Both the position numbers and the translations under genes were made by a program. Positions 1-40,548 of a stretch of 40,548 nt of DNA are shown here, piece by piece; positions within the stretch are counted from its first letter, which is position 1; every line of letters starts with the position of its first letter. The notes beneath the pieces were generated by a model. It had not been told where the DNA came from, did not search any database, and saw only the letters and a list, made by a program, of their open reading frames with translations. The stretch comes from a virus. The stretch covers positions 1 to 40,548 of IMG/VR virus record IMGVR_UViG_3300030329_003478; one strand, 5' to 3'.

Positions 1-98
1 GGTTCCTCTACGAGATCCCCACAACGCTGTATTAATATGTTTATCATGCTTTATTTGATTATCCAGGATTGCATGACTGCTATTTTTTTGGACTTGCT
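1..98. repeat. Direct terminal repeat, left copy
   Basis: Bases 1-98 are identical to 40450-40547; base 99 is C while the matching base 40548 is A. Either the record is a circular genome with an assembly overlap or the genome carries a short direct terminal repeat. The repeat lies inside the repressor-like reading frame, which stays open and in phase across the join. This favours a circular or circularly permuted molecule over a functional terminus. Confidence 0.9.
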
Positions 99-138
99 CT
101 AGTAATTGTTTACCGGAGATCTGAAAAAATATATTCAT
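1..138 (-). CDS. N-terminal part of the repressor-like protein, continuing at the right end
   Basis: The reading frame starts at ATG 138-136 behind a very strong ribosome-binding site (AAAGGAGGTGTC-ATG) and runs leftward to base 1 with no stop. If base 1 is joined to 40449 it continues in phase into the HTH protein that ends at 40027, giving about 186 residues. The first ~60 residues (starting MNIFFQISGKQLLEQVQ) precede the HTH part and resemble nothing I recognise. The ATG overlaps the stop of the upstream gene (ATGA), so translation is probably coupled. Alternatively this is a separate short gene and the repressor starts at its internal ATG (40413), but 62 open codons and the strong SD make the long form more likely. 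Confidence 0.6.
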   Translation of the reverse strand, partial: MNIFFQISGKQLLEQVQKNSSHAILDNQIKHDKHINTALWGSRRGT

Positions 139-431
139 GACACCTCCTTTAGGCAAAAACTCACGCCTAGAAATCGAGTAGGTATCATTATGAATTCAAC
201 TGAGTTTTTAGAGTCGGTTCGTTGGCTGTTCGACTGTGACACTCCCAACAAATCGTTGGTGCAACCAGATTTAGATTTAATGTGCGGTTGGTTATCACAC
301 GTTGATTTTCCCAGCAATCTGGGTGGTGGATGTGTTAGTGATCCATAAAGTTCAATCATTGTGCTGATTGAATCGATACCGAACCGCTTATCGCAACCAG
401 TACCTCTAAAAATTTTATTAAATTGAATCAT
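135..431 (-). CDS. Hypothetical protein, immunity operon (98 aa)
   Basis: I do not recognise this protein. The start ATG (431-429) has a strong SD (AAGGAGGTACTGG-ATG) and overlaps the stop of the upstream 32-aa gene by ATGA; its own stop overlaps the ATG of the repressor-like gene by ATGA. Visible features are four Cys, a HPPPRLLGK stretch near residue 35, and a Ser/Asn-rich middle. There is no membrane segment or clear domain. The coupling on both sides is the main evidence that it is real. An ORF on the other strand (from about 190) has reasonable composition but no comparable SD. Confidence 0.55.
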   Translation of the reverse strand: MIQFNKIFRGTGCDKRFGIDSISTMIELYGSLTHPPPRLLGKSTCDNQPHIKSKSGCTNDLLGVSQSNSQRTDSKNSVEFIMIPTRFLGVSFCLKEVS

Positions 432-526
432 CCAGTACCTCCTTGAGTGGGTGGATGCCTGAATATCCAAGCTCTTCGAGCGTTGCGTGATGCTTTTTTC
501 CAGGTTTTTGAAATGTTGATTTTCAT
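428..526 (-). CDS. Small basic peptide heading the immunity operon (32 aa)
   Basis: This 32-residue frame starts at ATG 526-524 after AAAAGGAGAGTT, a good SD at normal spacing. Its TGA stop overlaps the ATG of the next gene (ATGA). It is strongly basic, with KTWKKASRNARRAW in the first half and a HPPTQGGTG tail, and has no acidic residue. It is the first gene of the leftward repressor-integrase operon. Its role is unknown; it may be a nucleic-acid-binding peptide, or a leader ORF that loads ribosomes for the downstream genes. Confidence 0.5.
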   Translation of the reverse strand: MKINISKTWKKASRNARRAWIFRHPPTQGGTG

Positions 527-545
527 AACTCTCCTTTTAATTCGC

Positions 546-568
546 TTCCCCTTGCTTTCATTGGGGAG
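546..568 (-). promoter_or_regulatory. Hairpin in the leader of the immunity operon
   Basis: TTCCCC (546-551) pairs with GGGGAG (563-568) around an 11-nt loop, with one G-T pair. In the leftward transcript this hairpin lies about 10 nt before the SD of the 32-aa gene, so it could affect initiation. There is no T tract after it, so it is not an obvious terminator. Confidence 0.4.
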
Positions 569-604
569 ATTGATCATAAGCCCGAGCTAGGCTAGTTAAA
601 ACGT

Positions 605-620
605 CTTATTTTAAAATAAG
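605..620. promoter_or_regulatory. Perfect 16-bp palindrome, candidate operator
   Basis: CTTATTTTAAAATAAG is a perfect palindrome in the divergent control region between the leftward immunity operon and the rightward early operon, where phage repressor operators normally lie. It sits just upstream of the TTGACA box. A candidate binding site for the CI-like repressor or the small HTH protein at 705; binding is inferred from position only. Confidence 0.45.
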
Positions 621-633
621 AGTTCATTTTGTA

Positions 634-661
634 TTGACACAGTTCATAAATAGTGTACCTT
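634..661 (+). promoter_or_regulatory. Candidate sigma70 promoter of the rightward early operon
   Basis: A perfect -35 box TTGACA (634-639) is followed after 16 bp by TACCTT (656-661), an imperfect -10 box. It is flanked by two direct copies of AGTTCAT (621-627 and 641-647) and lies between two palindromes, a layout typical of a repressed lytic promoter. The transcript would have a leader of about 37 nt before the HTH gene. Confidence 0.5.
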
Positions 662-664
662 AAT

Positions 665-678
665 ATGAAATGTTTCAT
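665..678. promoter_or_regulatory. Palindrome ATGAAA-TG-TTTCAT, candidate operator
   Basis: A 14-bp perfect inverted repeat just downstream of the candidate -10 box, overlapping the probable transcription start of the early operon. Protein bound here would block initiation. Its sequence differs from the 605-620 palindrome, so two different regulators may act here. Confidence 0.4.
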
Positions 679-704
679 TACAAGCTTTTGCACGAAGCAA
701 ATCA

Positions 705-905
705 ATGGTCAAGGAAGATCTGCAGAAATGGGGCATTCCTTTAAAAAAAGTAGAGGAATTAACAGGATTTTCACAATCCCATGTATCCCTGGTGCTTGCC
801 GGTAAACGCAAGAACAACAAAATCATGACTACAGCATGGGAATTGTTGCAGCAAAAAAAGAAGGAGCTTCGTGGAGAACTCACCGGAACTAATTCAAGAA
901 ATTAA
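705..905 (+). CDS. Small HTH protein, Cro-like candidate
   Basis: A 66-residue protein with a helix-turn-helix signature at about residues 15-30 (VEELTGFSQSHVSLVLAGKR) resembling XRE-type domains, followed by a short helical tail. It is the first gene of the rightward early operon, opposite the repressor operon, which is the usual position of a Cro/antirepressor-type regulator. The start at ATG 705 has only a weak SD; an in-frame stop at 666-668 rules out a longer form. It overlaps the next gene by 35 bp. Confidence 0.65.
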   Translation: MVKEDLQKWGIPLKKVEELTGFSQSHVSLVLAGKRKNNKIMTTAWELLQQKKKELRGELTGTNSRN

Positions 906-1074
906 AGCATTACGCAAAGTGCTGGAACGCTTGGATTCCAAGATCCCACATTTTGCCAAAGAATTTTCTGTCAACGATATAGGACAGAAAATAAAAGCAG
1001 ATCGGAAAGACCGAGATGCTGAACTATCCAATCTATATCAACTATTAACTCAACCGGAGAATGTCAATGAGTAA
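871..1074 (+). CDS. Hypothetical helical protein (67 aa)
   Basis: Begins with GTG at 871 preceded by AAGGAGCTTC, a good SD inside the end of the HTH gene. The product is highly charged and mostly helical (ELIQEIKALRKVLERLDSKI), probably a short coiled coil. It lies between the regulator and the recombination genes and its stop overlaps the start of the YqaJ gene. The function is unknown; small early proteins in this place are often recombination or host-interaction accessories. Confidence 0.6.
   Translation: MENSPELIQEIKALRKVLERLDSKIPHFAKEFSVNDIGQKIKADRKDRDAELSNLYQLLTQPENVNE
1052..1060 (+). promoter_or_regulatory. RBS box AACCGGAGA of the exonuclease gene
   Basis: One of six copies of an AACCGGAGAAGT-like box found just before starts in both rightward operons (others at 2087, 4162, 34829, 35289 and 37393). 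The core GGAG is the SD. It decides the start of the exonuclease at 1067. Confidence 0.55.
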
Positions 1075-2080
1075 AATAGCACAACAAAAGGACCGTGGAC
1101 CTCAGTTCACCGCAGACAATCACTTTGCCAGAAGGCAAGGAATTGGAGCGAGTGAAGCAGGGACCGTGTTCCGTGTCAATCCCTATAACTCCTGGTTTGA
1201 ACTTTATCTGGGCAAAATTCCTGAAGAGGAAGGTGGTCAGGTCAAAGACATATCAAACAAGGATGCAGTCAAATGGGGAACTCGGCTGGAAGCCATTGTA
1301 ATCCAAGCAATCAAAGAGGATTACGGTGTTCCTGTCCAGAAGGATGAGACTACATACTGGAATAACGATTACGGTGTTCCTTTATATGCTCATCTGGACG
1401 GAGTATCTGGAGATCGAGGTGTCGAAATCAAAACAACCAAGGTCAGAAATATCCATAATTATGGAGAAGAAGGATCAGATTATTTACCCAAATATCAACT
1501 GATGCAGGGTATTCATCAACTGATCTGCTGCCCCTGGATGAGTGGTGTCGATTTCTTTGTTTACTATGATCGTGACGAACTAAGGCATTATCAGGTCAAC
1601 CGTGACGAATTTACGGAACGCCTGATTAAAGCTTATGTCAAAGAAGCCAAACGCTTCTGGAAGCACGTTACGGATCGCAAAGTACCTGATGCTCAGACTA
1701 GGGAAGACATTAAACATCTCTATCCTCAGTCAACTGATAATTTTTTAACTGCAGATTCCAATGTTGGAAAATTGTTAGCAAGACTTCAGGGAAATATCGA
1801 AGCTGAGAAACAAGCGAAAGCTGCTCTCAAATTGTCAGAAGAAAGAGTTATCCAGGATAAAATCACTCTTTCTGAATATATAGGTGAGAACGCTGGAATC
1901 ATAACTGAAGCCGGCAAATCACTTGTCAATTTCCGCACGAGTGAATCCAAAGGTCGTTTCGACCAGAAGCGATTCCGTGAGGAAGAACCGGAACTATATG
2001 AAAAGTATCGTTCCGATCCCACCGTCAGCCGAAGACTTTCAGTTTCCTGGAAGAACTTTCAAGGTTGGCTTCCTTTCTAA
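1067..2080 (+). CDS. YqaJ-type viral exonuclease (recombination)
   Basis: About 337 residues of the YqaJ/lambda-exonuclease family, a 5'-3' dsDNA exonuclease that makes 3' overhangs for single-strand annealing. Visible family signs are RRQGIGASEAG near the N-terminus, WGTRLEAIVIQAI, the metal-binding stretch LYAHLDGVSGDRGVEIKTTK (Asp, then Glu-x-Lys) and a following PKYQLMQGIHQLI. The C-terminal third is helical. Start: ATG at 1061 lies only 1 nt from the SD GGAG, while ATG 1067 has 7 nt spacing, so 1067 is preferred. It forms a recombination pair with the annealing protein directly downstream. Confidence 0.88.
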   Translation: MSKIAQQKDRGPQFTADNHFARRQGIGASEAGTVFRVNPYNSWFELYLGKIPEEEGGQVKDISNKDAVKWGTRLEAIVIQAIKEDYGVPVQKDETTYWNNDYGVPLYAHLDGVSGDRGVEIKTTKVRNIHNYGEEGSDYLPKYQLMQGIHQLICCPWMSGVDFFVYYDRDELRHYQVNRDEFTERLIKAYVKEAKRFWKHVTDRKVPDAQTREDIKHLYPQSTDNFLTADSNVGKLLARLQGNIEAEKQAKAALKLSEERVIQDKITLSEYIGENAGIITEAGKSLVNFRTSESKGRFDQKRFREEEPELYEKYRSDPTVSRRLSVSWKNFQGWLPF

Positions 2081-2101
2081 TGCCAAAACCGGAGAAGTAA
2101 T

Positions 2102-2827
2102 ATGGCTCAAGTTAAAAAACTCGCAACTACGGATATTAAAGGCAAAGCCTACACCGAAGTTCATACACGAGTTACTTCATTTAACGAAGAAGCAATCTAT
2201 CGAGATTGGCTCTTTGAAAATGCTTTAAGCATTGAAACCACCGTTGTTCACCTTGATGCAGAAAAAGGCTTTGCTTGTATTAAAGCTGAACTCAAAGACA
2301 AAACCGGTCGTGTTATTAGATCCGGTCACGGCTTTGAATTTCAGGGTGATAAGTCCTCATTTGTCAATAAGACATCTTATCTTGAGAACGCTGAAACATC
2401 TGCAGTTGGCAGAGCTTTAGGCTTCTTAGGCATTGGTGTAATTGACACTCTTGCTTCATTGGATGAAGTAAAAATTGCTGAAAATCGTGGTAAACGATTA
2501 GATGCAGAAGAGTCTCAGAAATCTGAGGCTCCCAAATCCAATGTTATTCAGCACCCAACATCTTCAAAGCCTTCCCAGGTTGCAGAGATGCTTGGCGATC
2601 AGCCTGAAGAATCTGAAGCTCCAACTCAGGAACCAGAGTTATCTGATAAGGCGAAAGCCATCATGTCGATTCTCAATCGATGTGATTCCAAACAGGCTTT
2701 AGAAAAAGCTGTTGAAGATAAACGTCCTGAAGTTGGGAAGCTTCCTGAAAATGAGAGAATTGAACTTATAGCATTGAGGGATTCTCTTATGGAAAAACTC
2801 CCTGATGACCTAATGCCGGTGTTCTAA
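2102..2827 (+). CDS. ssDNA-annealing protein, Erf-like
   Basis: A 241-residue protein with the signature of phage single-strand annealing proteins of the Erf/Rad52-like group: KTSYLENAETSAVGRALGF at about residues 90-110, preceded by a beta-rich core (VHLDAEKGFACIKAELKDK). The C-terminal half is acidic and flexible (Ser/Glu/Pro-rich, residues 140-190), then helical. It would anneal ssDNA produced by the YqaJ exonuclease. The start has SD AACCGGAGAAGTAAT-ATG. It ends with TAATG overlapping the helicase loader. The exact family (Erf against a related annealase) is less certain than the role. Confidence 0.75.
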   Translation: MAQVKKLATTDIKGKAYTEVHTRVTSFNEEAIYRDWLFENALSIETTVVHLDAEKGFACIKAELKDKTGRVIRSGHGFEFQGDKSSFVNKTSYLENAETSAVGRALGFLGIGVIDTLASLDEVKIAENRGKRLDAEESQKSEAPKSNVIQHPTSSKPSQVAEMLGDQPEESEAPTQEPELSDKAKAIMSILNRCDSKQALEKAVEDKRPEVGKLPENERIELIALRDSLMEKLPDDLMPVF

Positions 2828-3585
2828 TGGCATTCAGCAGCTTTGGAGATCTTCTCGGTCTTATGCAAGACCCTGAAAGGATGAAAGAGACTGCAAAATC
2901 GATGTCTCGTTTCAGAGATGAAACAGTTGAATGCAATGGAACTGTGTTTGATTTGGTCATTGATGACCAGGGCATCGAATATGCCATCCCCAAGGGAGAT
3001 ACCGAAGAAGTAAAAAAAGACAAACTGCGAACGCAGATTGTCAAAGCTGGTCTTGCCAGATATGCCGATGTCACATTGAGTGAAGCAGGACAATGGAAAT
3101 TTGAGAAAAGAGAATTGGACCGCTATGGATTACAGGCCGCGATCCAGGATGGAAAAACTCTTTTATTTCGAGGTCCGGTCGGAACTGGCAAGACTTATCT
3201 TGCAATCGCTTTAATCAAAGAGCTTCTAAGTCAAAAGAAGAAAGTTGCAATAAAGCGCTGGCCCAAATTGCTTCAAGAGTGTCTGGATTCATTCAAATCC
3301 GATACTCCCATGTCTGAAGTCCTGGACCCTGTAATGAATGCAGATCTGCTGGTCTTAGATGAGATTAACATCGACATCAAAGGCAAAGCATCAGCATTTG
3401 AAATAGGGAAGCTTGCTGACATTATCAGCGAGTTCCATGCCTCGGATCGAGGAATGATTCTCACCACGAATCTTTCTGAATCAAGAATCCAGGAGCTCTA
3501 TGGAAAACAGATCTGGTCTAGGCTCACAGATAAAGAACGAAGCATCATCGTATCATTTCAACATGAGCGAAATCGAAGAAACTAA
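2827..3585 (+). CDS. DnaC-like helicase loader, AAA+ ATPase
   Basis: A 252-residue AAA+ protein of the DnaC/IstB group. Walker A GPVGTGKT is at residues 116-123 and Walker B LLVLDEI at 174-180; MILTTNLSES resembles sensor 1 and RLTDKERSIIVSFQ the end of the fold. About 110 N-terminal residues have no recognised motif and could contact the helicase. No replicative helicase is encoded in the window, so it probably recruits the host DnaB-type helicase to the phage origin. It starts within the stop of the annealing gene (TAATG). Confidence 0.82.
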   Translation: MAFSSFGDLLGLMQDPERMKETAKSMSRFRDETVECNGTVFDLVIDDQGIEYAIPKGDTEEVKKDKLRTQIVKAGLARYADVTLSEAGQWKFEKRELDRYGLQAAIQDGKTLLFRGPVGTGKTYLAIALIKELLSQKKKVAIKRWPKLLQECLDSFKSDTPMSEVLDPVMNADLLVLDEINIDIKGKASAFEIGKLADIISEFHASDRGMILTTNLSESRIQELYGKQIWSRLTDKERSIIVSFQHERNRRN

Positions 3586-3874
3586 TATCTATGAAGAACA
3601 ACTGAATGGGGGTCGTTTGGTTATCAAACAGATCCCTGTTCAGGGAGGGGTTTTATACGTTTCCAGGCATTACGTTAAATTACATGATTCCTGGGATGGT
3701 GAAAAATCCTACCGGCTTCACGACCATCAAATGATCTATGTCGGAAACGCGAATACTGAAAGTAAACTTATCCCGATACAAATGGAAAGACGGAGAACCC
3801 ATGAAACCAATGGGGAAACCTCGTCAAACCCAAGCAGATCGCTGGAAAAAAAGAAAGGTCGTAGAAAGATATAG
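3563..3874 (+). CDS. Hypothetical protein (103 aa)
   Basis: Unrecognised. The frame begins inside the end of the helicase-loader gene; ATG 3563 (MSEIEETNIYEEQLNGG) is chosen because earlier starts would extend further into that gene. Residues 1-75 look like a compact beta-rich domain; the last 25 residues are very basic and overlap the RusA gene by 74 bp. The SD is weak, so expression may depend on coupling to the upstream gene. Confidence 0.55.
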   Translation: MSEIEETNIYEEQLNGGRLVIKQIPVQGGVLYVSRHYVKLHDSWDGEKSYRLHDHQMIYVGNANTESKLIPIQMERRRTHETNGETSSNPSRSLEKKKGRRKI

Positions 3875-4163
3875 AGAGCTTGCAGATGTTCTTAGAGCAG
3901 AAGCAATGCTTCAACACTTTCGGTGTACCGGAGTCATGGTTATGTACTTCGATATGCCGATGCCAAAGTCCTGGTCAAAAAAACGGAAACGTGAACTGAT
4001 CGGGACTCCTTGCCGATCTCGCCCAGACATTGATAATCTTTGTAAAGCGGTATTAGATGCTTTAATGGAAGAGGATTCAATTGTTTGGAGTGGAGGCTGG
4101 CGTAAACTCTGGTCTGAGACTCCACAAATAACTGTGTATTCGATGCCAGATCGTAATCCCTAA
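3801..4163 (+). CDS. rusA: RusA-type Holliday junction resolvase
   Basis: About 120 residues, the normal length of RusA, an endonuclease that cuts four-way junctions during recombination and replication. The family motif RPDIDNLCKAVLDALMEED (about 74-92) contains the conserved Asp residues (D76, D78 and D92 by eye), preceded by a KPRQTQADRWKKR N-terminus. ATG 3801 has SD CGGAGAACCC; an upstream in-frame ATG at 3738 has none. It sits in the recombination/replication cluster with exonuclease, annealase and SSB. Confidence 0.85.
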   Translation: MKPMGKPRQTQADRWKKRKVVERYRELADVLRAEAMLQHFRCTGVMVMYFDMPMPKSWSKKRKRELIGTPCRSRPDIDNLCKAVLDALMEEDSIVWSGGWRKLWSETPQITVYSMPDRNP

Positions 4164-4176
4164 CCGGAGACTTTAT

Positions 4177-4551
4177 ATGCTTAATTCATATCAATGCCTT
4201 GGTAACATCGGTAAAGAACTGAAGTTCAAAGAAGGCGAAGACGGTAAACAGTCCGTGCTTGATTTTTCTGTTGCGGTGCAACGTGGAAAAGATAAATACG
4301 GAAACCAGAAAGATCCTTATTGGGCTCAAATCAAAGCTTTTGGTAAACAAGCTGAAATCATTAACGAGTACTATAAACCTGGATCTGAAATTCTGATAAC
4401 GGATTCTGAACCAATTCAGGAAACCCGTGACAAGGATGATGGAACAAAGGCGTATTATAATTATTATATAATTCGGCAGTTCTCATTCACCAAATCCAAC
4501 TCTCCCAACTTTAAGGAAGAGAAGCCTAAGTCTAACTCAGGTTCCTGGTGA
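4177..4551 (+). CDS. ssb: Single-stranded DNA-binding protein
   Basis: A 124-residue OB-fold SSB-like protein: an N-terminal strand YQCLGNIGKELKF, LDFSVAVQRGKDKYG, DPYWAQIKAFGKQAEII and an aromatic-rich YYNYYIIRQFSF. It coats ssDNA in replication and recombination. Unlike most bacterial SSBs it lacks the acidic tail with a terminal Pro-Phe; it ends Lys/Ser-rich in SNSGSW, so it may not recruit host SSB partners. The start has SD AACCGGAGACTTTAT-ATG. Confidence 0.8.
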   Translation: MLNSYQCLGNIGKELKFKEGEDGKQSVLDFSVAVQRGKDKYGNQKDPYWAQIKAFGKQAEIINEYYKPGSEILITDSEPIQETRDKDDGTKAYYNYYIIRQFSFTKSNSPNFKEEKPKSNSGSW

Positions 4552-4557
4552 GGTCTT

Positions 4558-4914
4558 ATGATGAATATCTATCGAGTTTATCAAGATAATCCTAACGGAT
4601 CTCCTGATACAAACAATTTGGGTTATTTTAGAACCATTGCTGATGCTAAAGCATTCGTTCGATCACGAGCTCCTAAGTGCCGTGTCAAACATTCAGATGC
4701 TTTAAATGGTCAATGGAGAATGGAACGCAGAAATATCCAATTGACTCCTCATGGAGAGGATGCTGGATATTATCCTAAAGGCCATTATAAGGAATTCGAT
4801 ACTTGGTTAATTAAAAGAATTGAAATTTCTTCAGGCAAAGATGGAGTCTGTAAATCTTTAAAACGTGAATCATTATTCATGTTGGATGTTCTATCTAAAA
4901 TTACACCATTATGA
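4558..4914 (+). CDS. Hypothetical protein (118 aa)
   Basis: Unrecognised. It is aromatic and basic (MNIYRVYQDNPNGSPDTNN, then YFRTIADAKAFVRSRAPKC), which suggests a small mixed alpha/beta fold in the first 90 residues. It starts at ATG 4558 with a GAGG SD; ATG 4561 is also possible. Its stop overlaps the next start by ATGA, so the two are coupled. Confidence 0.65.
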   Translation: MMNIYRVYQDNPNGSPDTNNLGYFRTIADAKAFVRSRAPKCRVKHSDALNGQWRMERRNIQLTPHGEDAGYYPKGHYKEFDTWLIKRIEISSGKDGVCKSLKRESLFMLDVLSKITPL

Positions 4915-5075
4915 AAATGAGTGCCGATCAATTACTTGCTTATATATATGGAATGTTGGCTGAAACTGATTTTGAAAAAAATACCAAAGAAGATAATAAA
5001 AAAATGTTATTTTATATTTGGCATTTATCTAAATCATTTTTTGGTGATGATGACGATTCTGAAAATAACAAGTAA
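4911..5075 (+). CDS. Small hypothetical protein (54 aa), end of the early operon
   Basis: A short frame (starts MKMSADQLLAYIYGML) whose ATG overlaps the stop of the preceding gene by ATGA. It is helical and ends in an acidic tail (FFGDDDDSENNK). It closes the rightward early operon and faces the endolysin gene across about 50 bp. The coupling is the evidence; no function can be proposed. Confidence 0.55.
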   Translation: MKMSADQLLAYIYGMLAETDFEKNTKEDNKKMLFYIWHLSKSFFGDDDDSENNK

Positions 5076-5082
5076 TCTAAAT

Positions 5083-5120
5083 CATCATATCTCATGATGG
5101 GCCAGTTACCTTCGAGGTAA
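5083..5120. terminator. Two hairpins between convergent operons, possible bidirectional terminator
   Basis: CATCAT/ATGATG (5083-5088 and 5094-5099, 5-nt loop) and TTACCT/AGGTAA (5106-5111 and 5115-5120, loop TCG) lie in the 48 bp between the convergent early and late operons. Position suits transcription termination for both, but neither is followed by a T tract, so Rho-independent action is doubtful. Confidence 0.4.
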
Positions 5121-5123
5121 TAA

Positions 5124-5639
5124 TCAATCGGTAAGTCCAGGGTAATACTTGGGCTTGCCGTTTTTATCGTAAACCATCCTTTTAACATCTTTTCGATTGT
5201 TTCCCAAAGCGTTATAGGAAACATGAACCCATCCACTATTCGGACCTTCCGGTTGCTTATCCCATTCCTGTAATCTTTCAGGATCATAATTTTCCAATAT
5301 AAGCTGGTCGAATTCCAAGTTGTCTCTGATATATTCAGCAAGTTCCATATTGCTGACTGACTCAGATGCAATTTCTATATCGGCAGCAGATGATTCACCA
5401 TTGCAGCAATGTTGACTTTTAGCGGACCCTTTGATGTGATCATTCCATTCTTTTGATCTAAAACAGCTATTAACCTTTAACGCCATTCCGTAGTGATCCC
5501 TTATCGGCTGCAGCACTTTAATAACCAACGTGGTCATTCGTGCAACAGCCAACAAAGTCGGCTCCTGTTTTATATTCGCTCTTGAAGCATCAGGAGAATA
5601 GATCAGTTCTTTAAGCGTAAAATTAGGACTAATATGCAT
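5124..5639 (-). CDS. Endolysin, peptidase M15-type
   Basis: 171 residues with the M15 (DD- or L-Ala-D-Glu-type) peptidase pattern: VNSCFRSKEWNDHI, Zn ligands H77 and D87 in SQHCCNGESSAAD, and H139 in GWVHVS. It would cut peptidoglycan peptides at lysis. ATG 5639 has AAAGGAAAG about 12 nt upstream. The same frame is open back to 5795 and an upstream ATG (5717) would add a hydrophobic, signal-like stretch (MKVLVLMLLINLIPSW), but that overlaps the preceding gene and has no SD. It is the last gene of the late operon. Confidence 0.85.
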   Translation of the reverse strand: MHISPNFTLKELIYSPDASRANIKQEPTLLAVARMTTLVIKVLQPIRDHYGMALKVNSCFRSKEWNDHIKGSAKSQHCCNGESSAADIEIASESVSNMELAEYIRDNLEFDQLILENYDPERLQEWDKQPEGPNSGWVHVSYNALGNNRKDVKRMVYDKNGKPKYYPGLTD

Positions 5640-5649
5640 AGCCAACCAG

Positions 5650-5958
5650 CTACTTTCCTTTGACCAGATCCAAGAAGGAATTAAATTTATGAGAAGCATC
5701 AGCACTAACACTTTCATTAATTTGATCCAATATTTCTGTTGAAAACTTATCAACTGGATCAGCAATTTTTGCTTTAATAATTTCTTCAACATCATTTGAT
5801 GAAGCTGAATTTTTATCAGAACTAATTAAATCCTGAACTATGCTAACAAGTGATAAAACTTGTTGAGCTGCTGCGAGTGCTGGTAACATTTCTTTCCTTT
5901 CTTCAGAGGTTGTGGGTTTAAAAAATTCATTAAGCCAATCAAGCAGTTTGTTTAACAT
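5650..5958 (-). CDS. Hypothetical protein in the lysis cassette (102 aa)
   Basis: Unrecognised. Starts at ATG 5958 with SD AAGGAAGCAG and overlaps the end of the holin-like gene by 20 bp. An amphipathic N-terminus (MLNKLLDWLNEFFKP) is followed by a moderately hydrophobic helix (ALAAAQQVLSLVSIVQDLI, about 28-46) and a soluble tail. Between a holin candidate and the endolysin, it may be a second holin-type or antiholin-type protein, or an Rz-like helper, but there is no firm sign. Confidence 0.6.
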   Translation of the reverse strand: MLNKLLDWLNEFFKPTTSEERKEMLPALAAAQQVLSLVSIVQDLISSDKNSASSNDVEEIIKAKIADPVDKFSTEILDQINESVSADASHKFNSFLDLVKGK

Positions 5959-6280
5959 CTGCTTCCTTTCTTTCTTTTTTGTCATCACCATTTTCACTGG
6001 TGTCTGATTTGGGATCTCCATACATAAACGATCCGATTTGCGAAATTAACACAGTCAGCGCACCGATCACACTTACCAAGAGCGTCGAGGTTTTATCATC
6101 CATTTCACTTGGATGGTACATAAGGCTGTATATGGTAAAGCCGTAAATTCCTAAAATTAAAATAGCCAAAAGAAATCTAAAACTAGCTCTTCTTAAAATT
6201 ATTTTTTCAGTAACAGTATAATCTGCAGATCCTTTTTTCGGAGGATCGCTCCTGGTGATTTTTTCTATTGTTTCAGCCAT
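5939..6280 (-). CDS. Putative holin, two membrane segments (113 aa)
   Basis: Two hydrophobic segments, FRFLLAILILGIYGFTIYSL (about 34-53) and TSTLLVSVIGALTVLISQIG (about 62-82), are followed by a strongly charged C-terminus (DDKKERKEADVK). Size, topology and the place just before the endolysin fit a class II holin, which forms the membrane lesion at lysis. The start overlaps the end of the upstream gene by 8 bp; SD is AGGAAACAGAAATA. I cannot exclude that the upstream membrane protein is the holin instead. Confidence 0.6.
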   Translation of the reverse strand: MAETIEKITRSDPPKKGSADYTVTEKIILRRASFRFLLAILILGIYGFTIYSLMYHPSEMDDKTSTLLVSVIGALTVLISQIGSFMYGDPKSDTSENGDDKKERKEADVKQTA

Positions 6281-6752
6281 TATTTCTGTTTCCTATTTTT
6301 CCAGTTATTACAGCAGAATCTCTTGATAATAATTCTAATTCTCTTTCTACATTTTGCATCCTTGCATCTAATGTAGCGATTCCAGTTTTAACTTCAATTA
6401 AATCAGTTTTATCTAAAGACTCACGCACCAAGTCTTCAAATTTATCAGTCAGTTTAATTCGATCCTGACGAGCTTGAGATTCTGTTCTATAAAACCAAAA
6501 TCCTAAAACAATTAACATTGCTCCTACAATCCCCTGGCCCATAAACATTTCTACCAATTGATTAGGCAATTCGTTTAATGAAGAAGACTGAGGTTGAACA
6601 ACCTGAAACTGATGAAACTGCGGAGTTGTTGGATCAACCGGAACCTGGGCTTGAAGAAGCTGCTCCTGCATTGGATGCTTCATGTGATGACCGGCTGCTA
6701 AAACAGTAACAGCCAAAATCAAAATAGAAATTATTGAATATATAAATTTCAT
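6273..6752 (-). CDS. Membrane protein in the lysis region (159 aa)
   Basis: N-terminal hydrophobic stretch (MKFIYSIISILILAVTVLAA) looks like a signal or anchor. A second hydrophobic segment near 74-92 (GIVGAMLIVLGFWFY) is followed by a charged helical, probably coiled-coil C-terminus (about 95-150). It lies directly after the XkdW-like gene and before the holin candidate. Possibilities are a spanin-like or holin-like protein; nothing in it is diagnostic. Confidence 0.6.
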   Translation of the reverse strand: MKFIYSIISILILAVTVLAAGHHMKHPMQEQLLQAQVPVDPTTPQFHQFQVVQPQSSSLNELPNQLVEMFMGQGIVGAMLIVLGFWFYRTESQARQDRIKLTDKFEDLVRESLDKTDLIEVKTGIATLDARMQNVERELELLSRDSAVITGKIGNRNNG

Positions 6753-7046
6753 TTATGGTTTAGGATACTTGTCTTTTACTGCTTTTATCCGCTGTTTCCA
6801 GCCATCCATATCGTGATATATCTGGTCAAGCTGTTCAGGAATTGGGTCGTAGGCTTCTGCTCGATCACGCTGGTATTGCTTTGCTTCGTATTCTGCTTGT
6901 AGTTCTTTTAGCTTGGCTTGAATTGCTTTATTACTAGGCTGTTCAATATCGTTACTTTGCCAATCAATACGATTTATGTCGTTATCAACTACAGCAAATT
7001 TTGCTTTAGGAGCTAGTTTTGCTAAAGCTTCAGCAATATAAATCAT
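6753..7046 (-). CDS. XkdW-like / phage tail accessory protein (97 aa)
   Basis: Matches by eye a family common in marine phages: an IDWQSNDIEQP stretch, then KLKELQAEYEAKQYQRDRAEAY-like helix, then PIPEQLDQIYHDMDGWKQRIKAVKDKYPKP at the C-terminus. These proteins occur next to fibre genes and are often annotated as XkdW or tail proteins; the role is not established. Start overlaps the stop of the upstream fibre gene by ATGA. Confidence 0.65.
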   Translation of the reverse strand: MIYIAEALAKLAPKAKFAVVDNDINRIDWQSNDIEQPSNKAIQAKLKELQAEYEAKQYQRDRAEAYDPIPEQLDQIYHDMDGWKQRIKAVKDKYPKP

Positions 7047-7615
7047 GCAACTACCTCCATTAGAATTAAGGTTGAGTGCCCATGTGTATTGTCGTTTCTA
7101 TTTACCTCCATTACTCCGTAATTTGCATCATATCCCATTCCATAAAGACTGACAGTAACTGATCCTGCAACTGAAGGTGAAAACAGATAATTAACAGGCG
7201 ATAAACCTCCAATTTTCCAACTTGAAGAAGAAGTTGGCGTTGACAATCGGAAACCAGTATGACCAGTACTGCTATCTGATGGTGTAGGCTTATATGATTC
7301 TGATGTTACGCCTGACCCACTTGTAACTATTTTAGCACCCCCAAAAACTTGAGAACGAGAATCAATTGTAAGTTCCCAACATAGCATTCCAAACGCTAAT
7401 AATTTATTACTTGAATCACTCATCGTAATTGATTGAGCTATTGCTAATTGATCACCTGTCCCACTTGATGCAGTAGCAGAATTCCCTAATACCACTTGCA
7501 AAACAGTCCCAGCAGGGACCCCAGATCCCCAAGACCAAACACTAGAAGAATATTCTGCTAAAGTCTTAGTCGCTGATCCGTCTTTAATATTGTCTACTTG
7601 TAGATCGCTAGGCAT
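7043..7615 (-). CDS. Tail fibre-like protein, distal (190 aa)
   Basis: N-terminus MPSDLQVDNIKDGSATKTLAEY is the short fibre-attachment-like module seen in many marine phage tail proteins, followed by SGVPAGTVLQVV, a linker shared with the two other fibre-like proteins of this cluster (7858 and 8735). The remainder is Ser/Thr/Gly-rich and beta-predicted, consistent with a receptor-contacting domain. Probably a virion fibre subunit. Located after a tail-chaperone-like gene. Confidence 0.65.
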   Translation of the reverse strand: MPSDLQVDNIKDGSATKTLAEYSSSVWSWGSGVPAGTVLQVVLGNSATASSGTGDQLAIAQSITMSDSSNKLLAFGMLCWELTIDSRSQVFGGAKIVTSGSGVTSESYKPTPSDSSTGHTGFRLSTPTSSSSWKIGGLSPVNYLFSPSVAGSVTVSLYGMGYDANYGVMEVNRNDNTHGHSTLILMEVVA

Positions 7616-7618
7616 GAT

Positions 7619-7861
7619 TTATTCCGGTTTAGTGGGCCAAGTTACGTCTGGTAATTTAGTATTATCTCCATCTACCCATTCAGGATCTGGATTATTCGCA
7701 GGTAAATCTCTTAATGCTTGCCTATATGTTGCCCATTCAGATTTTTTAGAGTCTGATAGTGGTGAATCTGCAGATTGTGTCCAATCAGATTCATGTAAAA
7801 GCATAGTTCTTCTACCTCTTAAAACCTCCATACAAGTCGGCATATTAGGCATATTATTCAT
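7619..7861 (-). CDS. Tail fibre assembly chaperone-like protein, copy 2 (80 aa)
   Basis: Ends in EWATYRQALRDLPANN... and WPTKPE, the W/YR-LRD/WP pattern of the small phage tail assembly chaperone family (PF16778-like). It shares this C-terminus with the protein at 8478, so the two are paralogues. Start ATG 7861 is preferred: it has GGAG 8 nt upstream and overlaps the stop of the preceding fibre gene (ATGA). Likely helps fold or attach the fibre encoded next to it. Confidence 0.65.
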   Translation of the reverse strand: MNNMPNMPTCMEVLRGRRTMLLHESDWTQSADSPLSDSKKSEWATYRQALRDLPANNPDPEWVDGDNTKLPDVTWPTKPE

Positions 7862-8472
7862 GTTGCTAACTCCATAACTTGCAATGACATCGGATAAATA
7901 GCTGAGTATCGACAATTAACTTTAACGGTATAATAAACTACTGTGTCTTTTGCGTGTGATGATGTAACTTTTTCTGTACCTGATGCTGATACTTTTTGTT
8001 GTTCAGAAAGGTAATTCTGCCATCGAGTATCTTCGTATGTTTGAGCTATAATCGATGTATCAGTCGGTGATGATAAATTAGAATTTGTTGAATATCGTAT
8101 ATACCAATTAATTGACGGGAAATTGCCACTACCCATACTTCTACTCCAATAAACACTCCCATGTATTGTATAAATTAAAGTAGAATTGGCTTTTTTTAAT
8201 GTAATATTTCCCAAAGGTGACGAAGACCCAGTACCTATTGACCCATCAGATTGAAAATAATAATCAGTATCACCACCTGAGTTAGTTTGTGTGCTTGTTG
8301 TTGTGTGAGTATTTACTTGCAAAATTGTTCCAGCAGGAAAAACAACTGAAGAACCTAAAATTCCTGCACTTAAAGATCCGCTTAAAGAAACATTACCAGT
8401 AGAATCCGCAATACTAATTCCAGCAGTTCCGTCTTTTGCTTTTAGTGACGATACTTTTATTTCAGAACTCAT
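7858..8472 (-). CDS. Tail fibre-like protein, middle (204 aa)
   Basis: N-terminus MSSEIKVSSLKAKDGTAGIS is followed by GSSVVFPAGTILQVNTHT, close to the PAGTxLQV linker of the neighbouring fibre genes. Then comes a Ser/Thr/Tyr-rich beta region with no membrane segment. It probably forms part of the tail fibre or an alternative receptor-binding tip. It is the fibre member of the second fibre plus chaperone pair. Confidence 0.65.
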   Translation of the reverse strand: MSSEIKVSSLKAKDGTAGISIADSTGNVSLSGSLSAGILGSSVVFPAGTILQVNTHTTTSTQTNSGGDTDYYFQSDGSIGTGSSSPLGNITLKKANSTLIYTIHGSVYWSRSMGSGNFPSINWYIRYSTNSNLSSPTDTSIIAQTYEDTRWQNYLSEQQKVSASGTEKVTSSHAKDTVVYYTVKVNCRYSAIYPMSLQVMELAT

Positions 8473-8477
8473 GATGC

Positions 8478-8735
8478 CTATTCTGGTTTAGTGGGCCAAG
8501 TAATATTATCAGGATCGCTAAAATCCATATCTCTCAATGCTTTTCTGTATGTCTGCCAAGCAGTTTTTTGTTCTGTAGTAATAGGAAAATCACTTACCAT
8601 ATAAACATCTGTTTCTGCAAGTTTTCCATTACGTTCTGCTCGTTTCCACATTTGTTTTTCTTGTAATGTTGTTAAATCTTTATCAGACGTAATAGATACA
8701 GGATTCCCTCCTATTGTAATCGTTGTCGTTCCCAT
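8478..8735 (-). CDS. Tail fibre assembly chaperone-like protein, copy 1 (85 aa)
   Basis: C-terminus TAWQTYRKALRDMDFSDP and ITWPTKPE match the phage tail assembly chaperone pattern and the paralogue at 7619. N-terminal 30 residues are Thr/Ile-rich. ATG overlaps the stop of the upstream fibre gene by one base (TAATG). Expected to assist assembly of that fibre. Confidence 0.65.
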   Translation of the reverse strand: MGTTTITIGGNPVSITSDKDLTTLQEKQMWKRAERNGKLAETDVYMVSDFPITTEQKTAWQTYRKALRDMDFSDPDNITWPTKPE

Positions 8736-9436
8736 TATTTGTATCCGTAAAGTTTTACGTTTCCTACTGATATATTACCACTTGAATATTGTAGTCTTAG
8801 TGATGTAAATGCAGTATCAGAACCCACTAAAAATCCTCCAATACAAGTAAAAAATGACCCTGACGCATCAATAGTTGAAGCATTTATACTGCCAGAAGTG
8901 AATGAACTTGCCGTTCCATCACCTTGGGAACCCCATATCCACGTTGAAAAAGATGTGTGTTCATTTGTTTGGTTCCCTTGATTCCCAAATCCTGCAATTA
9001 CAGCTTTAGTTTCTGACGTAATATTAATTAATGAAGTAAATGAATTGCTTGTATTTCCCATAACATGGCACTCGTATGTGCCTGTCGTATACCACGATAC
9101 TGAACCTGCACTTCCACTACCAAATCTTAGCCAAATTGCTTTGTTATCATCTACTGGCTGAAAAGCATTACCTACTAATAAATATGTTAAATATGTAGAG
9201 CTTAATTTCCCCTCTATATCTAAATATTGAGTTGAACTTGTAATTGTCTGATCATGTAACAAGACTTGAGTTGCACCAGGAACAACAACTGAATCCCCAA
9301 TAATCCCTGCATCAATAGTTCCTGTGTTTGCTATACCTTGTGAAAACGTAAGTTTACCATTTGAAGCAATAGATATTGCATCAGGATCACTAGCAGATCC
9401 TATATTCCCACCATCGGGGATTACGATATTGCTCAT
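8735..9436 (-). CDS. Tail fibre-like protein, proximal (233 aa)
   Basis: Starts MSNIVIPDGGNIGSASDPDA and carries GNLTFSQG-like and IGDSVVVPGATQVLL motifs similar to the fibre proteins downstream. Ser/Thr/Gly-rich, beta-predicted C-terminal part (about 70-233). Its start overlaps the preceding gene by ATGA. Likely a virion fibre or receptor-binding subunit; specificity cannot be inferred. Confidence 0.65.
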   Translation of the reverse strand: MSNIVIPDGGNIGSASDPDAISIASNGKLTFSQGIANTGTIDAGIIGDSVVVPGATQVLLHDQTITSSTQYLDIEGKLSSTYLTYLLVGNAFQPVDDNKAIWLRFGSGSAGSVSWYTTGTYECHVMGNTSNSFTSLINITSETKAVIAGFGNQGNQTNEHTSFSTWIWGSQGDGTASSFTSGSINASTIDASGSFFTCIGGFLVGSDTAFTSLRLQYSSGNISVGNVKLYGYK

Positions 9437-9678
9437 ACGATCACCAGAGTTCCATTTACAGTAAGAGTTCCTTCAACTGTTATTGGTCCTGCCATTACAC
9501 AATTTTCGTCACTAGCAATTGTTACTTCACCAGTAATGGTATTTGGATGTCTAAAAGCAAAATCTGTTTTTAATCCTGATTCATCTGCTTGAGCAGAAGT
9601 TTGAGATTTTGCTCGAATGTCCAATACATCTTGTTCTGTCTCCTGCATTCCTGCAGCGACATTTCCTGTTTTTTTCAT
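9433..9678 (-). CDS. Small tail fibre-related protein (81 aa)
   Basis: The C-terminus PITVEGTLTVNGTLVIV is a beta-helix-like repeat found at the ends of phage fibre or tailspike proteins; the N-terminus is helical and charged. Start ATG 9678 follows AGGAGGTTT, a very strong SD. It lies within the fibre cluster; it may be a fibre tip or linker subunit. Confidence 0.6.
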   Translation of the reverse strand: MKKTGNVAAGMQETEQDVLDIRAKSQTSAQADESGLKTDFAFRHPNTITGEVTIASDENCVMAGPITVEGTLTVNGTLVIV

Positions 9679-9685
9679 AAACCTC

Positions 9686-10033
9686 CTATGCTGCTGCAGA
9701 ATCTAAACAACTAAGCCAGCTATCGACTTGACCAACGGTACAAATAACTTTTAAAGCATCACCATCATTTAAAATAATCTTGCCTTGAACGAGTTCGATT
9801 GAACCTCCAACCGGCACAGATATATCTTTAACAATGTATATATCAGTTGATCCTGAACTGATATAAGCCGATGCCGTAGCAGTTACCGATCCAGAATTAG
9901 AGAGCAACAACCCAATGATTATGTCCGATTGGGTTGTTACACTTGCATCCGATGTATGTATTACCGTTGCTTCCGTTTCGCCAAAATCAGGCTGAGTAAT
10001 TTGACTAGCAAAATACCTTTCAAAAGAAGCCAT
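9686..10033 (-). CDS. Small virion structural protein (115 aa)
   Basis: A beta-rich protein (IIIGLLLSNSGSVTATASAYI, then ISVPVGGSIELVQGKIILNDGDALKV) of a type common in marine phage tail modules, where each unit looks like a small beta-sandwich. No catalytic motif. Probably a tail or fibre-base component. SD AAGGAAAAAA. Confidence 0.55.
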   Translation of the reverse strand: MASFERYFASQITQPDFGETEATVIHTSDASVTTQSDIIIGLLLSNSGSVTATASAYISSGSTDIYIVKDISVPVGGSIELVQGKIILNDGDALKVICTVGQVDSWLSCLDSAAA

Positions 10034-10041
10034 TTTTTTCC

Positions 10042-10491
10042 TTATGCAACATCATCTAATAAAGCAGCGACTATGCAGTCAACCGTTCCAGTTGATGTAA
10101 TTGCATGAATGTTATCAACAGTAGAATTAGGAATTTGAAGAGCAACACTTTGACCGGCAGGAATCTTAATTGATCCTGCAGCACTTGATGAAGCTGCTCC
10201 GTCAGCTACGTTGATGTAAACATCATTTGAAGAATCAGTATTTTTAACAAAAAGGAATTTAACCTTATCTGCCGTATGTACTGCAGTTGGAGCAGTATCA
10301 TCATCAACCCCTGTATAATCAGTAAAATACCCTGCCATCAAATTCGTTGATGAATTTGAAACATTTGTAAATTTGTAATACCACTTGTCATTCGCGTCAC
10401 CAGGAGTGACCGTCTGACTTCCTGATATTGATTTCGCAATATTGTCCGGTAAGACAGTTGCGGTGATTGTTACGGATGCTGCGTTTGCCAT
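10042..10491 (-). CDS. Small virion structural protein (149 aa)
   Basis: Beta-rich protein with KFLFVKNTDSSNDVYINV and SIKIPAGQSVALQIPN segments, resembling the neighbouring gene at 9686 in fold type. It lies between the T7-like fibre and the fibre cluster, so it probably belongs to the tail. No function can be assigned beyond structural. Confidence 0.55.
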   Translation of the reverse strand: MANAASVTITATVLPDNIAKSISGSQTVTPGDANDKWYYKFTNVSNSSTNLMAGYFTDYTGVDDDTAPTAVHTADKVKFLFVKNTDSSNDVYINVADGAASSSAAGSIKIPAGQSVALQIPNSTVDNIHAITSTGTVDCIVAALLDDVA

Positions 10492-10500
10492 ACTTCTCCT

Positions 10501-11316
10501 TTAATTTAGAAATGGAGTAAAAATAATCCCCAGAGCAATCGCCATTGCTACTGAAGTTGCTGAAGCTGTTGCTGCTGAAGCTGCAGCCGAAACTGCAGAA
10601 TTAGAAGCATTTATTTCTGAATTAGATGCATTAACTTCTGAAGTCGAAGCTTCTGATGCTTTTGTTAATGCAGTTTCTTTATGGACTCCTGCATCATTTG
10701 CTGATGTTTCTGCTTGAGATGCACTTAAAGCTGCTGCATCTGCAGAAGCAGAAGCCTCTACAGCAAAAGAATCAGAATCATAAACGCTGATACTTAGATC
10801 ACCGTTTGCATCAAATTTAAGAGCTTTATTGGCTCTTTGAGATTTTGTGGAATTTAAAGAAGATGCTGTTTCTGCATTTGAATGAAAATCAGAACTAGCA
10901 ATTGTTGAGGAAAATTTAAAACTTCTATCTTTGTCATCGACAATTTGTTGATTGGCCTGGGTTAATTGATCTAAAGCCGTTTCAACATTTTCTGCATCAA
11001 ACGCATCATTATTAACGTAATCTTGAAGTTGTGTGTAAGGAACAACACGCAAGATTACAATTGATGTGTTGCTTGCAGGAGTATTGTCTGTGGGAGATGT
11101 TGTAAAGGTTACAGTTGCAGCATTTGTAGCAGCAACAATGCTGACGGTGTAGTCGCTATCTAATGTTTTTAAATTACCATCAACATAAACCTGAATATGG
11201 GTTGCATCTAATACCGGTATGATTGCAGAAGCCCCTCCAGTATCAACAACCGAAAAAGCAGTTGTCGATCCATTTCCCGTGTACTCAGCACGAGCAGCAG
11301 TAGTGGATACAGTCAT
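10501..11316 (-). CDS. Tail fibre, T7 gp17-like N-terminal domain
   Basis: 271 residues. Residues 1-130 match the T7 tail-fibre N-terminal domain that docks to the tail: EYTGNGSTTAFSV, THIQVYVDGNLKTLDSDYTV, VTFTTSP, QLQDYVNNDAFDAENVETAL and DKDRSFKF. Residues 175-260 are an Ala/Ser/Asn heptad-like coiled-coil linker. It is short for a complete fibre and ends in a hydrophobic tail (AIALGIIFTPFLN), so the receptor-binding part is probably supplied by the separate proteins encoded downstream. Confidence 0.82.
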   Translation of the reverse strand: MTVSTTAARAEYTGNGSTTAFSVVDTGGASAIIPVLDATHIQVYVDGNLKTLDSDYTVSIVAATNAATVTFTTSPTDNTPASNTSIVILRVVPYTQLQDYVNNDAFDAENVETALDQLTQANQQIVDDKDRSFKFSSTIASSDFHSNAETASSLNSTKSQRANKALKFDANGDLSISVYDSDSFAVEASASADAAALSASQAETSANDAGVHKETALTKASEASTSEVNASNSEINASNSAVSAAASAATASATSVAMAIALGIIFTPFLN

Positions 11317-11325
11317 GGGTCCATC

Positions 11326-13683
11326 CTAATAAAAAAGAAAGCCCTGACCACGCTCCTCCTCCATATACCTCGCAGCACGGTCAAGATAGCCTGGATTTAG
11401 ACTATCCTGTATAGGCCAGTTTATCATATAGTTCCATGCACCTTGCAAGTAAAAAAGGTTCACATAAGGTGTATTCGCATTTAAAGTTGACCATGCTTTT
11501 TGGGCATCTCCTTCATCAGAGTTCACCATATACTCCATCAAGTCCTTGGAATCCTTTATGGTTGACCATGTTGGACCCAAAAGCGTTTCGTCAAATCTTC
11601 CGTGGTATCGGTCAAAATCTTCTAAAAAAATATCACCGGCAAATCCGAATAATCCTGATTGAATCCAGGATTCTTTAATGGCTCCTCCATCCAGATCTCT
11701 TGGAGACTTACCAGAAAGGATGTCTTTAGTTGCCAAAGTCATGTATCCAATACCGGCAGCAGGAATAAGATGAAGCAACGAAGGTGCTCCCATCTGAAGC
11801 ATTCTCGGATAAATCTTGGTAGCCATTACCACCGATATAGTTCTAAACTGGAAAAAAAGTTGAGCGACTGAACCTGGAAGTGTTCCTCTTCTAAAATTCC
11901 TCATCATAACTGCACGATCTCCTGCACCAGCTTCAGGAACCGCGATTCTTGCTTCTGAAGTAAAAAAGCGTTCCAGCTTATGAGATGCTTCTAATGCAGC
12001 AGATCTTTGTGATTTAGGAATAATCTCAGAACGATCCGCTACAGTCCTAACCCAATGCGGAGTAAAATACTCTTCTGCCAGATCCGCATTTTTTAACGGT
12101 CCTGCTTTTTGAAATAACTCCCAATCTTTCTTTCCAATAAAATACATTTCAAAAATTTCACGTTGCCGTTTTGGAAGATCATCCCAAGATTTAGCCAACG
12201 ATTTTGCCAAGTGATGAGATGAAATCTTGGAAAACGATTCCCTCATCATATCTGTCCACCAGTTCAATCCGTTCAAAGTGAAAAACTGATTTGCCAGTTC
12301 CGACATCATTCCTGGAACCGGATCAATCGTGGTCATCCTCGAAGTGGTCTGGCCTATCAATCCATCGAAGCCTACATTTAAATATCTGGCTACCATTTGC
12401 CTTTCAGCAGGACTCAATCTTTGAAATACACCTTTGACAAAAAGATCTCTGTAAGATTCAAGAAATCCTTTTCCATAGGAATGAAGAACAATTCCTGAAG
12501 AAATGGTATCTCCAAAACTGGAGATCATTGCTTTGCCTAATGATGTAAGAATTTGAAAACTGGAAAGAGCAGAAACCCATTTAGCAACGGATGGATCTGC
12601 AACAAGAAACGCTTGCCCGGAAATCTGAGCATATCGAGCTCGAATTCCATCTTCGTCAAACGGACTGATGTTTTCTTCTCTTTTTAATTTTTTGAGAGTC
12701 TTATTAAAAAGCTTGTCAGGATCAGGGCCCAGGTGCTCCATCAAGACAACACGATCAGCGTGTTTGTGAAGTCCTACAACAATATCATCCAAGACATTTT
12801 TAGATCCCATCATCTTGGAATAATCGATCCAAGAATCTGCATTTTTAAAATGCAATTCTCTTTTGTATGCAACCCGATCCGACATTTTAGGAAGCCGAAA
12901 CACTTCCCCATCCATGTGAGGAGTCTCAGTAATTTCTTTATAGATCGATCTTAAAACTTTATCAGGATCTCCTCCTTTAAAAGTTCGAGCATGATTCAGC
13001 ATGGGTTTAATCGTTTTTATCCATTCATCCGCTTGCATCTCTTTCATTTTAAAGACGTTGTGGAATTGATTGGTAATGTGATCAAACCTGAATGTGGTTG
13101 CAGCTCCTACATTTTGCCCACGTTTAATAGTAACCAGCTTGTTTGCCATCATTGCCCTGGCAACCTGATACGCCAGATCATCACCATGTTTTGCACCGGT
13201 AGTGCTGAATGGAAACATTTCTCGAACCACTTTGTCCTGAAACTCTGGATTCTTCCAAAGCCGAGATATTTCAGAATCCGTCATTTCTCCAAATGACTGA
13301 ATGATGGTTCGATTGATATTTAATTTAAATGTCTGCTGATCGGTTCCAATGGAAGCCATTCGCTTCCCAAATCCTTTTCTTGCATCACCGGTAAGATAAG
13401 TCTGAAAGTTTTTCCAGGCTTCAACTTTTCCATTTTTAATTCTGCGAATCAGATTTGCTTCTGCAATCTCTGCCCATTGAGCAGCCCTTTTCATTTGTTG
13501 CCCAATATAAAGAACCTGGGACTGAAGATCCTGGGCAGCCTGGGCTAACTGATTAATCCAATCAGGTGCTCCAGCATCTTTGACACCGGCTGATGTTCTG
13601 GCTTCAAGCTCTGCCAGCATTTCCAATGCATCCTCATATTGAAGATCATGGCGTTTGGATAATATATCGATGCAATTAGACAA
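11326..13683 (-). CDS. Internal virion / DNA ejection protein (785 aa)
   Basis: Large protein after the two other ejection-type proteins, matching in place and composition the gp16-like ejection protein of T7-like virions. It is mostly helical with amphipathic and hydrophobic stretches (SVAQLFFQFRTISVVMATKI; LLHLIPAAGIGYMTLATKD, around 610-660). No lytic transglycosylase motif is visible. Starts with TTG (13683) after GAGGAACAGCG; no ATG with a good SD is near. It overlaps the upstream gene by 8 bp. Confidence 0.7.
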   Translation of the reverse strand: MSNCIDILSKRHDLQYEDALEMLAELEARTSAGVKDAGAPDWINQLAQAAQDLQSQVLYIGQQMKRAAQWAEIAEANLIRRIKNGKVEAWKNFQTYLTGDARKGFGKRMASIGTDQQTFKLNINRTIIQSFGEMTDSEISRLWKNPEFQDKVVREMFPFSTTGAKHGDDLAYQVARAMMANKLVTIKRGQNVGAATTFRFDHITNQFHNVFKMKEMQADEWIKTIKPMLNHARTFKGGDPDKVLRSIYKEITETPHMDGEVFRLPKMSDRVAYKRELHFKNADSWIDYSKMMGSKNVLDDIVVGLHKHADRVVLMEHLGPDPDKLFNKTLKKLKREENISPFDEDGIRARYAQISGQAFLVADPSVAKWVSALSSFQILTSLGKAMISSFGDTISSGIVLHSYGKGFLESYRDLFVKGVFQRLSPAERQMVARYLNVGFDGLIGQTTSRMTTIDPVPGMMSELANQFFTLNGLNWWTDMMRESFSKISSHHLAKSLAKSWDDLPKRQREIFEMYFIGKKDWELFQKAGPLKNADLAEEYFTPHWVRTVADRSEIIPKSQRSAALEASHKLERFFTSEARIAVPEAGAGDRAVMMRNFRRGTLPGSVAQLFFQFRTISVVMATKIYPRMLQMGAPSLLHLIPAAGIGYMTLATKDILSGKSPRDLDGGAIKESWIQSGLFGFAGDIFLEDFDRYHGRFDETLLGPTWSTIKDSKDLMEYMVNSDEGDAQKAWSTLNANTPYVNLFYLQGAWNYMINWPIQDSLNPGYLDRAARYMEEERGQGFLFY

Positions 13684-15388
13684 CGCTGTTCCTCAGACAT
13701 TCAACAGCACTTTCTGCTGTATCCATAAATTGTTTTAATTCCTGTTCCTGTTTTTTGACTGCTTCTTCTGCTCTTTTTCTAAGATTCCCAATTTCTTTTT
13801 TATTTATTCCTTCAAGGTCGATCTGATCCTCCAGGTCACGAATCCTTTTGGATATGTCCTCATCAAGAGTTTGCTTTGCTTGAGCCTGTGCCTGTTTTTC
13901 TCCTGTTGCGACTTGTTCTCTAAGCGTTGCCAGTTCTTCATCTACAGCAGTATCTTTTTGAGTTGCATTGGGATTCTTCGGATCATTATCAACTGGTTTC
14001 GCTTTAGGTTGTCCGGTATCAAAAGCTTCTCTTAACGAAGCAAGTTCTTCTTCAACGGTATAAACAGGCTTATTCTTTTTAGGTGCATGGGAAAATGCAG
14101 TTTCAGGATTAGGAGCATCATTAACCTTTTGATTCCTAACATGAGTGTGAGGCGTAGTATTAACCTGGGGGAAAAGAATTTTTAGAAGCCCTTCATTCAT
14201 AGGCTGTTTTAAAAACTCTTTGCCCTGGTTTTTTCCGTATGCTTTCAAAAAGTTTTTTTCTACGATGCTCCTTTGTCCTGCCTCCTTTCTCATAATGAGG
14301 ATTGCAAGCTTGTCATCTGCCTCAAGCCCCAGGTTTGCAATAAGCCGGTGAAATGCAGTCTTTCCTCCTGGTTTATCAATGACTCGACCAAGCACCTTAA
14401 ATAAAAAGTTGACCTGATTTTCTCCTAAGCCATCAATCTGTTTTAATAAATCAAAAACTTCTTTTTCTGCATTCGATGCCTTCATTGCTTCCAGCATCCT
14501 GTTTCTGGTTACATCATCCAGGACATCTTCAGGATTATTGGCAAGAGCTCGAAGGGTTGTTTTAAACTGATCTGTAGAACCGGTATTGATTCGGACTTTG
14601 CCGACATTAACGGATTTGCCGTTTGCAATGTCTGCCAATGCTTTATTTGCAAAGATCCGGTGCATTCTTGGAGAGAAACTTGTCATCAAACCAGCAACCG
14701 ATCCCATACCGGCAAAGGCTGCACCGGCTGCATACCCTCCTCCAATCATTAACGCAGCACCCATCAAATCCATTTGTTCTTGGTATACATTTGCTTTAAT
14801 TGCGAGAGCTCCAACTGATAGAGCCCCCCCAAAGGCCCCTGCTCTTCCCCATGAATCGGCTACGGCTAAGTGTGCTCCAATAGCACGCGAACCTTTTCTT
14901 CCTGCAACATTGTAAAGCGTAGTTGAGTTTTCAAATGCATCTGCCCATCTGGAAGCCTTGGCATATCGTGCTGCCATAAAAGGTTTTCCCATTCCTATGT
15001 AATTAGTGGGATCTGGAAGGTTCCCAATAAAAATACCAGCCATAGAAACCAAACCTTTTTTGGAAAACCAATCGACATTTCTCATTAACTGAGAATAAGC
15101 AAACTTCCGATCATAGTTTTCTGCCAAAAGATCTGCTTGGCTTTCAGTCATTCCATCACGATAAAAAACTCCTGGTCTTGCATACTTTTGATTAAATGAT
15201 TCTTCAGAAATCTTTGGAGTATCGTCATTGGCGTAATATTGTTGTATATCAGAACCAATGCTCCACATCGTCATATCCCATCCGTATTTGACATTTTCAC
15301 GCAAAGCCACCTGATAACTAGGAGAGTAAAGATTTAATAGCTCTCTGGGGGCTGTAGATGCCTGTGTGCCAGGATTCGATAAAAACAT
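13676..15388 (-). CDS. Internal virion / DNA ejection protein (570 aa)
   Basis: Helical protein with an Ala/Gly-rich hydrophobic region (about 175-235: AFGGALSVGALAIKA, LMGAALMIGGGYAAGAAFAG) that could insert in membranes during DNA entry, and a long Gln/Glu/Lys coiled-coil C-terminus (about 440-560). Its place between two very large structural genes fits T7-like ejection proteins. ATG overlaps the stop of the preceding gene by TAATG. Confidence 0.65.
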   Translation of the reverse strand: MFLSNPGTQASTAPRELLNLYSPSYQVALRENVKYGWDMTMWSIGSDIQQYYANDDTPKISEESFNQKYARPGVFYRDGMTESQADLLAENYDRKFAYSQLMRNVDWFSKKGLVSMAGIFIGNLPDPTNYIGMGKPFMAARYAKASRWADAFENSTTLYNVAGRKGSRAIGAHLAVADSWGRAGAFGGALSVGALAIKANVYQEQMDLMGAALMIGGGYAAGAAFAGMGSVAGLMTSFSPRMHRIFANKALADIANGKSVNVGKVRINTGSTDQFKTTLRALANNPEDVLDDVTRNRMLEAMKASNAEKEVFDLLKQIDGLGENQVNFLFKVLGRVIDKPGGKTAFHRLIANLGLEADDKLAILIMRKEAGQRSIVEKNFLKAYGKNQGKEFLKQPMNEGLLKILFPQVNTTPHTHVRNQKVNDAPNPETAFSHAPKKNKPVYTVEEELASLREAFDTGQPKAKPVDNDPKNPNATQKDTAVDEELATLREQVATGEKQAQAQAKQTLDEDISKRIRDLEDQIDLEGINKKEIGNLRKRAEEAVKKQEQELKQFMDTAESAVECLRNSVV

Positions 15389-18300
15389 TAGGAAGCCGGT
15401 TTAACTGTTGCTTGAATTTCTTCTTCCATCTGCTGTTCCTGTTCTTCAGAAACCGGAAGACTTCCAGGCCTCATTCCTTCTGGAAGAATATAATTTTGAG
15501 GTTTAAGCGGATCGACACCAAAAAATCTCCAGACATGATCGAAATAAAACTGTCCGGTTAGATCAGCAAAACGACCAGTAAACTCATCTGCCAATTCAAG
15601 AATCTGTTCTCTTGAAGGATTTTCTCCGTATCGTTCTTTTAATGCAGGAAGGAATTCATTTTTAAGGTGAGCTCTTTCAATACCTCCAATCATCCAGGGG
15701 CTATCTGGTGCAACATTGAAAGCTCTATAATCAAAAGGCCATTCGGTAACAGATACATCTAAATCAGGAGTGTCGTTAAAATATGCAGGGCTATCTGCAA
15801 TTTCCTGTAATATTTCAATTGGAGAATCTGTTTCAAAAAACTTTTTACCAACTTCAGAATCAACACTAGGAAGAAAATCCGGTTTTATTTCTTCAAATTT
15901 TTCAAATGCACTTTGAGCCCATGATTTTCCTCCTTCTAAATACTCAGGCATTTTGTAATAAAATGCTCGGTAATGAGTTTGAAATGTCAGGTCTGCAATT
16001 TGATCGGTACTGATTTCCCATTTCTCTCCTGCTTTATTCTGAAGCCATACCCACACTTGAGTATCAGGATGAATCAGTTTGTAATAACGTCCTGAATTGT
16101 TTTCGTTAGGAACAGGAAGTATTTCAATATTGGGATTTCTTCTGATTGCATCTTCAGCAATGTTGAATTGATCTGCGACTTTTCTAAGAAGATTATTAAC
16201 ATTCCTGTTAATTGCTCCATCTCTTCCGGTTACTTCCAATTCAAGAAGCTTTTCATTTTTTTGTTTTGCAAAAGCTCCCTGCACTTCTCCCAATGACATC
16301 AGCATCGATGGTGCAATACCGGCAATCACCATAGTCTCTGCTTTAGTCACATCATCGGGTTCTGCCATTCCTGCGTAGCCTCTTTGAAATTTACTGTGAG
16401 GCATAAATAAAACCTGATTCTCATCTTCAGGGTTTTTATAAATTTTGTATCGAACATCAAACAATTGATGATGAGCCATCTCTGCAGCTTCTTCTGCACT
16501 TAAATCTGGTTTTCTGAGTTTTAATTTCATTGCCATCCGTTCATGCAAAGCACGATACGGTTCAATGGCAGTCGGAGAATTTCTCATAGCAGTCGAGTTT
16601 CCAAATCCAAAATCTCCGTAAAATGCCTGTCCTACTTCACCATCATCTCCTGATAAATCATTAATAAATGTTTGACCATCATCTCCGTATTTATCTTTAA
16701 TCTGATTTTGAAGAACACTTGCTTCTGCAACGGCTGCCTGAATGGTTTCATCAACATAAGCACTTGGAAGCGGATCTCCTTTTTTGTCAATGGCAGGATC
16801 AGTAAACAATAAATAAGAAGAATCAAAATCAGGATTATCTGCAGCAAATTCTCTTATTGCTATTTCACGATGTTTTTCTTCAGGATAATAAAGTTCAAAC
16901 ATTCCCAAAAATGCTTCCATATCTCCTGCAGATTCACTTTGATTAACTTGGGATAACGCATTCTTCATCATTGTTTTCACCGGCAATGGAATAACGCGAA
17001 ACCCTGCAGAATAAAATTCTGCTGCAGATTCAGGGATTTTTATGTTTTTCCAATTGCTTTCAAATCCTACAATTTGCTCAAAAGGAACCGGTTGATTGGG
17101 ACTCCAGGTTTCTGCTGAACCAGTAAGCTGCATTGCAAAACCGGCAAGATCCTGGTCTTTTTTCCCTATATCGGAAGGATTAAGAAATGCTCTTTCAAGA
17201 TATGCTTTAAGATTGGTGTATTCTCCACGTTTCCATTGAATGCCATCGGTGCTTTCTCCTTCAATAATGGATTTTTCAGGATTAAGCTCGTTGAGCATCT
17301 TAATCATTTCAGGTTGAGAAATAGATCGACTCTCAACTTTTTGAAGCAATTCGTTTTTTTGTTTAGACCATTCCCAGATTGAATCTAAATTTTGACGTTC
17401 TTTTTCTAAACCTAAACCGTCATAAGCGACACTATTCCACCATCCAGCACCTTCTCCAATTCCTTGAGCTTGTGTCCATGATTCAGACCAACCTTCATTT
17501 ACAGAAAGCTTTTCAAGCAAACGATTCATGTTCATATTGAACTGATCTTTAGTCCCTTTCTGTTGGGCTTTTAAATTTGCAGAAGCTTCTGATTTAAGAA
17601 TTCTGTAGGCTTCATTTAAATAACGGCTTATTGAAGATCCAAACTTTGTTTGAGGAATATCTTTAAACTGTGGAAGTTTTTTAAGTTCTTCAATTCTTTC
17701 TGGTGTCAAAGTCGGCTGAGTTCCCTGTTGCAGTTGAAGCAACAACTCATTTTTATTGACAATCTTTCCAGTAATCTCATGAATCAATGTCACCGGACGG
17801 TTGGCTGCCATTGTGTCCAGGTTCGCGTAAGCCAGATCTGCTTTGGTATCTTTTCTTAATTTCTCTTCTTTTTTTGTTTCTGCAACTTCTACAGGCTTAT
17901 ATCTGCCGTATGCAGCAGAAACGATGTTTATAGAAGCATTTGGGTATTTATCTCTAAACGATCCGTCTTCAATGGATTTAACAAACGCCATAGGATTCAA
18001 TGCAGCATCGTAATTCATCTGATTGTTATCCACGGTCGTTTCATATTCTTTCATCAAAACAATGGTATCGTTGTCCTGAAAAATTCCTGCTTCCACCATT
18101 GATTGAAGATAACTTGCTACCTTTTCATCACCTTTTTGCTTGTTGATTGGAGATCCAATTGATTCAAGAGCAACCTCTGCCACATAATCAGAAGCCATTC
18201 TTTGAGCTTCCAGCGTGTAATTTTTTTGAATAACTCCAAGAATTTTTCCTCTTGGTTCAATAAATAAGCTGTCTAATTCTTCATTTACTGAAGCAACCAG

Positions 18301-18726
18301 AGATTCGTCATCATGAATATTAAGTTGTGTTGCAATATCTTTCTTGGCTTGTTCATGCCATGCCTGAAGATCTGTATCTACATCAGAAACATGAGGAACT
18401 GTTCCAACGGCTCCTGGTGCATTTTTGCGATCTATTTGACGTTCACCGGAATCTAATCCACGAGCATAATCAGCAAGCATCGGACGGTAGAGATTAGAAG
18501 CTCTCTTTTTATTTTTTGCTTCTTCTGCAATTCGTCCTTTTCTTAAAATATCTGCCCAGGCCATTGCCTGTTCTTGAACCACATTTGCAAGATTTGCTTG
18601 TGCTTCGTCTGGTAAAGTAACGGCTTCGTTTACCATCTGATCGGGTTCTGCAACATTAGGCGTTGTAAGAACCTGATCTTGCGGTATTCCTGGAAGCTGA
18701 TTAAAAAGTTGAGCTGTTATTTTCAT
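15388..18726 (-). CDS. Internal virion protein, gp15-like (1112 aa)
   Basis: The largest gene in the window. Soluble, helical and rich in Glu/Gln/Asp, without membrane segments or an enzyme motif by eye. Its place after the gp14-like gene and its size fit the large internal core proteins ejected with DNA in short-tailed phages. Start: the ATG at 18726 overlaps the upstream stop (ATGA) and is preferred over the in-frame TTG at 18732. Confidence 0.68.
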   Translation of the reverse strand: MKITAQLFNQLPGIPQDQVLTTPNVAEPDQMVNEAVTLPDEAQANLANVVQEQAMAWADILRKGRIAEEAKNKKRASNLYRPMLADYARGLDSGERQIDRKNAPGAVGTVPHVSDVDTDLQAWHEQAKKDIATQLNIHDDESLVASVNEELDSLFIEPRGKILGVIQKNYTLEAQRMASDYVAEVALESIGSPINKQKGDEKVASYLQSMVEAGIFQDNDTIVLMKEYETTVDNNQMNYDAALNPMAFVKSIEDGSFRDKYPNASINIVSAAYGRYKPVEVAETKKEEKLRKDTKADLAYANLDTMAANRPVTLIHEITGKIVNKNELLLQLQQGTQPTLTPERIEELKKLPQFKDIPQTKFGSSISRYLNEAYRILKSEASANLKAQQKGTKDQFNMNMNRLLEKLSVNEGWSESWTQAQGIGEGAGWWNSVAYDGLGLEKERQNLDSIWEWSKQKNELLQKVESRSISQPEMIKMLNELNPEKSIIEGESTDGIQWKRGEYTNLKAYLERAFLNPSDIGKKDQDLAGFAMQLTGSAETWSPNQPVPFEQIVGFESNWKNIKIPESAAEFYSAGFRVIPLPVKTMMKNALSQVNQSESAGDMEAFLGMFELYYPEEKHREIAIREFAADNPDFDSSYLLFTDPAIDKKGDPLPSAYVDETIQAAVAEASVLQNQIKDKYGDDGQTFINDLSGDDGEVGQAFYGDFGFGNSTAMRNSPTAIEPYRALHERMAMKLKLRKPDLSAEEAAEMAHHQLFDVRYKIYKNPEDENQVLFMPHSKFQRGYAGMAEPDDVTKAETMVIAGIAPSMLMSLGEVQGAFAKQKNEKLLELEVTGRDGAINRNVNNLLRKVADQFNIAEDAIRRNPNIEILPVPNENNSGRYYKLIHPDTQVWVWLQNKAGEKWEISTDQIADLTFQTHYRAFYYKMPEYLEGGKSWAQSAFEKFEEIKPDFLPSVDSEVGKKFFETDSPIEILQEIADSPAYFNDTPDLDVSVTEWPFDYRAFNVAPDSPWMIGGIERAHLKNEFLPALKERYGENPSREQILELADEFTGRFADLTGQFYFDHVWRFFGVDPLKPQNYILPEGMRPGSLPVSEEQEQQMEEEIQATVKPAS

Positions 18727-19352
18727 GACCAATCCCAGGAATAATCGTTCGTTGTATAAAATGTCTGAAGAGAACTAGAAGCTGTCTGAAACATATCTGC
18801 GGTGTATTGAATATCTGCTCCTTCTCTAACAGCTTGAGCCGACATTCTTGTTTGATTTGCTTGAAATCGTGCTCTCCTGGCAGCAGATGCAGCGTTCTGT
18901 CTAGTGACATAAGCATTGTGCCTTGCCTGTCTCATTGCCGTTTTTTGAGACATCGACATATTCCAGGCTATTGTTTGAGTGTTTATGTCATTTTGAAGAG
19001 CCTGATAAACAATCGTATCTGCAGAAGATCCTTCATTAACTCTTGCTCCTGAAGATCCATAAGCAGCAGTTTTAGCTCCCACCATCTGAGCTCCTGCAGC
19101 AACACTTAAAGCAATCTCTGCAGATCCTCTTATTTCATAGGCTTTTCTTATTTCACGCCCACGTTGCATAAAATAAGAAGCTTGTTCTTCTCCTGTTTCT
19201 TCTAATTCCGTTGCATAACGATCATATTCGTCTGCCTGATTCATCATCATTCTGGCTTTGGTTCCAGAACCTTTCTTTTTTGATTGTGCTCCCCGATAAC
19301 CGGCATAAGCACTTAGCAACGCTAATCCTAACGCTATATATGAGGCTGGCAT
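18723..19352 (-). CDS. Internal virion protein, gp14-like (209 aa)
   Basis: Short hydrophobic N-terminus (YIALGLALLSAYAGYRGA) then a long helical Ala/Gln/Arg-rich body with ARMMMNQADEYDRYATELEE and repeated AR/AA patterns, typical of T7 gp14-like proteins that form the outer-membrane part of the ejection channel. Located directly after tail tube protein B, as in T7-like modules. Coupled to both neighbours (TAATG before, ATGA after). Confidence 0.68.
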   Translation of the reverse strand: MPASYIALGLALLSAYAGYRGAQSKKKGSGTKARMMMNQADEYDRYATELEETGEEQASYFMQRGREIRKAYEIRGSAEIALSVAAGAQMVGAKTAAYGSSGARVNEGSSADTIVYQALQNDINTQTIAWNMSMSQKTAMRQARHNAYVTRQNAASAARRARFQANQTRMSAQAVREGADIQYTADMFQTASSSLQTFYTTNDYSWDWS

Positions 19353-22120
19353 TATTCCCTCAAATCATTACTTGAATAATCAATTCCAATAAATAAAACA
19401 GTTGCAGGAAAAGGTCTTGATACTCGTATCAAAACTGATCCTTCATCAAATGTGTTGTTACCAATTCTGAAAACTTTAATTCCTGAAAACAAAGGAACTG
19501 CTTCACCGGCAGGATCAGATCCCTGCCTAAAAATCACTTCATCCAAACCTTCGGTGTTTGTTCCAATCTGAATACCCATTGATTCCAAAAGCTTGACTGA
19601 TATTTGATGCAATCTAGTTTTTGCACCAAGCATATAAAGATTTTGCTCTCTGGCTAATGCAAGAGTCTCTAAATCAGAAACGTATCCAAGTCCCACCCTT
19701 GCCCTGGTGACTTCGGTTCCTAATGTAATTGCTGAACTGGAAACAGTTTTGGAAGGCTGAACAGCACCTTGACCTAAAACATCAACCGATAATCCTTCAA
19801 GATGCCCCAGGTTGCTGACTGATGTAGTGTATTCAAAAATACTGACGGTTCCTGTTCCAACATCGGAATCTGCAATTGTTACCGGAGTTGTGGAACCTAG
19901 TGTTGTTGAAACTTTTAATGCAGTTGTTGTCAAACCATCGGTTAAAACATGATAAATTCGATTTGATTCTAAACCTGATGGTAAATCTCTTGTTGATTCA
20001 AATCCGACTTTATCTGCTGCAGACAATCCATGAGCTGCACTAAAAGTCATTGCATTGGAAGATACAGAAGAAAGCGTTATTGCGGTTCCTGCATTTTTTA
20101 CTGTTTGATCAAGTTCCAGGCCTGAATCCACAAAATGTGCTTTTTCAGGAATAAGATCGTTGTTGTCATAAAACTTTTCAAAGAACTCGACATAGCGTTT
20201 AGTTGATCCTCCTATTGTTCTTTTGACAATCAACCAAACTTGGTCATGATCCGATGTTGGAATCGTTGCTATATCTTCGACTATGGCAATATTGGAATCA
20301 GTTCCATTAAAAGTTCCAGCAAGTTCATGAGTTGACCATGCAAACATATTAAATTGATTTACATAGGTCATTGCGATGATCTTTCCATTATCCAAAAGCC
20401 CCCATACCAGATGATTTGGTTGCTTCTGAAAGATCAGCTTTTTAACTCCACCATGCGTGATGTCTTCTGCTCTTACTGTAACATCAAGAGTTTTTTGTCC
20501 TTCTTCTTGCTGTGTAAATGGAATCTCCCGAATAACCCTTTTTCCTCTTTGGACAAACAGAAGATTCTGGTCAATCTGAACCGCGTTGGATTGATTTGCG
20601 ACTTCGTAGCTTGTTGCTTTTTCAATTGTGAAATTAAAAGGCGTAAGCGTGTAGGAAGTTTCTGTACCATATAAATTAAAAACACCACCGGTTGTTCCTA
20701 ATGACAGTTTCTTTCCTGCCATCATCCAGGTAATGCGGTCAACAGTATCAGAATCAATCGTAAGTGTTACTGCATTATCATCAAGAATCTGATCAGCAAC
20801 TATCCTGGCACCGGTTGATGTAAAGTCGTTGGAACCTATACCTTCGGTTTCAGTTGGAGCAAAACTGTAAAAATCACCAGATTTAGAAAACCATATTGTT
20901 TGCGGATATAAATCAGTTCCTCCAAAACAAAGCCTTTGCTGGTAAATATCAACAGTCCTGGGCCATCCATCAGTCGTGCTCCATGCACTAATTCGCCATT
21001 CTGTTGTAGCTGTTGCAGATCCATAAGAAACAATATCTTTTACGCACGTTCCTACAACCACCGTTGTAGATAAAACATGAGTAATTTTAATATAACCCCA
21101 TTTAATCTGATCGGAAGGAATCGGGTTAATTCTTATCAGTCTTCCAACATCATTGGAATTTGCATAATGCGTTGTAGAAACTGAATTAACAGTAGAGCTT
21201 GAAGTGGAACCGGTTGTATCAAAATATGCACCGGATGCAGTTATTTTAACATAATCATCCTTGTCAAATTTTTTAGTGCTTACAGTAACTTCAGTATCAG
21301 TATTTCCTGTAAATAAATCAGGAGGATCAGGAACTCTTGCAGTTAATCCTGATGTAATCTGAAACGTATTTGCTGTTGCATTAATAACATAATAATCCGT
21401 ATCAGTTTTAGGATGAACTGAACCTCCAGAAGCATTAGTAGAATCCGTAATTTTTATTTTTTGACCATCTAATAATCCGTGATTCTTTAATTGAATCCAG
21501 GATTCTGTTGTATCAACATATCCAACACCAATATTAACGGTGCTGATGCTTGTACCATGTTCATCTGCATACATGGTTGTTGTTGTCTGATTAACATCTG
21601 CCCACGGTCCATCTTCAAAATCGATTTCTTCAACAGTCCAAAGCGTGTCATCAGAGGCACGACCACCGGTTGATGTATCTGCAGTTCTGGATAATTTTCG
21701 AGGTTTATAACTTGGATGAGCTAAAAAGATAATATCTGCAGACTGAGTAAATGTAATATCGTCTAACTGAGATGCAGTCCAAGGAACATTCGATGTTATT
21801 TCATAGGCTGTTGATGTTGAACCAGTTACATAAAGAACAGCACTATTTTTATAAAATCGAATGTATTGCTCACCAAATTCCAAAACATAAGAATCTCCAG
21901 CACCAAAATTAAAAGGAATTAATCTGGCCTGTCCATTCGACTTGGTAGTCGATGCGTAATAAGATCCTGGTCTTCGAGTTACCGAACCTTGAGGTAACAC
22001 AACCCAATTCTTCAAAGTCTTGAGTGCAGCCGTATAAGTCGGCTCATCTACAAGCCCCTGAAACCTGGGTGATACCTGACCTTCGGTAAAACGTGCCTGA
22101 ACCGCTTTAAACCGTGGCAT
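19352..22120 (-). CDS. Tail tubular protein B-like (922 aa)
   Basis: N-terminus MPRFKAVQARFTEGQVSPRF and LKTLKNWVVLPQGSVTRRPG are characteristic of T7 gp12-like nozzle proteins; further signs are LIPFNFGAGDSYVLEFGEQY and a late LNLYMLGAKTRLHQISVKLL-like segment. It forms the tail nozzle below tail tube protein A. 922 residues, somewhat longer than T7 gp12, with Ser/Thr-rich insertions around 250-330 and 690-790. Starts within the stop of the upstream gene (TGATG). Confidence 0.85.
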   Translation of the reverse strand: MPRFKAVQARFTEGQVSPRFQGLVDEPTYTAALKTLKNWVVLPQGSVTRRPGSYYASTTKSNGQARLIPFNFGAGDSYVLEFGEQYIRFYKNSAVLYVTGSTSTAYEITSNVPWTASQLDDITFTQSADIIFLAHPSYKPRKLSRTADTSTGGRASDDTLWTVEEIDFEDGPWADVNQTTTTMYADEHGTSISTVNIGVGYVDTTESWIQLKNHGLLDGQKIKITDSTNASGGSVHPKTDTDYYVINATANTFQITSGLTARVPDPPDLFTGNTDTEVTVSTKKFDKDDYVKITASGAYFDTTGSTSSSTVNSVSTTHYANSNDVGRLIRINPIPSDQIKWGYIKITHVLSTTVVVGTCVKDIVSYGSATATTEWRISAWSTTDGWPRTVDIYQQRLCFGGTDLYPQTIWFSKSGDFYSFAPTETEGIGSNDFTSTGARIVADQILDDNAVTLTIDSDTVDRITWMMAGKKLSLGTTGGVFNLYGTETSYTLTPFNFTIEKATSYEVANQSNAVQIDQNLLFVQRGKRVIREIPFTQQEEGQKTLDVTVRAEDITHGGVKKLIFQKQPNHLVWGLLDNGKIIAMTYVNQFNMFAWSTHELAGTFNGTDSNIAIVEDIATIPTSDHDQVWLIVKRTIGGSTKRYVEFFEKFYDNNDLIPEKAHFVDSGLELDQTVKNAGTAITLSSVSSNAMTFSAAHGLSAADKVGFESTRDLPSGLESNRIYHVLTDGLTTTALKVSTTLGSTTPVTIADSDVGTGTVSIFEYTTSVSNLGHLEGLSVDVLGQGAVQPSKTVSSSAITLGTEVTRARVGLGYVSDLETLALAREQNLYMLGAKTRLHQISVKLLESMGIQIGTNTEGLDEVIFRQGSDPAGEAVPLFSGIKVFRIGNNTFDEGSVLIRVSRPFPATVLFIGIDYSSNDLRE

Positions 22121-22728
22121 CAGCTATATGCGTAACCAGTTGACGGAGTGCTAATATTTCGTCTGGTAGAATAACCACGCCTTGCCAGAAGCCATTCGTC
22201 TGCTTCAATCTTTTCTGGAGTTCCCTCCATTGCATCGTTGGATCGAGCTTCGCTTATAGCAAACTGATACTTCTGCCACATCTCTCTTTTAAGATCGATG
22301 TTGCCGGTTAAGGTTTCAGCTATTTCCCAGGCGAGTTTTAAAGCAATAGCCTGAACCAGAGTAGAATCAAAAAGAGTCGTATCTGTAACTTGGGCAATGT
22401 AACGAATTTTAATCGTACTGCCATCAGAGACGATATTACGTCCTTCTATCTTCCACTCTGTATCAGGATCTTCCACATCCAGGACTCGAAGGCAGTCTGT
22501 CGGTAACGCAAAGGAGTTGGTATAACCCCAATCCGGTGTACCGGAAACTGCCAAAGTTGCCCTGGACATAGCACAATTCCAAGGATGAGATCTTAAAACG
22601 GCATCTCGGGTATCGTTAAAACGAAGATTACAAGCCCTCGCTCTTGCGTTGGCTTCTGTCAAACTGGTAATCAGTTGATCGCCCAGGTTTGATAAAGCAA
22701 TGTTGCAAATCTCAACCGTTGATGCCAT
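22120..22728 (-). CDS. Tail tubular protein A-like (202 aa)
   Basis: Matches T7 gp11-like adaptor proteins: MASTVEICNIALSNLGDQLI, ACNLRFNDTRDAVLRSHPWN and YTNSFALPTDCLRVLDVE, then a helical C-terminus. It forms the ring joining portal and nozzle. SD AAGGAGGATCA just before ATG 22728. Gene order capsid, small structural protein, tube A, tube B is conserved in related phages. Confidence 0.87.
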   Translation of the reverse strand: MASTVEICNIALSNLGDQLITSLTEANARARACNLRFNDTRDAVLRSHPWNCAMSRATLAVSGTPDWGYTNSFALPTDCLRVLDVEDPDTEWKIEGRNIVSDGSTIKIRYIAQVTDTTLFDSTLVQAIALKLAWEIAETLTGNIDLKREMWQKYQFAISEARSNDAMEGTPEKIEADEWLLARRGYSTRRNISTPSTGYAYS

Positions 22729-22737
22729 TGATCCTCC

Positions 22738-23292
22738 TTATTCAACTACATAATGAACAACAAGTGTTATCTGTCCTGCAGTATTGATAGCTGCATCAAG
22801 AATTGACACTTTAATGTCCAGCATTCCACCTGGATCAGCAGTAACCGAATCCATGTGATCCCAAGCTGGAAGAATGCCGTTGGTATGATCTGCTATGATG
22901 CTACCGGACCCTGCAGAGGTGCAGTCGTGTCCGTTAGACAATGCATCGACATCATATCCTGCAGATAATTCTGCAGTTACGGTATTCCAGTTCTCTTTAG
23001 TGGCCCAAATGCCTACGTCAAGAGTTGGTGATCCCGAAGATGCCAAATCATCCCAATAAAGGGTTGATGTTGGGAGAATAATCGCATTCGAGGGAATACG
23101 AGCCAGATGATACGTTGATGTAGCAGAATCATCACTTGCTGTGGTTACGGTATCAACAGATACGCGAAGTTTGCCGTAGCTGAATCGGGAATCGACAACA
23201 GCAATAGGCTCAACCATGCTTGCATAGGATGCCAAGGGGCTGCTTGTTACAAAGCTTCCGGTCTTGGACCCGATATTAGCAGTAACGCCCAT
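22738..23292 (-). CDS. Capsid-adjacent structural protein (184 aa)
   Basis: A beta-rich protein (Ser/Thr/Ala/Asp) directly downstream of the capsid gene, with GSKTGSFVTSSPLASYASMV at the N-terminus and an ITLVVHYVVE end. No motif for a known decoration family. By position it may be a head decoration or stabilising protein, or a neck component. SD AAAGGAATATT before ATG 23292. Confidence 0.6.
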   Translation of the reverse strand: MGVTANIGSKTGSFVTSSPLASYASMVEPIAVVDSRFSYGKLRVSVDTVTTASDDSATSTYHLARIPSNAIILPTSTLYWDDLASSGSPTLDVGIWATKENWNTVTAELSAGYDVDALSNGHDCTSAGSGSIIADHTNGILPAWDHMDSVTADPGGMLDIKVSILDAAINTAGQITLVVHYVVE

Positions 23293-23320
23293 AATATTCC
23301 TTTATGGTTCGGGTTATTGA

Positions 23321-24316
23321 TTAAGCACCTTGTTTGCACTCGATTTCGACCACACGGTCTTCTTCGAGGCGAACGGCACCAATAGTCATTGTCAGATACA
23401 TCTGATTCGCATAACGCTTATCAGGACGTACATCAGATCGACCGGTAATGTCACGCCATACGCAAAGGCCTAAACCGTCACGATGAAATGCCATACATCG
23501 GTTAATCGTTGGTGTCTCTGAATTAACGCTTCCAAGAGTTCGAGTATTGACAAGCTCAGTTTGAATGAACCGGAATCCCATAAAGGTATCCACTCGTCCT
23601 TCTACCAATGCTCTAACCGAGTTGTAATCGACTGATCCAACTTGTTGGGTTTTGAGCAAGCTGGCAATTTCATCTGCAGTACAAACAATGAACAGATTCG
23701 GATCCTGTCCTTCGTTGTAATTAATTGCTTCGTTCTGCATCAGAATCTTCCGTGCAGCAATCAGCTTATCTACAGTTAAACTCGTATTTGAGGTATTGCT
23801 ACCGCCATACGGAGCATTATTAACTCTGACAATTCCGCAGACTCCACCGTTGGATACTGCAGAAGTTTCAGGCAAGCCATCGGCTGCTACTGTAGATCCA
23901 GGCCAAGATGCAGTTGATCCTGCTGCCTTTCCTACCGAAACATCCGCAAAGGCTGCATCGATAATCACCTGATCCATTGCACGAGACATCGCTGCTGCTC
24001 CGTTTCGTACATACATGGATTGAGGATCTGCCAGAACACGGAGAATGTCCGTGGTGTCAATCAAATCGCCCCAATCGAAATCCTGCGGTGTTACACGCCT
24101 TCGATCATGAACGGTGTCAATTAGGGGAGTGTCGGCATGACGAGCCGTAATGAGTTGTGCTGAAGTCTTTTTCAGCCGATCCATGTAATACTCTTCACCG
24201 ATTTTGCCGGTTTCGAGTCTTACAGCATTCCTCAGACGAGATCCCTGCTGTTGAACAAGCAAGGAAACATTGTCTGAATACATTTTGACCATTTGGTCCG
24301 TGATATTTACAGACAT
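23321..24316 (-). CDS. Major capsid protein, Phage_capsid_2 type
   Basis: 331 residues. The start SVNITDQMVKMYSDNVSLLV followed by QQGSRLRNAVR resembles the BPP-1/Bcep22-type capsid family; further signs are TPQDFDWGDLIDTTDILRVL and a conserved C-terminal stretch on the fold's spine. It builds the icosahedral shell. SD AAAGGATTTCT before ATG 24316. It follows the scaffold gene after a 138-bp structured gap. Confidence 0.87.
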   Translation of the reverse strand: MSVNITDQMVKMYSDNVSLLVQQQGSRLRNAVRLETGKIGEEYYMDRLKKTSAQLITARHADTPLIDTVHDRRRVTPQDFDWGDLIDTTDILRVLADPQSMYVRNGAAAMSRAMDQVIIDAAFADVSVGKAAGSTASWPGSTVAADGLPETSAVSNGGVCGIVRVNNAPYGGSNTSNTSLTVDKLIAARKILMQNEAINYNEGQDPNLFIVCTADEIASLLKTQQVGSVDYNSVRALVEGRVDTFMGFRFIQTELVNTRTLGSVNSETPTINRCMAFHRDGLGLCVWRDITGRSDVRPDKRYANQMYLTMTIGAVRLEEDRVVEIECKQGA

Positions 24317-24454
24317 AGAAATCCTTTAGATTTTGGTTAAATGCCAACATCAATGGAATTTCCCTGGTCTGCCAGGATTCACGGACCTACGATCAATAAC
24401 GGATTCTTACGAATTACCCGAATCCATAGGTGGTAGGTTGGCTTATTAAAAACC
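24317..24454 (-). promoter_or_regulatory. Structured leader upstream of the capsid gene
   Basis: The only sizable gap (138 bp) inside the head cluster. In the leftward transcript it contains two hairpins: GGATTC/GAATCC (24401-24406 and 24420-24425, 13-nt loop) and CCTGG/CCAGG (24363-24367 and 24372-24376, TCTG loop). No good T tract follows. Possible roles are mRNA processing or stability so that capsid protein is made at high level, or a capsid-specific promoter; none can be proven here. Confidence 0.4.
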
Positions 24455-25321
24455 TTATGTTAATTCATAAAGTTTTTGCATTTCTTTGACAGCTTCATCA
24501 TGCATCGGATGTCGTGGATTCATATACCTTTCCATAAAATCCGCATCTGATTGCTTGTCTTTAATTGCTGACTGAGCCTGTATCGGAGACATTGAATTTA
24601 TTTGTCCGTCTGCAGGAGCAAGCATATTATCTTCGGCAAGCATTTCCCCAATGCCTTTAAACATCTTTAACATTTCTGGATGCTCACCAATTCCAGTTTC
24701 TTCCATTAAGGATATTGCTCCTTTGGATGCAAACTGGTTAAACGCTCTTTGTGCAAGATTGGCATTACGCTCATAATTTGCACCCCATTCCTGTTGAATG
24801 GCGAGTTTGTTGTTGACTCGTTCTTTTTGAAACTGAGCATCCTGTTCTGTCTGCACTTCTTCCATGCCCTTCATATATATATCAAGAACATTCTTTGCTT
24901 GAGTATCTGACAAACCAGTTTCGTAAAATGCTTCACGAACCGGCTTAAAATCATCACTATCAGGCAAATTGGAATAGTTTTCAGGAGAATCAGGTCTTCC
25001 CAATGCATTATAAACGTCATCCATTGGTTCGCCTTCACCTGGAAGACGTATCATCTGCTCTGGTGGAACGCCCATCTTTTTGACTGCATGAACATAAGAT
25101 TTAGCCACTGCATTCAGGGGATCTTGTGAGTTCATAAAAGTCCTAAGACTTGGTTCTTGTTTCAGGTCATCCGAAAGGTTATCCCAGGCATTATAAGTTC
25201 CTTGCGGAACCTCGGATTCTTTAATTGGAGCACCTGTCAGGGTTGTTGGTTCAGGAGCTTGTGCTGCCTCGGTTCCTGCTTCTTGCGATTCAGGAATTGT
25301 CGTTGCTTCGTTGTTCTCCAT
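24455..25321 (-). CDS. Capsid scaffold protein (288 aa)
   Basis: Acidic, helical protein placed right before the capsid gene, with the pattern of phage scaffolds: AWDNLSDDLKQEPSLRTFMN, DPLNAVAKSYVHAVKKMG, RLPGEGEPMDDVYNALGRPDSP, then a coiled-coil C-terminus. It directs assembly of the procapsid and is then lost. It overlaps the Bbp19-like gene by 32 bp; its own SD is weak, so coupling is likely. Confidence 0.82.
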   Translation of the reverse strand: MENNEATTIPESQEAGTEAAQAPEPTTLTGAPIKESEVPQGTYNAWDNLSDDLKQEPSLRTFMNSQDPLNAVAKSYVHAVKKMGVPPEQMIRLPGEGEPMDDVYNALGRPDSPENYSNLPDSDDFKPVREAFYETGLSDTQAKNVLDIYMKGMEEVQTEQDAQFQKERVNNKLAIQQEWGANYERNANLAQRAFNQFASKGAISLMEETGIGEHPEMLKMFKGIGEMLAEDNMLAPADGQINSMSPIQAQSAIKDKQSDADFMERYMNPRHPMHDEAVKEMQKLYELT

Positions 25322-25544
25322 AGATTTTCATCAATTCTTCAATTGAGGTTTCAGAATAATTCATCAGGTCGATCACTACGGCTCGTCTGCCCTCTCGGAA
25401 CGCACTCATGTAGGGATCTCCTGGGACAAAAGCTGTTGCATGAACATAGTTAGCAGCAGCAAGATCAGAAAGCACTCTACGACCAAGATCAGATTTAAAA
25501 ACCTCATCATATAAAGCTTTCCTCCTTTTCTCACGCAGAAGCAA
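25290..25544 (-). CDS. Bbp19-like structural protein (84 aa)
   Basis: Small protein between portal and scaffold with the Bbp19-type pattern: DLGRRVLSDLAAANYV, AFREGRRAVVIDLMN and a helical end. Members lie at this position in BPP-1-like phages; the function is unknown. Start is TTG 25544, which has GGAGG six bases upstream within the portal gene; no in-frame ATG fits better. It overlaps the portal gene by 14 bp. Confidence 0.72.
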   Translation of the reverse strand: MLLREKRRKALYDEVFKSDLGRRVLSDLAAANYVHATAFVPGDPYMSAFREGRRAVVIDLMNYSETSIEELMKIYGEQRSNDNS

Positions 25545-27189
25545 GTGCTGCCTCCGCTTGAGCTAATTTTGCAGTTGCACTAGCATCGTTTTCTTGTGCT
25601 TCACTTAACGCAAGAGTCTGTTGAAGTTGTTGCTGTTGCATCTGCATCATTTGTTCTTGTTCTCTTTCAGCCTGAAGTTGTTCTTCACTTTTTAGGACTG
25701 ACATGGGAACTCTTAAAATTTCTGCAGCTGTAGCAAGCAGTTTATCACTATCGAATCTTTGTAAGATCGATGGATCTATCTGAGCCCACGGAGTAACAAA
25801 CTGCATCAATTGTCCAATGCTTGATAATTCTGAGGATCGCATGGCAATCGAAACCGGATTCATATATTCCACACCAACTTCCGATTCCATAACAACAGGA
25901 GGAGGTGGAGGAACCATTTGATTCTTAATTGATATTTTTAAAGTTCTTTCAATCAATGGCCCCAAAAATTCAATTTCCTGTCTGGAAACAATCGGTCCAA
26001 GAATTTGAAGACGATCTCTTTGCCTTGCTGCAATCTCGGTTGCAGTAAAACGCATCACATCTCCATCAGCAGCAGTCGGTCCTGGAAGCTCTAAAGTATC
26101 TAAAAAGAACCCTCTGGCAATTGCTTCTTTAACCTGACCCATCTTGTTTTCTGCCCAATCCAAACGTCCAGGCATCGGAAACGCTTCTATTCTTTCATTA
26201 GGACTTAATCCAGCACGATAATAGTTTAAGCCACCTGGAACTGTCCGCACCGGTGACAGGAAACCGTCGTGAGGTAACATCAAGGGAGGATCAACGGTTT
26301 TCTGAAGTGCTTTCAGATAGGTGGCTTCCATTTCATTGAGCATACGAACATCTGGAAGTGTCGTGATTCCTGGCCCACGCCCATAAATTTCCTGAGAATT
26401 TCTTTCCCATCTTCCGCAAACGTAGGGAAACTCGTCAAATCCACCTTCACTCAGGATATGCTTTGATTCATAAAGCATATACACCGACATGAAAGGTTTC
26501 TGTTGTCGAGATTTCATTGTTCCAGTAATTGCCTCTTTTCTAGGCTTCACGATATGAAGGCAGGAAACTTTATCATAAAGCTTATTTCTTTCTGCCTTTT
26601 GTTTGATCGTATCCGGTAGCTTATTCATCGGATACTGCTCAATGATTTCTTTGATAGTGTGTTCGTAATGTCTAAAACAAGTGTCGATCCTTCCAAATGC
26701 ATTGGTTGCCAGATAACAATCAGATAAAGGAAATGAACGGAAATACGGACCTCTACCTGGAAGATCATGAATAAACATAACCGAGGTTCCAAATGCCCCC
26801 AGGTCTAAATAATATTCATGGGCTGCAGGATGAAAATTTGCAGAAGGACGATTAAACGCGTCTTGTAAAACCCTGGTCGTTTCGTCCAACCAGAGTTGCA
26901 CAGCACGGTCTCCTTCAAGTCTCCTGTCTATTTTAAGGGTGAACCAGGGTATGCTCGAAGAAGTTAGCGTGTTGTGCAACCCAGAGGAGAAACGTGTCAA
27001 GGTCTGAACCGGAGTTGATTCAAAAATACTTTCTCTCCGTTCCGATCCTGCAGAATGAGTTGCAGTAAAATCTGCTTTTCTGGGAATCAAGAGCTCGGCA
27101 ATTTCTTGCCATTGAGCTTCCCAATTATGCCGATTTCCTTTTAGATTTTCGTACTCAGCAATTAACTGAGATCCTAGATCATTAAGCAT
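25531..27189 (-). CDS. Portal / head-to-tail connecting protein
   Basis: 552 residues, the usual size of the T7-like portal family (PF12236-like). Signs: IAELLIPRKADF, LHNTLTSSSIPWFTLKI, YYLDLGAFGTSVMFIHDLPG, YGRGPGITTLPDVRMLNEME and a Gln/Met-rich C-terminal tail (QEQMMQMQQQQLQQTL). Twelve copies form the ring through which DNA is packaged. Start overlaps the upstream gene by 8 bp. Confidence 0.9.
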   Translation of the reverse strand: MLNDLGSQLIAEYENLKGNRHNWEAQWQEIAELLIPRKADFTATHSAGSERRESIFESTPVQTLTRFSSGLHNTLTSSSIPWFTLKIDRRLEGDRAVQLWLDETTRVLQDAFNRPSANFHPAAHEYYLDLGAFGTSVMFIHDLPGRGPYFRSFPLSDCYLATNAFGRIDTCFRHYEHTIKEIIEQYPMNKLPDTIKQKAERNKLYDKVSCLHIVKPRKEAITGTMKSRQQKPFMSVYMLYESKHILSEGGFDEFPYVCGRWERNSQEIYGRGPGITTLPDVRMLNEMEATYLKALQKTVDPPLMLPHDGFLSPVRTVPGGLNYYRAGLSPNERIEAFPMPGRLDWAENKMGQVKEAIARGFFLDTLELPGPTAADGDVMRFTATEIAARQRDRLQILGPIVSRQEIEFLGPLIERTLKISIKNQMVPPPPPVVMESEVGVEYMNPVSIAMRSSELSSIGQLMQFVTPWAQIDPSILQRFDSDKLLATAAEILRVPMSVLKSEEQLQAEREQEQMMQMQQQQLQQTLALSEAQENDASATAKLAQAEAALASA

Positions 27190-27727
27190 AAGCCATTCGT
27201 TTCTTATCGCCTTTACCGATCTTTGCTCCCTTAGTCAAAACCGTTGCACTTCTGCCTCGTCTCATTTTTAAACGCCTACGCATCAATGCTGCCAATGCTG
27301 CGGAAGCTGCTGGAGTATCTGTATCGCCTCCAGTTGAATCTGTATCAACATCGGTGTTTGCATCTGTATCTATTTCTGTATCTGCATCTCCTGCTGCTGA
27401 AGCTTCCCCTTTGTAATGTCCGTATTTATCTTTGTATTGCTCACTACTTAAATAATCATCGGCTCCTGGTACATCAGACCAAGCAGGATTTTCATCTTTG
27501 TAAGGTCCGGTGTTTTGGAAATACCAATCGGTTGCAACTCTCATTGCACCTCCAGCAATTCCAAATATTGGATTCCCAAATGGTCCAAAACCTTTTGTTC
27601 CTTTGTCGTATCCAGATTTCCAGGGTAGTTCTATATTTTTTTTCCACTCACCTTCCCAATGTTCTCCCCATCCGGTGCTCTTATATTGTTTTTCTGCTAA
27701 AGCAAATGATTCACTCAACCAGGACAT
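27182..27727 (-). CDS. Portal-adjacent structural protein (181 aa)
   Basis: Aromatic N-terminal half (GWGEHWEGEWKKN..., FGIAGGAMRVATDWYFQN), then an acidic Thr/Asp repeat (about 115-135: DTEIDTDANTDVDTDSTGGD) and a basic C-terminus (MRRRLKMRRGRSATVLTKG). The RRGR-[SA]-T-[VI]-LT end is seen in proteins next to portal genes of related phages. It may be a head-associated or DNA-contacting virion protein. SD AGGAGGAATT. Confidence 0.6.
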   Translation of the reverse strand: MSWLSESFALAEKQYKSTGWGEHWEGEWKKNIELPWKSGYDKGTKGFGPFGNPIFGIAGGAMRVATDWYFQNTGPYKDENPAWSDVPGADDYLSSEQYKDKYGHYKGEASAAGDADTEIDTDANTDVDTDSTGGDTDTPAASAALAALMRRRLKMRRGRSATVLTKGAKIGKGDKKRMAYA

Positions 27728-27736
27728 AATTCCTCC

Positions 27737-28759
27737 TTATGAAGATCGTCTTAAATAACCAGCCCCATATCCCATTTGAGGCTTCTTATAATTTGGATTA
27801 ACACGAGGTTGTTCTTTGCCAAGACCCAACAACTCATATTTTTTAATTCTCTTAGTCAATGCACCCATATTGGATTTTGCTTCATCATAAGCAGTCTGAT
27901 AGCTAGTCATGTTTCCAGCCCAGGTAGCTTCTGCTTTTTGAAGATCTCCATAAAGTCCGGTTCCTTCTTCTTTATCTCCTAATTTTTCAATTCCTGTTTC
28001 CCGAATATTTTTTTGCTCCTTCATCGTTGTCATGTAACCAGAAGTCTCATCTGCAAACTTTTGATACTCGGTTGGCCCTGCCATACGAACATTTCTTCCT
28101 CCATACGCCAAAGCACTCTGATCTTGAAATTCGCCCATTGTGTCAGCAATCTGCTTTTCATAACCTGAGAAATATCTTTTAGATGCAGCCTCTTCAACAA
28201 GAGTTTCAGCAAAACTCTGCTGTAAATCTCCAAACTTCTGACCTGATTGCATTAAATTATAAACATCCTGATCTCCATAAAACTTAACCGAATCATCTTC
28301 TCCAATTTCTGCCCAAAACATATTTGGACTTCTATTTATTTTTTTTAATGCTTCATCTATTTGACTTCGGCCTGTATCAATCTGAAGTTTTCTTGCCCAA
28401 TTAGAATCTGCTTTCATTGCTTTGGTAATCTCATCTGCATAGCCTTTAGCTGCCTGGGGATCATAAGATTTATATTTTTCATAATATCCCGACATGGCTT
28501 TTCCAGTTCTTGTTTCAGCAAATGCTTTTCTTGCAGTATCAAAAGAACCCCAGGCTTTATTATAAGCTGAAGTTGCATCTCTGATTGTTGTGTTAGTTGC
28601 ATCAATCTGTCCCTGGATTTCTCCAAGATCGATGTCTCTTAAACGCTCCTGACCTTTTAATGCGGTCAAAGCCGTTTTTTCTCCTTTTCCTAATTTTTTT
28701 TTCTTTTTAAGAAGCGAGGCGAATGGGACCATAGCTATTCTGGAAAAAGGGGTAATCAT
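27737..28759 (-). CDS. Coiled-coil virion-associated protein (340 aa)
   Basis: Mostly helical with long heptad-like stretches (about 30-110 and 210-310), a basic start (SLLKKKKKLGKGEK) and a Gly/Tyr-rich end. Located between terminase and portal; composition suggests an internal structural or scaffold-like component, but I do not recognise the family. Start at ATG 28759 is uncertain; ATG 28732 is an alternative. It overlaps the terminase end by 53 bp. Confidence 0.58.
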   Translation of the reverse strand: MITPFSRIAMVPFASLLKKKKKLGKGEKTALTALKGQERLRDIDLGEIQGQIDATNTTIRDATSAYNKAWGSFDTARKAFAETRTGKAMSGYYEKYKSYDPQAAKGYADEITKAMKADSNWARKLQIDTGRSQIDEALKKINRSPNMFWAEIGEDDSVKFYGDQDVYNLMQSGQKFGDLQQSFAETLVEEAASKRYFSGYEKQIADTMGEFQDQSALAYGGRNVRMAGPTEYQKFADETSGYMTTMKEQKNIRETGIEKLGDKEEGTGLYGDLQKAEATWAGNMTSYQTAYDEAKSNMGALTKRIKKYELLGLGKEQPRVNPNYKKPQMGYGAGYLRRSS

Positions 28760-30149
28760 TATTGGAACCTACTGCAAATGCCGGCAGAGGCTTCATTCTT
28801 TTCAAAGATGCATAACGGATTGACTGAACTGCGTATCGGGTAGCACTCATAATATCATCTCGTTCCTTGACCAGTTTCCCATCAATCCGGTGGTACATTC
28901 GCATCTCCTCAAACCATCGGCTGAGATTTTCAAAGACTTTGAATCTTCCTGACTGCATTCGCTGGAGCATTTCCATAAGCCCTGGTTCCACCGCCTGTCC
29001 ACCATCAGGATTCTCGAAGTGACTGCCAAGCATATTAACACCACTTCTCCGGTAATGTTCCGCAAGCGGTTTCCCAGATCCTTTGTCGTGCTGCATCCCA
29101 TCATGAGGCCATGCACAAGGAATCCATTCACCACGGCTTTTAATGGCTTCTGCATGAACCAGAGGCGTTGCTGCAGATTGCCGGTAAGCATCGTAAACAT
29201 ACATCGTGTCCTGGTCCCGATCATAAGCAACCCAGACACAAGCAGTAGGATGGTCCCACCCAAAATCCAGAGCACAGATTCGAGGCCAATGATCAGGGAT
29301 CTGAAAAATCTCACTCTTGATAAAATCTTCATCCACCGGAAATACCAGACCTGAACCGAGTACCGGAATGCCTTTGGATCGCATATCCCTCTCATGCGGA
29401 GGTAACGCTGCCAGGATCTCATCTTTTGTTTCAGGGTCCAGGTGAGGTGCATCATCCCAGGTTGCATGAAATAACTGCTGTTTCGGCTTCAGATCATTCA
29501 TGAACGAGCTCACGACTCGTGTAACTCCTTTTTCAGGAGTGAATGTCATGTACGTCAATCCGGAGGTTTTGAGCGTTGCACGGAGAGCTTGTGAATAAAT
29601 CGGTTGAGGTGGTTCCTCATCCATCCATACCACATCGACTGCCTTACCCATCCATTGCTCGGCTCCCTGCTCATAAGACTTGAAAAATAACTTAGAACTT
29701 TTTCCCGATAGATGTTTGACCAGAACCGTAGAAAACGCGTTTGGTATGCCTGGAGAACGCTCTTTGGATAAAATGCAATCTTTTGGAATCGCTCCTTTAC
29801 CGAAATCTTCTTCATCTCCAGGTTCTCCTAAACACTCTGCTTGTACTATGTCTCTGGTGTTTGCAGAAGTATTTCCTGCAGCCCAGGCTTTGATAGGTCT
29901 GTCAAATCGTGTCCCATCCCACCATTCGGGATACTGACCGGTAAGGTGTACCGCCAGTTCAAAAGCACCGCAGAAAGTTTTTCCGGTCTTGTTTGCAGCC
30001 ATAAGAAGCTTCTGTCTGGCTTGATGACCCTCATCATCCTTTCCTGAATGAAAAGAGCGTTGGTAATCATAAGGCTTGTACCATTCCAGTTTGTTGGTTT
30101 CCTTAACCTCCTGGATCTCTGAAATCAGGGATACTGCCTTTTCTAACAT
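28707..30149 (-). CDS. terL: Terminase large subunit
   Basis: 480 residues. ATPase: Walker A AANKTGKT (51-58) and Walker B VVWMDEEP (173-180), then a coupling segment YMTFTPEKGVT. Nuclease: ICALDFGWDHP with D295 and the late Asp in RDDIMSATRYAV. It pumps DNA into the head and cuts it. Start overlaps the upstream stop (TAATG). The packaging strategy cannot be told from the sequence alone. Confidence 0.92.
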   Translation of the reverse strand: MLEKAVSLISEIQEVKETNKLEWYKPYDYQRSFHSGKDDEGHQARQKLLMAANKTGKTFCGAFELAVHLTGQYPEWWDGTRFDRPIKAWAAGNTSANTRDIVQAECLGEPGDEEDFGKGAIPKDCILSKERSPGIPNAFSTVLVKHLSGKSSKLFFKSYEQGAEQWMGKAVDVVWMDEEPPQPIYSQALRATLKTSGLTYMTFTPEKGVTRVVSSFMNDLKPKQQLFHATWDDAPHLDPETKDEILAALPPHERDMRSKGIPVLGSGLVFPVDEDFIKSEIFQIPDHWPRICALDFGWDHPTACVWVAYDRDQDTMYVYDAYRQSAATPLVHAEAIKSRGEWIPCAWPHDGMQHDKGSGKPLAEHYRRSGVNMLGSHFENPDGGQAVEPGLMEMLQRMQSGRFKVFENLSRWFEEMRMYHRIDGKLVKERDDIMSATRYAVQSIRYASLKRMKPLPAFAVGSNNDYPFFQNSYGPIRLAS

Positions 30150-30523
30150 TAGACTCCGTAATACATCTCTGTAAGCTGTTGTTCCGTTACATACTTGTAT
30201 TTTTTAGAACCAGGGGGCTCCTCAATCCTAATCTTTCCTTTGTTCCATCCAGGACGGTTTCTAAGCTTTTCTTTATACCGTTCCCATTTTTCAGGATCTC
30301 TTGGAATTTTCCTGATACGATCCATATTTTCAGAACTCCTCGTCTGCTTCTGTAAACATCCACAGCTCTTACACTTCCCATTCGCCACATGGTCGTACCT
30401 TATTGGTTTTTCTTTTCCACATTCACACCGGAAAACATAAATCTTCTTTCCTCCTGAATCCCTTCCGTAATAACGGACCACCGTAAGCTTTGATCCCTTG
30501 ATCCTTCCTGTAACTGCTCTCAC
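30149..30523 (-). CDS. Zinc-ribbon DNA-binding-like protein (124 aa)
   Basis: Contains YVFRCECGKEKPIRYDHV and KCKSCGCLQ (about 28-60), four or more Cys arranged as a zinc ribbon like the N-terminal part of AP2-type homing-endonuclease proteins. No AP2 domain follows; the rest is basic (RKIPRDPEKWERYKEKLR). It starts at GTG 30523, overlapping the stop of the 45-aa gene (GTGA). Between the two terminase genes, so it might be a mobile-gene remnant or a packaging accessory. Confidence 0.62.
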   Translation of the reverse strand: MRAVTGRIKGSKLTVVRYYGRDSGGKKIYVFRCECGKEKPIRYDHVANGKCKSCGCLQKQTRSSENMDRIRKIPRDPEKWERYKEKLRNRPGWNKGKIRIEEPPGSKKYKYVTEQQLTEMYYGV

Positions 30524-30657
30524 CGACCAAAATTCGCATACAGTCTCAAAATCATATCCACATCCTTCTCAAAAGATCTCTGAGACTCCATCGATTCTCC
30601 TGGTCCCATAAAAACACAATACCCACTTTGAATATTATCCTTTTGAATCTTTCTCAT
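30520..30657 (-). CDS. Small hypothetical protein between terminase genes (45 aa)
   Basis: Starts MRKIQKDNIQSGYCVFMG at ATG 30657 and stops at 30520, where its TGA overlaps the GTG start of the zinc-ribbon gene (GTGA). It fills the gap after TerS and continues the overlap chain. The only SD-like run (GAGAGGGG) is about 22 nt upstream of the ATG, so re-initiation after TerS is more likely, or a TTG start at 30678. No function can be proposed. Confidence 0.5.
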   Translation of the reverse strand: MRKIQKDNIQSGYCVFMGPGESMESQRSFEKDVDMILRLYANFGR

Positions 30658-30686
30658 CGATCTGACTGCTATCAGCAATCCCCTCT

Positions 30687-31160
30687 CTAATTCAGCAAGC
30701 GTTTTTCTGGTGAGGATTTCTTTTCTTCTACTTTCTTCCCTAATAAAACCTCCGCTTTCTCCTGACCTACTACTGCAATTAATTCCGCTTCCAACTCCTT
30801 AACCGATTTCTTCTCAGTCACTTCCTCAACCCTGGTAGTCGGCTGATACCCTGCCCTGTCCAGTAAATCCTGTGCAGCCTTCAACCTCACCGCTTCACTC
30901 TCTCCAGAATTCATCAACGTCTCAATCACATGAGCAGCCTTCGGTGCTGATGAAGAAAACCTCTCCTTCATCCCCTTTAAAATCAAATCATGCAACTGCC
31001 TCTTTAATCGATTCGCCTCTACCGCAAACTTCTGAGGATCATCTTTTTCATAACCGGCTTCCTTTGCAGCCTTAATGTGATCCCCATGTTCAATCATCCT
31101 CTCTACAAAGATCTTCCTCTTCTCAGATTTGATCGAACCTACCCTCTCCTGAATACTCAT
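30687..31160 (-). CDS. terS: Terminase small subunit
   Basis: 157 residues with the TerS pattern: an N-terminal helix-turn-helix-like stretch (IEHGDHIKAAKEAGYEKDD), a central helical oligomerisation part (VIETLMNSGESEAVRLKAAQ, DLLDRAGYQP) and a charged C-terminus. It recognises the packaging site and positions TerL. Upstream gene overlaps its ATG by ATGA. Any pac site is likely to be in or near this gene. Confidence 0.85.
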   Translation of the reverse strand: MSIQERVGSIKSEKRKIFVERMIEHGDHIKAAKEAGYEKDDPQKFAVEANRLKRQLHDLILKGMKERFSSSAPKAAHVIETLMNSGESEAVRLKAAQDLLDRAGYQPTTRVEEVTEKKSVKELEAELIAVVGQEKAEVLLGKKVEEKKSSPEKRLLN

Positions 31161-31402
31161 TTTAAAGATTTAGGCTTTTCATCAACTATTTTAGAAATAC
31201 ATTCTTCATGAACTGTTTCTTTTCTATGAATTGCATTTCTTTTTAAACCATGTCCAAAAGCATGAAAGATTCCGTCAACGGCATAAGTATCATCAACTTC
31301 ATACCAGACTGTTCTTACTACCGTCTGTTGCGTTTTTACCCATCTTGTTTTCGGTCCTCTGGATGCTGCAGAAGTTGAAATCGCTCCTGTCGTTAAACTC
31401 AC
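31157..31402 (-). CDS. Hypothetical protein upstream of TerS (81 aa)
   Basis: Starts with GTG 31402, overlapping the stop of the 59-aa gene (GTGA), and ends overlapping the TerS start. No recognised domain: a Ser/Thr start, RTVWYEVDDTYAVDGIFHAF in the middle (possible short fold with HAFGHG) and a basic end. The double coupling supports it as a gene of the late operon. Confidence 0.58.
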   Translation of the reverse strand: MSLTTGAISTSAASRGPKTRWVKTQQTVVRTVWYEVDDTYAVDGIFHAFGHGLKRNAIHRKETVHEECISKIVDEKPKSLK

Positions 31403-31578
31403 TTCTTCGATCCACCCTTAGAAGCATTCGCAATCATCCCCATCACCTCAACCATCCAATGCCTCTCATGTTTACAGAAATTCTGAAATCGCATGATCGC
31501 TCCTAAATCATACTCATCCCCCTTCAACATCTTCTTAGACTCCGATTCTGCATTCTTTCTCGCTTGTGCTTCTGTCAT
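31399..31578 (-). CDS. First gene of the late operon, hypothetical (59 aa)
   Basis: Reads MTEAQARKNAESESKKMLKG at the start, then a region with FCKHERHWMVEVMGMIA (His, Cys and Met-rich). ATG 31578 has SD AGAAAGAG 5 nt upstream, and its stop overlaps the GTG of the next gene. It marks the start of the leftward late operon; the 1-kb non-coding region lies upstream and should hold the late promoter. Function unknown. Confidence 0.58.
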   Translation of the reverse strand: MTEAQARKNAESESKKMLKGDEYDLGAIMRFQNFCKHERHWMVEVMGMIANASKGGSKK

Positions 31579-31745
31579 ATATTCTCTTTCTGCAATGTAA
31601 TATTGCTATTGTTTTAGATCTCCCGAGTAGAGGAATAGGTAGTCTCTGGCTACCAGGGAGACGCGTTTTATGCCCCCTCCCCCCCTTTACTTAAGATTTC
31701 CGAGAAGGATATATCCCCTTGTGCATCGCATGAGTCTGATTCTTG

Positions 31746-31766
31746 TTTGAATCCTTCAGATTCAAA
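31746..31766. repeat. Hairpin TTTGAATC / GATTCAAA with CTTCA loop
   Basis: Perfect 8-bp inverted repeat (31746-31753 and 31759-31766) with a 5-base loop containing TTC, in the non-coding control region. The loop resembles the TTC loops of hairpins further right. Could be an RNA hairpin or a protein-binding site. Confidence 0.5.
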
Positions 31767-31825
31767 ACGAATCATCCTCTCCCTTGGGATTCTTCTCACC
31801 TTTAGTATCTTCAGCCAGAGATCAA

Positions 31826-31864
31826 AGTCAACTCTAAATGTACTCGATACATCTGGAGTTGACT
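31826..31864. ncRNA. Nested hairpin with an alternative pairing partner
   Basis: Outer stem AGTCAACTC/GAGTTGACT (31826-31834 and 31856-31864), symmetric 3x3 internal loop, inner stem ATGTA/TACAT (31838-31842 and 31848-31852) with loop CTCGA: 14 bp in 39 nt. The segment ATCTGGAG (31851-31858) can instead pair with CTCCAGAT at 31885-31892 or 31956-31963, which would break this hairpin. Such a switch is typical of regulatory RNA. The transcribed strand is not known. Confidence 0.55.
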
Positions 31865-31894
31865 ACACATACCATCCACATCATCTCCAGATCG

Positions 31895-31933
31895 CTCTCT
31901 ATTGAGATGTTTTCATCTCTTGAGTATAGAGAG
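31895..31933. ncRNA. Nested hairpin CTCTCTAT / ATAGAGAG with inner GAGATG / CATCTC
   Basis: Outer 8-bp stem (31895-31902 and 31926-31933) and inner 6-bp stem (31904-31909 and 31914-31919) with a TTTT tetraloop. It lies just after the first strand of the alternative pairing described at 31851-31892. Together they look like consecutive folded domains of one RNA, or cruciform DNA near an origin. Confidence 0.5.
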
Positions 31934-32043
31934 ATAGATCTATATTTAAGCAATCCTCCAGATACAAGATTCATAGAGAAATACATATTGGGGATACACC
32001 GCTAGTCTTTAGGAAAGAGAGATATATAGTTATTTAGCTGTTT

Positions 32044-32099
32044 GATAGAGATCATCGTTAGATAGAGATCTATCTCTATAGATATATATATATATTAAT
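32044..32099. repeat. Direct repeats, palindrome and AT-rich tract, origin-like
   Basis: GATAGAGATC occurs at 32044-32053 and 32061-32070, 17 bp apart. TAGAGAT-CT-ATCTCTA (32063-32078) is a palindrome, followed by an alternating TA tract to 32096. Repeats next to a low-melting tract are typical of replication origins, and the phage encodes a helicase loader. Origin function is a guess. Confidence 0.4.
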
Positions 32100-32180
32100 A
32101 AGCGTTAGATACCCGACTGATACGTTTCGATAGACAAGAATCTTCTGAGAGATCCTGCTTAGAATAATTATACTTTAGCG

Positions 32181-32419
32181 ATCCCTTCGGGATGGGCTTT
32201 CGGCTCAGACATATTGATCTGGCGATCAATACTCACCTCAATCCCTATCGCTTCCGATCTCCGATCGGGATGTGGATGCTCCGCAGGATTTATATAATGA
32301 GGGATTACTCCCTCAAACTCCCTCTAGCCAGCTCTGCTGGTTCATAACGGTCAAATCATTATTTACTAATTTGAACCGCTTCACTTAACAGATTCTCGCC
32401 AGCAAGCTGTCACGAATCT
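32181..32419. repeat. Cluster of seven hairpins
   Basis: Consecutive inverted repeats: ATCCC/GGGAT with TTC loop (32181-32193); ATTGATC/GATCAAT (32213-32230); TTCCGATC/GATCGGGA with TCC loop (32252-32270); TGAGGGA/TCCCTCA (32298-32315); AGCCAGC/GCTGGTT with TCT loop (32326-32342); CGGT-CAAAT/ATTTG-A-ACCG (32348-32378); AGATTC/GAATCT with inner CAGC/GCTG (32390-32419). Spacing is close to regular (18-35 bp between stems). Reads as a structured RNA or an array of protein sites. Confidence 0.5.
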
Positions 32420-32504
32420 TCACGTTCCACGGACATAACTATTTAGTCTCCGCTTACGCTACGACATATCTAATAAATAAAGATTTGGGTGAGGGGGCGT
32501 TTTA

Positions 32505-32548
32505 TAAATTTTCTCGCAACTTCGTTGTGAAATAAACGAGAAAATTTA
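32505..32548. repeat. 12-bp inverted repeat with inner TTC hairpin
   Basis: TAAATTTTCTCG (32505-32516) and CGAGAAAATTTA (32537-32548) are perfect inverted copies. The loop carries CAAC-TTC-GTTG (32517-32527), a second small hairpin. It lies about 75 bp upstream of the gene at 32624. Could be a cruciform, a repressor site or a leader RNA element. Confidence 0.55.
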
Positions 32549-32556
32549 AAAACTCC

Positions 32557-32587
32557 CCCCACCAGGGGAAATGGTTTGTAACCATTT
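32557..32587 (+). promoter_or_regulatory. Tandem hairpins before the right-hand rightward operon
   Basis: CCCC-ACCA-GGGG (32557-32568) is followed without a gap by AAATGGTT-TGT-AACCATTT (32569-32587), a perfect 8-bp stem. They lie 36 nt before ATG 32624 and precede a TATAAC hexamer (32598-32603) that may be a -10 box, although no -35 box is clear. The two-hairpin layout resembles the leaders at 34.3-36.5 kb. Confidence 0.45.
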
Positions 32588-32623
32588 AGACTTTAATTAT
32601 AACACTCTTTATCAAGGAGACTT

Positions 32624-33589
32624 ATGCAACAGAATGCACTTAAACTCGCATGGATTATATTCAAACAATATAAACAATATTTAACATTCGATGAATGTTT
32701 AAAACTATCACACGCATTCAAAAGAAAAGAACTCGACACAGAACAGGCAAAACTTGTTAAAACTTGGCTTGTTATGCAGTCCTTTTCTTATCATCACGGC
32801 TTCCACGCCTGGAATGACATCACCAACCAGGGACACCAATTTTCAACAACTTTCAAAGCTTTCCAGAAACATACTTGGTTTAATATCGACCACGCTATTA
32901 AAGCAGTCAAACTCTGGAAGCTATACCATTCTAAAATCAATAATCTAACTATTGGCAAGTATTATTCTGAACTTATGAACAACCAAGGAGAACCAGAAAA
33001 ACGCTTAGTTTTTTTACACTTAGATTCTCGCTTACATAAATCAATGAATATTCAAACAATCAGAAAACTTGCCAACACTTCACCAGTTCAAAATCATTAT
33101 TATTATCAAAACCACCCACACGAACCAACAACCACATACAAACAAAACAAAGGAAAATACTTTGAGATTTACCGAGACGGAAAAACAACCGCAGTTATCA
33201 ATAACAAACCACACTTTACAACCGACAAAGGATTAAAATCATCATTCACAACTGATTCAAAATACGTCCAAGAACACAAAAACCCCACTCGAATCATTAA
33301 AAAGAACTCATCAGCTATTCGTTCATCAATGAACACCGCTCGAAAAAAAGCAATCGAAGCAGAAGCTTCAAACGGTTTGCGAGATGCTAACCCATCATCA
33401 CTCCATCAGCCATTAGGCCAAACGATAGACATTGACAAACCAATGGAAAATCTAGGACACAGACAAGGAGTAGAAGATTACAACGGAAAACCCCAGAGAG
33501 CCGAGGAACCCGAACAGCTCTCACTTTTTCCAGAACTATATTCAAACAACCGAGGTGACTTGATAGCCTCAGATGAAAACGTAGCTTAA
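32624..33589 (+). CDS. Protein with C-terminal sliding-clamp-binding motif (321 aa)
   Basis: Unrecognised family. Residues 1-115 are helical and aromatic (LKLAWIIFKQYKQYLTFDEC, YHHGFHAWNDITN, KAVKLWKLYHSKINNL). The middle is Asn/His/Tyr/Lys-rich, then a Ser/Lys linker. At residues 298-302 is QLSLF, an exact match to the bacterial beta-clamp-binding consensus QL[SD]LF, 20 residues from the end in a disordered acidic context. It may dock on host DnaN. First gene of the operon, SD AAGGAGACTT. It is AT- and AAC/AAA-rich compared with neighbours. Confidence 0.7.
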   Translation: MQQNALKLAWIIFKQYKQYLTFDECLKLSHAFKRKELDTEQAKLVKTWLVMQSFSYHHGFHAWNDITNQGHQFSTTFKAFQKHTWFNIDHAIKAVKLWKLYHSKINNLTIGKYYSELMNNQGEPEKRLVFLHLDSRLHKSMNIQTIRKLANTSPVQNHYYYQNHPHEPTTTYKQNKGKYFEIYRDGKTTAVINNKPHFTTDKGLKSSFTTDSKYVQEHKNPTRIIKKNSSAIRSSMNTARKKAIEAEASNGLRDANPSSLHQPLGQTIDIDKPMENLGHRQGVEDYNGKPQRAEEPEQLSLFPELYSNNRGDLIASDENVA

Positions 33590-33871
33590 TAGCTAACTAA
33601 AAACTTAATAATCCCAAAAAATTTTCGCGAATTTCGCTTCGCTCAATTCGCTTTCTTGGGATTCTCCGGTTCTCCTTCGGAGAATTATGTAGCCTTCGGC
33701 TGCTATATAATCAGGCTTCGCCTGACCTTTCTCTTTCCCTATTCTCTCGTCTGGTTTCGCATAGCAGAACCAGCTTAGTACCCATAAATAGCTACTGAGA
33801 TGCACCAGCGTTAAACCTGGGCTTGGTCGAAGACCGTGCTCAATTCTTAAACCCTAACATGGAGTATTCCC
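33590..33871. other. 282-bp gap with six tandem hairpins
   Basis: No gene. From left: AATCCCAA/TTGGGATT with inner GCGAATT/AATTCGC (33610-33663); TTCTCC-TTC-GGAGAA (33670-33684); GTAGCC-TTC-GGCTGC (33689-33703); TCAGGC-TTC-GCCTGA (33711-33725); CTGGTT/AACCAG with 11-nt loop (33751-33773); TTGGTC-GAA-GACCG region (33823-33836). Three consecutive hairpins share a TTC triloop closed by C-G. No T tract follows any. Possibly an ncRNA, a processed leader or a transcription attenuator after the 32624 gene. Confidence 0.6.
33827..33841 (+). repeat. 15-bp direct repeat, copy 1 (TCGAAGACCGTGCTC)
   Basis: Identical to 33906-33920, 79 bp away inside the next gene. Copy 1 is in the leader and forms a GGTC-GAA-GACC hairpin; copy 2 encodes part of the small protein. 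It suggests that the leader and the gene start were partly duplicated, or that both bind the same factor. Confidence 0.5.
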
Positions 33872-33874
33872 ATG
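33858..33874 (+). promoter_or_regulatory. Hairpin covering the SD and start codon of the 71-aa gene
   Basis: CATGG (33858-33862) pairs with CCATG (33870-33874), placing the SD GGAG (33861-33864) and ATG 33872 in one stem-loop. Translation would need the stem to open, for example by an upstream ribosome: a short frame ATG GAG TAT ... TAA starts at 33859. Stem energy is modest. Confidence 0.4.
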
Positions 33875-34087
33875 CTTAATGTACTTCCCAATATGCTAGA
33901 AGAACTCGAAGACCGTGCTCTTACGCACAGTCGGCGAAGACCTTACAAGCCACGCCTGACTCCTATTCTGGAGGAAGCGATGGCAGACCTTCCCACCTGT
34001 CTCAATTCTGAGATAGAGGAAGAACTCACGCTTCTAAAGCGTACTCATGGGCCATTAGTCAATGGTCAATCATTCATTCTCAAATAA
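33872..34087 (+). CDS. Hypothetical protein (71 aa)
   Basis: Unrecognised small helical protein (MLNVLPNMLEELEDRALTHS..., basic RRRPYKPRLTP segment, then acidic). SD GGAG at 7 nt spacing. No domain seen. Its early codons contain the second copy of a 15-bp repeat also found in the leader. Confidence 0.6.
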   Translation: MLNVLPNMLEELEDRALTHSRRRPYKPRLTPILEEAMADLPTCLNSEIEEELTLLKRTHGPLVNGQSFILK

Positions 34088-34097
34088 AGGAGACAGT

Positions 34098-34322
34098 ATG
34101 AATATTCTTTTCATCATCATTTCAGCACTCATCGGTATCTATATCTTAGCCATACGCAAAGAACAGCTATTCGCTGGCATTGGGATAGTCGCTTTATGTG
34201 CTATTCCCTTTCAGCCAGTTATAGCTATATCAGTCGTACTCGGCTTATTCGGTGCTGCCATATTCGGTCCTGCAGTCAAAGGACTCATTCAAGGCTTCAA
34301 ACAATCTCAGCTAGACATCTAG
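34098..34322 (+). CDS. Small membrane protein (74 aa)
   Basis: Two hydrophobic segments, ILFIIISALIGIYILAI (about 3-19) and a long one AGIGIVALCAIPFQPVIAIS-VVLGLFGAAIFG (about 27-60), then a short amphipathic end. ATG 34098 follows AAAGGAGACAGT; the earlier in-frame ATG at 34062 lies in the preceding gene. The stop TAG is the first triplet of a 16-nt 16S-complementary sequence. A membrane role (superinfection exclusion is one possibility) is a guess. Confidence 0.62.
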   Translation: MNILFIIISALIGIYILAIRKEQLFAGIGIVALCAIPFQPVIAISVVLGLFGAAIFGPAVKGLIQGFKQSQLDI

Positions 34323-34335
34323 AAAGGAGGTGATC
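34320..34335 (+). promoter_or_regulatory. 16-nt perfect complement of a 16S rRNA 3' end
   Basis: TAGAAAGGAGGTGATC is the exact complement of GATCACCTCCTTTCTA, the 3' tail of 16S rRNA in many bacteria (not E. coli, which ends CCTTA). Normal SDs match 4-8 bases. No start codon lies at normal spacing; the next ATG (34369) comes after a hairpin that would shorten the distance to about 12 nt. It may be an extended ribosome-docking site for a leader ORF or the following gene. Confidence 0.6.
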
Positions 34336-34341
34336 GGCACA

Positions 34342-34388
34342 GAGGGCTTTCCCCCCAGAGAGCCCTCGATGCTGGTAATCCCACCAGC
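34342..34388 (+). ncRNA. Two-hairpin leader, copy A
   Basis: Hairpin 1 GAGGGCT/AGCCCTC (34342-34348 and 34361-34367, loop starting TTCCCCCC). Hairpin 2 GCTGGT-AATCCC-ACCAGC (34371-34388). Hairpin 2 matches GCTGGC-AATTCC-GTCAGC at 34809-34826, with a T-A to C-G compensatory change in the closing pair and a G-C to G-T change next to it. It precedes ATG 34409 (SD AAAGGAAC). Confidence 0.6.
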
Positions 34389-34425
34389 CAACAATCAAAA
34401 GGAACTAAATGAACATCCTTATTGA
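34369..34425 (+). CDS. Possible 18-aa leader peptide
   Basis: ATG 34369 opens a short frame (MLVIPPANNQKELNEHPY) ending inside the 34409 gene. Its only SD is the long 16S-complementary element 34320-34335, 33 nt upstream of the ATG, which folding of hairpin 1 would bring close. If translated it would melt hairpin 2. Weak evidence; listed because of the unusual SD. Confidence 0.25.
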   Translation: MLVIPPANNQKELNEHPY

Positions 34426-34774
34426 ATCACAACTTAAAGAAAACTACGGAGCTCACGACTGGAACGGAGAAGGTCAATGCCCTCAATATTGGAAATTCAA
34501 AGGCGGTAATTCTTATGTGTTTAAAAACGCAGAGAATTTCAATGAAGCCCTCAGATATTTCAATGAGGTCATTGCTATCCCTTCCCCTTATTACCGTGAA
34601 TATGTTGTCAACATTACGGAAATCATTGCTCCTGTAGGAATGTTCATTACTGACTATGAACATGACCAAATTAAAAACGAAGGCAAGATTGTCTTTGAGT
34701 CTCAACGAATCGATATGAGACATCCTGCAGTTCAAAACAGATGGGCAACAGTCAACGAAGCTAGACTAAGTTGA
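34409..34774 (+). CDS. Hypothetical phage/plasmid protein (121 aa)
   Basis: The start NILIESQLKENYGAHDW with QYWKFKGGNSYVF resembles a small conserved protein found on phages and plasmids; I know no function for it. Mixed alpha/beta, soluble. SD AAAGGAAC. It is preceded by leader copy A and followed by leader copy B. Confidence 0.65.
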   Translation: MNILIESQLKENYGAHDWNGEGQCPQYWKFKGGNSYVFKNAENFNEALRYFNEVIAIPSPYYREYVVNITEIIAPVGMFITDYEHDQIKNEGKIVFESQRIDMRHPAVQNRWATVNEARLS

Positions 34775-34780
34775 AAGCCA

Positions 34781-34826
34781 AGGCGGTATTCCCCTGAGTA
34801 CCGTCTAAGCTGGCAATTCCGTCAGC
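34781..34826 (+). ncRNA. Two-hairpin leader, copy B
   Basis: Hairpin 1 AGGCGGTA/TACCGTCT (34781-34788 and 34799-34806, loop TTCCCCTGAG) is identical in stem to copy D at 36401-36425. Hairpin 2 GCTGGC-AATTCC-GTCAGC (34809-34826) matches copy A. It ends right before the AACCGGAGAAGT box that provides the SD of the 34844 gene. It fills the whole gap between two genes. Confidence 0.65.
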
Positions 34827-34843
34827 ATAACCGGAGAAGTCTC

Positions 34844-35056
34844 ATGTCTGACTATCCCTTCGATGTGGATGCAGAGCATGATGAACGTGTTATCCAGGAT
34901 ATGATCGAACTACACGCTTATGAGTATCATTACTCTCAGCAGCATCCAGTTCGTTACTTCCTGGAAGTTATAACAGGGAAAATCAAGCTCTGGTTCCACC
35001 AAAAGACATTTAAGCTGAGAGAACGATTAGGGTTAGAGGAACCTATAATCTTCTAG
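34844..35056 (+). CDS. Hypothetical protein (70 aa)
   Basis: Small acidic/aromatic protein (MSDYPFDVDAEHDERVIQDM, then YEYHYSQQHPVRYFLEVITG), helical C-terminus with KTFKLRERLGLEEP. No domain recognised. SD within AACCGGAGAAGTCTC-ATG. Confidence 0.6.
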   Translation: MSDYPFDVDAEHDERVIQDMIELHAYEYHYSQQHPVRYFLEVITGKIKLWFHQKTFKLRERLGLEEPIIF

Positions 35057-35059
35057 CCC

Positions 35060-35290
35060 ATGTTCTCGACTGCACTTATGACCGCAATCATAACGGTCAT
35101 AGGACTTGTCTTCATCTTCGCCAGAATCGGCCTAGACCGTATTCTTCAATTCGGTATTTGGATCGATCTGGCAGTCACAGCCGGTGTGTTATTGATCTTC
35201 CAAGGATCAGCCACCGGCATCCTCTCTGCAGCTTTAACCGGAGCACTCCTCTCAGCAGTTCTTTGGTTCATAGCACGCAGAAAACCCTAA
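35060..35290 (+). CDS. Small membrane protein (76 aa)
   Basis: Two or three hydrophobic segments: LMTAIITVIGLVFIFARIGL (about 6-25), ILQFGIWIDLAVTAGVLLIF (about 28-48) and ATGILSAALTGALLSAVLWF (about 51-70), ending ARRKP. It has the look of a small inner-membrane protein, holin-like or exclusion-type, and is the second such gene in this operon. It starts 4 nt after the previous stop with a weak SD, so it is probably coupled. Confidence 0.58.
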   Translation: MFSTALMTAIITVIGLVFIFARIGLDRILQFGIWIDLAVTAGVLLIFQGSATGILSAALTGALLSAVLWFIARRKP

Positions 35291-35302
35291 CCGGAAAAGT
35301 CT

Positions 35303-35512
35303 ATGGATAATACTTTGAAGGCCGTAGATAAAGCTTGGCAGGAATACGATAAGACCGTTCGGCAATTCTATTCCTCTCAAGATCAAGTCCCACCTATTCT
35401 CATGGATAAACTCCAAGACCTAGACCGTAGTCTCTGGGAAATGCGAGTTCAGATTACAACTGTCCATGACAGCCTTATTCAAATCACAAATGTTCTGACT
35501 CATCAGAACTAA
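35303..35512 (+). CDS. Hypothetical coiled-coil protein (69 aa)
   Basis: Helical, heptad-like (LKAVDKAWQEYDKTVRQFY, LDRSLWEMRVQITTVHDSLI). Soluble, probably an oligomer. SD AACCGGAAAAGTCT-ATG. It lies directly after the membrane protein, so they may work together. Confidence 0.6.
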   Translation: MDNTLKAVDKAWQEYDKTVRQFYSSQDQVPPILMDKLQDLDRSLWEMRVQITTVHDSLIQITNVLTHQN

Positions 35513-35519
35513 CTCACCT

Positions 35520-35564
35520 GGGGGCTTCCCTGCCCCCTCATTTTCTGGTACATATTTCGTGTAC
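35520..35564 (+). ncRNA. Two-hairpin leader, copy C
   Basis: Hairpin 1 GGGGGC-TTCCCT-GCCCCC (35520-35537), very GC-rich, followed by TCATTTTCT. Hairpin 2 GTACA-TATTTCG-TGTAC (35548-35564). It precedes ATG 35586 (SD GAAAGGAAAC). Hairpin 1 could also act as a terminator or attenuator because a short T-rich stretch follows. Confidence 0.5.
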
Positions 35565-35585
35565 TCAATACACAGAAAGGAAACT

Positions 35586-35924
35586 ATGACCTTAATCCCT
35601 AAAGATATTCGGGATCTCAATTCCGAAGAAGCTCTTACCCTTCAGGTTCATCACATTCTCAAAATGCAACAGCATCTCATTGGAGAGCTTTGCGATGGTG
35701 CTGATGCAGAGTTTCTTGAGGAACTTGAAGTATCCGATATTAACGAAGTCGTTGAACGATTTCTCAAGAACAATCCCAAACCTTTAGTTATCGAACCGTT
35801 TCCGGTTTACGATGAAGAACCTCAAAGTTATTCCCCCGACAACTATTCAGATGATGGTGAAGCCCTGGCTAGTGCAGGATTCGGCACAGATGAAGATTAT
35901 GGTGGAGGAGATGAACGCTTATGA
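35586..35924 (+). CDS. Acidic hypothetical protein (112 aa)
   Basis: Strongly acidic (many Asp/Glu, tail DEDYGGGDERL). Start ATG 35586 has SD AAAGGAAAC; the earlier in-frame ATG 35559 lies in leader hairpin 2. Helical N-terminal half (LNSEEALTLQVHHILKMQQH), disordered C-terminus. DNA mimicry, as in some antirestriction proteins, is possible but not shown. Stop overlaps the next start (ATGA). Confidence 0.58.
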   Translation: MTLIPKDIRDLNSEEALTLQVHHILKMQQHLIGELCDGADAEFLEELEVSDINEVVERFLKNNPKPLVIEPFPVYDEEPQSYSPDNYSDDGEALASAGFGTDEDYGGGDERL

Positions 35925-36115
35925 GATGCCCTAAATGCAATCATTTCATGCATCGAACAGGACAATACTTTCACAAAAAAGAAATGTATTACACTTGTAG
36001 AAAATGCAGTCATCAGCATATTGAACCTATGTTTGAACCTTACAATAAAAATGCACCGTTAAAGAAATTCGATAACGGAATAATGCAATGGTATGAAAGG
36101 ACAAATAAACAATGA
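35921..36115 (+). CDS. Zinc-ribbon protein (64 aa)
   Basis: Two CxxC knuckles, CPKC (3-6) and CRKC (27-30), with aromatic residues between them: a single zinc ribbon of the type found in transcription or nucleic-acid-binding proteins. Coupled by ATGA on both sides. Likely DNA- or RNA-binding regulatory protein. Confidence 0.65.
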   Translation: MRCPKCNHFMHRTGQYFHKKEMYYTCRKCSHQHIEPMFEPYNKNAPLKKFDNGIMQWYERTNKQ

Positions 36116-36393
36116 CTGAACGATATAAAATTCGATACCAATATCCTGTTATGAAAATAGTTGAGGTTACAGTAGAAGCTGAAAGCTTAACTGAAATACA
36201 GGAAGAATACCGTGCAAACGGTGAACTTAAAAAAGAAGCATTAATTGATCCTAGTTCCTATGTGAATCATGGAGAAATTAAATATGAACGACTAGACCAA
36301 TTTGGAATAGCTCGTTTAGCTGATGGTCAACTCGACTATTGTTGGGACAATCTCGCTTATTGGGATTGTATTGAAACAAACATAGAAGAGTGA
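36112..36393 (+). CDS. Hypothetical protein (93 aa)
   Basis: Small mixed alpha/beta protein (RYKIRYQYPVMKIVEVTVEA, ending IARLADGQLDYCWDNLAYWD). No family recognised. Start overlaps the previous stop (ATGA). Confidence 0.6.
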   Translation: MTERYKIRYQYPVMKIVEVTVEAESLTEIQEEYRANGELKKEALIDPSSYVNHGEIKYERLDQFGIARLADGQLDYCWDNLAYWDCIETNIEE

Positions 36394-36400
36394 ACTGCCA

Positions 36401-36448
36401 AGGCGGTATTCGATGAGTACCGTCTAAGCAGAGCACTAATGCTTCTGC
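36401..36448 (+). ncRNA. Two-hairpin leader, copy D
   Basis: Hairpin 1 AGGCGGTA/TACCGTCT (36401-36408 and 36418-36425, loop TTCGATGAG) has the same stem as copy B. Hairpin 2 is GCAGA-GCA/TGC-T-TCTGC (36428-36448) with a CTAA loop, a different sequence in the same position. The linker CTAAGC between hairpins and GCATAAC after them are shared with copy B. It precedes the ArdC-like gene (SD TAGGAGGATCA). Confidence 0.65.
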
Positions 36449-36473
36449 ATAACTGCCATATCTAGGAGGATCA

Positions 36474-37385
36474 ATGGCAAAACACATCAAAACAGTTGAG
36501 AAAGAGATCACGACTAAAATCGTGGACTCTCTCGAACAAGCCATCCAATCCGGTAGGGAATCCCAATGGAAAATGCCTTGGATTTCCGATGGAACTGGTA
36601 TGCCTGTCTCGTTTACGACCGGCAAACCTTATCGTGGTGGCAATCTTTTGATCCTATTGATGGCCCAGGTGGAGCACGGCTTCACCAGTAATCAATGGAT
36701 TACCAAAAAACAACTGTTACAAGCTGGTGGAAGGATTCCCAGAGAAGACTTCCCCAATAATCAAACGTGTTACTTCTTCAAAGAAATGGAGATCACTGAT
36801 GAAGAAACCGGACAAATCAAAAAACGATGGTTTGCAAGGACTTACCAAGTGTGGAACTTGGCTCAAACCAACATCGAAATTAAAACTCCTGAAAAGGAAT
36901 CGCAGACTGAAGCGGAGTTCGGAGAACTTGCTCAGTTCCTTAATGGTGGTACGGCTGATGTCCGTCACGGACAAAGCAAAGCCTATTACCATCCTAGACA
37001 GGATTTTATCGGTCTTCCCAATCCTGAAGATTTTCAATCGGAAGGAGATTACCTCGCAACAAGAGCCCATGAGCTCGTCCATTGGACAGGACATGACTCC
37101 AGGCTCCAGCGAGATCTTCAGGCCAAGGGAACCGAGGCCTACGCCTTCGAGGAACTAATTGCAGAATTAGGATCTTCGTTTATATCGGCAGAGTACGATC
37201 TTCCGCACAAAGTCCAGGAAGGACATGAGGAATATCTACTTCATTGGGTCAAAGCCTTATCCAGCGATACCTCGTTGGTGTTCAAGGCTGCCAAAAAAGC
37301 ATCTGAAGCAGTAGCTTATCTGAAGAAGGATGCAGGAGTGGTGCAGCAACCGCAAGGTGTCGAGCCAAACGCGATTGCTGCTTAA
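36474..37385 (+). CDS. ArdC-like antirestriction protein
   Basis: 303 residues. The N-terminal part is an ssDNA-binding-like domain (EITTKIVDSLEQAIQSGR, PWISDGTGMPVSFTTGKPYR). The C-terminal part is a zincin-type domain: HELVHWTGHD (H199, E200, H203, H207) and EELIAELGSSF with the likely third ligand. ArdC proteins protect incoming plasmid or phage DNA from restriction. Strong SD TAGGAGGATCA. Its place in an accessory operon fits a counter-defence role. Confidence 0.85.
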   Translation: MAKHIKTVEKEITTKIVDSLEQAIQSGRESQWKMPWISDGTGMPVSFTTGKPYRGGNLLILLMAQVEHGFTSNQWITKKQLLQAGGRIPREDFPNNQTCYFFKEMEITDEETGQIKKRWFARTYQVWNLAQTNIEIKTPEKESQTEAEFGELAQFLNGGTADVRHGQSKAYYHPRQDFIGLPNPEDFQSEGDYLATRAHELVHWTGHDSRLQRDLQAKGTEAYAFEELIAELGSSFISAEYDLPHKVQEGHEEYLLHWVKALSSDTSLVFKAAKKASEAVAYLKKDAGVVQQPQGVEPNAIAA

Positions 37386-37392
37386 TTTAGCT

Positions 37393-37457
37393 AACCGGAG
37401 AAGTCAGCTTTAATAGTAATATCTCATGACTGACTTCTCTATGTCAAGGAGTAATTT
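37393..37457 (+). promoter_or_regulatory. Leader with stem over the SD box and an 11-aa upstream frame
   Basis: An AACCGGAGAAGT box (37393-37404) is not followed by a close ATG. Its end GAAGTCAG can pair with CTGACTTC (about 37428-37436). Inside the second arm a short frame (MTDFSMSRSNL) starts at 37426 and its stop overlaps the ATG of the 142-aa gene (ATGA). This could be translational coupling through a leader ORF. Confidence 0.35.
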
Positions 37458-37886
37458 ATGACAGTATTTGTAAATCATAGAGATGGCTGGTCATGTGTTT
37501 GTTACATTTCCGATTGCCATTCAATATGGAAAAAAGGAACTGAATATGCCATCGCTGATGATTCAGCCATAGACAGCTTTGATGAGCATCACGGTCCTGA
37601 ATACACCGATGATGGTGTTTTATATATAGACCGGAAAAAATCTATTCAGATATTTGATGGTCATATAAGTATTCCTTTATTTAGAAAAGTCGATGACTTT
37701 GAAAAAAATGTATTCGATCCAATTAAAAATGAAGAACCAACATCTTCTTTATGCAATTGGGCTGAAGCTTTATGGCTTCATCAAAATCTGGGAATGGCGA
37801 TTCAGTTAAGAATATCTGACGAAAGATATTTATTATCTGCAACAAAACTTCCTGACAAAATAAATCTAGTACATTGGCTGGAGTGA
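37458..37886 (+). CDS. Hypothetical protein (142 aa)
   Basis: Unrecognised. Acidic and aromatic (MTVFVNHRDGWSCVCYISDC, DEHHGPEYTDDGVLYIDRKK), with Cys and His in the first 30 residues, and a helical C-terminus (CNWAEALWLHQNLGMAIQLR). Soluble. SD AAGGAGTAATTT. It lies between the ArdC-like gene and the Cys-rich gene. Confidence 0.6.
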   Translation: MTVFVNHRDGWSCVCYISDCHSIWKKGTEYAIADDSAIDSFDEHHGPEYTDDGVLYIDRKKSIQIFDGHISIPLFRKVDDFEKNVFDPIKNEEPTSSLCNWAEALWLHQNLGMAIQLRISDERYLLSATKLPDKINLVHWLE

Positions 37887-37888
37887 TT

Positions 37889-38257
37889 ATGCAATGTGGA
37901 AAATGCACAGAATGCTGCACTCCTTTTTCTATTCCTGAATTAAGGAAACCGGCTGGCTTGCGTTGTATGTATTTAACAGATCAAGGATGTAGCATTTATG
38001 AAACTCGACCTCAGACTTGTCGTGATTTCCAATGTGCTTACTTGATTCTAAATTTTCCTCGGAAGCTCAGACCAGATCGTGCAGGATTTATAATCCGTTT
38101 ACTCGATCATGGAATACACGGTCATGTGTATGCCTGTTATAAAATTCGTCAAATGACAAAATTTGCTAAAAAGTTAATTAGACGAATAAGAAATAAATAT
38201 CATCCAGATCGGAAAATATTATGGGCAGAAGGTAATCACGTTTATGATATTGAATGA
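37889..38257 (+). CDS. YkgJ-like CxxCxxCC metal-binding protein (122 aa)
   Basis: MQCGKCTECC at the N-terminus with GCSIYETRPQTCRDFQCAYL (about 40-60) is the pattern of the YkgJ/CxxCxxCC family (PF03692-like), small proteins thought to bind zinc or iron. Six or more Cys. The C-terminal part is basic. Start ATG 37889 has GGAG 7 nt upstream; an earlier in-frame start lies in the preceding gene. Role in a phage is unclear. Confidence 0.75.
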   Translation: MQCGKCTECCTPFSIPELRKPAGLRCMYLTDQGCSIYETRPQTCRDFQCAYLILNFPRKLRPDRAGFIIRLLDHGIHGHVYACYKIRQMTKFAKKLIRRIRNKYHPDRKILWAEGNHVYDIE

Positions 38258-38263
38258 TCTGTA

Positions 38264-38291
38264 GGCAATATATCGGCAAAACTAAGTGGAG
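38264..38291. repeat. 28-bp direct repeat flanking attP, copy 1
   Basis: A 28-bp sequence containing TATATCGGCAAAACTAAG is repeated with one mismatch at 38462-38489. A shorter relative (ATATCGGCA) is at 38300-38308. Pairs of such repeats on both sides of a recombination core are typical of integrase arm-type sites. Confidence 0.65.
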
Positions 38292-38362
38292 CAACTAGCA
38301 TATCGGCAGTATTGGCAATTGCTTTTTGCTCCCCTTAAATCTTTGTTATCCCTTGGAAATAC

Positions 38363-38412
38363 TGGTGGGCCAGGCAGGACTTGAACCTGCGACCGATCGA
38401 TTATGAGTCGTG
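38363..38412 (-). tRNA. 3' half of a CAU-anticodon tRNA (attP core)
   Basis: In the minus direction, from 38410 down, the sequence reads an anticodon loop CTCATAA, the 3' side of its stem, T-arm GCAGG-TTCAAGT-CCTGC, acceptor strand CTGGCCC, discriminator A and CCA (38365-38363). The matching 5' acceptor strand (GGGCCAG) and D-arm are absent, so it is not a functional tRNA. It is the part a phage carries to restore a host tRNA-Met/Ile(CAU) gene after integration. The switch point lies in the anticodon stem-loop. Confidence 0.75.
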
Positions 38413-38461
38413 CGTTCCCCCTAGTGTTTCCAATGGGTCACAGGGACCCCATGCCTCTATT

Positions 38462-38489
38462 GGCATTATATCGGCAAAACTAAGTGGAG
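38462..38489. repeat. 28-bp direct repeat flanking attP, copy 2
   Basis: Second copy of the 38264-38291 repeat (one mismatch). Its last bases GTGGAG also supply the SD for the gene at 38497. It lies on the integrase side of the tRNA fragment. Confidence 0.65.
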
Positions 38490-38496
38490 TTACACG

Positions 38497-38955
38497 ATGA
38501 TTACATACGTTTCTGACAAAGTTCATTCTTACTTTTATAGAGACAATCCTAAACTTCGTAATTTTAAATATTCCTGTCCATCAAAAGAGGAAATATCTTC
38601 TTCAGATGCCTGGATTGATGATCTTACAAAATATGGATGGGAAAAAAAACCCAAACCTCCAGGAAAGATTTATCATCACGTTCTGATGTTTTATGCTTCA
38701 ATTGAAATCACAGATGAAGATACAGATCAATATTATTATGAATACAATTCATCAAATATTATCTGGGCATACAACGGTCTGGATGAAATCAGTTCAAACG
38801 GAAAAGCATTTTATTCTTTTAAATCCAAAAGACGTTTGATCTACAAAGATGAACAGTATGATGATCTAGGATCATTGATGAATCTTTATCCTGAGATATT
38901 CAAATATAAGCCTTTACAAGTTCAACAATCATTGTTTGAGCTTATAGCTGATTAA
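38497..38955 (+). CDS. Hypothetical protein next to attP, clamp-motif-like tail (152 aa)
   Basis: Tyr/Ser/Asp-rich soluble protein (YFYRDNPKLRNFKYSC, then YYYEYNSSNIIWAYNG). The C-terminus LQVQQSLFELIAD contains QQSLF, four of five positions of the beta-clamp motif. SD GGAG at 8 nt spacing. It converges with the integrase gene and overlaps it by 14 bp. No family recognised; after integration it may sit at one prophage end. Confidence 0.62.
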   Translation: MITYVSDKVHSYFYRDNPKLRNFKYSCPSKEEISSSDAWIDDLTKYGWEKKPKPPGKIYHHVLMFYASIEITDEDTDQYYYEYNSSNIIWAYNGLDEISSNGKAFYSFKSKRRLIYKDEQYDDLGSLMNLYPEIFKYKPLQVQQSLFELIAD

Positions 38956-40081
38956 GCATATCTCTTTGAGTTTCTATATCCTCCCTGGCTTTCATATATC
39001 CTAAAGTCGTACTCGGATCCTTGTGTCTCGCAAGTTTCTGAACCTCCTTCACATTCCATTGTAAATCAACACCTAATCGGGTTATAACCGTGGCTCGGTA
39101 TCCATGCAGCGGTTTGATCTTTCTGGAGATCCCCAGGTGGTCGTTAATTCTACGGAATGCTCGTCCCATCGAATCCACACTATAATAAGCGAGTGAACCT
39201 AGACCCTTATCCAGATACCAGGATTCTTGGTTCCCTCGTCCTGCCAAATCTTCTTCGAGGAACGCATTGAGTTTTTCTGAAATCGCTAAGAAAGACTCAC
39301 TTCGTCCCTTGATCGTATCATCAGATTCCTGATCTGTTAGGTAAATAAGTCCATGTTTCAAATGAATGTGATTCAATTGAAGCATCCGACATTCCGATCC
39401 ACGCATTCCTGTTTCTCTTAACATCCAATGAATGCGTAACCAGAGAGGATTTCTTTTTTCCTGAAGATACTCAAGGATCATGTCCAGATCATCCTGACTG
39501 TAGATCTGGGGAGTGCGTTCTGTAACATCGGGTTTGGAAAGGGTAATCTTTCTATCAATCAACCCTTGTTCCAAACACCAATTAAAAAAAGCCTGGAGCA
39601 TACGGAAATAACTCAAGACCGTTGCTTCCGCATTCAGCTTCTTCTGTTTTTCAAGATGCTTTTTAAAAAGCGAATTATAATCTGTATCCCAATGTTTGAG
39701 GGTATGATTCCCACAAGCTTGTAAATACAGTTTAATAGTCCGTTTATGCAGCTTCCAAGAATGGTCTTTTAAAAATTCCTTAGAATTATTCAACCATTTC
39801 TGAGCAGCAGATTTAACATCGTAATCGCTCTTGACAACAACAGGAACTCTTTGAGCTCGAAGCTCCGAAAGCTTATGTTCCCAGAGCTTATTGCAATAAT
39901 TATTAAACTCTCGTTCAGACCGTAGTTTTTTTCCATGTGATGTCAGCTTATATAAAGCTTCATCGATCCCACAAAGATCTAATCTCCTAGCCCGACCATT
40001 GGACTGAGGAAATTCATGAAAATATCCTACGACAACGCTGCGTTCCTTAATTGATTTAAAACGCTTTCTGGGCCTTGCCAT
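38942..40081 (-). CDS. int: Tyrosine integrase
   Basis: 379 residues. Arm/core-binding parts cover about 1-190 (helical). The catalytic domain has R227 (TGMRGSE), K259 (TIKGR), H326/R329 (HGYR), H353 (ARHKD) and the nucleophile Y362 (TLGYMK): a complete set. It would recombine attP (38.36-38.41 kb) with a host tRNA gene. The gene overlaps the end of the repressor-like gene by 55 bp, so the two are probably on one transcript, which ties integration to lysogenic expression. Confidence 0.92.
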   Translation of the reverse strand: MARPRKRFKSIKERSVVVGYFHEFPQSNGRARRLDLCGIDEALYKLTSHGKKLRSEREFNNYCNKLWEHKLSELRAQRVPVVVKSDYDVKSAAQKWLNNSKEFLKDHSWKLHKRTIKLYLQACGNHTLKHWDTDYNSLFKKHLEKQKKLNAEATVLSYFRMLQAFFNWCLEQGLIDRKITLSKPDVTERTPQIYSQDDLDMILEYLQEKRNPLWLRIHWMLRETGMRGSECRMLQLNHIHLKHGLIYLTDQESDDTIKGRSESFLAISEKLNAFLEEDLAGRGNQESWYLDKGLGSLAYYSVDSMGRAFRRINDHLGISRKIKPLHGYRATVITRLGVDLQWNVKEVQKLARHKDPSTTLGYMKAREDIETQRDMLNQL

Positions 40082-40548
40082 GAATCGGATTCATATTCTT
40101 TAAGTTTGCTAAACGCATATTGAAGGAGATCTTCATAGACAGCAATTTGTCTTTCAAGTTTATCTCTATCATTTTCTTCAAGAATTTCTTTATCTTCACC
40201 AAGTCTTAATCCTTGACCAAGAAGAATCCAATCCAAAGACATCGATTCTTTTTTACAAAGCTCAACAATCTGAGCAAAAGGAATCGTATCTCTGACCCTG
40301 TAACCGTTTAAACCAGATTTGGAAACGCCTAACCTTTCAGCTAATTCAACATCACTTGCAATTGATAACGCTTTTTTAAGCCTATCAAATACATGAGCAG
40401 AAGAATCTTCCATATTTTCCGTTAATGGTGGTGGATGTAAAAAAGTTGAGGTTCCTCTACGAGATCCCCACAACGCTGTATTAATATGTTTATCATGCTT
40501 TATTTGATTATCCAGGATTGCATGACTGCTATTTTTTTGGACTTGCTA
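40027..40548 (-). CDS. CI-type HTH repressor, continuing at the left end
   Basis: Frame ends at 40027 and is open to the window edge; joined to bases 1-138 it makes about 186 residues. The HTH (DVELAERLGVSKSGLNGYRV and IPFAQIVELCKKESMSLDWI) matches the phage CI repressor N-terminal domain (PF07022-like). The rest is a charged helical tail (about 60 residues); there is no S24/LexA-type peptidase domain, so induction is not by simple RecA-driven self-cleavage. An internal ATG at 40413 (MEDSSAHVFDRL, 128 aa) has a weak SD and may be a second start. First in line before integrase. Confidence 0.8.
40450..40547. repeat. Direct terminal repeat, right copy
   Basis: Identical to 1-98. The next base differs (A here, C at 99). 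The simplest reading is a circular assembly cut with a short overlap; a true terminal redundancy cannot be excluded from one contig. Confidence 0.9.

Follow-up and report, generated by a model that had tools for sequence, protein, structure and literature searches.

The early genes of phage T7 are separated by RNase III processing hairpins. The put antitermination RNAs of phage HK022, which consist of two tandem stem-loops, are located at the start of the early transcripts and suppress downstream termination by acting on RNA polymerase. In T4-type phages, promoter early stem-loop (PeSL) cassettes are described, at second hand, as repeated intergenic stem-loops between small accessory genes (PMC4503421). 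In phage T4, a hairpin of the gp43 operator precedes the start codon by about 40 nt (PMC3014915).

The locus described here contains, in one operon, diverged copies (A, B, and D) of one RNA element of about 51 nt. The recurrence of such structured leaders within an operon suggests that the phage adjusts the output of individual cistrons after transcription.

Phage genome and probable host

The window, i.e., the whole 40,548-nt stretch of DNA that was analyzed, is a virus record of its own. Given the 98-nt direct repeat found at both of its ends, it very probably represents a phage genome that is circular and complete. Its portal and that of Pelagibacter phage HTVC010P-like viruses share 38% identity, and the phage also encodes a RecE-like exonuclease, a DnaC-like loader, RusA, SSB, a repressor-like protein, and an integrase, next to which an attP core is found:

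38363-38410, adjoining the integrase: attP core, 48 nt that recur without a mismatch in the 3' part of tRNA-Met(CAT) of two SAR324-group MAGs

Two copies of a 34-nt repeat (38258-38291 and 38456-38489, 91% identical) flank this core, and are possibly the integrase arm sites. Relatives of the integrase are present in 12 of the 52 genomes of the SAR324 phylum; for the portal, no match was found in SAR324 genomes, except a marginal one. Together, the tRNA-Met identity and the integrase relatives suggest that this podovirus-like phage is temperate, and that its host is probably a marine bacterium of the SAR324 group. The viruses of this uncultured group are hardly studied, and one literature search on SAR324 and phages returned no title about SAR324 phages.

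Three copies of a two-hairpin element

The first-pass annotation had described four intergenic gaps (A to D) as recurrent two-hairpin leaders. The features of these gaps are as follows:

34341..34392, plus strand: element A, leader of the gene for the 121-aa 'NYGAHDW' protein; recovered by a model built without A
34342-34367, plus strand: A hairpin 1, 10 bp, loop CCCCCA, followed by the linker GAT
34371-34388, plus strand: A hairpin 2, 6 bp, loop AATCCC, tail CAAC
34781..34831, plus strand: element B, before the 70-aa ORFan gene
34782-34805, plus strand: B hairpin 1, 10 bp (11 counting an A-T pair), loop CCCT, linker TAA
34809-34826, plus strand: B hairpin 2, loop AATTCC, tail ATAAC
35520..35537, plus strand: copy C of the first-pass annotation, GGGGGC-TTCCCT-GCCCCC then TCATTTTC, a terminator pattern
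36401..36453, plus strand: element D, before the ArdC-like gene
36402-36424, plus strand: D hairpin 1, stem identical to that of B, loop GAT, linker TAA
36428-36448, plus strand: D hairpin 2, of different sequence, 8 bp plus a bulge, loop CTAA, tail ATAAC

In A, B, and D alike, a first stem of 10-11 bp is joined by a 3-nt linker to a second one, after which comes AAC. The top of the hairpin 1 stem is invariant (U·G, U-A, and C-G pairs), while the loop that it carries varies and is not conserved. The TTC with which all first-hairpin loops had been said to begin is, in A, B, and D, this stem top, pairing with GAG, so that the claim was partly wrong; the identity of the first stems of B and D, also reported at first pass, is borne out. 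Within the whole window, UUC...GAG-capped stems of at least 10 bp are found only at A, B, and D.

B and D are 81% identical over 55 nt (E 3.5e-8), with a near-identical stretch of about 36 nt, and none of 2000 shuffles reaches their similarity. On sequence alone, the A-B similarity is weaker, being equaled by 7 of 2000 shuffles. Covariance models were built both from B and D only (R2) and from all three elements (R1). R2 ranks A third in the window (25.3 bits, E 4.3e-7), as its only match besides B and D themselves; the next matches, to D and B read on the opposite strand, score no more than 12.7 bits (E 0.02 or worse). As unrelated hairpins would trivially show 'compensatory changes', a simulation was needed, and the A-B match was equaled in only 5 of 200,000 simulated unrelated two-hairpin elements of the same pair composition. 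These comparisons argue for a real small RNA element, of which A, B, and D are the paralogous copies.

Copy C does not belong with them. It has no similarity to A, B, or D beyond that of shuffles, it is absent from the R1 matches even at E<=10 with filters off, and R2 gives no match there either; it was, thus, rejected as a fourth copy. By its sequence, it looks like a weak terminator, unrelated to the element. The recurrence first seen in four gaps hence holds, by shared sequence and architecture, for three of them.

Base pairing and folding

Standard pairs occupy 46 of the 47 pair cells across A, B, and D, versus 86% in shuffles, a figure that is only a guide, as the alignment consists of three rows and was read with the structure in mind. 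Six pairs are changed on both sides, three in each hairpin, versus zero or one double-sided change when the pairing is slid by 1-3 columns as a control. The compensatory change between A and B in hairpin 2, noticed at first pass, is real, and the three in hairpin 1 had been missed.

All four gaps out-fold dinucleotide shuffles (z -4.4, -3.6, -3.5, and -3.1). Nevertheless, almost all gaps of this genome that exceed 60 nt have strong structure, the element-free ones reaching z -2.8 to -4.8, so folding alone says little, and the similarity between gaps is the informative part. What is special in A, B, and D is their shared sequence and architecture, not strong folding alone. A 282-nt gap upstream of the operon (33590-33871) contains a series of TTCG-capped hairpins (z -4.3).

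The sense strands of B and D fold at -24.3 kcal/mol, versus -11.4 and -15.1 kcal/mol for the antisense strands, and wobble pairs favor the mRNA strand in both. A shows no strand bias, its antisense strand being as well folded as its sense strand. A DNA-level cruciform is disfavored, because the wobble pairs are A-C mismatches on the other strand.

Hairpin 1 has a pairing probability of about 1 in every context folded, for A, B, and D alike. Hairpin 2 reaches 0.9-1.0 in all three when only the segment from hairpin 1 through the start codon is folded, and falls to 0.0 (A), 0.65 (B), and 0.12 (D) on addition of the upstream gap sequence, since the 5' arm of hairpin 2 is then able to pair with the flank on the 5' side of hairpin 1. 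Once that sequence is included, hairpin 2 is not the favored fold in A or D. In gap A, the flank contains the following segment:

34324..34335, plus strand: AAGGAGGTGATC, 12 nt, closely following the stop codon of the preceding gene and located before A hairpin 1

The 3' part of this segment (from GGTGATC, plus the following GGCA) can pair with the A hairpin 2 region, and this alternative fold is the minimum free energy (MFE) structure of gap A. The exchange of hairpin 2 with the 5' flank may be a switch or a prediction artifact. AAGGAGGTGATC, a 12-nt complement of the 16S rRNA 3' end, has no proper start codon nearby; folding of hairpin 1 would bring a small ORF at 34370 (MLVIPPANNQKELNEHPY) within its range.

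Placement and neighboring genes

The elements lie 7-19 nt past a stop codon, and the distance from the end of hairpin 2 to the next start codon is 20 nt (A), 17 nt (B), or 25 nt (D). The Shine-Dalgarno site lies outside the stems, and hairpin 2 covers neither this site nor the start codon. An intrinsic terminator (GC-rich stem plus T-run) is found at none of the three elements and, among gaps A to D, only in C (35520-35537). No plus-strand site of the sigma-70-like promoter pattern, from which host promoters may differ, was found in gaps A to D. The genes that follow the elements are:

34409..34774, plus strand: gene after A, 121-aa protein of an uncharacterized family, with motifs ENYGAHDW and QCPQYWKF
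34844..35056, plus strand: gene after B, 70-aa ORFan with no Pfam or PHROG match
36474..37385, plus strand: gene after D, ArdC-like anti-restriction protein (ArdcN plus zincin-like metallopeptidase)

The 121-aa protein has at least 598 relatives in IMG/VR metagenomic viruses, but phage records gave a single match and plasmids gave none; its family is nearly absent from sequenced isolates. The gene after D matches PF08401 (3.8e-19), PF18818 (1.9e-38), and phrog_7245 (1.5e-60). The ORFan and anti-restriction genes that the copies separate differ in GC content (0.32-0.49).

Gap B (34772-34844) is open in the frame of both neighbors, and a single TGA readthrough would fuse the 121-aa and 70-aa proteins. 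This open frame is probably due to chance, and readthrough was set aside, gaps A, C, and D not being multiples of three. An RBS-like box, ACCGGARAAGTC, is present at 34830-34841, 35290-35301, and 37394-37405, before or near start codons, with 14 matches at up to two mismatches versus 4.7 expected.

Search for relatives

No match to Rfam (4227 families, gathering score) was found in the window. Homologues of the element were found neither by pattern scans of IMG/VR and GTDB genomes, nor by covariance model searches of the retrieved viral loci and the 52 SAR324 genomes, nor by blastn of phage records with D and A. Three weak matches in the SAR324 genomes were taken as chance: two fall within one long conserved gene, which is an ORF in one genome and has a clear homologue in the other, and the third covers mainly hairpin 2. 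One IMG/VR contig carries hairpin 1 alone; a few such cases are expected by chance, on a rough estimate of the collection size, and there is no agreement in gene context.

The downstream genes were also used as guides. R1 found no element in the loci of 80 relatives of the 121-aa protein, nor was any seen in the flanks of about half of these 80, which were inspected, so the idea that the element accompanies the NYGAHDW gene family was rejected. At 28-47% identity, the relatives of ArdC are distant, and the element is missing from the viral records that contain them. For the operon genes, no relatives were found in phages, plasmids, viral contigs, or SAR324 genomes. The nearest IMG/VR relatives of the phage are fragments ending short of the operon, and the absence of the element from them, therefore, shows nothing.

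Judged by the refutation rule set at first pass, the covariance search was only half successful: covarying pairs exist, but only between paralogues of one genome, and no homologue was found in the collections searched. On present evidence, the element appears confined to one phage genome, in three copies, and a family across phages is not established.

Proposed function and alternative explanations

The reading that we favor, with a probability of roughly one half, is that A, B, and D are a paralogous cis-acting mRNA element of intercistronic leaders, which would set the stability and translation of three accessory cistrons. The homology of the copies, their compensated pairing, the better folding of the mRNA strand (B and D), and the placement were computed; every step of the explanation beyond an RNA structure conserved between the copies is what we infer from them. 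Placement, sense-strand pairing, and paralogy suggest that the elements most likely act in cis, after transcription, to control the 121-aa, 70-aa, and ArdC cistrons. In the polycistronic transcript, hairpin 1 would always form, and its conserved cap under a variable loop could serve all three leaders as the point at which a ribonuclease or an RNA-binding factor, from host or phage, recognizes or processes the RNA. Hairpin 2, exchangeable with the 5'-flank pairing, would leave the next cistron with a structured 5' end, and the outcome would be stability and translation set separately for each of the three cistrons.

The first-pass annotation had proposed a new cis-regulatory RNA family. In the case of A, B, and D, a cis-acting structure has the support of leave-one-out detection, compensatory pairs, sense-strand wobbles, and placement; neither the inclusion of C nor the extension to a family across phages is supported. 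The A/B/D element is a plausible new regulatory RNA. A stronger proposal is that SAR324 viruses have a new regulatory RNA family, specific to phages, whose shared two-stem switch (hairpin 2 versus the 5'-flank pairing) would set the anti-restriction and other accessory cistrons one by one; this is doubtful.

Both processing or stabilization and the binding of a repressor would fit the element, and the former is rated somewhat higher because the loops are not conserved, so that no clear ligand or protein contact is seen. A protein-bound translational operator, through which a phage or host RNA-binding protein would repress or activate the three leaders together, as with T4 gp43 and gp32, is, nevertheless, the most serious alternative, considered possible but clearly less probable than the favored reading. 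The stem cap is invariant although the stems have diverged, a protein bound 17-25 nt before the start codon could hinder 30S loading, and the T4 gp43 operator also has a hairpin upstream of a start codon, at about 40 nt (PMC3014915). The variable loops argue against such an operator, as does the lack of an identified RNA-binding protein: the zinc-ribbon protein suggested at first pass as a possible binding partner shows no link to the element, and its one resemblance, to recombinase zinc ribbons, is weak and falls short of the Pfam cut-off.

It is unlikely that the repeats are recombination linkers, i.e., homology blocks for the exchange or deletion of accessory cassettes, with incidental stem-loops, as in PeSL cassettes. 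While the copies do separate ORFan and anti-restriction genes of differing GC content, and the near-identical B/D stretch could recombine, this identity is too short for efficient homologous recombination, the changes between A and B/D preserve pairing rather than sequence, and the gaps, unlike PeSLs, are without a promoter-like site. Least probable of all is a hairpin spacer duplicated by chance and now drifting neutrally, which would suit a genome of hairpin-rich gaps and an element with three copies and no relatives, but not the double-sided changes, the nearly complete pairing, and the unchanged cap, which are not expected of drift.

The element offers a defined 51-nt target for probing and reporters, with an anti-restriction protein among the genes downstream.

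Comparison with known systems

Like the T7 RNase III sites, the elements are stem-loops in the intercistronic gaps of a podovirus operon; their 10-11-bp stems are, however, shorter than the classical T7 sites, and two occur in tandem. With the HK022 put RNAs, they share two tandem stem-loops in a phage RNA, but they precede single internal cistrons, whereas put is found at the start of early transcripts.

As in the T4 gp43 and gp32 mRNA operators, a hairpin precedes the site at which ribosomes bind a phage cistron (PMC3014915). A, B, and D differ from these operators in being three copies before unrelated cistrons, with loops that are not conserved and no known repressor, and they are not operators of the RBS-hiding kind, as their stems leave the Shine-Dalgarno site and the start codon free. 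Finally, while a PeSL is described as a promoter with one stem-loop, and A, B, and D have two stems, compensated changes, and gaps without promoter-like sequence, both are repeated intergenic stem-loops in a region of accessory genes.
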